Assembly: GCA_947632025.1 (NCBI GenBank) | Contig: CANRNN010000008.1 | Location: forward strand, 62,001 to 126,000 | Source: an uncultured Clostridia bacterium | GTDB lineage: Bacteria; Bacillota; Clostridia; Oscillospirales; Ruminococcaceae | Reading direction: 5' to 3' | Length of the DNA stretch: 64,000 bases | Part shown: piece by piece, positions 1 through 64,000 of the stretch | Layout of the letters: each line of letters starts with the position of its first letter | How positions within the stretch are numbered: position 1 is the stretch's first letter | The notes under the pieces: generated by a model | The model's input: only the letters and a program-made list of their open reading frames with translations | Databases searched by the model: none | Told to the model about the DNA's origin: nothing | Position numbers and translations under genes: made by a program

Positions 1-744
1 GTGGAAGATCATAAGATCCGCGATTACCTCATGTGCAAAAGACATTTCATAAACTCGAAGGGCGAGGCAACACCTCAGCTCCTTTCAAGAGCAGCAGGTA
101 TCGCAAAGGTTGAGATCGAGCGCACAGGCGCAAATAAAATAAAGATCTACATTCACACCTCGAAGCCCGGTATGCTTATCGGACAGAAAGGCGCGGAGAT
201 CGACAAGCTCCGTGCGGAGCTGGTAAAGCTGGCAGGCGGTAAGGATATATCTCTCGAAATAGTAGAGATAAGCAATCCCGATACCAACGCGCAGATAGTC
301 GCGGACAATATCGCTATGCAGCTTGAGGACCGCGTTTCTTTCAGAAGAGCTATGAAGCAGGTCATCGGAAGAACAATGAAGAGCGGAGCAAAGGGAATAA
401 AGACTATGGTAAGCGGTCGTCTGGGCGGCGCGGAAATAGCGCGCTCCGAGAGCTACCACGAGGGAACTATCCCGCTTCAGACGCTCCGTGCGGATATTGA
501 TTACGCAACCGCAAGAGCAAATACCACCTACGGCGTTATCGGCGTAAAGGTGTGGATCTACAACGGCGAAGTCCTCAAGGGCGAAATACGTTCCAACAGG
601 AACGAGCGTTCTGAAAGAAACGACAGACGCCGCAATGACAGAGCAGGCGGAAGAGGTCGCGACGACCGCCGTCCGCGCAGACCCAGAGAGGGCAGAGAGG
701 CAAGAGAGCCCAGAGAAGCAAGAAAAGAAGGAGGTAACGACTGA
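1..744 (+). CDS. rpsC: 30S ribosomal protein S3, 5'-truncated by window start
   Basis: KH-domain S3 sequence; canonical N-terminus (MGQKVNP...) absent so the gene begins upstream; R/E/D-rich C-terminal tail. Confidence 0.97.
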
Positions 745-1166
745 TGCTGCTTCCTAAGAGAGTAAAATACAGAAGAGTGCAGAGAGGTCGCCGTAAGGGC
801 GTTGCAACAAGAGGCAACACCGTTTCCAACGGAGAGTACGGACTTCAGGCACTTGAAGCCGCGTGGATAAAGTCCAACCAGATAGAGGCGGCACGTCGCG
901 CCATGACACGTTACATCAAGCGTGGCGGACAGGTGTGGATAAAGATATTCCCCGACAAGCCCGTAACGACAAAGCCGCTTGGCACTCGTATGGGTTCGGG
1001 AAAAGGTTCTCCCGAATATTGGGTAGCCGTAGTCAAGCCCGGACGCGTTCTGTTTGAGATCGCGGGAGTATCTGAGGACGCGGCAAGAGAGGCAATGCGT
1101 CTTGCGATGCACAAGCTGCCTATCAAGTGCAAATTTGTTAAAAAGGAAGACGGAGGTGAGCTTTAA
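744..1166 (+). CDS. rplP: 50S ribosomal protein L16
   Basis: [19 protein letters not shown]...; synteny; 1-nt overlap with rpsC stop. Confidence 0.98.
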
Positions 1167-1366
1167 TGAAAGCTTCGGAAATCAAATATCTCTCGGAAAC
1201 CGAGCTTGAAACCAAGCTCGCCGAACTTAAAGCTGAACTTTTCAATCTTCGCTTTCAGCTTGCGGTAAATCAGCTGGACAATCCGACAAGGATAAAGGCT
1301 GTCAAGAAGGATATCGCTCGTATCAAGACTATCCAGCGTGAGCGCGAGCTTACCGCACAGAATTGA
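1166..1366 (+). CDS. rpmC: 50S ribosomal protein L29
   Basis: Sequence and synteny. Confidence 0.96.
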
Positions 1367-1388
1367 GGAAGGAGGATAAGAACTAAAC

Positions 1389-1643
1389 ATGGAAAGAGCT
1401 TTAAGAAAGACCAGAGTGGGCAGAGTAGTCAGCAACAAGATGGATAAGACTATTGTCGTTGCCATCGAGGATAATGTTCGTCATCCTCTTTATAAGAAGA
1501 TAGTAAAGCGCACCATCAAGCTCAAGGCACACGACGAGCAGAACACCTGCAATATCGGCGACAGAGTTGAAATTATGGAAACGCGTCCGCTTTCCAAGGA
1601 CAAGAGATGGCGTTTGGTGAACGTTATCGAGCGCGCTAAGTAA
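1389..1643 (+). CDS. rpsQ: 30S ribosomal protein S17
   Basis: [22 protein letters not shown]; synteny. Confidence 0.97.
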
Positions 1644-1687
1644 TTGATAACAATTGATTTTGATTCTACGAAAGGAGAAGTAATGCC

Positions 1688-2056
1688 ATGATTCAGATGC
1701 AGACATTGCTTAAGGTCGCCGACAACACAGGCGCTAAAGAGCTTATGTGTATAAGAGTGCTGGGCGGCACGAGAAGAAGATATGCAAATATCGGCGACGT
1801 TATAGTGGCTTCTGTAAGAAAAGCTACACCCGGCGGCGTTGTTAAAAAAGGCGACGTTGTAAAGTGCGTTGTGGTACGTTCCGCTAAGGGATTAAGACGC
1901 GACGACGGCACATATATCCGCTTTGACGAGAACGCGGCGGTAATTATCAAGGAGGACAAGAATCCGAGAGGCACTCGTATTTTTGGTCCGGTTGCGAGAG
2001 AGCTGAGGGACAGAGATTTTATGAAGATACTGTCGCTTGCTCCCGAAGTACTGTAA
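1688..2056 (+). CDS. rplN: 50S ribosomal protein L14
   Basis: [27 protein letters not shown]. Confidence 0.98.
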
Positions 2057-2072
2057 TGGAGGTGCCGCGAAT

Positions 2073-2402
2073 ATGAATATCAAGGTTGGCGACAACGTTA
2101 TGCTCATGACAGGCGACAAGCCTTCAAAGGGCGGGGACAGAGGAAAGACCGGCAAGGTGCTTACGGTATCCCCGAAAGAGGGAAAGGTCATCGTAGAGGG
2201 GATCAACATGGTGACGAAGCACGTCAAGCCGCGCCAGCAGGGACAGCTCGGCGGACGCGTTCAGGCGGAAAGCCCCATCTACGCGTGCAAGGTAATGCCT
2301 GTTTGCCCCAAGTGCAGCAAGCCTACAAGAGTAGGTCACAAAATCGAGGACGGCAAGAAGATCAGAGTATGCAAGCACTGCGGTGCGGAGCTTAAGTACT
2401 GA
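2073..2402 (+). CDS. rplX: 50S ribosomal protein L24
   Basis: KOW-containing L24; ATG at 2073 after GGAGGTGCC preferred over the longer track ORF (2037). Confidence 0.95.
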   Translation: MNIKVGDNVMLMTGDKPSKGGDRGKTGKVLTVSPKEGKVIVEGINMVTKHVKPRQQGQLGGRVQAESPIYACKVMPVCPKCSKPTRVGHKIEDGKKIRVCKHCGAELKY

Positions 2403-2481
2403 TTCACCCGAATTTGGTCGGATATAAGAAGCACGCGGGCGCCGCGGCTAAAATCCGGCTTCTAAAAGGAGATTTATTACA

Positions 2482-3021
2482 ATGGCAAGAATGAAGGAAT
2501 ACTACAAGGAAACTGTAGCTCCCGCACTGTTCAAGAAATTCGGCTACAAGTCTGTAATGCAGACGCCGAAGCTCGATAAGATAGTAGTGAACGTAGGCTG
2601 CGGCGAGGCTAAGGAAAACGCGAAGGTCATTGACTATGTTATGGCTGAGTTGGGCGCTATCACGGGACAGAAGCCCGTGGCTTGCCGCTCCAAGAAGTCC
2701 GTCGCGAACTTCAAGCTCAGAGAGGGTCAGGTAATAGGAGTCAAGGTTACGCTCAGAGGCGACATTATGTACGAGTTTCTGGACAGACTGTTCAACGTTG
2801 CTCTGCCGCGTGTGCGTGACTTCAGAGGCATCAACCCCAACTCCTTCGACGGAAGAGGAAACTACTCCTTCGGACTGAAGGAACAGCTCATCTTTCCGGA
2901 AATAGAGTACGATAAAATAGATGCCGTCCGCGGTATGGATATAAACTTCATCACTACTGCGAAAACCGACGAAGAGGCAAGAGAGCTGCTTACCATGATG
3001 GGCGCTCCCTTTGAGAAATAA
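2482..3021 (+). CDS. rplE: 50S ribosomal protein L5
   Basis: Sequence and synteny. Confidence 0.98.
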
Positions 3022-3041
3022 GGCGGAAGGGAGGATAATCC

Positions 3042-3227
3042 ATGGCAAAGAAGTCGTTAAAAATCAAACAGCAGAGAGCGCCGAAGTTCTCCACTCGTTC
3101 TTACAACAGATGCAAGATCTGTGGCAGACCTCACGCGTATCTGCGCAAGTTCGGCATTTGCAGAATATGCTTCAGAGAGCTTGCTTACAAGGGCGAAATC
3201 CCCGGAGTAAAGAAAGCAAGCTGGTAA
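3042..3227 (+). CDS. rpsZ: 30S ribosomal protein S14 type Z (zinc-binding)
   Basis: 61 aa with CKICG...CRICF zinc ligands. Confidence 0.97.
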
Positions 3228-3363
3228 TCATACCGGCAAAGCACAGCCGAAGGCTTTACCTCGTCGAGCGGGTATAAGACAAAAAGCTCGAATAAAGGCA
3301 AGAATATTTTAGTACGACGGACGGATTTGCGTTCGTAACGGCTAATCTACAGGAGGTAAATGA

Positions 3364-3765
3364 ATGCAGATCACAGATACAATCGCGGATATGCTCACGA
3401 GAATTCGCAACGCGAATTCACAGAAGCACCCCACTGTTGATATTCCCGCTTCCAACCTCAAGAAGCAGATCGCACAGATACTGCTTGATGAAGGCTACAT
3501 CAAGGCATACAAGGTCGTTGATGACGATAAGAAGCAGGGCACGATCAAGATAACACTTAAGTACACAGACAATAAGTCGCAGGTGATCACGGGACTTCGC
3601 CGTGTATCAAAGCCGGGCTTAAGGATCTACTCTAACTGCAAGGATATGCCCAAGGTAATGAAAGGGCTCGGAATCGCTATCGTTTCCACCTCGAAGGGCA
3701 TTATGACCGACAAGAAGGCAAGAGAACTGAACGTCGGCGGAGAAGTCCTTGCGTTCGTATGGTAA
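3364..3765 (+). CDS. rpsH: 30S ribosomal protein S8
   Basis: [18 protein letters not shown]. Confidence 0.98.
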
Positions 3766-3781
3766 TAGGAGGAATAGTAAT

Positions 3782-4327
3782 ATGTCAAGAATAGGAAGAA
3801 TGCCTGTTGCTGTTCCTGCCGGAGTAGACGTAAAAATCGACGGTCCGGTCGTTACGGTAAAGGGTCCTAAGGGTACGATAACAAAAGAATTCAATCATCT
3901 TATGCAGATCTCGCAGGAGGGCGCGGAGATAGTCGTAAAGCGTCCCGACGACGAGAACCTCTCGAAGTCGCTTCACGGTCTTACGAGAACCCTTATCCAC
4001 AATATGGTAGTCGGCGTTACAGAGGGCTTCAAGAAAGAGCTTGAAATAAACGGCGTCGGCTTCAGATGCGAAAAGCAGGGCAAGAAGGTTGTTATGAACC
4101 TCGGTTTCTCTCATAAGGTAGAGGTCGAGGATACAGACGACATCAAGCTCGAAGTTCCTTCCCCGAACAAGATAATTGTTACGGGAATCGACAAGCAGAA
4201 GGTAGGTCAGGTCGCTTCCGAGATCAGAGGCAAGCGTCCGCCGGAGCCTTATAAGGGCAAGGGCATCAAGTACGCCGAAGAAACCATTCGCCGCAAGGAA
4301 GGCAAAGCCGGCAAGGGTAAGAAGTAA
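3782..4327 (+). CDS. rplF: 50S ribosomal protein L6
   Basis: [18 protein letters not shown] at 3782 with upstream GGAGG. Confidence 0.98.
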
Positions 4328-4345
4328 GGAAAGGATTGAATTAAG

Positions 4346-4705
4346 ATGGTTAAGACTATTGATAAAAATAAGAGCAGACTTCGCCGTCATAAGCGCGTTC
4401 GCTCTAAGATAACAGGCACTCCGCAGTGCCCTAGACTCAATGTTTTCCGTTCTTCTATGCACATTTACGCTCAGATAATCGACGACGTAAACGGTGTTAC
4501 TCTGGCTGCGGCATCTTCTACCGAAAAGGGCTTCGGTCAGTACGGCGGAAACGTTGAAGCCGCAAAGAAGGTCGGTCAGATGATCGCCGAGAAGGCAAAG
4601 GCAAAGGGAATAACCGACGTGGTATTTGACAGAGGCGGCTATGTATACCACGGCAGAGTGGCAGCTCTCGCGGAGGGCGCACGCGAAGGCGGACTTAATT
4701 TCTGA
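4346..4705 (+). CDS. rplR: 50S ribosomal protein L18
   Basis: Sequence and synteny. Confidence 0.97.
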
Positions 4706-4722
4706 TAAGGAGGGAAACAGAC

Positions 4723-5217
4723 TTGGCTAATTACGAAAACAACGAAAACGAGCTTTCCGAAAAGGTTGTCGCTATCAACCGCGTTTCCAAGACAGTAAAG
4801 GGCGGACGCATCATGAAGTTTGCGGCTCTGGTCGTAGTGGGCGACGGCAAAGGTACGGTAGGGTTCGGTATGGGTAAATCCAACGAGGTTCCCGACGCGA
4901 TACGCAAGGGAATTGAGGACGCGAAGAAGAATCTTCACAAGATAGCTCTTAAAGGCACGACCATTCCTCACGAGATCGTCGGCAAGTTCGGCGCGGGCGC
5001 TGTGCTTATGCGTCCGGCTCCCGAAGGTACGGGCGTTATCGCGGGCGGTCCTGTTCGTGCGGTGATAGAAATGGCAGGAATAAAGAATATCCGTACAAAA
5101 TCACTGCGCTCGAACAATCCGTGCAACGTGGTACGCGCTACAATGGCGGGACTTACCGCTCTCAGAACCGCAGAGGAAGTTGCGGCTCTCAGAGGCAAGA
5201 GCGTCAAAGAGCTTTAA
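4723..5217 (+). CDS. rpsE: 30S ribosomal protein S5 (TTG start)
   Basis: [27 protein letters not shown]. Confidence 0.97.
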
Positions 5218-5244
5218 TTTAATGACGTGTAGGAGGGAAAAATC

Positions 5245-5421
5245 ATGGCATTGAAAATCACTCTTGTACGTTCCCTGAACAGCTGCAAGAAAAATCAGAT
5301 CGCCACAGCGCACGCGTTGGGTCTGCGCAAGGTGAATTCCGAAACGACACAGCCCGATAACGAGGCTACGAAAGGTAAAATCAAGACTATCGCTCACCTG
5401 GTAAAGGTTGAAGAGGTTTGA
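5245..5421 (+). CDS. rpmD: 50S ribosomal protein L30 (58 aa, below track cutoff)
   Basis: Read manually: MALKITLVRSLNSCKKNQIATAHALGLRKVN...; GGAGGG RBS; between rpsE and rplO. Confidence 0.95.
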   Translation: MALKITLVRSLNSCKKNQIATAHALGLRKVNSETTQPDNEATKGKIKTIAHLVKVEEV

Positions 5422-5467
5422 TTATACGACGATTGAACATTAAAATTTACCTAGGGGGTGCAAAGAA

Positions 5468-5911
5468 ATGAAGCTTCACGAATTACAGCCCGCGGCGGGT
5501 TCTGTAAAGGACGTTAAGCGCATTGGCCGCGGTCACGGTTCGGGACAGGGCAAGACCGCAGGCAAAGGACACAAGGGTCAGAAGGCACGCTCCGGCGGCT
5601 CGATAAGACCCGGATTTGAGGGCGGTCAGATGCCGCTCCAGAGAAGAATGCCGAAGAGAGGATTCAACAACATCTTCGCTAAGGAATTCGCGGCAGTAAA
5701 CGTAAGCGAGCTTGAGAAGAGATTCGAGAGCGGAGCGGTCGTTGACGCGGAAAGCCTTGTAGCGTCAGGCGCAGTCAAGGACGCAAAGGACGGCATTAAG
5801 ATCCTCGGCAACGGAGAGCTTACAAAGAGCCTTACCGTTAAGGCAGTCAAGTTCACCGAAACGGCGAAGGAGAAAATTGAAAAGGCAGGCGGAAAGGCAG
5901 AGGTGGTTTAA
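5468..5911 (+). CDS. rplO: 50S ribosomal protein L15
   Basis: [38 protein letters not shown]. Confidence 0.98.
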
Positions 5912-7269
5912 TGAACGGTATGCTTACGGTCTTTCGCAACGCGTGGATCGACACGCAGCTGCGCAAAAAGATCTTGTATACACTGTTTATCCTCATACTG
6001 TTCCGTCTGGGATCCAGCATTTTTGTTCCGTATCTTAACAACAACGCGATAACTACGATGATATCGGGAGCGTCACTGTTAAATTACCTTGATGTAATGA
6101 CGGGCGGCGCACTCGGAAAAGGCACACTGCTTGCAATGTCGATCTCACCGTACATCAACGCGTCTATCATCATTCAGCTTCTTACGGTAGCGATACCGCC
6201 TCTCGAAAAGCTCCAGAAGGAGGGCGAAGAGGGCAGGAAGAAGCTGAATACCATAACGAAGCTGACGTCGCTCGGAATCGCAATTCTTCAAGCGACAGCG
6301 TTCTATTTCACATTGAGGAACGGCGCGACGGACAGCAACAACAATCACGTTGCGATACTTCGCTACGGCGATGTTTACGATTCTTCGTCGGATATGTTTT
6401 CGATAATATTGTCGGCGATCACGATAATCGCCTGCTTCGTCGCGGGAGCGTCGGTCATCATATGGCTCGGCGACCGAATAAACGAAAAAGGCGTCGGAAA
6501 CGGTATCTCAATGATCCTCTTTACGGGAATCGTCGCAAGACTTCCCGATACGATCGGAGAATTTTACGCGCTGTGCAAGTCGGATATGAAGAACATCTTC
6601 TTTGTGCTTGCGGTGATCGTGATTTTCGCGGCAATGGTGTGGTTCGTTATATTCATGACGAACGCCGAGCGCCGTATCCCCGTACAGTACGCTAAACGCG
6701 TCGTGGGACGCAAGATGTACGGCGGACAAAGCACACATATTCCGATAAAGGTAGCAATGTCGGGCGTTATGCCCATCATCTTCGCGATGTCGCTTATGAG
6801 CCTGCCGCAGACGATACTGCTTTTCTTCGGCATCAGAGGCGACAACTCGACGGATCATACGTTCTGGGAGGGCGTGGCAAGATTCTTCTCGACGACTTCG
6901 CCCGCGTATGCGATAATCTATTTCGTGCTGATAATCGCATTCAACTATTTCTATGTCGCGATAAGCTACAATCCTATCGAGATCGCAAACAACCTGAAGA
7001 AAAACAACGGCGCTATACCCGGATATCGTCCCGGAAAGCCGACATCTGATTTCATTTACAATTCGTTGAATAAGATCACGCTTATCGGCGCTATTTTCCT
7101 CGGTATAATCGCGATATTCCCTATCATTCTCTCGTGGATAAACCGCGACTTCTCGAATTTGTCCCTGGGCGGTACCTCGCTGCTTATCATCGTCGGCGTG
7201 GCGCTCGAAACGGTTCGTTCGCTCGAAAGCCAGATCATGATGCGTCATCACCCCGGCTTCCTCGATTGA
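5911..7269 (+). CDS. secY: Preprotein translocase subunit SecY
   Basis: Multi-TM SecY sequence; synteny. Confidence 0.98.
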   Translation: MNGMLTVFRNAWIDTQLRKKILYTLFILILFRLGSSIFVPYLNNNAITTMISGASLLNYLDVMTGGALGKGTLLAMSISPYINASIIIQLLTVAIPPLEKLQKEGEEGRKKLNTITKLTSLGIAILQATAFYFTLRNGATDSNNNHVAILRYGDVYDSSSDMFSIILSAITIIACFVAGASVIIWLGDRINEKGVGNGISMILFTGIVARLPDTIGEFYALCKSDMKNIFFVLAVIVIFAAMVWFVIFMTNAERRIPVQYAKRVVGRKMYGGQSTHIPIKVAMSGVMPIIFAMSLMSLPQTILLFFGIRGDNSTDHTFWEGVARFFSTTSPAYAIIYFVLIIAFNYFYVAISYNPIEIANNLKKNNGAIPGYRPGKPTSDFIYNSLNKITLIGAIFLGIIAIFPIILSWINRDFSNLSLGGTSLLIIVGVALETVRSLESQIMMRHHPGFLD

Positions 7270-7301
7270 TAAGAGCCTGTAACTGAATGAGGTAAAAAGT
7301 T

Positions 7302-7934
7302 ATGAATATGATTTTTCTAGGCGCACCGGGCGCAGGCAAGGGAACTCAGGCGGAAGTGGTATGCAGAGAGCTGAATATCCCCGCTCTTTCAACGGGCAAT
7401 ATGCTGCGTGAGGCTGTGAAGAACGGTACTCCCGCGGGACTTGCGGCTAAGGATTATATGGACAGGGGCGACCTTGTCCCCGATGAGATAGTTATCGGAA
7501 TACTCAAGGACAGGATCGCCAAGGACGACGCTAAAAACGGCTTTATTCTCGATGGTTTCCCCAGAACGGTAGCTCAGGCGGAGGCTCTCGAAAATATGGG
7601 AGTGAGAATTGACAAGGTCATCGAGATCGACGTTCCCGACGAGGCTATTACAGCAAGAATGTCGGGCAGACGCGTGTGCGAAGGCTGCGGAAACTCCTAC
7701 CACATCAAGTTCAAACCCACAAAAGTGGAGGGCATCTGCGACGCGTGCGGCGCAAAGGTCGTCCAGAGAATAGACGACAAGCCCGAAACCGTTCAGGCAA
7801 GACTTAAGACCTATCACGAAAAAACAGCTCCGCTTAAGGACTACTATAAGTCCCGCGGAAAGCTGGTGACAGTTCAGGGTCAGAACGAGATCGAAGAAAC
7901 CTCGCGGCTGACACTGGCGGCTATCAAGGGTTAA
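7302..7934 (+). CDS. adk: Adenylate kinase with zinc-binding LID
   Basis: GAPGAGKGTQA; CEGCG...CDACG LID. Confidence 0.98.
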   Translation: MNMIFLGAPGAGKGTQAEVVCRELNIPALSTGNMLREAVKNGTPAGLAAKDYMDRGDLVPDEIVIGILKDRIAKDDAKNGFILDGFPRTVAQAEALENMGVRIDKVIEIDVPDEAITARMSGRRVCEGCGNSYHIKFKPTKVEGICDACGAKVVQRIDDKPETVQARLKTYHEKTAPLKDYYKSRGKLVTVQGQNEIEETSRLTLAAIKG

Positions 7935-7957
7935 GCCCTTATTCAGGAAGAAAATCA

Positions 7958-8713
7958 ATGATCCAGATAAAGAATCCGACCGAGCTTAAGGGTATGATGA
8001 AAGCGGGCGAGCTTGCAGCGCAGGCTCTGGCGCTCGCGGGGAAGCACGCCGTGCCGGGGATCTCTACATGGGAGCTTGACAGGATCGTCAACGACTTCGT
8101 GGTTTCCAGAGGCGGTCATTCCCCCTGCAAAGGTTACGGGGGATTTCCCGGACATAACTGTTTTTCGGTAAACGAGGAGCTTATACACGGGATACCTTCC
8201 AAGAAAAAGATCCTGAAAGAAGGGGATATCCTTTCCTGCGACATCGTAGCCGAGCTTAACGGCTTTATGGGCGACAACACCAAGACCTTCAAGGTCGGAA
8301 AGGTATCCGAAGAGGCAGAACGGCTGCTGAAATTCACCGAAGAGGCACTCTATAAGGGAATCTCAATGGCAGTCGAGGGCAACCGCATAGGCGATATTTC
8401 TCACGCTATCCAAACACACGTGGAATCGGGCGGATACGCCTGCGCCGAGAAGTTCATCGGTCACGGGATAGGACGAGAAATGCACGAGGATCCGGAGGTC
8501 CCCAACGAGGGAAAGGCGGGTCACGGACCGAGATTGCTTGCGGGTATGACAATAGCCGTCGAGCCGATGGTAAATTCCCACTCAGGACGGGTGAATATCT
8601 TAGGCGACAAGTGGACGGTAGTAACGACGGACGGTAGCCTTTCCTGCCACTTCGAGCATACTATCGCCATCACGACGGGCGAACCCGTTATTTTGACATT
8701 GGAGAGCCACTGA
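7958..8713 (+). CDS. map: Type I methionine aminopeptidase
   Basis: M24 family sequence; adk-map order. Confidence 0.97.
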   Translation: MIQIKNPTELKGMMKAGELAAQALALAGKHAVPGISTWELDRIVNDFVVSRGGHSPCKGYGGFPGHNCFSVNEELIHGIPSKKKILKEGDILSCDIVAELNGFMGDNTKTFKVGKVSEEAERLLKFTEEALYKGISMAVEGNRIGDISHAIQTHVESGGYACAEKFIGHGIGREMHEDPEVPNEGKAGHGPRLLAGMTIAVEPMVNSHSGRVNILGDKWTVVTTDGSLSCHFEHTIAITTGEPVILTLESH

Positions 8714-8973
8714 TGGATATTCGCGTCGGAAGAGTGGTCATAAGCGCAGCAGGTCACGACAGCGGAAGATTTATGCTGGTGACAGGCGTTGAAAACGGCT
8801 TCATTTATGTAGCCGACGGGAAGGAGCGAAAGCTTTCTTCCCCGAAAAAAAAGAATATTCGGCACGTCCGTGCGACCAAGGGCTTTATAGAGCCTGAGGG
8901 ACTGACGGACAAAAGACTGCGGCAGACGCTGAGAGCGTTCGCCAACAGAAGCACTTCAGAGGAGAGTGAATAG
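8713..8973 (+). CDS. KOW-domain RNA-binding protein (L14e-like)
   Basis: [23 protein letters not shown]; position between map and infA. Confidence 0.85.
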
Positions 8974-8974
8974 C

Positions 8975-9193
8975 TTGTCTAAAGAAGATGTATTGGAAGT
9001 AGAGGGAACGATCCTCGAAGCTCTGCCGAACGCTCAGTTCAAGGTGGAGCTTACGAACGGACACCAGATCTTAGCGCACATCAGCGGCAAGCTGAGAATG
9101 AATTACATTCGTATTTTGCCGGGCGATAAGGTCACAGTGGAAATGTCACCCTACGACCTTACAAAGGGCAGGATCACATGGCGCGCAAAGTGA
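8975..9193 (+). CDS. infA: Translation initiation factor IF-1 (TTG start)
   Basis: [28 protein letters not shown] at 8975 with upstream GGAGAG. Confidence 0.96.
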
Positions 9194-9252
9194 TCAAGTG
9201 ATACAGGTGACTGCCGCAATCAGTTTTTACACCTTAAAAGGAGGGTATTTCA

Positions 9253-9366
9253 ATGAAAGTAAGACCTTCGGTAAAGCCCATGTGCGACAAGTGCAAGGTC
9301 ATAAAGCGCAAGGGCAAAGTTATGGTAATCTGTGTTGAACCCAAACACAAGCAAAGACAGGGTTGA
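9253..9366 (+). CDS. rpmJ: 50S ribosomal protein L36 (37 aa, zinc type)
   Basis: Read manually: [37 protein letters not shown]. Confidence 0.97.
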
Positions 9367-9395
9367 TCCCTATTCCGAACAGAGGAGGAAAAATA

Positions 9396-9767
9396 ATGGC
9401 AAGAATTGCTGGTGTGGACCTGCCAAAGGAAAAGCGCGTAGAAATAGGACTTACCTACGTTTACGGCATCGGCAGAAAGTCCGCGAATGATATTCTGGCA
9501 AAGGCGGGAGTAAATCCCGATACCCGCGTCAAGGATCTGACCGACGACGAGGAAACCAAGATCCGTGAGGTTATCGACAAGGACGGCTATGTTGTAGAGG
9601 GCGACCTGAGAAGAATGGTAGCACTCAATATCAAGCGCCTTGTTGAAATCAACTGCTACCGCGGAACTCGTCACCGCAAGGGACTTCCCGTGCGCGGTCA
9701 GCGTACCAAGACCAACGCCAGAACACGCAAGGGTCCGAAAAAGACTATCGCAAACAAGAAGAAGTAA
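9396..9767 (+). CDS. rpsM: 30S ribosomal protein S13
   Basis: [29 protein letters not shown] 9396 preferred over track start 9363. Confidence 0.98.
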
Positions 9768-9788
9768 ACAGAAAGGCGGTTATATAAA

Positions 9789-10184
9789 ATGGCACAGGCT
9801 AAGAAACAAGTCGTTCGCAGACGCCGTGAGCGCAAGAACGTCGAAAACGGCGCGGCTCATATCCAGTCTACGTTCAACAATACTATCGTCACCATCACCG
9901 ACCTTCAGGGAAACGCTCTGTCGTGGGCTTCCGCGGGCGGACTCGGCTTCAGAGGTTCGAGAAAATCCACCCCTTTCGCGGCACAGACGGCAGCGGACGT
10001 TGCGGCAAAGGCGGCAATGGAACACGGCTTAAAGACCGTTGAGGTCTATGTAAAGGGTCCGGGTCAGGGACGTGAGGCAGCTATACGCGCACTTCAGGCA
10101 GCAGGTCTTGAGGTAAAGCTCATAAAGGACGTAACGCCTATCCCCCACAACGGATGCCGTCCCCCCAAGAGAAGAAGAGTCTGA
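9789..10184 (+). CDS. rpsK: 30S ribosomal protein S11
   Basis: Sequence and synteny. Confidence 0.98.
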
Positions 10185-10285
10185 AAGAAACGGCTTTTAC
10201 AGGAAACTAACAAGTCAAGCGCAACGTTTGCTTGACGTCGGAATTCAATATCCGATATTATTTTGATTAACGGAGGAATTATATT

Positions 10286-10891
10286 ATGGCAGTAAATCGC
10301 GACCCGATTTTGAAAAAGTGCAGAAGTCTTGATATCAGCCCCGCAGTACTGGGGTATTCCGAGAACAAGAAGTCTAAGAGATTCGCAAAGGATAAGAACC
10401 GTCAGAAGAAAGTTTCCGAGTACGGTCAGCAGCTGAAGGAAAAGCAGAAGCTGAAATTCGTATACGGCGTTCTCGAAAAGCAGTTCTATCACTATTATGA
10501 GCTTGCAACAAAGGAAGAGGGCATCGCCGGCGAAAACCTTTTAAGACTTCTGGAGTCCCGTCTTGACAACATCGTTTTCAGAATGGGTCTGGCAACTACA
10601 CGCCGCGAAGCTCGCCAGCTTGTAACTCACGGTCATTTCTGTGTGAACGGCAAGAGAGTTGATATACCCTCTTACAGAGTTAGAGTAGGCGATACGGTTT
10701 CCCTCAAAGAACAAAGCAAGAAGAGCAAGAAGTTTGAGCAGATAGCGGAAGTTGCGGGCGGAAGGCTTACCCCCATGTGGCTTGACGTCGATAAGGAAAA
10801 GCAGTCCGCAAAGGTTACTCGTCCGTTCCAGCGCGATGATCTCGACTTCGAGATCGCCGAGCATTTGATTATCGAGCTGTATTCTAAATAA
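10286..10891 (+). CDS. rpsD: 30S ribosomal protein S4
   Basis: S4 sequence, in alpha operon. Confidence 0.97.
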   Translation: MAVNRDPILKKCRSLDISPAVLGYSENKKSKRFAKDKNRQKKVSEYGQQLKEKQKLKFVYGVLEKQFYHYYELATKEEGIAGENLLRLLESRLDNIVFRMGLATTRREARQLVTHGHFCVNGKRVDIPSYRVRVGDTVSLKEQSKKSKKFEQIAEVAGGRLTPMWLDVDKEKQSAKVTRPFQRDDLDFEIAEHLIIELYSK

Positions 10892-11095
10892 TTGCTTCTC
10901 AGCATACAGATATTTAGTGCGGTTATTTTTAATTCATACTTGCGTTTTGCGTTTGAGAGCCGTCAGATGTGTCAATACTTCTGTTAAAACGGCAGTTGAG
11001 TATGAATTAAAATTAACATCGGATACAGCATAGCACAGGATAATTAAAGTTAGCCGAAAGGCTTGTAACGGAAAAGCTATCGGGAGGGTTACCAA

Positions 11096-12052
11096 ATGCT
11101 TGAAAAAAACGAAAAGCTCAATATTGAGACCTTCAAGTTAAGGTCTGACGGAACTTATGGAATGTTCGTGCTGGAGCCTCTCCAGAGCGGATATGGAAAC
11201 ACCCTTGGGAATAGTCTTAGAAGGGTCTTACTCTCCTCATTGCCCGGCGTAGCAGCGACCTCTGTCAAGATAGACGGCGTACTGCACGAGTTTTCAACGA
11301 TACCGGGCGTTAAAGAAGATGTTACGGAGATCATTCTTAATATAAAGGGACTCAGAGCGAAAATGTTCGGCGAAGCCCCTAAAACCCTCTACATCGAAGC
11401 GGAGGGCGAGTGCGAGGTAACAGCAGGCGATATAAAGACAGATTCGGAGGTCGAAATTCTTGACCCCGGTATGCATATTGCAACACTTTCCGCCGGAGCA
11501 AAGCTGGTCATGAGCATTACGCTCGACCGCGGAAGAGGCTACGTCGCCGCAGAGCAGAACAAGCCCGCAGAACAGGTTATTGGAATGATACCCGTTGACA
11601 GTATCTATACTCCCGTTCTGAAATGCAACTACACAGTCGAAAATACGCGTGTGGGTCAGAGAACGGACTTTGAGAAGCTGATGATAGAGATCTGGACAGA
11701 CGGCACAATTTCCGCGAAGGAAGCGGTTTCCTATGCGGCAAAGATACTGATCGAAAGATTGCAGATGTTCGCGGAGCTGTCCGACGAAACAAACCCTCAG
11801 GACCTTATCGAAACAAAGACAGAAGATCATACCGACAAGGTACTCGAAATGACAATAGAAGAACTGGAGCTTTCGGTGCGCTCTTTCAACTGCTTGAAGA
11901 GAGCGGGAATAAATACCGTAAGAGATCTCGTGAACAAGTCGCCTGAGGAAATGATGAAAGTAAGAAATCTCGGAAAGAAGTCGTTTGACGAGGTGAAGGC
12001 AAAGCTGCAGTCACTGGGCTGCGACCTTATGACTTCCGAAGATAACGGCTAA
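11096..12052 (+). CDS. rpoA: RNA polymerase subunit alpha
   Basis: N-terminal [26 protein letters not shown] and alpha-CTD. Confidence 0.98.
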
Positions 12053-12102
12053 GTGAAAGCGGAAATTTCCGCTGTCGAATTCTACCGAAAGGAGAAAATA
12101 AA

Positions 12103-12444
12103 ATGCCAGGTTCAAGAAAATTAGGCAGAACCTCCGACCATAGAAAGGCTATGCTGAGAGGTATGGTTACTTTCCTGCTTGAGAACGGTAAGATCGAAAC
12201 TACCGTGACCCGCGCAAAGGAGGTACGCGCCGAAGCTGAGAAGATGATAACTCTCGGCAAGGAAAACACGCTTCACACAAAGCGTCAGGTATTCTCGTAC
12301 ATCACCAAGGAGGCTGTCGCAAAGAAGCTCTTCGACGAAATTGCGCCGAAGTATGCGGATAAAAACGGCGGCTACACCAGAATCTATAAGCTCGGTCCGC
12401 GCCGCGGAGATGCAGCAGAAATGGCTGTAATAGAGCTTGTCTGA
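12103..12444 (+). CDS. rplQ: 50S ribosomal protein L17
   Basis: [23 protein letters not shown]. Confidence 0.98.
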
Positions 12445-12471
12445 TGACGTGATATAAGAGCAGGACACATC

Positions 12472-12500
12472 AAGGCTCCCGATTTTTCGGGAGCCTTTTT
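12472..12500 (+). terminator. Intrinsic terminator of the ribosomal operon
   Basis: GGCTCCCGA-ttttT-CGGGAGCC followed by TTTTT. Confidence 0.9.
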
Positions 12501-12521
12501 CGTGAAATTTTTGGTACCCCC

Positions 12522-12550
12522 TTGACAAAAGACGCTGAGTATGGTATAAT
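12522..12550 (+). promoter_or_regulatory. SigA-type promoter of the lysR gene
   Basis: TTGACA(12522-12527)-17 bp-TATAAT(12545-12550). Confidence 0.9.
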
Positions 12551-12588
12551 ATCCTAGTATATTGGTAGGGGATTTCGGGGGCGATAAT

Positions 12589-13515
12589 TTGACTTTACAA
12601 CAGCTGAGATATATCGTTAAGGTGGCGGATATCGGTTCTCTGAACAAGGCGGCAGATGAGCTGTATGTTTCGCAGCCGTCACTGTCAGCGGCGCTTCGCG
12701 AGGTGGAAAATGAGTTGGGAATAACCGTTTTCCGAAGAAGCGGCAGGGGTATGGAGCTTACAAGCGACGGAGTGGAGTTCGTCACCTCGGCGCGGGGAAT
12801 ACTCATACAATATGACCGCCTGATGGAGCAGTACACCAAAGAGGGCGGCATCAAGAAAAAATTCGGTATCTCTACACAGCATTATTCTTTCGCCGTGAAG
12901 TGTTTCGTCGAAGTCGTCAAGCAGTTCAACACAACGGAGTACGAGTTCGCCATACGGGAAACAAAGACCCGTGAGATAATCGACGATGTCCACGCACTGC
13001 GCAGCGAGATCGGTATATTGTTCCTAAGTAATTTCAACCGAAAAACAATAGAAAAGCAGCTTCAGGCAAACGACCTCGAATTCGTGAAGCTGAAAGAATG
13101 CAGAGCCTATGTGTACCTTGCGAAAACACACCCGCTTGCAAGCCGCGAAAGTATCTCGTTCGCCGATCTGGAGCCATATCCGTGCCTTTCGTTCGAGCAG
13201 GGCGGAGAGGCTTCGTACTACTACGCCGAGGAGATACTTGGCGAGAAAAATTATAAGCGCGTCATAAAGGCAAACGACCGTGCCACAATGCTGAATCTGA
13301 TGATAGGACTTGACGGATATACGCTCTGTTCGGGACTTATCTGCGAGGAGCTTAACGGCGGGGCATATAAGGCGGTCCCGTTTGTCGACCCCGAATTCGA
13401 TTCCGAGGGAGTAATGGAGATAGGCTACATAAAAAAACGCAACCTCATTATGGGGAAAATAGCCGAGCTATATATCAAAGAGCTGAAAGCATATCTCGAC
13501 GAACACTCCCCATAA
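12589..13515 (+). CDS. LysR-family transcriptional regulator
   Basis: LTLQQLRYIVKVADIGSLNKAADELYVSQPSLSAAL HTH; TTG start inferred at 12589. Confidence 0.92.
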   Translation: MTLQQLRYIVKVADIGSLNKAADELYVSQPSLSAALREVENELGITVFRRSGRGMELTSDGVEFVTSARGILIQYDRLMEQYTKEGGIKKKFGISTQHYSFAVKCFVEVVKQFNTTEYEFAIRETKTREIIDDVHALRSEIGILFLSNFNRKTIEKQLQANDLEFVKLKECRAYVYLAKTHPLASRESISFADLEPYPCLSFEQGGEASYYYAEEILGEKNYKRVIKANDRATMLNLMIGLDGYTLCSGLICEELNGGAYKAVPFVDPEFDSEGVMEIGYIKKRNLIMGKIAELYIKELKAYLDEHSP

Positions 13516-13549
13516 GAAAAAACTATATCCTACTATATCAATATAATAT

Positions 13550-13578
13550 TTGACAATATCGGATTTTGGGTGTATAAT
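13550..13578 (+). promoter_or_regulatory. SigA-type promoter of cysK
   Basis: TTGACA(13550-13555)-17 bp-TATAAT(13573-13578). Confidence 0.88.
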
Positions 13579-13640
13579 ATAATCAAGGAACGGAAAAACC
13601 GTTAATAAATAATAACATTATATATTTCGGAGGTATCGCT

Positions 13641-14570
13641 ATGAAAATCTATGAAAAGATAACCGACCTTATAGGTGGAACGCCCCTTTTGAAGCTGACG
13701 AATTATTCAAAGGAGCAGGATCTGGACGCGGAGCTTGTGGTGAAACTCGAATATCTGAACCCCGCGGGAAGCGTCAAGGACAGAATTGCTGTCGCAATGC
13801 TCGACGAAGCCGAAAAGAAAGGCGCACTTAAAGCAGACGGCGTTATTATCGAGCCGACAAGCGGAAATACGGGAATAGGTCTTGCAGCTGCGGCTGCTTC
13901 AAGAGGTTATAAAATTATCCTCACCATGCCCGAAACTATGTCGGTAGAACGCCGCAATCTGCTTAAAGCTTACGGCGCGGAGATCGTTCTGACAGAGGGC
14001 AAAAAGGGTATGAAGGGCGCTATCGAAAAGGCAGAGGAATTAGCCCGCTCTACACCGAATTCTTTTATTCCGGGACAGTTTGTGAATCCCGCCAACCCCA
14101 AGGCACACTTTGAAAGCACAGGACCCGAAATATGGAACGACACCGACGGGAAAGTTGATATTTTCGTCGCGGGTGTCGGTACGGGCGGCACAGTCACGGG
14201 TGTAGGAGAGTTTCTCAAAAAACAGAACCCCAACGTCAAGGTCGTCGCGGTCGAGCCTTCGGATTCTCCTGTGCTGTCAGAGGGAAGATCCGGCTCTCAC
14301 GGCATACAGGGCATCGGAGCGGGCTTCGTTCCGCAGACGCTCAATACAAAGATCTATGACGAAATAATCACCGTCAAAACACAGGACGCTTACGAAACGG
14401 GCAGACTGCTTGCCCGCAAAGAGGGTCTGCTTGTCGGTATATCATCGGGAGCAGCAGTGTGGGCTGCGGCTGAACTCGCAAAGCGCCCCGAAAACAAGGG
14501 AAAACTTATCGTGGCGCTTCTCCCCGATACAGGCGACCGTTATCTGTCTACACCGATGTTCAGCGAATAA
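13641..14570 (+). CDS. cysK: Cysteine synthase A
   Basis: [40 protein letters not shown]. Confidence 0.96.
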
Positions 14571-14593
14571 GCTGCTAAATATATTTTTCATAT

Positions 14594-14633
14594 TGCTTCT
14601 TCACGCATATTACGCGTGGGGAAGCATTTTTTT
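14594..14633 (+). terminator. Intrinsic terminator after cysK
   Basis: GCTTCttCACGC...CGCGTGggGAAGC followed by ATTTTTTT. Confidence 0.85.
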
Positions 14634-14769
14634 GCCCGAAATAAAAGTTGTCGGAAGAATATGGTTGCAATTTCAAAGGAAATGTGTTATAATTACAATG
14701 TATAGTTGTATTCAAAACAAATTAGGGATAATACAAATACAGCGGTAAGTATTTTGAAAGGATTCATCT

Positions 14770-15666
14770 ATGTTCAAATATGAAAACAAACAATGCCCCG
14801 TCTGCCATGAGGCTATGCACGAGGGCGAGGATATAGTCGTCTGTCCCGTCTGCGGAACGCCGCAGCACAGAGCGTGTTACGCAAAAGAAAACAAATGCGC
14901 CATGGAAAGCCTGCATTCTATAGGATTCGTTTATACGGGCAGACTTCCGGGAGAGCCTGAGCCGACAGTGTTCCCCGTCGAACCCGCGCCCGACGCCGAT
15001 ACCTCCAACCCTAAGGAGTTGAGCTATTCCGATCTTCAGAGCGAGGTAGACGGAATAGTTATGAATTACCTCCATGTTCAGGACGGCAACGGAAATGCGA
15101 GCGCCTACGGCTTTAAGGAGGACGGTCCGGACGGAGTGTCGATACGCGAGTTGCTGATATATACGGTTTCCTCATTTACACACTTCTACAAGGCGTTCAG
15201 AAATTTCAGAGGCGACAACAAGAATAAAAAGAAACGTTTTGCGTCGATGAACTGGATAGCGTGGCTTTTGTGTCCGGTATATCAGTTTATGAGAAGATGT
15301 TACGGATACGGTCTGGCAGCGCTGCTGGCGTCGTCGCTTCCCGGATTTATCGCGGTGACGCTGTTGAGGAATTTTGAGTTGGACGCGGGTGTTCGTTCTT
15401 TTATTTCGGTTTTCGTTACATTTGCTACGATAGGAATAGAGTTTCTCATCTCTGTCTTTACGGATTATCAGATCTATCATAACGCCCGACGGTCAATAAA
15501 CAAGGCACGCGAGCTTTTTGAGGACAGAAACTCGGAGGAATATGCCGAATATCTTGCGTCACACGGTCAGCCGTCGCTTCTTGGAGCAGCGCTTGGGGCA
15601 GTGCTTCTTTCGATAGTGCAGCTCTCCCTCAGAATGTACGCGGCAAGCGTGGGAAATTTTATGTGA
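14770..15666 (+). CDS. Membrane protein with N-terminal prokaryotic RING-finger-like zinc domain
   Basis: CPVCHEAMHEGEDIVVCPVCGTPQHRACYAKENKC at N-terminus; C-terminal TM segments. Confidence 0.7.
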   Translation: MFKYENKQCPVCHEAMHEGEDIVVCPVCGTPQHRACYAKENKCAMESLHSIGFVYTGRLPGEPEPTVFPVEPAPDADTSNPKELSYSDLQSEVDGIVMNYLHVQDGNGNASAYGFKEDGPDGVSIRELLIYTVSSFTHFYKAFRNFRGDNKNKKKRFASMNWIAWLLCPVYQFMRRCYGYGLAALLASSLPGFIAVTLLRNFELDAGVRSFISVFVTFATIGIEFLISVFTDYQIYHNARRSINKARELFEDRNSEEYAEYLASHGQPSLLGAALGAVLLSIVQLSLRMYAASVGNFM

Positions 15667-15692
15667 GTTTATGTTGCGGGTGAGGTTTTAGA

Positions 15693-17501
15693 ATGAAACG
15701 TCGGTTGGAGCAGTTTTACGAAGCGTTCGGAGATCGCGGGATAATGTTCATATTGTACGCGTTTATGGTGGTCGTCAACTCCCTTCTGACGTGGAATATG
15801 CAGTTGCCCGCGATTTTCCCCGAAGAGATATCCGTCGCGGGAGCGGCGGCGTTCTATGCGGGAAAAGACTGGTCGGCGCTTCTGACGCATATCACAAGCG
15901 CAGGATTTATACAGGCGGTGTTTTACGCGCCGTTGTTTCCTGTGCTTAAAAATCCGTTCGTTATATATAAGGCGATGCTTATTATAAACGCGGTGCTTAT
16001 AAGCTTTATCCCGCTGATAATTTATCATATCGCGGCAAAGCTCGGCGTGGTAAGAGTGCGGCATAAGCTTCTGGCGGCGGTCTGCTGCGGAATGTATGTT
16101 TCGTATGTAGTCGATTCCAAATTCATATGGGACGAAACGATAACATCTCTTCTTTGCTGGCTTTTGGTGCTGTGCTTCTTTTCAGCGTGGGATAAGAGGA
16201 CGCGCAGCGCGGGATTGTCGTCATCTGTGCTTATGGGATTTCTGTGCGCACTTTCCTATGCGGCTAACGAGAGGCTTCTGGCGCTTTCGGCGGCAATAAT
16301 CATCACAATACTTCTGGCAAGGTTTTTGTTCAGGGAAAAGATCGTGAATCTTACCGTATTCGCGGCTTCGGCGGCATTGTCGTACACGGGCGAGCATTTT
16401 CTGAGGATCGCCGTGCAGAAGCAAATATGGGGCGCAGCGGACGGCGGTTTTTTGAAGAACGTTTCGTGGGGAGATTTTTTTGGAGCGCTTTTCTCGCAGA
16501 TATATGCGTTTATGACCTCCACCCTAGGGATCGGAGCAGCGGCTTCGGCGCTTTGTGTGATAATGCTTTACAACTGCGTGAAAGAGGGAATACGCAGGCG
16601 CGTCGACTCCCCCGAAAGCGGCACGAGAGTATACGAGCCGGTAAAGCATAAATACAGTCTGCGGCTGACAATCTTTGCTATGTTTCAGTTTATCGCGGTG
16701 CTGTGTACAACAGTCTATTCGGCGCTGCGCTATGCGTCGGGTCAGGAAACAGCTTCCGATTTCGGAAGATACGGCGACAATCTTGCGCCGCTTGCGCTGT
16801 TTGTGTTTATCGTGTTCATTGTGCTTTACGGGATAGATATGAAGCATATACTGCTCAGTGTCGGAATATACGCCTACTCCTGCCTGTGCTTCGGGCTTGT
16901 CGGATACCCTATGATAAGCTCCGCTGCGACAGGCGAAACGACAACGTCGGTAATGGGGCTCGTCCCCGTGCCGCTTGGAAACGGCGATATCGGCGACATA
17001 GGCGGAATGGCATACATTATTCTGTCGTCGTGTACGTTTACGATCTTTTCTTTGATAATGGTGTTTATTTCCTGCTCCCGACGGCACAGGAAAGAGCTTA
17101 TAAGCGCTGCGGTATTGTCGCTTACCGCTTTGTCGTTCGTGTATTCGGGATTTTTCTATATCCCCGAATTTGAAGCGCAGGCGCTGGAACAGTCCGCATC
17201 ATACCGCGAAGTGTCCGCTTTGCTCTATAATGACAGACAGTCCCCGCCGATAATAGTTTACGACTCGGATATAAAGCTCTCGGCGGCAATACAGTTCTTA
17301 AATCCCGAAACGACCGTCGCGCCGCTTGAAAAAAGCGGCAGGATCCCCGAATCCTGCCTGCTTATCGCAGCGAACGAGGTGAAAGTCCCGTTAGAGGGCG
17401 GCTCCTACGACAACGTCGGCAAGACCGACACATATTCTGTTTACGCTTTCGGAGAAGCGGCAAGAGAGTTCATAAACTACAATCTTTCAAATTACTCGTA
17501 A
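15693..17501 (+). CDS. Polytopic membrane protein, possibly glycosyltransferase-like
   Basis: 602 aa, many hydrophobic segments, soluble C-terminal tail; no decisive motif read. Confidence 0.6.
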   Translation: MKRRLEQFYEAFGDRGIMFILYAFMVVVNSLLTWNMQLPAIFPEEISVAGAAAFYAGKDWSALLTHITSAGFIQAVFYAPLFPVLKNPFVIYKAMLIINAVLISFIPLIIYHIAAKLGVVRVRHKLLAAVCCGMYVSYVVDSKFIWDETITSLLCWLLVLCFFSAWDKRTRSAGLSSSVLMGFLCALSYAANERLLALSAAIIITILLARFLFREKIVNLTVFAASAALSYTGEHFLRIAVQKQIWGAADGGFLKNVSWGDFFGALFSQIYAFMTSTLGIGAAASALCVIMLYNCVKEGIRRRVDSPESGTRVYEPVKHKYSLRLTIFAMFQFIAVLCTTVYSALRYASGQETASDFGRYGDNLAPLALFVFIVFIVLYGIDMKHILLSVGIYAYSCLCFGLVGYPMISSAATGETTTSVMGLVPVPLGNGDIGDIGGMAYIILSSCTFTIFSLIMVFISCSRRHRKELISAAVLSLTALSFVYSGFFYIPEFEAQALEQSASYREVSALLYNDRQSPPIIVYDSDIKLSAAIQFLNPETTVAPLEKSGRIPESCLLIAANEVKVPLEGGSYDNVGKTDTYSVYAFGEAAREFINYNLSNYS

Positions 17502-17525
17502 ACAATAACCGGAAGGAGAAACGAT

Positions 17526-18890
17526 ATGCCTGTTTTTCAGAAAGCCGCAAGGCGGTTCGACCCCGCGAGAACGCTTGTTATCGGATTTCTCGCAATAATC
17601 GCCGTGGGAACGGTGCTGCTGTGCCTTCCTATATCGTCCAAGACACGGGAGTTTACGCCGCTGTTCGATTGCCTGTTCACGGCGACGTCCGCGTCCTGTG
17701 TGACGGGGCTGGTCATTTACGATACCTATGCTCATTGGTCGCTGTTCGGGCAGATGGTCATAGCGCTTTTGGTTCAGGTGGGCGGTCTGGGCTTTGTGAC
17801 GATAATCACGTTTTTCAACGTGGCTGCGGGAAAAAAGCTCGGCTACAGAACGCTTAAAAACGCAGCAGGCGACCTTACGGAAAGCAGCTTTGAGGGCGGG
17901 CGCGGCATATTCGTTTCAATTATGAAATACTCGTTCATAATCGAGATCATAGGCGCTGTGATACTCGCGCTGGCGTTTGTTCCCGAATACGGCGGCTACG
18001 GCGTGTGGATGGGCTTGTTTATGAGCATAACGGCGTTCTGCAACGCAGGCTTCGACCTTCTCGGAATGGAGGGGGATTTTGTCGGACTGAAAGCCTCTCA
18101 GCACAGTCCGGTGGTGCTTGTGACGCTTGCCCTGCTGATAATCGTCGGCGGTCTGGGATTTATCGTATGGGAAAATTTCATCAACCTTAAATCCCGCAAG
18201 AAGCTCTCACTGCATACGAAAACCGTACTGATAATGACAGGGATACTGCTCGCGGGAGGAACTCTGTTTTATATGATAGCAGAATGGAGAAATCCCGCGA
18301 CCATGAAAGACCTAAACTTCGGCGAGAAACTTGTCAACGCCTTTTTCAGCTCGGTTTCGGCGAGAACAGCAGGCTTCGACAGCATAGGGCTTTCCGATTC
18401 CTCGGAATTCACGCAGCTCGGAACTATACTGCTTATGTTTATCGGAGCAGCTCCCGGTTCGACAGGCGGCGGAATAAAGGTCACGACGCTTATGGTAATT
18501 ATCGTGACTGTGGTGTCCTATATCCGTAATAAAAACGACGTTGACCTGTTCCACCACAAAATCGACAAGCTGACTATTTACCGCACACTGGTAATTTCGG
18601 TGCTGTCGATGGCGGCGGTGTCGGTGTGCTTCGTGGCGCTGTATTTCTCGATGCCTGAGGGCTCGGACGCGGGCGCGGTGCAGTGTCTGTTTGACGCGGT
18701 TTCGGCGTTCTCGACGGCGGGACTTACGGCGGGCGCGGTCAGCCTTACGGGGCTTGCGGGAAGAATATTGCTGATACTTACTATGTTCATAGGAAGAATA
18801 GGTCCCGTGTCGCTTGTAATGTCGCTTGTCATGAACAGCCGCGAGCGCAAGAACATCGTCTACCCCGACGGACAGATCCTGATAGGTTGA
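17526..18890 (+). CDS. TrkH/KtrB-family potassium uptake protein
   Basis: FTATSASCVTGL, GAAPGSTGGGIK pore-loop motifs. Confidence 0.93.
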   Translation: MPVFQKAARRFDPARTLVIGFLAIIAVGTVLLCLPISSKTREFTPLFDCLFTATSASCVTGLVIYDTYAHWSLFGQMVIALLVQVGGLGFVTIITFFNVAAGKKLGYRTLKNAAGDLTESSFEGGRGIFVSIMKYSFIIEIIGAVILALAFVPEYGGYGVWMGLFMSITAFCNAGFDLLGMEGDFVGLKASQHSPVVLVTLALLIIVGGLGFIVWENFINLKSRKKLSLHTKTVLIMTGILLAGGTLFYMIAEWRNPATMKDLNFGEKLVNAFFSSVSARTAGFDSIGLSDSSEFTQLGTILLMFIGAAPGSTGGGIKVTTLMVIIVTVVSYIRNKNDVDLFHHKIDKLTIYRTLVISVLSMAAVSVCFVALYFSMPEGSDAGAVQCLFDAVSAFSTAGLTAGAVSLTGLAGRILLILTMFIGRIGPVSLVMSLVMNSRERKNIVYPDGQILIG

Positions 18891-18896
18891 TTATTT

Positions 18897-19616
18897 ATGG
18901 AGCTTGAAAATTTAGAGGAGTTTGAGCTTGGCAGACTGCGTATGTTCGTGACTGCCGACCACAGATTCGGCACGGACGCGTTTCTGCTTGCGAACTACGC
19001 TAATGTCCACAGAAACGACAAAGTTTGCGACCTGTGTACGGGGTGCGGGATAATCCCGCTGATATTCTGCAAGAACACCCCTCCGAAAGCCGTTTACGGA
19101 ATGGATATCCAAGAGGAAGCAATAGAGGTGTTCAAAAAAAGCGTGTCGGAAAATCACCTTGAAAATACGGTTTTCCCCGTTCTCCACGATCTGAGGGATT
19201 TTCCGCAAAGCGTCATAAAATACGAGAGTATGGACGTCGTCACGGCAAACCCGCCGTATATGACGAGCGGTTCGGGCTATGAGAAACTGTCAAGGGCGCA
19301 GGCTATCGCAAGGCACGAGCTGATGTGCGATATAAACGACGTTTGCAGCGCGGCGTTTAGACTGTTGAAATTCGGCGGGAGGTTTGCGGTGTGTCAGCGT
19401 CCCGAACGGCTCGCGGACGTTATCTGCGCTATGAGAAAATTCAAGATCGAACCAAAGACCATACGCTTTGTGCTAAAAAACGAAAACGAAAAGCCGTGGC
19501 TTTTTCTCATAAGCGGGAAAAAAGGCGCGGCAGCGGGAATGACCGTTGAAAAGCCGCTGTACGTTTCGGGCAGCGATAACTCGTTCTCGGAGGAGTTTAT
19601 GAAAATATATGAATAA
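18897..19616 (+). CDS. trmN6: tRNA1(Val) (adenine37-N6)-methyltransferase-like
   Basis: RFGTDAFLLANYA, DLCTGCGIIPLI, NPPY motif. Confidence 0.88.
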   Translation: MELENLEEFELGRLRMFVTADHRFGTDAFLLANYANVHRNDKVCDLCTGCGIIPLIFCKNTPPKAVYGMDIQEEAIEVFKKSVSENHLENTVFPVLHDLRDFPQSVIKYESMDVVTANPPYMTSGSGYEKLSRAQAIARHELMCDINDVCSAAFRLLKFGGRFAVCQRPERLADVICAMRKFKIEPKTIRFVLKNENEKPWLFLISGKKGAAAGMTVEKPLYVSGSDNSFSEEFMKIYE

Positions 19617-20451
19617 CGGAAAGCTCTCAATAGTAGGCACTCCCATCGGGAACTTGTCAGACCTTAGTCCAAGAGGAGCAGAAACTCTCGAAAAAGCTGA
19701 TTATATTGCCGCCGAGGACACGCGGGTGACAATGAAGCTGCTGACGCATTTCGGGATAAAAAAACCGCTGCTCTCGTGCTATGCTCCAAAGGAGCAGGAG
19801 AAAAGCGAGAAGATACTTTCTCTGCTTTCGGAGGGAAATCATATCGCGCTTGTAAGCGACGCGGGAATGCCGTGCATTTCCGACCCCGGCGCGGTGCTTG
19901 TGAAAAAATGCGCCGACAAGGGTATTCCCGTTGAAGTTATACCGGGGTGCAATGCGGCTGTCGCGGCGGTGGCGGTTTCCGGACTGGAAGTGGACAGGTG
20001 GATATTCGAGGGGTTTTTGCCCGTTCCGAAAAAGGAACGTTTCGAGCTGCTGGACGAGATAAAAGACCTTTCGCACGCTCTGGTTTTTTACGAAGCCCCG
20101 CATAAGCTGCGGCAGACGTTGTCCGATTTGCGCGAAACACTCGGCGGAGAAAGAAAAGCGGCGCTGTGCCGCGAGCTTACGAAAATTCACGAGGAAGTCA
20201 TAAGAGGTACTCTTTCGGAGCTTTCGGAACTCTACAAAGAAAACGACCCCCGCGGCGAGTTTGTTATAGTCGTCGGAAAAGCGGAAAAGTCGGAAAAGAA
20301 CAGCGGTGAATTTACTTTGGAACAGGCGGCAGAGCTTGCGAGGGGTCTTGTAAAGAACGGAGAAAAGCTCTCGGAGGCTTGCAGACAAGCGGCAAAGGCG
20401 ACGGGTATCCCGAAGCGGGACATATACTCGGCGCTTTCAATACAAGAATAA
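19609..20451 (+). CDS. rsmI: 16S rRNA (cytidine1402-2'-O)-methyltransferase
   Basis: LSIVGTPIGNLSDLSPRGAETL, AEDTR, SDAGMPCISDPG. Confidence 0.96.
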   Translation: MNNGKLSIVGTPIGNLSDLSPRGAETLEKADYIAAEDTRVTMKLLTHFGIKKPLLSCYAPKEQEKSEKILSLLSEGNHIALVSDAGMPCISDPGAVLVKKCADKGIPVEVIPGCNAAVAAVAVSGLEVDRWIFEGFLPVPKKERFELLDEIKDLSHALVFYEAPHKLRQTLSDLRETLGGERKAALCRELTKIHEEVIRGTLSELSELYKENDPRGEFVIVVGKAEKSEKNSGEFTLEQAAELARGLVKNGEKLSEACRQAAKATGIPKRDIYSALSIQE

Positions 20452-20466
20452 TTTCAGGAGGTTTTT

Positions 20467-20637
20467 ATGAATAAGATCGTCAAGAAAAATGTAGGTCCCG
20501 TCGGAAAAACGGTTATCCCGATACTGGGCGCTGTGATAGTCGTCGCGGCTGCTATAGCGTACATCTGCCTTAAGATCGCGGACGAAATGCGCTACAACGA
20601 AAAGTGGAAAGACTACGACGAATGCGGCTGGCATTAA
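20467..20637 (+). CDS. Small single-TM protein (56 aa)
   Basis: MNKIVKKNVGPVGKTVIPILGAVIVVAAAIAYICLKIADEMRYNEKWKDYDECGWH; AGGAGG RBS. Confidence 0.7.
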   Translation: MNKIVKKNVGPVGKTVIPILGAVIVVAAAIAYICLKIADEMRYNEKWKDYDECGWH

Positions 20638-20673
20638 GAAGTAAGAGGTTAGAGGTAAGATTAGGGGTAAGAG

Positions 20674-21135
20674 ATGATATTTCGGGAGCTTAAGGATAAT
20701 GGAAACGGCTGGATAACCGTTTTTTATACGGGAACGTGGAAAAACAGCTGGAATTTTATGCTTGACGCGGTGCAGAATCTTGTTATAGACTTTGGTGACA
20801 ATTTGCAGCGTGTGGCGTACAACGACCTCGACAAAGACGACGTGGATATTTTAGCCGAAGTTAAATCAAACGGCGGAGATCTTCGCCGTTGCCCTTCCCT
20901 TAAAACCGAGAGAAGCACTCTTTCGGCGGCGGGAGTAAGCTCTGTAATGGGGTGTCCGTTTCAGATAGTCTTTATAAATCAGTCTGCGGCGGTGGGGCTG
21001 GACTGTCCTGTAAAAGAGATATTCGACAAAAACGGCGAACACGTTTTCGACAATTATCTGAATTCCTTGGAAATAAGAGCCTACTGTGCGGACGCGGTAC
21101 GAGATGCAGTGACCCCTAAACGTGACCTGCAATGA
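20674..21135 (+). CDS. Hypothetical protein
   Basis: Stop overlaps start of the next ORF; no family recognised. Confidence 0.6.
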   Translation: MIFRELKDNGNGWITVFYTGTWKNSWNFMLDAVQNLVIDFGDNLQRVAYNDLDKDDVDILAEVKSNGGDLRRCPSLKTERSTLSAAGVSSVMGCPFQIVFINQSAAVGLDCPVKEIFDKNGEHVFDNYLNSLEIRAYCADAVRDAVTPKRDLQ

Positions 21136-21824
21136 AAACGATAACCTTCCCCGACGGACGGACTCTTACTTATGAGCTTGTCCGAAAGCGCGTGCGGAAC
21201 ATCAATTTCTGTCCGAAAGAAAACGGCATAATTATGGTTTCCGCAAGTCCGAGAGCGTCTGTTCGGGAGATAGAGGATTTTATCGTCAGACGCGCCGACT
21301 TCTTCTTCAAAGCCTTTGCCGCTCTTGAAGAACGGCAGAAGCTGGGCGAGGACAGTATATCTTCCGTGACGTGGCTCGGTCAGGAATTTCCTGTGAGAAT
21401 TATCTCAAGTTCCCGCGAGTGCGCCGTTATCGACGAGAGCGAGGTGCGTGTTTTTACCCGCCTTGGAAACGAATCCGAGTATATCCTCTCCCTTATCGGA
21501 AAAGCCCGCTATGCTCGGTTTTGCGCCCTTGCAGAGGAGTTGAACGGCATAGTCCGTTCTGAGCTTTCTAGTCGTGGCTTTGACCCGCCGCCTACCAAAA
21601 TTACCGTAAAGGATATGAAGTCGCGCTGGGGGAGCTGTTCTTACACGAGAGGGCATATCTCTCTTAATATTCGCCTTTCGGCGTATCCGAGGAACACCGT
21701 GCTTTCCGTACTCTGGCACGAGTATGCCCATTATTGGCACCATGACCATTCAGGGCGGTTTTATGATTTTCTTTTGAAAATGTATCCCGAATACCGCAAA
21801 TGGAACGACCTGTTAAAAAAATAA
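21132..21824 (+). CDS. YgjP-type (M48-like) zinc metallopeptidase domain protein
   Basis: RWGSCSYTRGHISLNIRL...VLWHEYAHYWHHDHSGRFY (HExxH). Confidence 0.9.
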   Translation: MKTITFPDGRTLTYELVRKRVRNINFCPKENGIIMVSASPRASVREIEDFIVRRADFFFKAFAALEERQKLGEDSISSVTWLGQEFPVRIISSSRECAVIDESEVRVFTRLGNESEYILSLIGKARYARFCALAEELNGIVRSELSSRGFDPPPTKITVKDMKSRWGSCSYTRGHISLNIRLSAYPRNTVLSVLWHEYAHYWHHDHSGRFYDFLLKMYPEYRKWNDLLKK

Positions 21825-21825
21825 A

Positions 21826-21852
21826 GGACCGTCAGAAACGGTCCTTTTTTAT
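21826..21852. terminator. Bidirectional intrinsic terminator between convergent genes
   Basis: AGGACCGTcagaaACGGTCCTTTTTT. Confidence 0.85.
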
Positions 21853-21884
21853 TGAGTTTATACGCTATACACTGTTTTGGAGTG

Positions 21885-24671
21885 TTATCCCACAGCATTT
21901 GCAATTACCCTTTTAGCGCTTTCGGCATTGTTTATCTTGCTTGTGTGGGCGGAGTTGTAAGAGTCATATTGCCCCTCGGAGATTTTGGTATAATCGTCTG
22001 TTATCAGCTGCCACAAAAAGTTGTTTGCCATATTGAGGTTGTTGTAGATCGAACCAAAATCCTCTCCCGATGCCGCAAGCATCTTGTGGTATGCCTTTGC
22101 GCGCATTACATAGCTTCCCGCGTTGGAGTAGTACGAAGCGTTCGCGACAAGCGTTGACAGACCCTCGGACTTGAATCTGCTCTTGCTTAACGCACTAAGT
22201 TTATCATGTATTGTGTTAAGCGAGTTGATAGCATTCTGTATCTCGTTCTTGGCGGTGCGCATTGTAGTTTTATAGGCGTTTGATTTGTCGGCTGCGGAAT
22301 ATTCGCTTGTCATAAACTTATTGAAGTTCACATTCTGGAGGGCGAAGTCGAAGTTTGTAGCATAGGACTTGCAGGTGTTTGTAAATCCGTCTACAGCGGA
22401 CGGTTTCTGAATGAACGTGTAGTAGTTGTTGTAGCGCTTTTTAAGCTCGTTCAAAGCCTGATAATTGAGGTTGAAAACAGCGTTTTTGGGAGCCGCGTTC
22501 GCGACCGCTATATCGACGTTGATCTTGCCGTTATTGATATTTTTCATAAGCTCTTTTCCGAGGTTGCTGTTAAAGAAGTTGGTAAGCGACTTTGAATCGC
22601 CGTCCGACTCTTCTATAGCACGGCTGGCGTTTGCGGCAAAGACTTCGATCTTTCCGACCTCGCCCGCGATAGCTGCAGCAGCACTCATAATTTTTGCTCT
22701 GTCCGCTTCCAGAGAAGAAACAGACGGCACAGCGGCTTTTGATGAGCTTGACTTGGCACTTGATTTTGCGGTAGATTTGGCACTCGACTTCGCGCTTGAT
22801 TTCGCGCTTGACTTAGTACTCGATTTTGCCGTGGATTTCTCAGCCGAAGAGCTTTTTTCAGGCTCTGAGGAAGTTTCTTCGGAGGAAGCGGACATTTCCT
22901 CGGACGAGCTGTTCTCCTGCGGCTCGGAGGTATCCTCCGACGAGGATACCGCATTGTTGTCCGAACTTTCGACAGGCTCAGAGCTTTGTACCGATACCGT
23001 ACTCGACATCGAACCTCCGCCTACATCGCTCGACACGGGGATCTTGTTTTTGCCCGCATTCAACGCGATAATAAGCGCGATAACTCCGACCACGACCACA
23101 GCCGCGCCTATAGCGAAAGGTATCGGAATAACGTCGAACAGTTTGAAAGGCTCTTTTTTATTATTGTTTATGTAGCGTGAACCGATTCTGCGGACGTCAA
23201 CATACGGTGCGCCGCAGTTTTTGCAGCGTTCCTCTGTATCATACATATCCTGACCGCAGTTGTGGCAGTAAACGAGATTTCCCTTCGGCTTATCCTCGCC
23301 CTGAGCCGAGCCGTTTCCGGCAGCGGAGAAGTCCGCAGTATTTCCCGTAAGAATATCTATCGGGTCTTTTCCGCGGAAAATATCCGTATCATCGGAAGGT
23401 TTCGGTTCGGGTCTGCGTATCGGAGCCGGCTCGACAGGCGTTTCCGCAATAAAGCCCATTTCTTCGGGAATAAAGTCGTCCTCCGGTTTTTCTTCGGGCT
23501 TTTTCTCCTCTTTTGGCGGGATTTCCGAAGCGACCAATACGGGAGCAGCAGCTGCGGGCTGAACTTCCTCTGCCTGTTTCTCGGCGGGCTTTTCTTCCGC
23601 TTCGGGCTGGATTTCGGGAGCTGTGAACACGGGAGCAATAGGTTCCGGCTGAACTTCCTCTGCCTGCACTTCGGCGGGCTTTTCTTCTGCTTCGGGCTGG
23701 ATTTCCGGAGCCGTAAACACGGGAGCGATAGGTTCCGGCTGAATCTCCTCTGCCTGCACCTCGGCGGGCTTTTCTTCCGCTTCGGGCTGGATTTCCGGAG
23801 CTGTAAACACGGGAGCGATAGGTTCCGGCTGAACTTCCTCTGCCTGCTTCTCGGCGGGCTTTCCTTCCGCTTCGGGTTGGATTTCCGGAGCTGTGAACAC
23901 GGGAGCGATAGGTTCCGGCTGAATTTCCTCTGTCTGCTTCTCGACAGATTTTTCCTCTTTAATATCCTCAATATCCTCGCCCATTGAATGATTCAGGAAT
24001 TTATAAGGATTGAGGTCGATCTGCTCGTTCGGATCTTCGTCCATAGAGCCTCCCGTGATAACGGGAGTAGGATTTATAGTAATATCCTCGTCGGGTTCTT
24101 CGCTCTCTCCGAGATTAAAATTGTTTATGACAAGCTCCTCGCCGTTGCGGGGCTTTTTCTGGCGTATCTGATTTGCGGGAGGCTCGACCGTGGGCATATT
24201 TCCCGTCGTTTCACTGAAATCTTTCAGCTGCTTTTCAAGCATACTGTAGTCCATATCGGTAATAGCCGACGGATTTATTTTTATCAGACCATCCCCGTCG
24301 ATATCGCCGTTGTCGGGGTCGCCGTTAAGGTCGGTGGGAGCATTGTTGATTATAGGAACAGTGGACTTCACCTTTGTTGAAAGCAGCATTTCTCCGCACT
24401 TATCGCAGTGGTCAGTGCTTTTCTGCATATGAAGCCCGCAGTTCGGGCAGTACACCAACAGATCTCCGTCGTCGCCCTCGTCGCTGCCATTAGTTGCAGC
24501 CTTTACGACGGCGTTCGGGTCAAGTACTTCCTCGGAGTTTTGATTTTCGGTTTCCGGAATTTGATTATCGTTTTCATCGTCGTCAAACGCGCCTTGCGGC
24601 ACGGGCGAACCGCATTCCATACAAAACGAATAACCTCTGACAATCTTTTTACCGCAATTTTCGCAAAACAT
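21885..24671 (-). CDS. Large zinc-ribbon/TM protein with 30-aa Pro/Glu repeats and Ser/Lys/Ala linker
   Basis: N-terminal MFCENCGKKIVRGYSFCMECG and CPNCGL...CDKCG, internal CHNCG...CKNCG, one TM; ATG after GAGAGGA. Confidence 0.85.
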   Translation of the reverse strand: MFCENCGKKIVRGYSFCMECGSPVPQGAFDDDENDNQIPETENQNSEEVLDPNAVVKAATNGSDEGDDGDLLVYCPNCGLHMQKSTDHCDKCGEMLLSTKVKSTVPIINNAPTDLNGDPDNGDIDGDGLIKINPSAITDMDYSMLEKQLKDFSETTGNMPTVEPPANQIRQKKPRNGEELVINNFNLGESEEPDEDITINPTPVITGGSMDEDPNEQIDLNPYKFLNHSMGEDIEDIKEEKSVEKQTEEIQPEPIAPVFTAPEIQPEAEGKPAEKQAEEVQPEPIAPVFTAPEIQPEAEEKPAEVQAEEIQPEPIAPVFTAPEIQPEAEEKPAEVQAEEVQPEPIAPVFTAPEIQPEAEEKPAEKQAEEVQPAAAAPVLVASEIPPKEEKKPEEKPEDDFIPEEMGFIAETPVEPAPIRRPEPKPSDDTDIFRGKDPIDILTGNTADFSAAGNGSAQGEDKPKGNLVYCHNCGQDMYDTEERCKNCGAPYVDVRRIGSRYINNNKKEPFKLFDVIPIPFAIGAAVVVVGVIALIIALNAGKNKIPVSSDVGGGSMSSTVSVQSSEPVESSDNNAVSSSEDTSEPQENSSSEEMSASSEETSSEPEKSSSAEKSTAKSSTKSSAKSSAKSSAKSTAKSSAKSSSSKAAVPSVSSLEADRAKIMSAAAAIAGEVGKIEVFAANASRAIEESDGDSKSLTNFFNSNLGKELMKNINNGKINVDIAVANAAPKNAVFNLNYQALNELKKRYNNYYTFIQKPSAVDGFTNTCKSYATNFDFALQNVNFNKFMTSEYSAADKSNAYKTTMRTAKNEIQNAINSLNTIHDKLSALSKSRFKSEGLSTLVANASYYSNAGSYVMRAKAYHKMLAASGEDFGSIYNNLNMANNFLWQLITDDYTKISEGQYDSYNSAHTSKINNAESAKRVIANAVG
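23550..23940 (-). repeat. In-frame tandem 90-bp (30-aa) repeat, about 4+ copies
   Basis: ttcgggctgg recurs at 23601, 23691, 23781 and (one variant) 23871; encodes PEIQPEAEEKPAEVQAEEVQPEPIAPVFTA. Confidence 0.92.
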
Positions 24672-24818
24672 AAGCAAATCCTCTCATCATCAAATCCGCC
24701 GGAAGCGTATACAAATAAAGGTACTGATTTAATTATACAACATTTATAAAAGATTGTCAATTAAAATTCAAAACTTTGTAGACTTGAACAAACAAACGCT
24801 CAGAATTTGTGCAAACTA

Positions 24819-25307
24819 CTAAACCGCCGCGAAGTAAAGTCCCGCGAACACGCCTGCCGTTATTGCCATTATCGCGGTCGAGATAAGGCAGAGCATAATA
24901 TGTGTGATGGTGTACTTGCGTTCGGGCTTTTTATCGGAGCTTGCTGCGGTGACGGCGCTGACGTTTTCCGAAAACGGCGCTGGCGTTTCCGCGGCTGAAA
25001 GTATGGGAACATTCACGGACACTCCGCTTGTCGGTATAACGTTCGGGGTCGGGACTGAGTATTCCGCCGAGGGAGCGGGTACTTCTGTGTTACCGTTTTC
25101 CGCGCTTTCAACGGGTACTTCCGACACGGAAACGGGTGTCGGAATATCCGTCTGATAATTCACGTTTTGATCTGAGGGCTGTTCTGCCGCTTCTGCCGTC
25201 TGTATCGGAGATACCGCAGGCTGCACCGACAAACCGGTAGGCTGCCCGCAGAAATTACAAAATCTCGCTGTGTCCATTATTTGCTTTCCGCAATGAATAC
25301 AAAACAT
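24819..25307 (-). CDS. Zinc-ribbon protein with C-terminal TM
   Basis: MFCIHCGKQIMDTARFCNFCGQ; hydrophobic C-terminus. Confidence 0.8.
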   Translation of the reverse strand: MFCIHCGKQIMDTARFCNFCGQPTGLSVQPAVSPIQTAEAAEQPSDQNVNYQTDIPTPVSVSEVPVESAENGNTEVPAPSAEYSVPTPNVIPTSGVSVNVPILSAAETPAPFSENVSAVTAASSDKKPERKYTITHIMLCLISTAIMAITAGVFAGLYFAAV

Positions 25308-25358
25308 AATAAAATTCCTTTCTTAATTGCACGAAAATTTATTCGGATATTTAGAGCC

Positions 25359-25511
25359 TGTTCACATAAACCGAAATGCACAAATCGTAAAACGGAATTT
25401 CCGCAGAACGAGGTGAAAATTCGCGGCAGCGCTTGATGTGCTTCAAGAATTTTCAGCAAAGTTATGCGTAAGCTCCGCTTCAAAACAGGCGTTTAAGCGT
25501 TTATGTGGACA
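25359..25511. repeat. MITE-like element with 13-bp imperfect terminal inverted repeats
   Basis: TGTTCACATAAAC (25359-25371) and GTTTATGTGGACA (25499-25511), 12/13 match as inverted repeat. Confidence 0.45.
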
Positions 25512-26325
25512 AGTTACGGGAGTCAGCCGCAGTGTTCAGCCCCCGATTATTCCTCACATAATCAAAAAGATACTGTTGTGCTATGCCCTCTATGCCCTTT
25601 GTACATTCGGGCAGCCCGTCGGGGTAGAATTCCGCCATAAGCCGCTTTACCCACACGTCTTTCGGAAAAGCGTCCGTCTTGTGGAACGCGAAAAGCAGCA
25701 CGCAGTCCGCGACTTTATCGCCTACGCCCTTTATCAGCTTCAGCTTTTCGCGGGCTTCGTCAAGCGGCAGAGCGTCTATTTCGTCAAGCTCCACCTCTTC
25801 CGAATTTACCTTTAAAACAGCGTCGGCGAGGTACTTTGCCCTGAATCCCGCACGCAGCGGCGCTAGATCTTCGGCACTCACCCCCCGCAGCCTTTCAGCA
25901 GTAGGAAATGTGTACCCCCCGTCGATTTTTTCGCCGAAATTCTCACAAAGCCGCTCGACTATCCCCATAATTCTCGGAATATTGTTATTCTGAGAAATAA
26001 TGAAGCTCAACAATGTTTCAAACGGTTCCTGACGCAATATCCGTATCCCCGGCGAACACTCGCAGGCTTTTTTCAGCGTCGGGTCTGCGGAAAGCCGCGC
26101 TATGTACTCGGAATAATCCGTATCGAGGTCGAAATACCGCCGCCATTCTGCAGAATCCTCCGCGCCTGTGATAACGATATTTTCTCCCGAATTTCTCAAA
26201 GAAACACGCCGTCCGAGGGCGATACCCGAAAATCCGCCGTTTTCCGACTCTTTCCACCTAAAGCATTGACCGCAGTTGAACGTCTGCCGGAGGTCAAAGT
26301 TAAGATTTTTCACAACAAATTCCAT
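25501..26325 (-). CDS. 8-oxoguanine DNA glycosylase (OGG N-terminal + HhH-GPD)
   Basis: LRQTFNCGQCFRW, LIKGVGDKVADCVLLFAFHKTDAFPKDVWV HhH-GPD. Confidence 0.9.
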   Translation of the reverse strand: MEFVVKNLNFDLRQTFNCGQCFRWKESENGGFSGIALGRRVSLRNSGENIVITGAEDSAEWRRYFDLDTDYSEYIARLSADPTLKKACECSPGIRILRQEPFETLLSFIISQNNNIPRIMGIVERLCENFGEKIDGGYTFPTAERLRGVSAEDLAPLRAGFRAKYLADAVLKVNSEEVELDEIDALPLDEAREKLKLIKGVGDKVADCVLLFAFHKTDAFPKDVWVKRLMAEFYPDGLPECTKGIEGIAQQYLFDYVRNNRGLNTAADSRNLST

Positions 26326-26446
26326 AAAAAATAAAAAAACCTCTTGATTATTTAATTTAATTATAATACAATATAATTAAGATTTCAAGTTTTTTTGAGA
26401 AATTTTCAGCAAAGCGACACAAATTTTTTACGAAAGGAACGTAGAA

Positions 26447-27142
26447 ATGCGGGAAAGCATACTTACAATTCCGATAAACGAGGTGTTCGAGCCGAGGCGC
26501 GGCTGTCCTGTCTGCGCTCTGCGCAACACGATAGAGGAACATATAAGCGAATATATAATGGGCGCGGCTATGATGGAACCTGATGTGCGGATAGAAACCA
26601 ACGCTCTGGGTTTTTGCCGCACACATTACGAAATGCTGTTAAAACAGAACAACCGTCTGTCGCTGGCGCTTATGCTGAACACACACCTTGCCGAGCTGAG
26701 GGCGCAGGTGTTCGAGAAAAAGGAGCTTCCGTTCAAAAAAACATCAGTGGTGAAGAAAAGTTCCGAAATGGAACGCTCCTGCTTCGTGTGCGAAAAGGTC
26801 GGTTGGGGTGTTGATCATACGCTTGAAACACTGTTCAAGATGTTCAGGACAGACGAGGAGTTCCGCTCGCTGTATTCCTCACAAGAATACGTCTGCCTGC
26901 CGCACTTTAACCTTCTGATGTCCAAAGCGCCCGATTTCCTCAAAAAGGACGACTTAAAAGAGTTTGAAAAAGCTACCTCGGCTCTCGCAGGCGGGTATCT
27001 TAAATCGCTGAACGAGGACGTTCAGGAGTTTTGCGACAGTTTCGATTACCGCAACGCCAAAAAGCTCCACAGCGAGGATATGGAACACGTCCGCAGCTCC
27101 ATTGAGCGCGCCATAGAATTCTTGACTTCGAGAAAAGCATAA
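26447..27142 (+). CDS. Cys-motif protein of the DUF6062 type
   Basis: CPVCALRNTIEEH...GFCRTHYEMLL, CFVCEKV...CLPHFNLL. Confidence 0.65.
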   Translation: MRESILTIPINEVFEPRRGCPVCALRNTIEEHISEYIMGAAMMEPDVRIETNALGFCRTHYEMLLKQNNRLSLALMLNTHLAELRAQVFEKKELPFKKTSVVKKSSEMERSCFVCEKVGWGVDHTLETLFKMFRTDEEFRSLYSSQEYVCLPHFNLLMSKAPDFLKKDDLKEFEKATSALAGGYLKSLNEDVQEFCDSFDYRNAKKLHSEDMEHVRSSIERAIEFLTSRKA

Positions 27143-27254
27143 TTATCTGCACGCGGTTTAAGTCGGACGGCACGGACTGATATTGCTTGTCTGCCGTATT
27201 TGTTAAAAAACGGGTATCCTGAATTATATAATAAAATTTACATTCGGAGAAAAT

Positions 27255-28268
27255 ATGGATATTTTATCAATAGAATCTTCCTGCGACGAAACCGCCGCGG
27301 CGGTTGTCCGCGACGGACGGGAAATAATTTCCTCCGTCGTCGCGACACAGATAGAGGAACACAGACTTTACGGCGGAGTTGTTCCCGAAATTGCTTCCCG
27401 CCGTCATTGCGAAAGCATTTCCACAGTGGTTTCCGAGGCTCTCGCAAAAGCCGATATGAAAGCCGCCGATGTCGACGCTGTCGCCGTGACATTTGCGCCG
27501 GGACTTATAGGGGCGCTTCTGGTGGGAGTGAATTTCGCAAAGGGACTGGCGTACTCGCTCGGCAAGCCGCTTATTCCCGTACACCATATCAGAGGGCATA
27601 TCGCCGCGAATTATCTCGCTCATCCGGAGCTTAGTCCGCCGTATATGTGCCTTGTCGCGTCGGGCGGTCATTCGCTTATCGTGGAAGTCCTCGGATATAC
27701 CGAATTCAACATTATCGGAAAGACCATTGACGACGCCGCGGGCGAAGCGTTCGACAAATCCGCGAGAGTTATGGGATTTCCGTATCCGGGAGGAAAATTC
27801 ATCGACGATGCCGCAAAGCTCGGCGACCCCGCCAAATACCCGCTTCCCAAGCCGAAAACCGCAGCTCCTTACGATTTCAGCTTTTCGGGACTTAAAACGG
27901 CAGTCATAAATCTCGTCCATAATTCCGAGCAAAAGGGCATAAAAATTGATACCGATTCCCTTGCCGCAAGTTTCCAGAAAACGGTTTCGGAAATTATGAC
28001 GGACAAGTTTATTTCCGCCGCCGAGGAAAGAGGCTGCAAAAAAATAGCCCTTTCGGGTGGAGTCGCCGCGAACAGCGGACTTCGCACCGCTCTCTCGGAA
28101 GCCGCCGAAAAGCGTGGAATGACGCTTTATTTTCCGCCTGTTTCGCTTTGCGGCGATAATGCCGCGATGATAGGCTGTCAGGCGTATTACGAATTTCTGG
28201 CGGGGCATATCGCTTGTGAAGATCTGAATGCCTATGCCACAATGCGGTTGGACGAGGTGACTTATTGA
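27255..28268 (+). CDS. tsaD: tRNA N6-adenosine threonylcarbamoyltransferase
   Basis: ILSIESSCDETAAAVV, HHIRGHIAANYL. Confidence 0.97.
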   Translation: MDILSIESSCDETAAAVVRDGREIISSVVATQIEEHRLYGGVVPEIASRRHCESISTVVSEALAKADMKAADVDAVAVTFAPGLIGALLVGVNFAKGLAYSLGKPLIPVHHIRGHIAANYLAHPELSPPYMCLVASGGHSLIVEVLGYTEFNIIGKTIDDAAGEAFDKSARVMGFPYPGGKFIDDAAKLGDPAKYPLPKPKTAAPYDFSFSGLKTAVINLVHNSEQKGIKIDTDSLAASFQKTVSEIMTDKFISAAEERGCKKIALSGGVAANSGLRTALSEAAEKRGMTLYFPPVSLCGDNAAMIGCQAYYEFLAGHIACEDLNAYATMRLDEVTY

Positions 28269-28780
28269 TGAAAAATATCGTGCTTATAGGAATGCCTGCC
28301 GTGGGAAAATCCACTATCGGCGTTCTGGCGGCAAAGACACTTGGCTTTGCGTTTGTCGATACCGACCTTATTATTCAGCGGCAGACGGGAAAGCTGCTTC
28401 AGGATATAATAGACGATTCGGGGCTTGACGCATTCCTCGCCGCAGAGGAGCGGGCAATATGCTCCGTCGGGGATACGTCGGATACTGTCATAGCCACAGG
28501 CGGCAGCGCGGTATACAGCCGAAAGGCAATGCTGCACCTGAAGGAACACGGAACGGTGTACTATCTCTCGCTTCCGACGCAGGAGCTTGAAAAGCGGCTT
28601 TCCAATATCAAGACCAGAGGGATAGCCATGCGTCCGGGGGACAGCATAGAGGACGTTTTCCGCCGTCGTGCCGAGCTTTACGAGGAATACGCGGATATAA
28701 CGCTCGACTGCTTCGGAAAGACCGCCGAGGAGAGCGTCGGAGAGCTTTGCAGTTTTCATAAGAAAAACGGTCAGGAATAA
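28268..28780 (+). CDS. aroK: Shikimate kinase
   Basis: IGMPAVGKSTIG, ATGGSAVYSRKAM; ATG 28268 overlaps the tsaD stop by 1 nt. Confidence 0.92.
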   Translation: MKNIVLIGMPAVGKSTIGVLAAKTLGFAFVDTDLIIQRQTGKLLQDIIDDSGLDAFLAAEERAICSVGDTSDTVIATGGSAVYSRKAMLHLKEHGTVYYLSLPTQELEKRLSNIKTRGIAMRPGDSIEDVFRRRAELYEEYADITLDCFGKTAEESVGELCSFHKKNGQE

Positions 28781-28793
28781 AATGAGGTAAATT

Positions 28794-29882
28794 ATGTCGG
28801 AAGAAAATATAAACTATATGCCCGTAAATTCCGAAGAGCCGTCGGAAAAGCCGTCGCTGCTGCCGGGCTTTAAGGATATCTGTATGCGGATAGGCGCGGT
28901 GATGATAGTCGTTTTCGTGTCGAGAATATTGTGTAATGTGCTGGGAGCGGTTTTTATTTCGGTCGTCTGGAAAAACGAAGTACCCGATAAGCCCGTTGTG
29001 ACATCACTTGTAAACTTAGCGTTTTCGTTGATTTTTTTGTATATTGTGCCTATGACAGCGGCAGCGTTCCTGTTGCGTCACCCGCTTAAAAATTCGGCGA
29101 ACAAGCCGTTTTCCAAACCGAAGTACATCGGTCGGGCAATGGCGCTTTTTCCGGCGGGATACGGCGTGGCGATAATAGTCAGACTTCTTACAATGATAAT
29201 AGGAAATCTGTTTGAGGGAACAAGTGTGGGGGATTCTTTCCACGTCACGGAGGAAATTTTCGCCACGCCCGATATGGCAAGCGCGGTCGTGCTTTTCGTT
29301 CAGGCGGCTATCATCGCTCCGGTCTTTGAGGAATTGTGGTTCAGGGGAATGATGATGGAAAGCCTTCGCCCTTACGGAAACGGCTTTGCTATTTTCGTTT
29401 CGGCGCTTCTTTTCGGAATGACACACGCAAATCTTGAACAGTTCTTCTACGCTACGGCGATCGGCATTTTCCTCGGCTATATCGCCATTTCCACCAGGAG
29501 CATTATCACCACTATGATAATGCATTCCATGTTCAACAGCATTGCAGGTGTGATGGTCCTGCTGACAGTGGATAAGGGCGTGGGCGATTACCTTCTGGCG
29601 GTTTCCAAGGGCGAAAATGGCGTTGTTACAATAGGTGTCGTGTTTTTCTTTGTCTGGATGTCGTTCATTGTACTGCTGCTTGTTGTCGGAATTTTTATGG
29701 CGATCTACAAGTTCATCAAGATAAAAAAGTACAAAGTCCCGAAAGTCCAGACGGAGCTGTCCTCCGGCAAGCGCTGGGTCGTCTTCCTTACGAGAGTGAC
29801 CGTTATAGTGACAATAATTTTCGCTGCGGATGCGTTTGCGGGAAATAATATAGCACAGTGGATAATCGAATTTGGCTCGTAA
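28794..29882 (+). CDS. CPBP-family intramembrane metalloprotease
   Basis: EELWFRGMMMESL and FGMTHANLEQFFYA motifs. Confidence 0.88.
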   Translation: MSEENINYMPVNSEEPSEKPSLLPGFKDICMRIGAVMIVVFVSRILCNVLGAVFISVVWKNEVPDKPVVTSLVNLAFSLIFLYIVPMTAAAFLLRHPLKNSANKPFSKPKYIGRAMALFPAGYGVAIIVRLLTMIIGNLFEGTSVGDSFHVTEEIFATPDMASAVVLFVQAAIIAPVFEELWFRGMMMESLRPYGNGFAIFVSALLFGMTHANLEQFFYATAIGIFLGYIAISTRSIITTMIMHSMFNSIAGVMVLLTVDKGVGDYLLAVSKGENGVVTIGVVFFFVWMSFIVLLLVVGIFMAIYKFIKIKKYKVPKVQTELSSGKRWVVFLTRVTVIVTIIFAADAFAGNNIAQWIIEFGS

Positions 29883-29976
29883 TACGAATCGAGCCGTGCA
29901 GGCGCGGCTATTGACTTTTTGCGCCAATAGTGGTATAATAATATTATCAGTGTAAGGATCCGTCAGGGAGGAATTT

Positions 29977-30612
29977 ATGGACAATCATGGAATATCACTC
30001 AGAAAAGAAACTCAGCAGCCTTGGACAGACCCCGTGACGGGTGAGATATATCCGGGCGGAAATCCCAACATCATACCCCAGCCCCGGCAGACAACAGCAC
30101 CCTCATCGCCCACAATGCCGACAATGTCCGCAATGCCCACGGCACAGCCGCAGTCATTTTATCAGCAGCCCGTTCAGTCTGTACGACCGGAACAACCTGT
30201 ACAGCCTGTTCAGCAGGGATACTCCGCGCCCCCGTTGCAGACAATGAATGACGGTATGAAGTTCTGCAAATTCTGCGGCGGGAGAATACCGTTTGACGCC
30301 GTTGTCTGCACATACTGCGGCAGACAGGTCGAGGAGCTTCGTCAGGCGCAGCCCCAGCAAATCGTGATAAACAATTCTACTAACAATAACAACAATAATC
30401 AGAATTACGCTGGAATGCCCATGGGTCGTCAGAAAAACAAATGGGTAGCCGTGCTGTTATGCTTTTTCTTCGGGATCTTTGGTGTTCACCGTTTCTATGA
30501 GGGAAAAATCGGCACGGGACTGCTCTGGCTTTTCACGTTCGGTCTTTTCGGAATAGGCGATCTGGTGGATTTCATAATCCTGCTTACAAAGCCGAATCCG
30601 TATTATGTATGA
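29977..30612 (+). CDS. Zinc ribbon + TM2-domain protein
   Basis: CKFCGG...CTYCGRQ; KWVAVLLCFFFGIFGVHRFYEGKIGTGLLWL TM2. Confidence 0.88.
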   Translation: MDNHGISLRKETQQPWTDPVTGEIYPGGNPNIIPQPRQTTAPSSPTMPTMSAMPTAQPQSFYQQPVQSVRPEQPVQPVQQGYSAPPLQTMNDGMKFCKFCGGRIPFDAVVCTYCGRQVEELRQAQPQQIVINNSTNNNNNNQNYAGMPMGRQKNKWVAVLLCFFFGIFGVHRFYEGKIGTGLLWLFTFGLFGIGDLVDFIILLTKPNPYYV

Positions 30613-30647
30613 CCGCTCCTAAAAAGCAAAAGAAAGCAAAATATAAG

Positions 30648-30676
30648 AAAACTCCCCCTATGTCGGGGGAGTTGAT
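30648..30676. terminator. Intrinsic terminator between convergent genes
   Basis: AACTCCCCCtatgtCGGGGGAGTT. Confidence 0.8.
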
Positions 30677-30698
30677 TTTATGTCCGATAGCGGATACG

Positions 30699-33266
30699 TT
30701 ATAACGAAAAGTACAGATCAAATAATTTATCGTAAAGGAACCAGTATTCTTTATCATTTTCTACTGTGTAACCCTCTGTTTCAAATTTCGTTTTGAGATC
30801 CGCATACTTTGTGAGAAGAATATTAAGTAAGGTTTCCTGTTCCGGAGTAAGATCTCTGTCCTTGATGTCGTTGAGTTTTTCAAGGTCCTCGTCGATATAA
30901 CTGATAAGCTCCTCTGCGGAAAGACCCGAATCAGCGTAATTATCGCCGAAGTAGTCGTCATAGTTGTCAAAATCATCAATGCCAAGGTCGGAGTCGGAAT
31001 CGTCGTCGAAGTTAAAGTCGTCGTCGAAATCGAAGTTGTTGTCAAAATCAAAGTCAAAGTCGTCGTCGTAGGGCTGATCCGAAGTCAGCGCATCTATGCC
31101 GAGAGCGGAATGTTGCTTTGCTATATCGGAAACAGCGCTCATAACGTCCGCCGTGAATTTCTCAAGGATATCGCTGTCGATGTTTTCAATGTCCGTGATG
31201 TCAACGGCGTCTGCGGGTATTTCAAGAACAGACGTATCGTCCGATAATTTAAGCTCGCTTGTTACGGAAGCTTTACCGTAGTTGGGGACTTCGCATACAA
31301 AGGTAGTAACCGTCGAATCCTCTCCCATGACAGCCGTGCTGAATGTGAGCTTTGCTCCGCTAAGAGCTGCGAAAGCGTCCGCTCCGAGCTGCTCGGAGAA
31401 GCTTTGAGGTATTCCGAGGGAAACCGTGAAAGTTCCTGTATAAGTGTCCTTGTTGCGGAATTTTTCGGTCTTGACGTCCGTGTATTCAACGATAACGGTA
31501 AGGTCCTGCGCTTCTCCGGTCGGGATAGATATTGTAAAAGTGCCGTCGGAATCGGATTTTTCGTCGAGAATAGCGGTGGCAGTGTAGGTTTCGCCATTAA
31601 AATCTTTGTAGATCATCTCGCCTGCGGAGGTCTTATCGGATACGGCATACGAAAGCTCTAACGAATCGTCTTCCGCGAATATCCCGACAGATTTTCCGAG
31701 AACGTCGCCGCTGTTGTTGATAACTGTTTTGATAACGAGCTTGTCGTCCGCTTCCGCTTCAAAGTTGAACGAATTTACGACAGCGTCCTTATAATCCTGC
31801 TCTGTGACTTCCCATCCGCAGTCGGCAGCGTAGCTTATAAATTCATTTCTGAAATATTCGTCGTCCGCGAAATGCTCTGCAAGCTCCTTAAAGAGTTTGT
31901 TGAGCTTGTCGCCCGTGAATTCCGCACAGATGACCTTTCCGCTTACGGAAACGTCCGCAGCGGTGATCTCGCCCTTTTCAAGCTCGGTAACGGCTTCCTT
32001 GTAGTTTTCGAGATAGATCTGCACAAGCTCCGACAGAAGGCGCTCCATCTCTTTCGCGTCCAATTCCAGAGCTTTTAGCTCCTCGACGGTTGTTTCGTCG
32101 GGCTTTGTTCCCTTGATCTTGAAAGTCTGTTCGGAAGCGAACGGAAGCGAGAAGTAAACATAATTGTCGTCGGTGACAACCATTTTAAGGTTTACCGAAA
32201 CCTTGCCCGTATTTGCGTCGAAGCTGAAGCCTGCGTTTTTGCCGTCGGCTGCTTCTTTGTATGTAATGCTTCCGTTATTTATAATGGAGATGATTTCGTT
32301 GACGGCATCGGCATTTCCGAGCTGTTCCTTTACGGCATCGGAAAGTGTAAGCGAGCCCGAAAGCTTTACATCTGCGCACTTCGCGCCGTAGATTTCGGAA
32401 AGATTCTCGGTAAGGATCTTTACAATCTCTGCCGTATCAAATTCAAATTGAGCGCTCTTTGACGCGGCGGTATTGCTCATAGGAGCTATCGCGCCGTCTG
32501 TCATATCGGTGCCGGAGAAAGCGGAATAAAATTCCGAAACAGACTTCACGCCGCCCGAAACAGCGTTCATATCTATTTGATTAGTGACTTCGCGAATGGA
32601 ATTTCCCTCTACCATAGCCGCGTATTTCGTTTTTCCGAGAATTAACGACAGTGCTGTTGCCTTGTTAGTGAAGAAGAACACAGCCGCTGCCGCGAGCAGC
32701 ACGACTATTGCCGAAACGATTATAAGCGGGGCAAAACTGCGCTTCTTAGCAGGCGCTGCGGCAGCTGCCGAAAAGCCGTCGCTTTGAGGAGCGTAGGTCG
32801 CCGCCGGCTGTGCCGCGGGCTGATTTTCGGCGAAAGCCGCGTCCGAAGCGCGGGAAGCTGTACTTGTACCCGTTCCTGTGCCTGTTCCCGAATAGCCTGC
32901 CGAAAATCCGCCGAAGCCCGAATTTGTGTTCACGGGCTGGGGGATACTGTACGACGGCGCGGGAACGTCGTTCGCGGGGGTGGGAACGCCTGCCGAAACA
33001 GTCTGCATTATATTGCTGTCGGTCACGGTCGCAGCGGTATCTGTCGGGCGGATATCGCGGGCTTTAGCCGCGCCTCCGCATACCGAGCAGAATTTAGCGC
33101 CGCGTTCAAGTTCCAGACCGCATTTTTCGCAGAAATATTTCTGTTCGGAAACGGGTGTGGGAATGTTTGGTCTGACATTTGCGTCCGAGGAGGATGTATC
33201 CGCGCCGCAGTTCGGGCAGAATCTTGCTCCGTCGGGAATTTCATGGCTGCATTTAAAACAAATCAT
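30699..33266 (-). CDS. Zinc-ribbon/TM lipoprotein-like large protein with Asp/Phe-rich tail
   Basis: MICFKCSHEIPDGARFCPNCG, second ribbon CEKCG...CSVCGG, one TM, DFDFDNNFDFDDDFNF; ATG at 33266 after AAAGGA. Confidence 0.8.
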   Translation of the reverse strand: MICFKCSHEIPDGARFCPNCGADTSSSDANVRPNIPTPVSEQKYFCEKCGLELERGAKFCSVCGGAAKARDIRPTDTAATVTDSNIMQTVSAGVPTPANDVPAPSYSIPQPVNTNSGFGGFSAGYSGTGTGTGTSTASRASDAAFAENQPAAQPAATYAPQSDGFSAAAAAPAKKRSFAPLIIVSAIVVLLAAAAVFFFTNKATALSLILGKTKYAAMVEGNSIREVTNQIDMNAVSGGVKSVSEFYSAFSGTDMTDGAIAPMSNTAASKSAQFEFDTAEIVKILTENLSEIYGAKCADVKLSGSLTLSDAVKEQLGNADAVNEIISIINNGSITYKEAADGKNAGFSFDANTGKVSVNLKMVVTDDNYVYFSLPFASEQTFKIKGTKPDETTVEELKALELDAKEMERLLSELVQIYLENYKEAVTELEKGEITAADVSVSGKVICAEFTGDKLNKLFKELAEHFADDEYFRNEFISYAADCGWEVTEQDYKDAVVNSFNFEAEADDKLVIKTVINNSGDVLGKSVGIFAEDDSLELSYAVSDKTSAGEMIYKDFNGETYTATAILDEKSDSDGTFTISIPTGEAQDLTVIVEYTDVKTEKFRNKDTYTGTFTVSLGIPQSFSEQLGADAFAALSGAKLTFSTAVMGEDSTVTTFVCEVPNYGKASVTSELKLSDDTSVLEIPADAVDITDIENIDSDILEKFTADVMSAVSDIAKQHSALGIDALTSDQPYDDDFDFDFDNNFDFDDDFNFDDDSDSDLGIDDFDNYDDYFGDNYADSGLSAEELISYIDEDLEKLNDIKDRDLTPEQETLLNILLTKYADLKTKFETEGYTVENDKEYWFLYDKLFDLYFSL

Positions 33267-33524
33267 AGTATATCCTTTCATACAATATCGGGCTTAGTGA
33301 TTTTTCCGACTACTTTAATTATATATCAAAAATCCGTTTTCGTCAAGAACGACTATCACAAATTTGTCGTCCTAAGCGGCTTATTTTTGTGCAATTGCAC
33401 CAAATTTCTGCCGATAGCTTACATTATTTCAAAAAATTCCCCCGAAAATTTCGGAGGAATTTCATATCTATCATATATTACTTATCCCGTTTCCGTTATA
33501 GCGTTATATGCTTTGCGGGAGATA

Positions 33525-34595
33525 TCAGCCGTTGCCCTCGGAAAGCACGAAGATGTCCACCTGATGCGCTCCCCATTTGCAGGAGTCGGCATAGCTTCCC
33601 ATAAACAAGTCCACAGCGACCGTACCTTCCATCATTCCGAGTCCCGTATCTGCGGCTATAGCGTATCCGTAAACGAGTTTTCTGTCCTGAGATACGATAT
33701 ACAGCTCGCTGCCGTAAGGGATAACGTTCGGATTCACGGCGACCGTTCCGACGACGGCATAGCGTCCGCTGGCGGTCTTTGCGCCTGCTCTTGCGGAGTA
33801 TGCTGTTGCTTTGCCGCTTACTATTCTTGTATAATTTTCGGGAATACCGTTCACGAGCTTCACGGCGGTCGGGTCGCTCATTTTTGCATAAGGCACCGCG
33901 AAAGCCGTTCCGCGCTCAACGACAGCCGTTATCGGCTCGGAGGAGATATCCTCGGAGATATTCTCACTTGACACCAGTCTGCCGTCGATATATTTTTCCT
34001 TTATCTTCACTGTTTTCACGCCGTTCTTGCCCTCGGTCAGGGTGTTGGTATAGCCGACGGCGAGATTGGAGTTGTCGATATACTGTGTTTCAAACGGGAT
34101 AGTGAATACTTCTTCCCTTTCGGTGTAGTTTATTCTTATAACGTTTATTTCCATTCCGGGATATATTTCGCTCTCGAAGGGAGGATTTACTGTATCGTAT
34201 TCTCCGAGGACTATTCCCGTCCGCGAAAGAGCTTCTTCGACTGTTCCGCTGTAGGTGCTGACAGAGCGTTTTTCTCCGTCAATATTGACGAAAAACTCGA
34301 AAGCGCGCTGAATGGTGACGTACATTTCGTTTTCGTCCTCGTTGTTTTCCACGGTGACGGCGTCGTTCTCTCCGATAACATATTTTTCGTCGTTAAGGAT
34401 ACGGTAAACATCGGTTTCGTTGGTGCGGACTATGCGCACATCGCCGTTGTCGTTGATAAATACCTTATCCCTGAACCACAAAGAGCCCGTAAGCAGCGCA
34501 GCCGCTGCGAGTATCGCCGCGAAAAGCGATATCTTGATAATAGTTCCCTGAATCGAAAATGTGTTCATTTTTTCGTTTGCAAGCTGAGGTTTCAT
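33525..34595 (-). CDS. YabE-like cell-wall protein: ubiquitin-like (DUF348), G5 and 3D domains
   Basis: TM anchor; G5-like segment; 3D: SGKATAYSARAGAKTASGRYAVVGTVAVNPNVIPYGSELYI...GYAIAADTG. Confidence 0.88.
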   Translation of the reverse strand: MKPQLANEKMNTFSIQGTIIKISLFAAILAAAALLTGSLWFRDKVFINDNGDVRIVRTNETDVYRILNDEKYVIGENDAVTVENNEDENEMYVTIQRAFEFFVNIDGEKRSVSTYSGTVEEALSRTGIVLGEYDTVNPPFESEIYPGMEINVIRINYTEREEVFTIPFETQYIDNSNLAVGYTNTLTEGKNGVKTVKIKEKYIDGRLVSSENISEDISSEPITAVVERGTAFAVPYAKMSDPTAVKLVNGIPENYTRIVSGKATAYSARAGAKTASGRYAVVGTVAVNPNVIPYGSELYIVSQDRKLVYGYAIAADTGLGMMEGTVAVDLFMGSYADSCKWGAHQVDIFVLSEGNG

Positions 34596-34809
34596 TTTTG
34601 CCTCCGTTTCATTAGTCCTGTTCTCGCCGGATTTCTATCTCTTTTTTATATATCCGGTTTGTAGCCTGTGTGAAGTGGTTCGCCCAATGTTCGGGGAAAA
34701 CATCGGGCGGGGCAAATATCTGTCCCCAACAGATTTTTGCCGCAAAAGCGAGCGTTTTAGTTAATCTCATACGAAAAGATATCACAACTGCGCTCTTTCG
34801 TTTTGCGTT
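34596..34809 (-). promoter_or_regulatory. Long structured 5' leader of the YabE-like gene
   Basis: About 214 nt from predicted TSS to ATG; three stable hairpins (34711-34741, 34682-34708, 34627-34657). Confidence 0.6.
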
Positions 34810-34815
34810 ACGTTT

Positions 34816-34844
34816 ATTATACCCCGTTTTTCTGTAAATGTCAA
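34816..34844 (-). promoter_or_regulatory. SigA-type promoter for the YabE-like gene
   Basis: TTGACA(34844-34839)-17 bp-TATAAT(34821-34816). Confidence 0.88.
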
Positions 34845-35056
34845 CCAGAAACAAGCGGTTGAATTTGTGCATTTTTCACAAAAAAATTTTGTAACCTTTT
34901 TGTAACCTTTTAAAATTTGGGTCTGAAAGAGGGTATTTCTGTAAATTTTTAAAATTCTTTTTGTAAAATTAACTAAAACTTGACGCATTAGGACTTTTCG
35001 TCGAACTGCACAAATTTTTTCCACATCGGCAATTGTTTATTATGCACCGGACACAA

Positions 35057-35085
35057 AAACGGAGCGGATATTCTCCGCTCCGTTA
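35057..35085 (-). terminator. Intrinsic terminator of the HPr-like pair
   Basis: ACGGAGCGGAgaataTCCGCTCCGT followed by TTTT on minus strand. Confidence 0.85.
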
Positions 35086-35107
35086 AAAATTTGACATTGT
35101 CCCGCTC

Positions 35108-35338
35108 TCAGCCTACAATGTACTTGCTTATCTCGTCAAGGAACTCTCCGCAGTCGTCGCTGTGGATCTTAAGCTCCAGCTCCTTGGACAGGTCGAGCGA
35201 GAAAAGTCCCATTATGCTCTTCGCGTCAATGGCGTATCTTCCCGAAATGACGTCCACGTCGTACTGGCAGCCCGTTACGATAGAAACGAAATCCTTCACG
35301 TCCTCGATTGTGTTGATCTTGATCTTTGTTGTTGTCAT
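35108..35338 (-). CDS. HPr-family-like small protein (no His15 motif)
   Basis: SGRYAIDAKSIMGLFSLDLSKELELKIHSDD. Confidence 0.8.
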   Translation of the reverse strand: MTTTKIKINTIEDVKDFVSIVTGCQYDVDVISGRYAIDAKSIMGLFSLDLSKELELKIHSDDCGEFLDEISKYIVG

Positions 35339-35369
35339 AGCCGTACTCCTTTCTGTATGCGCTCTTTAC

Positions 35370-35606
35370 TTATTCTTCGATGAATTTTTTCATGTCGTCG
35401 AGGAAATCCGCGCACTCTGCGTCCTCGGCATGAACGAGCATTTCAAGGGTCTTGGTGAGATCGAGCGAGAAGATTCCCATAATGCTCTTAGCGTCTACGC
35501 GGTATCTGCCTGAAAGCAGGTCCACGTCGAATTTGCAGGCGTTCGTAAGCCCGCAGAATTCTTTCACTTCGTCAATGGAATTGAGTCTTACTTTAACTTG
35601 CTTCAC
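35370..35606 (-). CDS. HPr-family-like small protein (no His15 motif), GTG start
   Basis: SGRYRVDAKSIMGIFSLDLTKTLEMLVHAED; AAAGGGGAG RBS upstream of GTG. Confidence 0.78.
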   Translation of the reverse strand: MKQVKVRLNSIDEVKEFCGLTNACKFDVDLLSGRYRVDAKSIMGIFSLDLTKTLEMLVHAEDAECADFLDDMKKFIEE

Positions 35607-35869
35607 AATTATCTCCCCTTTCTTTTGGTCGATTTTCATAGAAGAGCTTTATATTTTATACTCTCCACTAATAAATATAACAATAAATTTAAAAATAGTC
35701 AATACCTTATTGCAAAATTCGTAAAATTAAGATATAATATAGTAGTAAAGGAAAATTGTAATTGTAAATTTTGCACAAAAGTCCGACGCAGTTTTCGGCA
35801 TACTTCCCCTATATATGCCGCAGACCGCGCAATTGCAATATTGAACATATAAAACAGGCAGGTGAAATT

Positions 35870-37144
35870 ATGACCTTTGAAATCGTAACACTCGGCTGCA
35901 AGCTTAACTTCTGCGAGAGCGCTGCGATCGAAAAGCAGCTTATTGATCAGGGCTTCACACCCTCCGAAAACGGACAAGCCGATATCTGCGTCGTGAATTC
36001 CTGCGCCGTGACGGCTGCGGCGGTTTCCAAAACACGACATGCGCTGTCAAAACTGCGGCGGGAAAATCCGAACGCCGTGACGGTGCTTTGCGGCTGTTTC
36101 CCTCAGAGCTTTCCGGAAGAAGCAGGTCTGAACGCCGACGCGGATATCGTCGTCGGAAATTCCGATAAGAGCAGGACCGGTCAGCTCGTTGCAGAATACC
36201 TAAAGCACGGAACAAAAACCGTTAAGGTCAACCCCATTACACGGGAATTTGACGAAAACGCTTCCGTTCCCGACGAGGACAGAACTCGTGCGTTCATTAA
36301 AATACAGGACGGCTGCGACAGATTCTGCACATACTGTATAATCCCCACTGCGAGAGGACGCACCCGTTCGCTTGCTCCCGAAAAAATAACCGAACAAGCC
36401 GTTCGCTGTGTCAGAAACGGTCACAAGGAAATAGTACTTACGGGGATAAATCTCAGCTGCTACGGGCAGGAGCTGGGGCTGTCGCTCGCGGACGGAGCCG
36501 CTGCTGCGGCAAGGTCGGGCGTTGAACGGATACGGTTAAGCTCGCTGGAGCCCGAAATGCTTACCGACGAGGAAATAGCTAAGCTGAAAACCGTAAAAGG
36601 GCTATGCCCGCATTTTCATCTGTCGCTTCAGTCGGGCAGCGATACGGTTCTGAAACGAATGAACCGCCGCTATGACACGGAAACATACCGCAGCGTGGCA
36701 GAAAAGCTGCGCAAAACGTTTCCCGACTGTTCGCTGACAACGGACATTATCGTCGGCTTTCCGGGAGAAACAGAAGAAGAATTCGGGCAGACCATGGACT
36801 TCATTTCCGAAATAAAATTCGCGAAGATCCACGTCTTTCCTTATTCTATAAGAAAGGGGACAGTGGCAGCTGAAATGGTTCAGACAGACCCCGTTGCCCG
36901 CGCCAAGCGCGCAGAGATCCTGAACGAAGCGGCAAAGCGTCTGGAAACGGAATTTCTAAGCTCTCAGAAAAATACCGTTCAGACCGTTCTCGTAGAAAAG
37001 CCGCAGTCAAAGGAATACTCGTTCGGCTTCACGGAGAATTACACTCCCGTGAGGATATATGGAAAGCCTATCGAGCGGCATACCCTCACAAAGGTGATAA
37101 TCAGCGGCTTCGGCAGAGGTTTCTGCGAGGGCAAACTGCTGTGA
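35870..37144 (+). CDS. mtaB: tRNA (t6A37) C2-methylthiotransferase
   Basis: FEIVTLGCKLNFCESAAIEKQL; radical SAM CDRFCTYCIIPTARGRTRS. Confidence 0.94.
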   Translation: MTFEIVTLGCKLNFCESAAIEKQLIDQGFTPSENGQADICVVNSCAVTAAAVSKTRHALSKLRRENPNAVTVLCGCFPQSFPEEAGLNADADIVVGNSDKSRTGQLVAEYLKHGTKTVKVNPITREFDENASVPDEDRTRAFIKIQDGCDRFCTYCIIPTARGRTRSLAPEKITEQAVRCVRNGHKEIVLTGINLSCYGQELGLSLADGAAAAARSGVERIRLSSLEPEMLTDEEIAKLKTVKGLCPHFHLSLQSGSDTVLKRMNRRYDTETYRSVAEKLRKTFPDCSLTTDIIVGFPGETEEEFGQTMDFISEIKFAKIHVFPYSIRKGTVAAEMVQTDPVARAKRAEILNEAAKRLETEFLSSQKNTVQTVLVEKPQSKEYSFGFTENYTPVRIYGKPIERHTLTKVIISGFGRGFCEGKLL

Positions 37145-37199
37145 GATATCCGAATACCTATATAAATATAAAAATAAAAAATCCGGAGGATAAAGAAAA

Positions 37200-40100
37200 A
37201 TGGTTTATCGTGTTTATGTTGAAAAGAAAAAGCTGTACGCCGTCGAGGGAAAAGAGGTGCTTTCCGACCTCAATACGGCGCTAGGACTGAAAAATGTTTC
37301 AGGCGTTCGTGTTGTCAACCGCTACGACGCGGAGGGACTTTCCGAGGAGGATTTCAAAAAAGCCGTGCCGACGGTCTTTTCCGAGCCGCCCGTAGACGAC
37401 GTATTCTATACGCTGCCCGAAATTTCCGATAAGGAAAGAATGTTTGCCGTGGAGTTCCTGCCGGGGCAGTTCGACCAGAGAGCGGATTCGGCGGCACAGT
37501 GTATCCAGCTCCTTCTCGGCGGCGAACGTCCGAATGTCAGATACGCGAAGATCTACATACTCGGCGGTGAGATCTCCGACGAGGAATTCGCGAAAATAAA
37601 GCACTACCTTATCAACGCCGTTGAGGCGCGCGAGTGCGGTTTCGAGGAAAAGCAGACGCTGAAAGTAAGCTACGATATCCCAACCGAGGTAGAAACTCTT
37701 GACGGCTTTATCGAAAAAACCGAAAGCGAGCTTGCAGAATTTGTCGTAAAGTACGGTCTTGCCATGGACAACGATGATATAAAATTCTGTCAGGATTATT
37801 TCAAAAGCGAACACCGCGACCCGACTATCACCGAGATCCGTATGATTGACACTTACTGGAGCGACCATTGCCGTCATACTACTTTCGGCACGATAATTGA
37901 CAGCGCCGACATCAAAACCGACTGTGTGGCGAAAACCTACGCCGAGTACAAGCTCCACCGCGAGGAATTAGGGCGCGGGGATAAGCCCGTCTGCCTTATG
38001 GATATCGCGACACTGGCGGCGAAAAAACTCAAAAAAGACGGGCTTCTCCCCGACCTTGACGAAAGCGAGGAGATAAACGCCTGCTCGGTGAAGATTACCG
38101 TTGACGTTGACGGCAAGGACGAGCAGTGGCTTTTGATGTTCAAGAACGAAACGCATAATCACCCGACCGAGATAGAGCCGTTCGGCGGTGCGGCGACTTG
38201 TTTGGGCGGCGCTATCCGCGACCCGCTTTCGGGGCGTTCTTATGTTTATCAGGCGATGAGAGTAACGGGCGCGTCCGACCCGCTGCTGCCGTTTGAGAAA
38301 ACACTTAAAGGTAAACTTCCTCCGAGAAAGATAACCACCACCGCTGCGGCGGGCTATTCCTCCTACGGAAACCAGATAGGTCTTGCGACAGGTCATGTAG
38401 CGGAAATTTATCACCCCGGCTATATGGCTAAAAGAATGGAAATCGGCGCGGTAGTGGGAGCGGCTCCCATTGAGAACGTCCGCCGCGAAAGACCCGCTCC
38501 GGATGATGTTGTCATTCTCCTTGGCGGGCGCACGGGACGCGACGGCTGCGGTGGAGCAACAGGTTCCTCGAAAGCTCACAGCGTACAGTCGCTCGATACC
38601 TGCGGAGCGGAGGTGCAAAAGGGAAATGCTCCCGAAGAGAGAAAGCTCCAGCGTCTGTTCAGAAATCCCGAAGCTACAAGACTTATCAAGCGCTGCAACG
38701 ACTTCGGCGCAGGCGGCGTTTCCGTTGCTATCGGAGAGCTTGCGGACGGTCTGGAGATAGACCTCAACGCCGTTCCGAAGAAATATGACGGTCTGGACGG
38801 CACGGAGCTTGCTATTTCAGAATCGCAGGAAAGAATGGCTGTCGTGGTCGATCCCAAAGACGCCGAAAAATTCCGCGAGCTTGCTTCTAAAGAAAACCTC
38901 GAATCCACTCCCGTGGCGGTTGTAAAAGCCGAACCGCGCCTTAAAATGAACTGGAACGGCAAGACGATTGTCGATATTTCCCGCGAATTTTTGAATTCAA
39001 ACGGTGCGGAAAAGCATACAAGCGTTTTTGTCCCGCACGCGGAGGTAAATTATTCCACAAACAGAAGAAATTCCCCCGAATGTTGGGAAGAACTTGTAAC
39101 CGACCTTAATGTCTGCTCGCAGAGGGGCTTGGTTCAGCGTTTTGACTCGACGATAGGCGGCGGCACAGTGCTTATGCCGTTTGCGGGAAGATATCAGCAG
39201 ACGCCTGTTCAGGCAATGGCGGCGAAGATACCTGTGCTTGACGGGGAAACCACCACGGCTTCCGTTATGGCGTGGGGCTTTGATCCGAAAGTTTCGGAGC
39301 AGTCGCCGTATCACGGGGCATACTGCGCGGTCGTTGAGAGTATCGCGAAAGTTGTGGCGGCAGGCGGCGATAATGAAAAGTGCCGTCTTACGTTCCAGGA
39401 GTATTTCGAGAGAACGCAGGGGAATCCCGAACGCTGGGGAAAGCCGTTTTCGGCGCTCCTCGGAGCATACAGAGCGCAGCTTGATATGGGCTGCGGCGCA
39501 ATAGGCGGCAAGGACAGTATGAGCGGCACATTCGAGCATATCGACGTTCCTCCGACGCTTGTGTCGTTTGCAATTTGCACGGCTAAGACCGACAACATCA
39601 TCTCCGCAGAATTCAAATGCCCGTACAGCAAAATCGGCTTTATCCGACCCGAATATGACGAGAACAGACTGCCGAAGCCCGAAAGCGTGAAGCAGGTATT
39701 TGCGGTCGTCAAAAAGCTTATCGCTCAGAAAAAGGCTATCTCGGTCTGGAGCGTGGCGAACGGTGGCGCCGCCGAGGGCGTTTTCAAAATGACGCTTGGA
39801 AATCACGTCGGCGCAAGGCTTGAAAATATTTCGGACGAGGAGCTTTTCACGCCCGTTTACGGCGCGTTCGTAATGGAGCTTGACGGCGAGTGTAGCGAGG
39901 AGAACGTCCGCATTATAGGCGAAACTCTTCCCGAATACGAAATTGTCTGCGGCGATGTGACGCTTGATATTTCAAAGCTTGAAAAGAAATGGTCCGATGT
40001 TCTTGAACCTGTGTTCAAGTCGAAAACGAAGTTCGAGCCTGCTCCCGAAAAAGCAGAATTCAAGGGCGGCTGTGAGCTTCTTTTGAACCGCAATTCTCCG

Positions 40101-40907
40101 AAAATAGCGCACCCGCGTGTGCTTATCCCCGTATTCCCCGGAACCAACTGCGAGTACGACACCGCGAAAGCGTTTGAGAAATACGGCGCGAAAGCGGAAA
40201 TATTCGTTATAAAGAATCTCTCCGCTTCCGATATCGAGGACAGCGTAGAGGCGTTCGCGAAGCTTATCGGACAGAGCCAGATGATAGCTCTCCCCGGAGG
40301 ATTTTCGGGCGGCGACGAGCCGGAAGGTTCGGCGAAGTTTATCAACGCGTTCTTCCGCAATCCGAGGATAACCGAAGAAACGGAAAATATGCTTCACAAG
40401 CGCGACGGTCTGATGATAGGCATATGCAACGGATTTCAGGCGCTGATGAAGCTCGGACTTGCGCCGTTCGGGCATATCACTCCGCTTACGGGACAAAGCC
40501 CGACGCTCACATATAACGAGATAGGCAGACACCAGTCGCAGATAGTGTACACGAGAATATGCACGGACAAGTCGCCGTGGCTTTCAAACTGCAAGGTGGG
40601 CGATATCCACGCTATACCGATTTCTCATGGCGAGGGAAGATTTGTCGCGGGCGGCGAGATGCTCAGAAAGCTTATTGACAACGGTCAGGTTGCGACGCAG
40701 TATGTGGATCTTGCGGGAGAACCGACGCTTGAAACGGCATTCAACCCGAACGGTTCGATGTGTGCTGTTGAGGGAATAGTTTCCCCCGACGGACGTGTAT
40801 TGGGCAAGATGGGGCATACCGAGCGTCTTACGAGCGGCTGCTGCAAGAACGTTGACGGCAACAAGGAACAGCTGCTGTTCAAGAGCGGTGTGGAGTATTT
40901 CTTGTAA
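37200..40907 (+). CDS. purL: Phosphoribosylformylglycinamidine synthase, single-chain with C-terminal glutaminase
   Basis: 1235 aa; FKNETHNHPTEIEPFGGAATCLGGAIRD; C-terminal GICNGFQALMKLGL. Confidence 0.96.
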   Translation: MVYRVYVEKKKLYAVEGKEVLSDLNTALGLKNVSGVRVVNRYDAEGLSEEDFKKAVPTVFSEPPVDDVFYTLPEISDKERMFAVEFLPGQFDQRADSAAQCIQLLLGGERPNVRYAKIYILGGEISDEEFAKIKHYLINAVEARECGFEEKQTLKVSYDIPTEVETLDGFIEKTESELAEFVVKYGLAMDNDDIKFCQDYFKSEHRDPTITEIRMIDTYWSDHCRHTTFGTIIDSADIKTDCVAKTYAEYKLHREELGRGDKPVCLMDIATLAAKKLKKDGLLPDLDESEEINACSVKITVDVDGKDEQWLLMFKNETHNHPTEIEPFGGAATCLGGAIRDPLSGRSYVYQAMRVTGASDPLLPFEKTLKGKLPPRKITTTAAAGYSSYGNQIGLATGHVAEIYHPGYMAKRMEIGAVVGAAPIENVRRERPAPDDVVILLGGRTGRDGCGGATGSSKAHSVQSLDTCGAEVQKGNAPEERKLQRLFRNPEATRLIKRCNDFGAGGVSVAIGELADGLEIDLNAVPKKYDGLDGTELAISESQERMAVVVDPKDAEKFRELASKENLESTPVAVVKAEPRLKMNWNGKTIVDISREFLNSNGAEKHTSVFVPHAEVNYSTNRRNSPECWEELVTDLNVCSQRGLVQRFDSTIGGGTVLMPFAGRYQQTPVQAMAAKIPVLDGETTTASVMAWGFDPKVSEQSPYHGAYCAVVESIAKVVAAGGDNEKCRLTFQEYFERTQGNPERWGKPFSALLGAYRAQLDMGCGAIGGKDSMSGTFEHIDVPPTLVSFAICTAKTDNIISAEFKCPYSKIGFIRPEYDENRLPKPESVKQVFAVVKKLIAQKKAISVWSVANGGAAEGVFKMTLGNHVGARLENISDEELFTPVYGAFVMELDGECSEENVRIIGETLPEYEIVCGDVTLDISKLEKKWSDVLEPVFKSKTKFEPAPEKAEFKGGCELLLNRNSPKIAHPRVLIPVFPGTNCEYDTAKAFEKYGAKAEIFVIKNLSASDIEDSVEAFAKLIGQSQMIALPGGFSGGDEPEGSAKFINAFFRNPRITEETENMLHKRDGLMIGICNGFQALMKLGLAPFGHITPLTGQSPTLTYNEIGRHQSQIVYTRICTDKSPWLSNCKVGDIHAIPISHGEGRFVAGGEMLRKLIDNGQVATQYVDLAGEPTLETAFNPNGSMCAVEGIVSPDGRVLGKMGHTERLTSGCCKNVDGNKEQLLFKSGVEYFL

Positions 40908-41041
40908 TGGAATAAATAAGGAGCGGGCTTAATTTTGTTTGTCTTTTTTGCTGCACATCATTCTCTTGCCATTGGTAAAAGTGAACGGTCCGTCCCGGAA
41001 TTTCAGGGGGTAGATTTGTGCAATATTTTATCGGGAAAATG

Positions 41042-41070
41042 TTGACATTTTCGTTTTTGTATGATATAAT
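41042..41070 (+). promoter_or_regulatory. SigA-type promoter
   Basis: TTGACA(41042-41047)-17 bp-TATAAT(41065-41070). Confidence 0.85.
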
Positions 41071-41092
41071 ATAAGTGGAGGTTGACACGGTT

Positions 41093-41533
41093 ATGAAGAA
41101 TCAAATTTTAAAAAGGTGTCTGTCTGTTTTAGCGGCTCTTATCGTAACTGTTGGAGGCGTAACAGTATATGCTAGTGTTTTGCCGGATTATGAAAACAAG
41201 TTTTTCACCGGAAAACTACAAAACACATCGACAGTTTATATGATTGCGGAAAGCAGAGATCTCCAACTTCACAACCTGTATTATCCCACAGGTGCAATGT
41301 CTAATATTTTCGTTACCGGGCATAATCCAGAAACGTTCATATTTGGTGTTGGTACAAATGGTCTGGTTGCAACATTTGCAAGTGGCAGTTGCAACCAGAC
41401 TATGCTCGACGGAACTGTTGTTCGGGTCTTTAATCAGCCTGTGATCATATCAGATACCGAGGTCACAGTCACGGGTATCTTTTCTAAAAAGTATACTGTA
41501 AGCTTCAACAACAGAGATTATGAAAGCGTTTGA
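41093..41533 (+). CDS. Small secreted protein
   Basis: MKNQILKRCLSVLAALIVTVGGVTVYAS signal peptide. Confidence 0.7.
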   Translation: MKNQILKRCLSVLAALIVTVGGVTVYASVLPDYENKFFTGKLQNTSTVYMIAESRDLQLHNLYYPTGAMSNIFVTGHNPETFIFGVGTNGLVATFASGSCNQTMLDGTVVRVFNQPVIISDTEVTVTGIFSKKYTVSFNNRDYESV

Positions 41534-41552
41534 CCGCAGAGGAGGGATCGCT

Positions 41553-42077
41553 ATGAAATTTAAAAGTATTGTAAAATCTGCCTTAGTCGGGGCTGTGTGC
41601 CTTGTAATGGCAGGCTGCGCTGCAGCAAGTGCGGATTTTGTGCCGTACAAAGAGATTGACGAAACAATTGTAAAGGACGGCTATTACACCACAGATGTCG
41701 ATGAAAGCTATATCCACGTTGAAAATGGCACAATAGAGCTTTGCAATTTCTCCGAAGAAAACGAGCTTGAAGCTATCGAGGGATATTGGAATGAGTATCT
41801 TGAGGGGCTTTCAGATGAGGAAAAGGAGCTTCGTTTGGGCGACCATGACGGCTATGTTGCAAACAGCTTGGAGGGCGCAAAGGAAACCTATGCAAAGCAG
41901 GAATATACGCCTATGACGTTTTATGTTAATGCCTATTTGACGGTTCGTATGCTGCTTTTAGACGCGTTTGACCCCGAAGGCGAAACCGGCTCATATCATG
42001 GGTATTTGGTGAACGATGATGGGTGCATTTATTTGAATCCTGAAAAGCTTTACAGCTTTGCCGGCGAAGAAATTTAA
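41553..42077 (+). CDS. Putative lipoprotein
   Basis: MKFKSIVKSALVGAVCLVMAGCAAAS lipobox; GAGGAGGG RBS. Confidence 0.78.
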   Translation: MKFKSIVKSALVGAVCLVMAGCAAASADFVPYKEIDETIVKDGYYTTDVDESYIHVENGTIELCNFSEENELEAIEGYWNEYLEGLSDEEKELRLGDHDGYVANSLEGAKETYAKQEYTPMTFYVNAYLTVRMLLLDAFDPEGETGSYHGYLVNDDGCIYLNPEKLYSFAGEEI

Positions 42078-42081
42078 AGGT

Positions 42082-42108
42082 AAGGGGGCAGGAAACTGCC
42101 CCTTTTTT
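42082..42108 (+). terminator. Intrinsic terminator
   Basis: AAGGGGGCAggaaacTGCCCCTTTTTT. Confidence 0.85.
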
Positions 42109-42148
42109 GTTGGGAATTGCAGTGAGTTGTAATTTTTTTAAAACCCCC

Positions 42149-42177
42149 TTGACAAGTTGTTTGAATTGTGATATAAT
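42149..42177 (+). promoter_or_regulatory. SigA-type promoter of the tRNA gene
   Basis: TTGACA(42149-42154)-17 bp-TATAAT(42172-42177). Confidence 0.85.
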
Positions 42178-42235
42178 AATGATGTTGGAGTTTAGGCGGC
42201 TGTTTGCAAAAGTGAATGGTTAGCGGCTCCGATAT

Positions 42236-42311
42236 GGGGGTATAGCTCAGTTGGGAGAGCGCTTGCTTCGCATGTAAGAGGTCAGGGGTTCGAATCCCCT
42301 TATCTCCACCA
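42236..42311 (+). tRNA. tRNA-Ala(CGC), CCA encoded
   Basis: Full cloverleaf; anticodon loop TTCGCAT; G3:U70 alanine identity pair; 3' ACCA. Confidence 0.95.
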
Positions 42312-42334
42312 GCCGGTGTGACCGGCAGCAAGTT

Positions 42335-42365
42335 CGTCTCGCAGGTTGCTGCGGGACGTTTTGTT
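42335..42365 (+). terminator. Intrinsic terminator after tRNA
   Basis: CGTCTCGCAGgttgCTGCGGGACG followed by TTTTGTTTT. Confidence 0.75.
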
Positions 42366-42531
42366 TTCGCTCGACTTTGAGGAAATTCTTTTTTATAAAG
42401 TTTAGTAGCAGGACAATGCTCTGCACCGAAGCGTGTCGGTGAATCTTAGAGATTGAAGCTAAATGTTGTCACGAGTACACAATTTGCTTTGTATGACCGA
42501 GTCGGTCGACTTCGCAAGGAGGGAGAAAGCT

Positions 42532-43065
42532 ATGGTAGACAGTGTAGGCTTTGAGTCATATTACAATGTTGTGCCGAATTCCGTCAATGGCAAAATTAAG
42601 GAAAATTATTTAGGCTTTCAGGACTTGCTCACTGAAAAGACAGGTTCAGGAAAAACGACATTGCACGGATTTGTCGGAGATGGACAATGTTTGGCATTTA
42701 ACGGAATATCTGCGGAAGCTATGGAACATATCTTGAAGGCAATAATGTCCCTTGGCGACGGCACAAAGAACATTTGGGAAATAGTCCTGCAGCTCGAAAA
42801 AAAGGTTGACATAAAGGTCCTGAAAGAAATCATTGCTATGGCTTTTGATGACTCTGCAGCAGAAAACAGCATTGCAGCTCTGCTTGTGAGATATTGGAAG
42901 AAAAAAGAACTGTTGGGTGATAATATATCGGAAGTCAACGTTGATGTTTCGGCTTACTCCAATCAGGATCATATTAACAACAAAGCCGTTTCAGAGTTGG
43001 AGGCACTGATTCGCAAGAAAGAAGAGCGAAAGTCTGTTTCGACGATTATTAGAACATCGAATTAA
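42532..43065 (+). CDS. Hypothetical protein, possible PqqD-like fold
   Basis: AAGGAGGG RBS then ATG at 42532; GDGTKNIWEIVLQLEKK...ALLVRYWKKKELL resembles PqqD-like winged helix (weak). Confidence 0.5.
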   Translation: MVDSVGFESYYNVVPNSVNGKIKENYLGFQDLLTEKTGSGKTTLHGFVGDGQCLAFNGISAEAMEHILKAIMSLGDGTKNIWEIVLQLEKKVDIKVLKEIIAMAFDDSAAENSIAALLVRYWKKKELLGDNISEVNVDVSAYSNQDHINNKAVSELEALIRKKEERKSVSTIIRTSN

Positions 43066-43121
43066 ATGTGTATGAGAAAACTCTGCACATATAATGACTA
43101 ATAACCATACCTATAAATTTT

Positions 43122-43153
43122 AACCTCACCCCCGCGATCGCGGGGGTGAGGTT
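43122..43153. terminator. 32-bp perfect palindrome, bidirectional terminator
   Basis: AACCTCACCCCCGCGATCGCGGGGGTGAGGTT followed by TTT. Confidence 0.85.
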
Positions 43154-43235
43154 TTTCTTATAAAAGTTACTTATTTGTTATGCAATCTTGCATTTTCAAA
43201 CATATTGTTTCGGAAAACAGGTTCTCTGAAATATT

Positions 43236-43421
43236 TCAGCCGCGCTTTGAAATATACCATCTCAGCACGCACGCTCCTCCTATCACAAACGCAATTCCTA
43301 TAAGCAGCAGCACCAAAACCTTTAAGATTCCCATATAAAACGCCATAAATATCCCAAGCCCAAGGCAGACTGCTCCAACCGCAAAAAGCGTGATTATAAA
43401 GCCGGGCCAACTTTTGTGCAT
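43236..43421 (-). CDS. Small two-TM membrane protein
   Basis: 61 aa hydrophobic. Confidence 0.5.
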   Translation of the reverse strand: MHKSWPGFIITLFAVGAVCLGLGIFMAFYMGILKVLVLLLIGIAFVIGGACVLRWYISKRG

Positions 43422-43435
43422 TGCTTAAACTCCCC

Positions 43436-46075
43436 TCAAAGAAATTGCTTCATCACCTGATACAGCTTTTCTATCTGGAACGGTTTTGCGAGATGGTCGT
43501 TCATACCCGCGTCTATAGCCGCGATTTTGTCCTCTTCAAACGCATTTGCCGTCATTGCCACAATGGGAATATTCGCTAAAACGGGGTCGTCTAATTTGCG
43601 TATTTCACGTGTAGCTTGATAGCCGTCCATAATCGGCATCATTATATCCATAAGCACAAGGTCGATATCGCCCTTGCTGTTTTTCACAGCGTCAACAGCC
43701 TCCTGTCCGTTTACCGCAGTTTCAACTATCAGTCCCGCTTCCTCAAGTATAGCGACTGCTATTTCACGGTTAAGCTCCACATCATCAACAAGCAGTACTT
43801 TTTTACCCGCGAACTGTTCTGGAACAATGTCTTGATTTTGCTGCTCCGTAGCGTTATTATTCGCGTTCTGCAAAACATTGTAAAGCTCGGACATAAACAG
43901 TGGTTTCGCGCAGAATGCCGTGACTCCTGCCTCTCTTGCTTCCGATTCAATATCCGTCCAGTCATAAGCGGTCAGAATGATTATAGTAGCGGTTTCGCCT
44001 ACCTCCTGACGTATTCTCCGAACGACCTCAATGCCGTTCATATCCGGCATAAGCCAGTCGATTATGTACACCTGAAACGGATCGTTCTGCTCTGCCGCAT
44101 ATTTTGCACGATAGACCGCTTCTTTGCCCGATGTTGTCCATTCCGGCTTCAAGCCGATTATGCGCAGCATTTTTTCTACGCTTGTGCAGCTGTCCATATT
44201 ATCGTCGGCTATCAGCGCACGGAAGCCCTCAAGGCTCTTGATGACCGTGACTTTATGCTCGTTTCCGCTTATTCCGAATCTGACCGATACTGTAAATTCC
44301 GAACTCTCTCCGAGCTTGCTTTTTACGTCGATAGTACCGTTCATCATATCGACGATGTTTTTGGTTATCGCCATTCCGAGTCCCGTTCCCTGAATGCCGC
44401 TGACAGTCGAATTTTCCTCTCTGGTAAACGGCTCGAAAATTTTCCCGATGAACTCTTCGCTCATACCGATACCCGTGTCACGCACTATAAACTGATAGTC
44501 GGCATATCCTTCGGGAGCGTTCGGCTTTTCGACTACGCGGAGAGCTACAGTGCCGCCGGGGTGCGTGAATTTCATAGCGTTCGACATTATATTTATCAGT
44601 ATCTGGTTCAGGCGCAGCTTGTCGCAGACTATATCCTCGTGTTCGACATCAACTGTATCAATATAGAAATTCAGACGTTTTGCCTTAATATCGGACTGGA
44701 GAATGTTTCTCAGGTCGTGCAGTATCGTCGAAAGAGAACATTCCTTCTCCTCAATTTTGACCTTGCCGCTTTCGATACGGCTCATATCGAGGACGTCGTT
44801 GATAAGCGAGAGCAAATGCTCGCTTGACACCATAATTTTCGAGAGATAATTCTTTACGGATTCTTTATCGTCAATATGCGTCGCGGCAAGGGACGTAAAT
44901 CCTATAATAGCGTTCATAGGCGTGCGTATATCGTGGGACATATTGTTTAAGAACGCTGTTTTGGCGTGATTTGCCCGCTGCGATACAAGATACGCTTCTT
45001 CTGCCTCGTGCTTTGCCTGTTCAAGCTGTTTGTTCAGTTCCTGAAGCTTTTTTCCCGCGATGTGTTCCGCTTTCAGCAGTCCTCTTGTGTGCAGTGCTTT
45101 TGACATACACAGCATAATGATTATTGCAGCGACAAGGAAAAATATCGCTGTCACGACAGCTGTCCTGAGCGCGGAATTTACGACTGAAACCGTTCCCTTC
45201 GCCACCTCCTGCGCGGGATTGATATACATAACTACCCAGTCATTATCCTGAATTTTACGCATTGCGTAGAAGCAGTCCACGCCCTCTATTTTGATATGGG
45301 AAAGCACCTGACCTTCTGTTTCCAGTTTATTCAGCTGTTCGCTGAAATCAATATTTTCTGCCTCTCCCGCTTTTTGCATAACTTTGAAAACATTATACCC
45401 CGGCACGAGATTTTTATATTTTGTTTCATCGACATACAGCTTCGAGCCGTCGCTGCTTAAGATATATGTACTGTTATTGCCGTTGTATGTGGGGCTTCTG
45501 AATATAGAGCCAATTGTTTCCATACCTATGCTTATTCCCGCGAAACACATATCTTTTCCCGCATCAGGAATCTTTACGGGCTGCTCCAGCTTGTAAACAA
45601 AGACAATATCGTTTTCGACATTCATGGTGTTATATTTGATAAAGCTCACGCGTTCCGCACAATTCGCCAAAGGATCAATGTCGCTTATGATCCCCTCATC
45701 TCCGCGCGGCGTATACATTCTTCCGTCCTCGTCGAGTATGATCGGGATCGCTTCATCTTCTTTGTAATGTCCGGTTTCGTTTTCCTTATTCAAAAATGCC
45801 GTTAATTCCGCAGCGGTACGCGGCTGGCTGTCATTCAGACGCCTTTTGACCTCTGTTGCTTCATTCCAGTATTGTGAAATTTTCCACTCCGTACCGGTGA
45901 AGACCTGCGTGGTGATCTCGGAAAGCTGATTTATTCTCTCCGTATACACCGTGTTGTTCAGAGATAGACGCAGTTGTCTGATGATAAAGAAGCCGCAGAC
46001 CGTCGCGACTATAGTCGCCGCGGCAGCGATAAGAAATATTTTGAGATATTTTTGTTCTATATGGATCTTTTTCAT
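43436..46075 (-). CDS. Hybrid sensor histidine kinase: extracellular sensor (Cache-like)-HisKA-HATPase-REC-REC
   Basis: MSHDIRTPMNAIIGF; GTGLGMAI; two receiver domains (VYIIDWLMPDMNG; VLMDIMMPIMDGYQ). Confidence 0.93.
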   Translation of the reverse strand: MKKIHIEQKYLKIFLIAAAATIVATVCGFFIIRQLRLSLNNTVYTERINQLSEITTQVFTGTEWKISQYWNEATEVKRRLNDSQPRTAAELTAFLNKENETGHYKEDEAIPIILDEDGRMYTPRGDEGIISDIDPLANCAERVSFIKYNTMNVENDIVFVYKLEQPVKIPDAGKDMCFAGISIGMETIGSIFRSPTYNGNNSTYILSSDGSKLYVDETKYKNLVPGYNVFKVMQKAGEAENIDFSEQLNKLETEGQVLSHIKIEGVDCFYAMRKIQDNDWVVMYINPAQEVAKGTVSVVNSALRTAVVTAIFFLVAAIIIMLCMSKALHTRGLLKAEHIAGKKLQELNKQLEQAKHEAEEAYLVSQRANHAKTAFLNNMSHDIRTPMNAIIGFTSLAATHIDDKESVKNYLSKIMVSSEHLLSLINDVLDMSRIESGKVKIEEKECSLSTILHDLRNILQSDIKAKRLNFYIDTVDVEHEDIVCDKLRLNQILINIMSNAMKFTHPGGTVALRVVEKPNAPEGYADYQFIVRDTGIGMSEEFIGKIFEPFTREENSTVSGIQGTGLGMAITKNIVDMMNGTIDVKSKLGESSEFTVSVRFGISGNEHKVTVIKSLEGFRALIADDNMDSCTSVEKMLRIIGLKPEWTTSGKEAVYRAKYAAEQNDPFQVYIIDWLMPDMNGIEVVRRIRQEVGETATIIILTAYDWTDIESEAREAGVTAFCAKPLFMSELYNVLQNANNNATEQQNQDIVPEQFAGKKVLLVDDVELNREIAVAILEEAGLIVETAVNGQEAVDAVKNSKGDIDLVLMDIMMPIMDGYQATREIRKLDDPVLANIPIVAMTANAFEEDKIAAIDAGMNDHLAKPFQIEKLYQVMKQFL

Positions 46076-46084
46076 CTTACTAAT

Positions 46085-47860
46085 TTAATTCCAGTTCAAT
46101 AATTCTTCCGACATAGCCGGATTTCCGTTGTTGTCAAAGAAATCCTTAAACGCTCCAAGCCCTTGTATACCGCTGTCCTGAATGTTCCCCGCCGTACTCA
46201 GTTCTTCATCCGCGCCGCACACCATAACGGTGTATTCTGTGTCGTCCGACAATTCTTTTCCGCCCTTTACGAAAAGTTCGTAGGGGAACGTCGCGGACTT
46301 GCCGTTTTTCTCGATAGTATAGCCCTTTTGAGCGAATTCTTTTATCTGCTTTCCGGTAAGAGTAACGGTTTTAATGTTGCCGTTCCAGCCTGTGGGAATT
46401 ATGGACACGATCCTCTCATCGGTCAAGGGAAGCGGCATAATATATCCGCTTATGCCGTCGCCGTTTTGAATAGCGCAGTTGTCCACAGCCATGTTCAGCG
46501 AAACAAGCGCACAGTCTGCGCCGACAGCCTCTCCGAATACCTTGCCGACAAGCTGTGCTGTTTCTTTCTGGTCATACTTTCTGTCAACCTCGGAATATAC
46601 GGTCGCTCCGTTTGCAAGCCAGTCCCGACATAGTTTATCCATTCTGTCAAGGACCTCGTCTTTAGTATATTCCCCGTTAAGATAGTCAAGAACGTCTTCT
46701 CCGACTTTTGCGAGAATGCCCTCCCAGCCCGTGTAGAGCAGCGGAGCAGTGTGACCGTTTCGCATATCCTCTAAACAATCGGCATACGGGCTTTTGGGGT
46801 CTATTTCCCAGTCGCGCAGGGAGGAAATATATGTAGTGTTGGCAGTGTAAAAAGAGTTCTGCCCCTCTATGGTAGAAAGCACTTCCATAACATGAAGCGC
46901 GTCCTGTAGTTTCTGCTCGTTTCCTTTTTCGGTAAGTTTCTTGTTCAGACCGAAATTTTTCGACTGCACTGTAATGTACATATTTTTAGAGCCGTCGCGG
47001 GAGAGATACGGCATAGGCGCGTAAACATCACCCGAACCGTCCTCGTTTTGCGTCCAGTGGTCAACTCCGCCTATAGCAAATGCAGTGTTGCCCTCGTTGA
47101 ATACCTCGAAAGAGGTTTTGCCGTCAAGGGTATTGCTTCCCTGCAAGAATCCCAGATCGACCCATTCCTGCATATAATCCATTGCCTCACCGAAACCCTC
47201 GCGCGCGTCGGCTTTTCCGCTTAGGAAGTCCCTCTGCCACTGAACGCCGTTTATCGACGTCAAATCTATAGTATCGGCGAGATTGCAGACATACTGAAAC
47301 CCTTGCCCCGCATTAAAGGAATTAGTCACCGCAAGCCGAACGCCCGCTTTTTCAATTTCGGGAGCTAGCGCTTTCAGCTCCTCAAAGCTTTCGGGGACTT
47401 TCCAGCCGTGCTTTTCAAACAGCGTTTTATTGTACGCGCAGACATAAACGGAATACCTTGAGGGCAGCAGGTAAACGCTACCGTCAAGTTCCTGCTGTGA
47501 CAAAAGCATTGGGTCATAGTTGTCCGTAAAAGCGTAACTTGACAGTTCCATAAGGTTTGCTTTCATTTCGTCGGGATAATTCGTCCACGCATATGTGGTG
47601 TTGTAAATATCGGGCATATCGCCTGTTATCATCTGGTCGCAGGTAAAGCGCGACCAGTTTTTCCCGTTATACGGTATAAGTTCAAGCTGTATTTCGGGAT
47701 ATTTCTTAGCAACGAGTTCTTTAAGTAAATCAATATCCGACGAGTAGAGAATAGTTATCGGCTCGTGTTTGCCCTTAGAGTTTGCCCCCGAACCGCTGTT
47801 GCACCCGCACAGCAGAACAGCACAAAGTATTACACATAATACGCACTTAATATATTTCAT
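46085..47860 (-). CDS. Extracellular solute-binding lipoprotein with C-terminal 5'-nucleotidase_C-like domain
   Basis: Lipobox LLCGC; family-1 SBP-like body; C-term VDNCAIQNGDGISGYI...IIPTGWNGNIKTVTLTGKQIKEF. Confidence 0.75.
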   Translation of the reverse strand: MKYIKCVLCVILCAVLLCGCNSGSGANSKGKHEPITILYSSDIDLLKELVAKKYPEIQLELIPYNGKNWSRFTCDQMITGDMPDIYNTTYAWTNYPDEMKANLMELSSYAFTDNYDPMLLSQQELDGSVYLLPSRYSVYVCAYNKTLFEKHGWKVPESFEELKALAPEIEKAGVRLAVTNSFNAGQGFQYVCNLADTIDLTSINGVQWQRDFLSGKADAREGFGEAMDYMQEWVDLGFLQGSNTLDGKTSFEVFNEGNTAFAIGGVDHWTQNEDGSGDVYAPMPYLSRDGSKNMYITVQSKNFGLNKKLTEKGNEQKLQDALHVMEVLSTIEGQNSFYTANTTYISSLRDWEIDPKSPYADCLEDMRNGHTAPLLYTGWEGILAKVGEDVLDYLNGEYTKDEVLDRMDKLCRDWLANGATVYSEVDRKYDQKETAQLVGKVFGEAVGADCALVSLNMAVDNCAIQNGDGISGYIMPLPLTDERIVSIIPTGWNGNIKTVTLTGKQIKEFAQKGYTIEKNGKSATFPYELFVKGGKELSDDTEYTVMVCGADEELSTAGNIQDSGIQGLGAFKDFFDNNGNPAMSEELLNWN

Positions 47861-47881
47861 TTTTGTTATCTCCTTTTACTA

Positions 47882-48094
47882 TTAAGTTGAATATATTTTC
47901 ATTATATCACATCTCTCTCCCTTTGTCAAGCGGCTGCCGTTGCGGGCGGCGAATCGCCGCTGATAGTTCGCTTCGTAGGTGGACAAAAACTTGCAATAAT
48001 ATTGCGCGAGAGAAGCGTACCGCTGCGGGAAGTACGCTTCGCGCGTAAAAAGATCGCAGATTCTTTTTCCTACGCAAGCGATTTGGTCGTCCAT
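47882..48094 (-). CDS. Small hypothetical ORF (70 aa)
   Basis: AAGGAGGCAAAGCCTT-ATG; no family recognised. Confidence 0.4.
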   Translation of the reverse strand: MDDQIACVGKRICDLFTREAYFPQRYASLAQYYCKFLSTYEANYQRRFAARNGSRLTKGERCDIMKIYST

Positions 48095-48389
48095 AAGGCT
48101 TTGCCTCCTTGTGATTTATCTATTATAGTATAACTCAAAATCGCACAAAATTTAATCATCTTGGGGCGAAAAAACTTAAATTTCAATTGAAAACCTATTG
48201 ACAAATTAAACTAAAGATGATATGCGGCACTGACAGCACTCCCTTGGCTGAGGATTCCGAAGCTTCCGGAAATTCCGACAAGGATAACCCCGATACGGGA
48301 ATCAGCGGGTAGGCAATTTAGCAGGAATTCTTAAAACGGTAACTAAATGGTTTGAACGCTCCTTCGCGTCAACCGCCATGGCGGAGCAG

Positions 48390-48418
48390 TTGACTTTTAT
48401 GTCGGAATATGATATAAT
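48390..48418 (+). promoter_or_regulatory. SigA-type promoter
   Basis: TTGACT(48390-48395)-17 bp-TATAAT(48413-48418), preceded by palindrome CCGCCATGGCGG (48373-48384). Confidence 0.75.
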
Positions 48419-48497
48419 GTATTCAGACTGCAGATATCTCGGCAAGCAGGTATCAGAAGCTGCAAGAAACTTAATTTAAGAATGTAAGGAGAACATT

Positions 48498-49193
48498 ATG
48501 AAAAAATTCGACGGATATTATAAGAATGAACAATACAGTGTCGGCTGCACCGGAAGAGCAGTTTACATATTTGACAGCAAAAACAAGCAAATAGCCAAAT
48601 TTGAGGACTTTCGTCATGGGTATAACGCGGCATTTATGCCGAATGCGAATATAATCGCCGTGAAGTCCATAGAGGGCAGTCTGGGATTTTACGACCTTGA
48701 AAAGTTGTCGTTGATAAAGCTCTATACTATCACAAAAAGCGGCGCGCAGGACGAGGGCTTTGCGTTTTCGCCTGACGGGGAATTTTTCTACAACATTGAA
48801 AAGCCGATAACAAGCACTGACACCGAACTTGCGGTATACGAAACAAAGACGTTTTCAAAAATTGATACTTTGTTTGCGGACGACGAAAAAATGGTTTTGG
48901 ACAGCCTTGAATTTGATGCGGAAACGGGCGTTTGCTATGTACTCGGCTTTATGCGAAACGATGACGGGATTATCGACTACGGATTTGTGGCGGTTTTTGA
49001 CCGCGAAAATAAATCTATAACCGATATTCGTAAGCTTGATTACAAAACCTATGAATATCTTGAGGCTTATGAAAGCTGGGAACGTGACGGCTTTACCGAA
49101 AAGGGACTTGAAAGTAATTTTATCCTGAGCGAGCTTCCGGAAGTTAAAAAGACGAGCCTGAAAGAGGAGTTTGAAAAGCGTTCCTCGCAGTAA
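48498..49193 (+). CDS. WD40-like/beta-propeller-like hypothetical protein
   Basis: Repeated blade-like segments (YFDSKNKQIAKFEDFRHG; FYDLEKLSLIKLY; VYETKTFSKIDTLF). Confidence 0.55.
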   Translation: MKKFDGYYKNEQYSVGCTGRAVYIFDSKNKQIAKFEDFRHGYNAAFMPNANIIAVKSIEGSLGFYDLEKLSLIKLYTITKSGAQDEGFAFSPDGEFFYNIEKPITSTDTELAVYETKTFSKIDTLFADDEKMVLDSLEFDAETGVCYVLGFMRNDDGIIDYGFVAVFDRENKSITDIRKLDYKTYEYLEAYESWERDGFTEKGLESNFILSELPEVKKTSLKEEFEKRSSQ

Positions 49194-49223
49194 ATTCTGT
49201 GTTTTTAGCGGATAATGTTTTGA

Positions 49224-49252
49224 CCGCCCCTGAACGGGCGGGATTTTTTTGC
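49224..49252 (+). terminator. Intrinsic terminator
   Basis: CCGCCCctgaacGGGCGGGATTTTTTT. Confidence 0.75.
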
Positions 49253-49301
49253 AGCGCCTTTGAGCTGCCTAAAAATATTTCAAAAAAATTTTAAAAACCC
49301 C

Positions 49302-49330
49302 TTGACAAACTTAATACTTCGTGATATGAT
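49302..49330 (+). promoter_or_regulatory. SigA-type promoter of padR operon
   Basis: TTGACA(49302-49307)-17 bp-TATGAT(49325-49330). Confidence 0.82.
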
Positions 49331-49354
49331 ATATATAGTGAGAGGAGGTATATC

Positions 49355-49675
49355 GTGGACATACAGTTAAAACGGGGCCTGCTGGACGTTTGTGTGTTGG
49401 CGGCAATAAAAAACAACGAATCATATGGGTATCAGATAATAAAGGATATAAAGCCGTATATGGAAATGTCCGAATCAACCTTATATACGATACTTAAACG
49501 GTTGGAAAACGCGCAGATGCTGACTGTCAGGACAGCAGAGTACGGCGGCAGACTGAGAAAATATTACCGTATCACACAGTCAGGCTTAAATCGTATCGAG
49601 GAATTTAAGGACGACTGGAAAGAGATTCTTTCCATATACAGGTTTGTAACAAAGGAGGACGAGGAGAATGAATAA
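49355..49675 (+). CDS. PadR-family transcriptional regulator
   Basis: ESYGYQIIKDIKPYMEMSESTLYTILKRLE...GGRLRKYYRITQSG. Confidence 0.92.
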   Translation: MDIQLKRGLLDVCVLAAIKNNESYGYQIIKDIKPYMEMSESTLYTILKRLENAQMLTVRTAEYGGRLRKYYRITQSGLNRIEEFKDDWKEILSIYRFVTKEDEENE

Positions 49676-50264
49676 ACAGGAATTCCTTTCGCGGCTTAAG
49701 GATAAGCTGCCGGCGAATGAGGATACACAAGAGCGTCTGTCATTTTACAGCGAGATGATCGACGACCGACAAGAAGAGGGTATGTCGGAAGAGGAAGCCG
49801 TCGCGCAGATAGGCAGTGTAGAAAGCGTTCTGTCGCAGATACTGTCCGAGATCCCGCTGTCAAAGCTCGTGAAAGAAAGGGTAAAGCCCAAACGTGCGCT
49901 TAAAGCGTGGGAGATAGTTCTTATTGTATTGACGTCGCCCGTGTGGATCTCTCTTTTGATCGCGGCTTTTATAATAATGATCTCTGCTTATATTGTAATA
50001 TGGAGCCTGCTTATTTCTTTGTGGTCAATTGAGGTTATATTCACATTTGGTTCAGTTTATATAGCGGTTTACGCCGTTGTTTTCATCGCGCAAAGCCGCT
50101 TTTTGCAATGCACAGCTTATTTAGGAGCAAGCGCCGCGCTTGTCGGGATTTCAATACTTATGTTTTTCGTCTGCAAAGGCGCGTTCAAAGCGGCAATTAT
50201 GCTGACCAAAAAAGTCGCGGAAGGCACTAAACTTATATTTATCAGAAAGAAGGCTGCAAAATGA
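49668..50264 (+). CDS. DUF1700/HAAS-domain membrane protein
   Basis: MNKQEFLSRLKDKLP...DDRQEEGMSEEEAVAQIG. Confidence 0.88.
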   Translation: MNKQEFLSRLKDKLPANEDTQERLSFYSEMIDDRQEEGMSEEEAVAQIGSVESVLSQILSEIPLSKLVKERVKPKRALKAWEIVLIVLTSPVWISLLIAAFIIMISAYIVIWSLLISLWSIEVIFTFGSVYIAVYAVVFIAQSRFLQCTAYLGASAALVGISILMFFVCKGAFKAAIMLTKKVAEGTKLIFIRKKAAK

Positions 50265-51169
50265 TAAAAAATAAACAAAAACTGCTTATTACTGCGGCTG
50301 TTCTCGCGGTCGCAGGCGGGGTGATATTTGCCGCGGCTTTTGCGGCTTTGGGATTTGATATATCCAAAATAAGCACACAAAAATACGAGTCAAACACATA
50401 TGTGATAAGCGAGAATTTTGACAGCATAAAAATAAATACCGAAACGGCAAATGTCGTATTTGCTGAGTCTGACAGCGACAAATGCAGGGTAGAATGTGCC
50501 GAACGGGAAAAAATGAAACATTCCGTTTCCGTGAGCGGGAAAACTCTCGTTATAGAAACGGTAAATACCCGAAAATGGTATGACTATATCGGTATGTATT
50601 TTGGAAATGAAACGGTGACGGTATATCTGCCGAAAGCCGCGTATGCTTCACTTGCAGTAGATACGGATACGGGCAGGGTTGAGATCCCGAAGAAATTATC
50701 GTTTGAAAGCGTTTCTGTCAAAACGGATACGGGCGCGATAGGATGTTATGCCGATGTTTCAAATTCGATAGAGCTTAAGACGGATACGGGAAGTATACGC
50801 GTGGAAAAATCCGCTCCGAAAGGGGAGGTCAAAGTCCAGAGCAGCACAGGGATAATTTTCTTTACAGACGTTCGCTGCGGCGAGCTTTACGCATCAAGCA
50901 ATACAGGAAATATAGATTTGAAAAACACTACCGCAGCCGATAATCTGACAATAAATTGCGATACCGGAAACGTAAGATTTGAAGATTGCGATTCGAGCGA
51001 AATAAAAGTCCAAACAGATACGGGCAACATTATCGGAACGCTTTTGTCAAACAAGATATTTTTCGCTGAATCGGCGGTGGGGAAAGTAGATGTTCCGAAA
51101 ACCATGAGCGGCGGAGCTTGTGAACTTGTGACCGATACCGGAAATATAAAGATCCAAATCAAAAAATAA
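50261..51169 (+). CDS. DUF4097 beta-repeat protein
   Basis: TM + repeated TDTGxx motifs. Confidence 0.88.
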   Translation: MIKNKQKLLITAAVLAVAGGVIFAAAFAALGFDISKISTQKYESNTYVISENFDSIKINTETANVVFAESDSDKCRVECAEREKMKHSVSVSGKTLVIETVNTRKWYDYIGMYFGNETVTVYLPKAAYASLAVDTDTGRVEIPKKLSFESVSVKTDTGAIGCYADVSNSIELKTDTGSIRVEKSAPKGEVKVQSSTGIIFFTDVRCGELYASSNTGNIDLKNTTAADNLTINCDTGNVRFEDCDSSEIKVQTDTGNIIGTLLSNKIFFAESAVGKVDVPKTMSGGACELVTDTGNIKIQIKK

Positions 51170-51184
51170 AGCAGAAAATAAGAA

Positions 51185-51219
51185 AAGGCATTACCGACAG
51201 AAAAGCCGGTAATGCCTTT
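51185..51219 (+). terminator. Intrinsic terminator
   Basis: AAAGGCATTACCG...CGGTAATGCCTTT. Confidence 0.85.
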
Positions 51220-51335
51220 GGTTTATGGATATTTATCTGCAAGCCAGCGGAAACTATTCATTATGGTTAGTGCAAGTGGTTTGCTCCTTAGTTAATATTA
51301 TAGTGCAGGTCGGGAGAGTTGTCAAGAACAATCTG

Positions 51336-52604
51336 CTATTTGTTGAATTTATCGAATAACTTTTGATAAAAAACGAATGGTTCTTTCCAGTCTTCATAAT
51401 ACTTCAAAATGACACTCATTGACGGAAGTCCCAATCTTGCAAGATCTTTTGCCGTTGGAATTCCTTTGCCTGATTTTACCTAATTTGCAACTGCGTCGTC
51501 AACTTCTTGTTTTGTGTATTTTGCCTTTTTACTGTTTTTTACTGTTATTCCATGTTTCGAGCAAAATACTGAAAATGAACCAAATCGTTTATGTATTGTA
51601 GAAGGCGAATATGGAAACAATTCAAAAAATTCCTTCATTGAATTGATTTCTCGTTTTTGTTCTCCGAAAAGATGATTTAAGGCATTTTCAATATCTTCTT
51701 CCGATATATATTCATTCTTTGTAGATATATCTGACCCGACAGCTTTTTGATAAGCAGCCAATGAACCAAAATAATTATATATTATTCGTGCTGTTGGCAG
51801 ATTGTTTTCTGCTCGCAAACAGCTTTCAGTGATTTTTCCATGCTTTTTTACATAGTCTTTTCCGGCTTGGATTACACTGTCAAAATCCCAGTTAGCTTGG
51901 ACTGATAAATGAAATAAATTCTTCTTTATATCTGTGAAACTTGTATACTCCGGATAGTGTTTTAATATGCAGGGAAGCGAGGGAAGGTTGTTTTTCTTAG
52001 TCAGATCCTTTTGCAATATATCTCCATGTTGCTCAATATACATTTCCAGTGCTGTTTTGATTGTATCCCTATTCCAATTGGCTGATAGATCCTCAATTCC
52101 AAAGGCTCTTTTTAGCGTGTGTAAATCACCATAGTATTTTTGAACATAATGAATCGAAGGCAGATGATTATATTCTCGACCAAAGTCAACTTTGTGGATA
52201 TCACCTTTTCGATCAATAAAACTTGATATAATTTGATCGAATTTATCTTTTGTCATTTCGTCCGTTTGTTTATTCGTATCTTCTGATAATTGAGTAGGAC
52301 TTATTACTTGTATTGCTGATTTTTCACTCTCGCCCATAAAGAATTGCTTAGCTTTTTCTTCCAACATAAAATCATGTAGTTCTTTATCTGTCTTTTTTAA
52401 GTTACAAGAAGTACAAAGAATCTGACAGTTTTCTGCGGTAGATTTCCCACCCTTAGCAAAAGGTAATATATGATCAAAATGACACTCTTGTATTGATGAA
52501 AGTTTTGTTCCACAAATGGCACAGCATATTTCGCCATTGTTTTTTCTAAGATTATCTTTTATTATACTAAGCTTGATAGAATCTGTAAAATCTCTTGCGC
52601 TCAT
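51336..52604 (-). pseudogene. HNH endonuclease with homing-endonuclease-associated repeats; frame interrupted by in-frame TAG at 51480-51482
   Basis: CCAICGTKLSSIQECHFDHILPFAKGGKS...CTSCNLKK HNH; frame continues after TAG as VKSGKGIPTAKDLARLGLPSMSVILKYYEDWKEPFVFYQKLFDKFNK*. Confidence 0.75.
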
Positions 52605-52801
52605 AATTCTCCTCCTCAAACTGTGTGATTGCGTTCATATAACATATCAAAACACATCAGCAATTTCATTTATAATTAGTATATCACATTGCTAAGAAAA
52701 TGTCAATAGTAACAAACGCACTCGTTAATAAAACGGCAAAATTTAAGACAAAAGACTTACACAGAGTTCTTTGTAAAATATAAATTCCTATTTGACACCA
52801 A

Positions 52802-52838
52802 AAGAGCTATCCTATTTAATACGAATCAGATAGCTCTT
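52802..52838. terminator. Stem-loop/terminator
   Basis: AAGAGCTATC...GATAGCTCTT. Confidence 0.6.
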
Positions 52839-52864
52839 ATCTTTTCAATAAATATTTTCATATA

Positions 52865-52937
52865 GTTGCCAATAACCGCCTAAGCTAAAGCACGGCAAAA
52901 AATGTTGCCAAAACGTTGCCATTTTGCCGCTGGCAAC
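52865..52937. repeat. GTTGCCA repeat cluster (3 direct, 1 inverted); candidate arm-type integrase sites of an older element
   Basis: GTTGCCA at 52865, 52904, 52915; TGGCAAC at 52931-52937. Confidence 0.5.
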
Positions 52938-52980
52938 CCCACAAGACGCACCGTTAAGCCATTTGTTGAGGCGAATGAGT

Positions 52981-52991
52981 TATTCCCACTC
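52981..52991. repeat. Candidate att core (distal); duplicated guaA 3' end
   Basis: TATTCCCACTC; reverse complement encodes (T)-E-W-E-stop (ACC GAG TGG GAA TAA). Confidence 0.7.
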
Positions 52992-53053
52992 GGTACAGTT
53001 ACCTTTGCTTTCCGTGATTTCTCTTGATTTTAAGGCGATTTTATCACGGAAAA

Positions 53054-53115
53054 GACCGCATTTTGATTAAATTATCTATATTATTTATTTTTTTGAGGTC
53101 AAAATGCGGTCAAAA
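53054..53115. repeat. Distal-end arm-type repeats
   Basis: GACCGCATTTTGA (53054-53066, inverted) and GAGGTCAAAATGCGGTCAAAA (53095-53115, two copies 11 bp apart). Confidence 0.7.
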
Positions 53116-53138
53116 ACATTTGGCTAAACAAGCCGCAA

Positions 53139-53903
53139 TTACGATTTTTCAATCCTATCTATAAATGATATTGTCGCTGACATAATTTTTACAACATATA
53201 CCGCTTCAGCATCATTAAGTATAGTATTATCGTGAGCGAAACTTTGATTGTTTCGTATAAAGTTAAAACTTTCAAATAATGAGATACTCATTTTTAGTGC
53301 TTCTTCGGTAAATTCTGACTGCAACATTCCTTCCTTTTTATAAAATTTTCTCAGCATACCGATAAGACTTTGTAACGAATAAAATTCACCTTTATCGTCG
53401 CATACAGAAATATTATGTTTGCCACAAGCTGATCTCACAAATTTAACCGCAAATGTATGGAGTCTATCCAAAACAAGGGCTGGCTCGTTTCGATTAAGTG
53501 CTTCATTTATATCGCGTGATAAAGTTTCTAAATCATCCTCTCGATTTTGCGGTAATGAGACATCTTCTAAACAATCTGATTCTCTTGGAATAAATGTAAT
53601 TTTTCTTGACACCAAACCTGCTTCTGGTTCAAAAAGTCTATTTATCCAATCTTCTAATGATTTAGACGCAGCTCTTAAATTTTTAATACTTCCTTCTGGA
53701 GCAAATATGGAAATGTCAACCGCATCTTTATCCCAAACATCACCACGTCTAACACCCGAATAATAAGCCCAACCGACATCGTTAAATTTTATTTTACACT
53801 CCAACAAAAGATTAGCTAGACTGATATTCCCATTCGCCTTTAATGTGGTTATCAATTTCGTCTTAAACTTTTCAGGATCCGGAATTTCGTGAGTATAATA
53901 CAT
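53139..53903 (-). CDS. Abortive-infection Abi_C/HEPN-like protein
   Basis: C-terminal LIGMLRKFYKKEGM...LFESFNFIRNNQSFAHDN (R-x6-H); ATG 53903 after AGGAGG. Confidence 0.75.
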   Translation of the reverse strand: MYYTHEIPDPEKFKTKLITTLKANGNISLANLLLECKIKFNDVGWAYYSGVRRGDVWDKDAVDISIFAPEGSIKNLRAASKSLEDWINRLFEPEAGLVSRKITFIPRESDCLEDVSLPQNREDDLETLSRDINEALNRNEPALVLDRLHTFAVKFVRSACGKHNISVCDDKGEFYSLQSLIGMLRKFYKKEGMLQSEFTEEALKMSISLFESFNFIRNNQSFAHDNTILNDAEAVYVVKIMSATISFIDRIEKS

Positions 53904-53922
53904 AGTGATTACCTCCTGATAT

Positions 53923-54945
53923 TCATTTGTCTTTATTAAAAAAAAGGCTCTTCGATGGAATCCAATCTTTTGCAACAGCGTCTGCCTTTTCAAGCCAACG
54001 TTCTATTCTCTTTTCAGGTGGAACGCTTTCTCCCCAATATTCAACAAACAAGGCATCGTCCATTCTTAATGCCGCTTCTTTCATATCTTCCTCAATAAGT
54101 TTGAGTGCTCGTTCAATATAGATGCCACCTTCGTCATCGTTTTGAGGATTAGCGACACTACCAGCAGAAAATAAATCTCGAGCTTGATGACACAATACAC
54201 CGTGATATGTAAGTAGATATAAAACCATATCATCATATTTTTTTCGTGAACGACCCGATTTTACAATGTCAGGGCAAAGCAAAGCGGCTTCGGCTCTCAA
54301 TTTTGTTTTTTCCTGTGGCGTGAGATTTGTATAAAGCCTTGCTTGTATGGGCGTAGTGTGTTCTTCCGAGCTACTGTCTTCAATCCACCATAAGCGACCA
54401 TCCGGGTGAATTTTTCTTGCATAGGCGCGTATATACTTCATTTTATCTTGCATATCTAACTTACGAAAATCATCATATTTTATACCCATCTGCTCAAACA
54501 GCGGCTCTTTCACAGGTGCTTTGTCAGATGGAAGTTCAACTTCGAAACGAGGAACGTGTGATGTTCTTACGTGTATAACACTTTTTTCATACTCGCCCCA
54601 ACGCACTTCGGGAATTCCGCCCATTTTTCCAAAAACAATGTAGATATGCTTTACTTCTTCTATACGTTGTGTTTCCAATACACTATTGGCGACGCTTCTC
54701 CAAGTGTCAGCTAATGTAAATTTAACTTCAACGCCATACTCCCCCATTGCAATATCAGGGAAAGCTTGCGGGTGTGGATTGAAGTCAATTTCAAACGAAG
54801 TGTTTCCTTTTGTCAAATTGCTTAACACTTCCCGAACACGGTTCTCAAAATCAGACGAAAGCTTAAACCCGCTTGTCCTTGCTTCATTAGTTAGTTGTTC
54901 GCAGCATATATTTAAAACTGTTTCAAAGTCATCTTTTGTCATCAT
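53923..54945 (-). CDS. Putative type II restriction endonuclease, PD-(D/E)XK
   Basis: FPDIAMGEYGVEVKFT; directly downstream of and overlapping the C5 methyltransferase. Confidence 0.8.
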   Translation of the reverse strand: MMTKDDFETVLNICCEQLTNEARTSGFKLSSDFENRVREVLSNLTKGNTSFEIDFNPHPQAFPDIAMGEYGVEVKFTLADTWRSVANSVLETQRIEEVKHIYIVFGKMGGIPEVRWGEYEKSVIHVRTSHVPRFEVELPSDKAPVKEPLFEQMGIKYDDFRKLDMQDKMKYIRAYARKIHPDGRLWWIEDSSSEEHTTPIQARLYTNLTPQEKTKLRAEAALLCPDIVKSGRSRKKYDDMVLYLLTYHGVLCHQARDLFSAGSVANPQNDDEGGIYIERALKLIEEDMKEAALRMDDALFVEYWGESVPPEKRIERWLEKADAVAKDWIPSKSLFFNKDK

Positions 54946-56032
54946 GTGCTCCTCTAATTACTTCTTTAACCGAATTTGCAATGTACCACGCAAAAACGGG
55001 TGGTACAGCATTGCCAATTTGTCGTTCTGTTTCTCTTAATCCACATTTAAATACGAAAGTATCAGGAAACGATTGAATGCGTGCTGCTTCTCGCATAGAA
55101 ATACGGCGGGGTAATTTATAATGAAATTGAATATTGCCATGACATTCTGCCCTCATAGTATATCCTGGTCTGTTTGCTATGAGTTTCCTGTTGCCCTGTT
55201 CACCACTTATGTTAGCCTTGCTCCAAATGTGAGAAAAATCCTTATCTGCTGGTAGTGTTTCAAGATCGCCGATAGCTTGTGCGGCAGTAACATAACTACT
55301 TTTATCACATATAGGCTTAGGGGGAACGAAATTTGGCAAATCCTTTCGCGTTCCTACAAAGATAACTCGTTCCCTTGTCTGTGGTACGCCGTAGTCAACA
55401 GTATTATAAAGTTGGTAGTTTATGGTATATCCCAGCGAGTTAAAATCGTTGAGTATAGTGTTTAATGAATACTCATTCTGTTTTAGCAACAAGCTGCCAA
55501 CGTTTTCGGCGACAAACACTTTAGGATTTGTTTTCCTTACTGCCTCAACAATATAGGTATATAAGCAACTTCTTTTGCCATTTATCCCTAACATCTTTCC
55601 ATTTATTGAAATGTCTTGACACGGAAATCCACCTATAATAACATCTGCATAATCTGGGATATCATCTATCATCATACTTATATCTCCCTCGACGATGTGG
55701 TTCCCAACATTATAACGATATGTATTGCACGCAGCTGGGCTAATTTCATTAGCCCAAATGATATCAAAATTGGTCTTGGCATAGTGCTTTCCCAAAAAAT
55801 CAAAACCTCCAATAAATCCCAAATCCATACCGCCGCAGCCAGAAAACAGGGATATGACAGTTAATCTTTTTTCAATATCCTTTTTAGGGACAGGATAACA
55901 CTCATTGTCATCAATAACCCAATTCCGTCCGATTTTTCGAGCGGTTGTAAAAGCACCACGCTCTGCATAACGTCGTACAGTATCACAACTTCTATTGTGC
56001 ATTTTTGCATATTCAGTTAATGAAATTAACAT
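54929..56032 (-). CDS. DNA (cytosine-5) methyltransferase with N-terminal HTH
   Basis: LTEYAKMHNRSCDTVRRYAERGAF HTH; SLFSGCGGMDLGF, GGFPCQDIS, AENV motifs. Confidence 0.95.
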   Translation of the reverse strand: MLISLTEYAKMHNRSCDTVRRYAERGAFTTARKIGRNWVIDDNECYPVPKKDIEKRLTVISLFSGCGGMDLGFIGGFDFLGKHYAKTNFDIIWANEISPAACNTYRYNVGNHIVEGDISMMIDDIPDYADVIIGGFPCQDISINGKMLGINGKRSCLYTYIVEAVRKTNPKVFVAENVGSLLLKQNEYSLNTILNDFNSLGYTINYQLYNTVDYGVPQTRERVIFVGTRKDLPNFVPPKPICDKSSYVTAAQAIGDLETLPADKDFSHIWSKANISGEQGNRKLIANRPGYTMRAECHGNIQFHYKLPRRISMREAARIQSFPDTFVFKCGLRETERQIGNAVPPVFAWYIANSVKEVIRGAHDDKR

Positions 56033-56060
56033 AGCAATACCACCTCATCCTCTATATTAT

Positions 56061-56089
56061 ATTATACACGATAGCGTGTATAATGTCAA
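56061..56089 (-). promoter_or_regulatory. SigA-type promoter of the methyltransferase overlapped by palindromic operator
   Basis: TTGACA(56089-56084)-17 bp-TATAAT(56066-56061); ATTATACACG-atag-CGTGTATAAT (56061-56084). Confidence 0.85.
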
Positions 56090-56159
56090 TAGCTTTTTTA
56101 GTGCTTATATCTGTCCGCATATTTTGTGGAGATGTACAGATGCCGCCATTATAATAAAT

Positions 56160-57479
56160 TCATAGCCTTTTTGCCTCTCTCGTCCTCTTTTGCAAAAACG
56201 CCCGCAACCTCTCTGCCAACCCCAGCCCCTCCACGAACTCCATAACCCTCTGAAACTTCGCCCTCAAGTTCCCAAGCTCGTTTTCAACCACGCGCAGCCG
56301 TTCTTTAAGCGAATAAATCTGCCGCGCGTTCCGTTCCAGAGCGGCGTATCTCTCAGCCGCCACCTCGGTTTCCTTTTTCAATCTTGCAACCTCGGCGGTC
56401 AAAGTCTCCTCCTTGTTTTCGGCGGCAATCTGCTTTTTAGCAAGCTCCGCAAGTTTCGCATAATCCTCTTTCGCCACCGTCAACTTCCCTCCGAAAACGG
56501 TCTTGCCCGTTTCGATGCCGTCAATCGCCCTGATTTGAGCAACTTTCTCCGCGCTCTCGTTCAGCAAAGTCTGGTTGTCGGCAAGCGCGGCAGACGTTTC
56601 GGCAAGCTCCTCGTCAAGCTGTCAGACTTGAGCGTTCTTCTCCTGAAATTGCTCGTCAAGCCGGTCGATAATCTCCTCAACCTGCGAGCGCATCTCCTCG
56701 CGGTGCTTTAAGAGTTTGTCGGCATACTCCGCTTTTTCATCAAGGAAAGCAACCTCTTTCTTCTTTTCGTCAACCTGTTCCGTCACCTTAGCGTACTCCT
56801 TGTACTGCTCCACCGTCAGACTACCGCGGGACTTTTCGGGCGCGGCAATTCGCACCCCGTGGCGACTGCAAATCTCGGTCAGCAGCTTGCATTCACTCTC
56901 CCGCCAACGCGCAATAGCGTCCTTGCCCGCACCGTAACCCATTTCTTTCAGAGCCTGCGCCAAGCCGTTCTGCGTGTCAACACCCTGCCTATAATGCCCG
57001 ACGGGTATGTAATCAATATGAAGATGAGGAGTTGCCTCGTCGAGGTGAAGTACCGCATTGAAAACAAAAAAATTCGGATTGCGAGCTTGAAAGCCTTGCA
57101 TATACTCGGTCAGGCAAGCTGCGGCGATTTCAGCGTCAGGCATTCCGACACCCGTGTCCTGCATTGTTCCAATCTGCACAACGTCCTCATAAAAACTCTT
57201 CCGCTTGTCCGCAGAAGTCACCACACTCTGCGAAATTTGTCGCTTGAAAACGTGTTCAAAATAGCTCGTGGTTATCTTTCGGTCAGTGCGTTTCTGCTTT
57301 ACATTGTATCGCTCAACCGCCGCCCCGAACAACTGCTCGTATGCTTTTTCAATAGGCTGTTGCACGAAAATAACATTGTCTTTCGTCCGCAAGCTGTCTA
57401 CATTTTTCGCACTAAATCTGCGGTTGTTGTGCGTTAGACTGCCCTTGCCCTGACAGTGGGAAATTCTTTTTTCAGTCAA
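56160..57479 (-). pseudogene. MobV/Pre-type relaxase, interrupted by in-frame TGA at 56622-56624
   Basis: LTHNNRRF and VLHLDEATPHLHIDYIPVGH motifs; TTG start with GGAGCGG; same frame continues ...KNAQV*QLDEELAETSAALADNQTLLNESAEKVAQIRAIDG. Confidence 0.82.
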
Positions 57480-57667
57480 ACTACCGCTCCTTTCGTTGTG
57501 CCATTTTACTTTTGTTCCAAAAGTAACGCCATAGTACCTTTGACAGCGATTTTCGCAAGCTCCAATCGCCATCAAAGGTACGGCGCTCTCCGAGGGGCAA
57601 AGGGGTCGCCCCCTCTGCACTCCCCGCCCTGCTGAAAGAAAAAATATAAGTAACTGCCAAAAATGAT

Positions 57668-57827
57668 GTACAGGGTGTACAAACCCTGCGAAACCGCTCT
57701 GCATAAGGCTTTACGGCTTTTTGGGCGGCGTACAAATGCTGTACATTTATGTACATTTCCGTACATCTTTGTACGCCTTGAAAATGCCCACTAAACCGCA
57801 TTACTAAGCGAAATGTACACCCCGTAC
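57668..57827. repeat. GTACA iteron-like array (9 GTAC in 160 bp, 5 phased at 10-11 bp)
   Basis: GTAC at 57668, 57677, 57730, 57741, 57751, 57761, 57771, 57815, 57824. Confidence 0.8.
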
Positions 57828-57835
57828 ACCATTTT

Positions 57836-59140
57836 TCAAGTTTTTATGAAAATCCCCTCAAACCCGCGAACGCGCCCCTGCGCCGTGCGAATGTTGTTGG
57901 AATGTCGCACGGAATACGCGCCCGCATTCGTCTTGAGCCAGCTTATAAAGCTGTCGCGTTTGAGGGCGGTCAAGCCGTTCTCCTCGCACCAATCCGTGTA
58001 GACGTTGTAGAGCAACTTGCTCGGCACAGCTTTGCTCTTGTCGAACCCGACAGCCTCTCCGAGAAACTCGATAATGTTGCAGTTTTCCGCAACCGCCTCG
58101 GCTAAATTTGCGCGAGTTTTTTCGCTTTCCGTGAACCGAAAATTGTTCTTTTTCAACCGCCGCAAACCGTCCAACAGCCAACAGAAAATCTGCTCCTTTT
58201 CGGCGATGAATTTCTCCGCGAGAAACGGGTCGTCAATGCGAGTGGCGGGTTTCGGCTTGGTGGTGAGTATAATCAAGCGGCGCGAAAATCCGTCAGATTT
58301 GTCGTACAAGGCTTTCGGAGAGCCGTTGCCGAAACACAAAAAACGGCTGTACACCCGCGCTTGCCGCGATTGTTTGCCCTTTGGCTCGACGTCAATCGGC
58401 ACTTCGGCGGTGATGATGTTCTTGATGTAACCCGTGGATTTCAGCGCGGTCATCTGCATATCGTCGTCGTTCAACAGCAGCTTGTCCACTAAATTACAGC
58501 GGAAAAATTTGTCGTCCTCAACGCGCTGAAAGTTGCCCGAGAGCATTGCCGAGCCGAAAATCTCGTTTAACACCACGCCAATCCTCGACTTCCCCTCGCC
58601 GCCGTTGCCGATGATAAACAACGCCTTTTGCGCCTTTGTCGAGGGGATTAAGCAGTAGCCGAGGAACTCTTGGAGCGTTAAAACGTCCTCGCTGTCGAGC
58701 AGCTCATAGAGGAACGCCTGAAAATTCGCAGGGTAATAAACGCGTTGCCAGATTTCGGGGTCGTAGCTTATATTCAGCCGATTTACGCAGAATTTCTTTT
58801 CGGGCGTGAACGTCGGCGGTTCGCCCTCTCGCCCGTCAACGCGGATAACGCCGTTCAGAACGTGGATTTCGTCCTCGCTCGGAGTTAGAGGTTCGGCGTG
58901 GCAGAACAGTTTCAACGCCTCGAACAGAGCCTTTGAACGGTTTGCAATGCCCGTTGTTATGCCGTTTTGGATAAGCAACTCGGATATTTTCGCGGTAATC
59001 TCGTCCGCCGACGCCGTCCCGTCCACCGAGTAGAACCTCCCCGCAATACACCGCAGTTCCCGCCCTCGGCAAAAGCTCTCGCAGAAAAGCGGCTCGTTTA
59101 TTTTCTTTTCGTCCGAGAGCCATTTGGGGGTGTCACTCAT
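57836..59140 (-). CDS. D5/P4-type SF3 helicase-primase
   Basis: FIIGNGGEGKSRIG Walker A; LLNDDDM; FLCFGNGSPKA. Confidence 0.88.
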   Translation of the reverse strand: MSDTPKWLSDEKKINEPLFCESFCRGRELRCIAGRFYSVDGTASADEITAKISELLIQNGITTGIANRSKALFEALKLFCHAEPLTPSEDEIHVLNGVIRVDGREGEPPTFTPEKKFCVNRLNISYDPEIWQRVYYPANFQAFLYELLDSEDVLTLQEFLGYCLIPSTKAQKALFIIGNGGEGKSRIGVVLNEIFGSAMLSGNFQRVEDDKFFRCNLVDKLLLNDDDMQMTALKSTGYIKNIITAEVPIDVEPKGKQSRQARVYSRFLCFGNGSPKALYDKSDGFSRRLIILTTKPKPATRIDDPFLAEKFIAEKEQIFCWLLDGLRRLKKNNFRFTESEKTRANLAEAVAENCNIIEFLGEAVGFDKSKAVPSKLLYNVYTDWCEENGLTALKRDSFISWLKTNAGAYSVRHSNNIRTAQGRVRGFEGIFIKT

Positions 59141-60209
59141 CGTCTTTGTTCTCCTTTTTCATAAGTTCTTCCAGCTTTGCCGACAGCTTTTCTTGCTTGT
59201 TGGGGTAAAGGTGCGCGTACACCTGCATAGTGGTTTCAACTCGCTCGTGTTCGAGCCGTTCGGCAATTTCAAGCGGCGGTATTCCAAGCTCGTACAACAG
59301 CGCGCAATGACTGTGCCGAACGTCGTGCAGTCTTATCCGCTTAACGCCGCTTTTCTCGCACCCGCGTTTCATTTCGTGGTGAAGATAATTTTTTGTGAAC
59401 GGGAATATCCTGTCGTTTTCGCCAACGCCGTAAAGGCTGTCGCAATACTCTTTAAGCAACTCGCACAGGAAGTCGGGAATAGATATAATGCGGTTGCTTT
59501 TGGGCGTTTTCGGCGGAGTGATAACGTCCCTGTCGCCGAGCCGCTGATAGGATTTGTTTACGGTAAGCGTTTTTGCCTTAAAATCAATGTCCGCGGGAGT
59601 GAGTGCCATAAGTTCGCCTATCCTTAACCCCGTCCAGAACAGCGTGTTAAACGCCGAGTAGGATATAGGCTTGTCCGCAATGCACTCCACAAACCGCTCA
59701 AACTCGTCCTTTGTCCAGAAATTCATTTCTTCAGCCTTGTTTTTGCCTATCGCTCCCGCCTTGGCGCAGGGGTTCGAGCGCAGGTCGTAGTACCTTACCG
59801 CATAGTTGAAGATTGCATTAAGCTGATTGTAAACGGTTTTCATATAGGTTTGAGAATACTCCCTCGACAGCATTTCGTTTTCCCACGCTATAATGTTCGC
59901 AGGGGTTATCTCGTTTATCTTCTTCGCGCCGAAATAAGGCAGAATTTTCAAATCCACTATGTAGTGTTTGGTACGCAGAGTGTTTTCCCGCAGGCGGGGA
60001 GAAATGCCGTTGAAGTACATCTGCGTAAAATCCGCAAATGTGATGTTCAAATCCGCTTTCTGTTCGGACAGGAACGTGCGCAGCCATTCCTCGGCGTCGT
60101 GCTTGGTTTCAAAGCCGCGTTTCATACTCTCCCTGCGCTTGCCTTGCCAGTCGGTATAGCGAAATCGTATGTACCATTTTCCCGTTTTTGCGTCTTTTTT
60201 CGCTCTCAT
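59133..60209 (-). CDS. Tyrosine site-specific integrase
   Basis: MRAKKDAKTGKWYIRFRYTDWQGK; LFWTGLRIGELMAL; RLHDVRHSHCALLYELGI; ATG 60209 overlaps the xis stop. Confidence 0.95.
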   Translation of the reverse strand: MRAKKDAKTGKWYIRFRYTDWQGKRRESMKRGFETKHDAEEWLRTFLSEQKADLNITFADFTQMYFNGISPRLRENTLRTKHYIVDLKILPYFGAKKINEITPANIIAWENEMLSREYSQTYMKTVYNQLNAIFNYAVRYYDLRSNPCAKAGAIGKNKAEEMNFWTKDEFERFVECIADKPISYSAFNTLFWTGLRIGELMALTPADIDFKAKTLTVNKSYQRLGDRDVITPPKTPKSNRIISIPDFLCELLKEYCDSLYGVGENDRIFPFTKNYLHHEMKRGCEKSGVKRIRLHDVRHSHCALLYELGIPPLEIAERLEHERVETTMQVYAHLYPNKQEKLSAKLEELMKKENKDDE

Positions 60210-60421
60210 TTTACATCGCTCCTTTCCACAGCACTTGAAAACCCGTAAAGGCATTTTTCAAGATACGCCCTCGGCAGCTTTCCCGCAATCGTGAGATAGC
60301 CTTGCTTTTTCAGTTCGGAGTTCATCTCGCGTATCAGCTTATAAGCGTGTCCGTTCGATACCCCCATAACCTTAGCCAACTCCGCCGCCGTGATGTAGAT
60401 ACTGTGATTTCTTATAAAAAT
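60206..60421 (-). CDS. Excisionase-like small HTH protein (not in ORF track; start codon uncertain)
   Basis: Read manually: IYITAAELAKVMGVSNGHAYKLIREMNSELKKQGYLTIAGKLPRAYLEKCLYGFSSAVERSDVK*; ATGA overlap with int. Confidence 0.75.
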   Translation of the reverse strand: MFIRNHSIYITAAELAKVMGVSNGHAYKLIREMNSELKKQGYLTIAGKLPRAYLEKCLYGFSSAVERSDVK

Positions 60422-60466
60422 TTAATTTTTTAATGAATTTATAGTAATATAATAAGGAGCGTTTTT

Positions 60467-61069
60467 ATGTCTGAAATAAAGTTTGGGGAGCGTATTCGCC
60501 AGGTTCGCAAAAACGCGGGGTGCAGTCAAAAGGAGTTTTGCGCCGCGCTTGATATACCGCAGTCCACGCTGTCGGCATATGAAACGGATCGTATGCAGCC
60601 GACGATTTCCTCGCTTGTAAAAATTGCCGAGAAATACAATGTGTCGCTTGACTGGCTTTGCGGTATAGAAAAATCCGCGCCGAGCTTCTGTACGATGGGC
60701 GAGGCTCTCGGCGCGGTTTATGATTTATCTGAAATCGAGGGGTTGGAGATTAAGTTTACCGTAAACGACCGCCTGCCCGATGATATTGAAACTCCCGAAA
60801 ACAGGTGGTTTGTGCAGATGACGGTTTACGGCAACGACAGTGAAAACCCGCAAAACGCCGACTTCTGCAAAGGTATACGACAGATAGCCGATAACATCAG
60901 CGACCTGGAGTCCTATTCCATATCCGCCGAAACCTACGAAACTGAAAAGGAAAAGGTTAAAAACTATTACGACAAGCCTCTGACCAAAAGGGATTTCCCC
61001 GCGCTTTCCCGCGAGGAACGCCAAAAGAAACACATCGAGTGGGTAAAACAGCATTTGAACGACGAATAA
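60467..61069 (+). CDS. XRE-family repressor
   Basis: FGERIRQVRKNAGCSQKEFCAALDIPQSTLSAYETDRMQPTI HTH_3; divergent from xis/int. Confidence 0.93.
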   Translation: MSEIKFGERIRQVRKNAGCSQKEFCAALDIPQSTLSAYETDRMQPTISSLVKIAEKYNVSLDWLCGIEKSAPSFCTMGEALGAVYDLSEIEGLEIKFTVNDRLPDDIETPENRWFVQMTVYGNDSENPQNADFCKGIRQIADNISDLESYSISAETYETEKEKVKNYYDKPLTKRDFPALSREERQKKHIEWVKQHLNDE

Positions 61070-61072
61070 CCG

Positions 61073-61103
61073 AAAGAGCCGCTGCGACTGCAACGGCTCT
61101 TTG
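61073..61103 (+). terminator. Intrinsic terminator after repressor
   Basis: AAAGAGCCG...CGGCTCTTT. Confidence 0.8.
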
Positions 61104-61143
61104 TTTTATGAAATTGTTTCCTACTCGCCCTGTAAATGACAAA

Positions 61144-61165
61144 TGCGGTCAAAGTGCGGTCAAAA
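61144..61165. repeat. guaA-proximal arm-type repeats
   Basis: TGCGGTCAAAgTGCGGTCAAAA, two copies 11 bp apart. Confidence 0.7.
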
Positions 61166-61220
61166 GCTCCGCAGGCACTCGATAAATGGCTCTGCAATGC
61201 GGAATTTTGGGGCAAGCGGT

Positions 61221-62762
61221 CTACTCCCACTCAATCGTCGCGGGCGGTTTGCTTGTTATGTCGTAGACTACGCGGTTGATGCTCCCGACCTCGTTCACGA
61301 CGCGCACGGAAACCTTCTCCAGAACGTCATACGGTATCCGCGAGAAATCCGCTGTCATAAAATCTCCTGTCGTCACTCCGCGCAGCGCCAGCGTATAATC
61401 ATACGTCCGCCCGTCGCCCATAACTCCCACAGACCGCATATCCGTCAGCACCGCAAAATACTGACTTATCTCGCGGTCGAGTTTCGCGTTTGCTATCTCC
61501 TCACGGAATATCGCGTCCGCCTCCTGCAATATCGCTACCTTTTCCGGAGTAATTTCCCCTATGATCCGTATAGCAAGCCCCGGTCCCGGAAACGGCTGCC
61601 GCCAGACCAACTTTTCGTCCAGTCCGAGAGTTGTTCCCAATGCCCTAACTTCGTCCTTGAACAGCAATCTCAACGGCTCGATTATTTCCTTGAAATCCAC
61701 ATAATCCGGCAGCCCGCCCACGTTATGATGTGATTTTATTACCGCCGCGTCGCCTGCTCCCGATTCGATAACATCGGGATAGATAGTCCCTTGAACCAGA
61801 TAATCAACCTTGCCTATTTTCTTTGCTTCTTCCTCGAAAACGCGGATAAATTCCTCGCCGATTATCTTGCGCTTGCGCTCAGGCTCTGAAACTCCTTTCA
61901 GTTTTCCAAGGAATCTCTCGCCTGCGTTCACCCGAACGAAATTCACTCCCGAATCCGCAAACGCCGCTTCTACTTCGTCGCCCTCGTTCTTGCGCATAAG
62001 TCCCGTATCGACAAAGATGCAGGTAAGCTGAGAGCCGATAGCCTTCGCCAGCAGCTTGCACGCCACCGAGCTGTCCACGCCTCCCGACAGTGCCAGCAGA
62101 GCCTTTCCCGTTCCTACTTTTTCCCGTATCTCACGCACCGCTGTTTCGGCGTATCCTGCCATTGTCCAGTCGCCCTTGCATCCGCACACGTTGTACAGAA
62201 AATTCCCCAGCATATCAAAGCCCTGTTCCGTGTGGTTCACTTCAGGGTGGAATTGTGTTCCGTAGAATTTCTTTTCGGGATTTTCAATTGCTCCGAACGG
62301 ACATTTTGCGCTGTGACCTATTGCCCGAAATCCACGGGGCAGTGTTTCTATATAGTCGTTATGGCTCATCCACACGACCGATTTTTCGCGAAGTCCCTTG
62401 AACAAAAGCGAGTTTGTGTCGAATTCACATTCCGTCCTGCCGAATTCGGCGGCGGCGTTGTCGTTGGCTTTTCCTATTGTGCCGCCCAGACCGTACACCA
62501 TAAATTGTGCGCCGTAGCAAATGCCTAAAATAGGCACGCCCAGTTCAAAAATCTCCTTATCCATTCTCGGAGAATCGTCCAGATACACCGAATTCGGACC
62601 TCCCGTGAAAATGATCCCTTTCGGATTTAACGAACGTATTTCCTCTACAGGAGTTTTGTAAGACCGTACCTCGCAGTAGATCTTATGCTCGCGCACACGC
62701 CGTGCTATAAGTTGATTGTATTGTCCTCCGAAATCAAGGACTATTACAAGCTCGTGATCCAT
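61221..62762 (-). CDS. guaA: GMP synthase (glutamine-hydrolysing)
   Basis: [28 protein letters not shown]-like; C-terminal [10 protein letters not shown]. Confidence 0.98.
61222..61232. repeat. Candidate att core at guaA 3' end
   Basis: TACTCCCACTC overlapping IEWE-stop of guaA. Confidence 0.7.
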
Positions 62763-62830
62763 AGTTACTCTCCTTTATATTTTGTAATTAAATAGGATTC
62801 TGATTCCGTACCCCGCCCAATTTCTAACCT

Positions 62831-64000
62831 CTAAACGCGTACATCAAGCATTGAAAGAGTTATGCCTGCCGGACCAAAACGTCTGAAAAAGTCGTTAAGG
62901 CGTTCTTTTGTTTCGGGAGTTTCCGCTATCCTGTCGGCATACGACAGCATCTGATACAGCATAAAGAACATCGCCCTGACCGCGATATCCTCTCCCGAAC
63001 GGAAATACATATCGAAGTTGTACGACGCTGCTTTAAGCTCGGTTATCTTCGGGATAAGGACTTTGGGAATCTTCGACGGATTTGCCGTGACCTCCGCGAA
63101 AGCTCTCGCCGAATCAAGCAGCTTGTCCCGAAGTTCTTTTTCTATCTGCTCCATTGTTATCCGTCCGCTCTCGCAAAGCTCCCGCAGGTTGCGGCTTGCC
63201 TTTATGTAGATGTCGCCCCATATCGGCTCGATAGTCAGTCCCGCGGGTGATTTCACTTCCTCGGCGGGCGTCGCGTAGTCTGAAAGTTTCAGTGCGGGCG
63301 CTGCCGCTTCCTTGACCTCGAATTCCGGCAGCCTGTGCCGTTTTTCCTCTGTTTCGGTCGTTCCCGAAGCGGGCTCGTCCGTGTTTTCCGTTTCCGGAAC
63401 AGGCGGCGGAACGGAGTTTATCTCGTTCAGCGACTCCGATAAAAATGCCAGTGTTTCCTCCGTCGTCATATTCTGTATACGGATATATTCGTCGGTATCG
63501 TCGTCGTCAACGGCGGTTTCCTCGTCGGGAATTTCCTGTTGCGCGTCTACCTCCGTATCGGAAGTTACTGCCGTTTCATAGTGTTCCGTTTCCCGTGTTT
63601 CTTCGGGAGTTTCATCTTCCTGCTGCTCTTCTTCTCTCTCTTGTTCTTCGGGGATATTTGCCTGTGCCTTATCCTCCTCGTCGGGATAATTTTCGGGAGT
63701 GGATTCGGATACGCGGTCGTTTTCGGAATAAAGCTCCTCGTCCTGCGTCTTGAAGAAAGGCTCGTCCGAACGGCTTATCCAGTCTATCTTTCCCGTAGGA
63801 ATGGGCGCGGGAGTATAGTCCTCAGGCAGCGACTCGGAGATAACGGGCGCGCCTTCCTCAAACACTATATCCGTGAGGTCAAAGCCCTGATCCTCGTCCT
63901 CGGTTATCTTTACCTCAGGCATTTCGCTGTTTTCGTATACGGGATAATCGTCGGCGCTGTTTTCGGGAAAATCGAGCTGAAGTTCCTCCTGTGCGTCGCC
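62831..64000 (-). CDS. Acidic hypothetical protein, 5' end beyond window
   Basis: Frame stays open from the track start (63922) to the window edge (GDAQEELQLDFPENSADDYPVYENSE upstream). Confidence 0.7.
   Translation of the reverse strand, partial: GDAQEELQLDFPENSADDYPVYENSEMPEVKITEDEDQGFDLTDIVFEEGAPVISESLPEDYTPAPIPTGKIDWISRSDEPFFKTQDEELYSENDRVSESTPENYPDEEDKAQANIPEEQEREEEQQEDETPEETRETEHYETAVTSDTEVDAQQEIPDEETAVDDDDTDEYIRIQNMTTEETLAFLSESLNEINSVPPPVPETENTDEPASGTTETEEKRHRLPEFEVKEAAAPALKLSDYATPAEEVKSPAGLTIEPIWGDIYIKASRNLRELCESGRITMEQIEKELRDKLLDSARAFAEVTANPSKIPKVLIPKITELKAASYNFDMYFRSGEDIAVRAMFFMLYQMLSYADRIAETPETKERLNDFFRRFGPAGITLSMLDVRV

Follow-up and report, generated by a model that had tools for sequence, protein, structure and literature searches.

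The window is a stretch of 64,000 nucleotides from an uncultured Clostridia bacterium (contig CANRNN010000008.1). Three consecutive genes on its minus strand, spanning 53139-56032, encode a DNA methyltransferase (MTase), a restriction endonuclease (REase), and an Abi_C protein, in the order in which the initial annotation had read them. The genes, two conserved motifs of the Abi protein, and the sequences ahead of the MTase gene are as follows.

54929-56032, minus strand, C5 DNA methyltransferase with an N-terminal helix-turn-helix (HTH) (PF00145, E 6.4e-70)
53923-54945, minus strand, type II restriction endonuclease (PADLOC REase_II PDLC03508, 471 bits)
53139-53903, minus strand, Abi_C protein of 254 aa (PF14355, E 1.6e-8)
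53454-53468, minus strand, DRLHT motif of the Abi protein, residues 146-150, second conserved block (50 homologues)
53232-53255, minus strand, R-x6-H motif RNNQSFAH of the Abi protein, residues 217-224 (R and H invariant, 50 homologues)
56061-56089, minus strand, sigma-70 promoter TTGACA-17-TATAAT (12/12 consensus match)
56061-56084, palindrome ATTATACACG-ATAG-CGTGTATAAT over the promoter, putative operator of the HTH-MTase judging by sequence

The MTase gene runs 17 nt into the REase gene. Beginning 19 nt past the REase stop codon, the Abi gene starts with the ATG at 53903 and has an AGGAGG ribosome-binding site ahead of it; this overlap and the separate ribosome-binding site had both been described initially and were found as described. 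A 284-aa Abi open reading frame from 53993 was rejected as a mechanical 5' extension of the gene. The G+C content is 33.6% for the Abi gene and 39-40% for the two restriction-modification (R-M) genes. The presence of the genes, their domains, and their conserved motifs is far beyond chance.

The first two genes had been taken for an HTH-C5 methyltransferase and a PD-(D/E)XK nuclease forming a restriction pair. This was borne out by the PF00145 and PDLC03508 matches and by the PD-(D/E)XK motif of the REase (54721-54759, minus strand), whose P-D-x8-E-x-K residues are invariant in four homologues. The HTH of the MTase is excisionase-like (Exc-like, residues 2-49; E 0.004, under the Pfam cut-off). 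The REase matched no Pfam family, and PDB sequence searches with it found no relative. Eight homologous REase loci were compared (L005, L006, L090, L101, and L103-L106; L090 is only 3.8 kb), and an MTase homologue lay close to the REase homologue in 8/8, the adjacent arrangement of type II R-M systems.

The palindrome over the promoter has a single occurrence in the window, where 0.01 would be expected. When a looser form was sought in 185 loci, it was found on one further independent contig only, upstream of the HTH-bearing MTase of L101 (L102 is the same contig, present in the set as a second copy). Six further MTase homologues, whose similarity to the window MTase starts no earlier than about residue 46, past the HTH, lacked it upstream. 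No terminator-like sites were found between the three genes. Given the promoter, the distribution of the palindrome, and the lack of an intergenic terminator, the MTase, REase, and Abi genes are probably read as one transcript, and the HTH-MTase probably represses its own promoter.

The Abi protein scored 34.9 bits against Abi_C PF14355 (gathering cut-off 24), and RNNQSFAH has the form of the HEPN motif, R-x4-6-H with a polar residue after R. Conservation of R-x6-H in homologues had been set beforehand as a test, and R217 and H224 were kept in 50/50 aligned homologues. N218, the polar residue, was invariant in the same alignment, as were D146, R147, and H149 of the second block. The AlphaFold2 model (pLDDT 84.8) has an alpha+beta N-terminal domain (about 1-115) and a HEPN-like helical C-terminal domain (about 120-254; helices 123-137, 141-162, 177-190, 197-219, and 231-253), in which R217 stands at a helix end and H224 in the loop beyond. 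When the model was run through Foldseek against PDB and viral models, no match reached significance, and the best HEPN fold match was 1o3u (E 0.29, TM-score by target 0.51). Since this match is so distant, the HEPN assignment leans mainly on the motif, and the Abi protein is a predicted effector that would cut RNA. The lack of a significant structural match would also suit a non-catalytic or decayed passenger, whose Abi_C domain is a nucleic-acid binder or no longer functional, but R217, H224, and D146/R147/H149 are all intact and do not vary across phyla, which leaves this reading very improbable.

The N-terminal domain had gone unrecognised in the initial annotation, and so it stayed: residues 1-115 had no significant structural match and, among named families, were compared with those of Pfam, where none matched. 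Matches of this domain to ribosomal eS7, RbfA, and OsmC-type proteins had E above 0.02 and were set aside. No relative was found by PDB sequence searches with the Abi protein or by a scan of viral contigs for its N-terminal domain by itself, and an hhalign profile comparison of Abi with a Ymh-like protein failed. The protein matches Abi_C alone; an ABC-ATPase plus HEPN architecture is absent. The commoner form of the Abi_C family has an all-helical N-terminal domain, and in a profile comparison with that form only residues 117-253 aligned, with 42% identity over the C-terminal 133 residues. Because the alignment is confined to this part, N-terminal domains have been swapped on one C-terminal core. 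An exchange of N-terminal domains is likewise reported for AbiJ (PMC3710099).

A separate observation concerns the C-terminal ends of the Abi_C homologues (L009-L088). An acidic tail closing in PF, such as WDDSIPF, FDDDIPF, or SDDLPF, ends 49 of the 77 complete homologues and resembles the SSB C-terminal tip DDDIPF. In its strict form the tail was present in 37/77 homologues versus 0/878 neighbouring ORFs. Most relatives with the other N-terminal domain carry a DD(D)[IL]PF tail, and the window protein has none. Pairwise identity was 50% in the last six residues versus 11% in the preceding linker. The tails end in LPF in Bacteroidota (15:1) and in IPF in Pseudomonadota (17:4), with a p of 6.7e-6 that does not correct for relatedness; SSB tails, obtained from 15/16 host genomes, showed the same LPF/IPF split in most cases. 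Literature searches gave no report of an SSB-like tail on Abi_C proteins.

The three genes lie in an element of 8.24 kb at the 3' end of guaA, bounded by cores at 52981 and 61222. It contains an Xre regulator, an integrase, a replication protein, a relaxase, and the MTase, REase, and Abi genes. Its remaining features are listed below.

52981-52991, left att core TATTCCCACTC, repeating the guaA 3' end (matched by the 61222-61232 core and by paired cores of L149, L187, L189, and L190)
56160-57479, minus strand, Mob_Pre relaxase gene, interrupted (PF01076)
56622-56624, minus strand, in-frame TGA in the relaxase gene, past the Mob_Pre domain
57836-59140, minus strand, replication protein, DUF5906 / D5-like ATPase
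59133-60254, minus strand, tyrosine integrase of the element (PF00589)
60467-61069, plus strand, Xre-type regulator at the element's right end (four sister elements, 74-77% identity)
61222-61232, right att core TACTCCCACTC, overlapping the last guaA codons
61221-62762, minus strand, guaA

Read in guaA orientation, the core T[AT][CT]TCCCACTC gives the last GuaA residues and the stop codon. In G035, G018, and G024 an integrase with 82-86% identity is found next to guaA, and in G015 one is found next to a matching att stretch. The cargo had been placed on a mobilizable element. An integrative element with an integrase and att cores is indeed present, but its relaxase gene is not intact, carrying the TGA at 56622-56624. 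Conserved recoding at this stop was ruled out, as a sense codon occupies this position in the relaxase homologues of L149, L150, and L151. Owing to the in-frame stop, the element's own mobilization may be impaired. A GCGGTCAAA repeat at 53094/61144 had been considered as the element boundary and was replaced by the guaA att core. An HNH gene at 51480-52619 was excluded as a fourth member because it lies outside the element; its product is encoded at low G+C and has homing-endonuclease-associated repeats, and related HNH genes occur in L187 and L189. The 92 bp left of the element (52900-52991) match sequence that follows guaA directly in other members of the genus, which suggests a possible decayed second element in tandem.

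Four complete sister elements with paired cores occupy the same site.

6218-16788 in L149, carrying a C5 MTase, an NgoBV endonuclease (PF09564, 470 bits), and an AAA_13 protein with a PrrC match (E 7.8e-12)
4322-14309 in L187, carrying an EcoRI-type MTase, a GmrSD_N/HNH endonuclease, a zinc-ribbon protein, and PDC-M14B
6732-14256 in L189, carrying a chloramphenicol acetyltransferase and an HNH protein
2724-16479 in L190, carrying Vsr, C5 MTases, and a GHKL ATPase matching REase_II

With the window element included, R-M-type genes were present in 4/5 complete elements, and three of those four have a further defence-type gene at the end away from guaA. R-M together with an accessory gene recurs in the sister elements, and this may also reflect selection for coupling. 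On another reading, the guaA-site elements of the genus would be a standard cassette: a type II R-M pair and, behind it at the end away from guaA, a suicide effector that can be swapped (Abi_C in the window, PrrC-like in L149, PDC-M14B in L187), each effector being favoured by selection as a guard or backup of whichever R-M pair it follows; we think this rather unlikely.

Whether Abi belongs with the R-M pair was examined from both sides; absence of the Abi gene from homologous R-M loci had been named beforehand as a refutation of the layered system. An Abi homologue was found at 0/8 of the homologous REase loci (tblastn E 1e-3), so that the conserved effector/R-M linkage of the PrrC/PrrI kind is lacking there. 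Four intact relatives share the N-terminal domain of the window protein (L008, L009, L010, and L091; L017 is a frameshifted copy of L008), and no identified R-M pair stands beside any of them. The L008 gene is in another integrative element, at a distance of about 5 kb from a DNA methylase gene, and the L009 gene begins 15 bp after a RES-domain gene. In L010 the Abi_C gene (8043-8741) lies in an Allobaculum prophage, between a tape-measure-sized gene and the next tail gene. The L091 protein, a full-length homologue with 43% identity, is encoded in Ruminococcus phage NatCom_2329, immediately before the large terminase gene and several genes downstream of a phage DNA methyltransferase gene.

The two phage neighbourhoods would suit superinfection exclusion of a phage type, with Abi as phage-derived cargo that protects the element or its host from specific phages and is functionally unrelated to R-M. 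However, Abi is joined to the REase gene by the promoterless 19-nt junction, and bacterial contigs account for most of the Abi_C relatives found; we give this explanation only a small chance of being right.

A broader survey of the family gave a different picture of linkage. Among 74 Abi_C loci taken from a genome scan, a gene with MTase motifs was in the same operon within three genes at 14/74, and the per-gene rate was 14/82 versus 4/200 in the background (odds ratio 10, p 1.4e-5), figures that are approximate because the enrichment is motif-based. L012 and L092 each have the Abi_C gene placed between the mod and res genes of a type III system. The family thus turns up often in R-M operons, but with the 0/8 and 0/4 linkage these three genes are no conserved team. 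The initial proposal that they form one evolved system was not supported by these two counts.

A dedicated guard of the PrrC/PrrI kind was weighed on the same evidence. The R-M proteins would hold the Abi RNase inactive, and a phage that inhibits or overwhelms restriction would free it. The operon arrangement, the enrichment of Abi_C in R-M operons, the type III cases, and the C5 MTase, NgoBV REase, and PrrC-like protein of L149 at the same cargo position all speak for such a guard, as does the HEPN-R-M coupling proposed earlier (PMC3710099). The empty counts at homologous R-M pairs and same-N-terminus relatives, together with the lower G+C of the Abi gene, speak against it, and a guard seems improbable here. 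On balance, stacking by co-expression is better supported than a dedicated guard.

The locus is probably a case of modular stacking, in which a free-standing abortive RNase sits on the R-M operon of an integrative (formerly or conditionally mobilizable) guaA-site element. The C5 methyltransferase would protect host sites, and its helix-turn-helix would bind the promoter palindrome and shut down its own expression. The PD-(D/E)XK enzyme would cut incoming unmodified DNA. Abi_C would be read off the same transcript via its own strong ribosome-binding site; its N-terminal domain may sense an infection cue, upon which the HEPN-like C-terminal domain would cleave RNA and stop the cell. Abi would thereby act as a second layer through co-expression, with no dedicated physical link to the R-M pair. 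For this locus we infer co-transcription, autorepression, RNase activity, a trigger, and phage defence; restriction failure is a possible trigger of Abi.

Such a locus is a natural case for asking whether R-M systems and abortive effectors co-travel by functional coupling or by simple stacking, and sister elements at one site serve as replicates with different parts. The Abi protein offers an N-terminal domain with no Pfam match on a HEPN-like core.

Type II R-M systems with an HTH-fused, self-regulating C5 methyltransferase, such as M.SsoII and M.EcoRII, are known; the window MTase is also HTH-fused with a palindrome over its promoter, and its repression is putative. In PrrC-PrrI, the anticodon-nuclease guard, a restriction system and a predicted HEPN RNase likewise share one locus, but PrrI is type Ic and the window system type II, the window Abi protein has no ABC ATPase domain, and physical coupling is not indicated for the window locus as read from its sequence. 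Compared with the common form of Abi_C PF14355, the window protein has another N-terminal domain and no SSB-like tail. GIsul2 and other guaA-site islands also have a tyrosine integrase and an att site at the guaA 3' end (PMC9376610); the window cargo is unrelated to that of GIsul2, and the window relaxase gene has an in-frame stop. Suicide proteins, HEPN or other, have been proposed as a backup of immune systems such as R-M by Anantharaman et al., 2013 (PMC3710099) and Makarova et al., 2012 (PMC3506569). The window protein shares with the R-M-linked HEPN proteins, AbiJ with its exchangeable N-terminal domains among them (PMC3710099), the R-x6-H motif, the polar residue after R, a C-terminal toxin-like domain, an interchangeable N-terminal domain, and an R-M neighbourhood. 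Its alpha+beta N-terminal domain, which may differ from AbiJ-NTD1 to 5, has no Pfam match, and its linkage to its own R-M pair is not conserved. To the HEPN/R-M stacking already proposed, the locus adds an N-terminal domain outside Pfam, carried on a guaA-site element.
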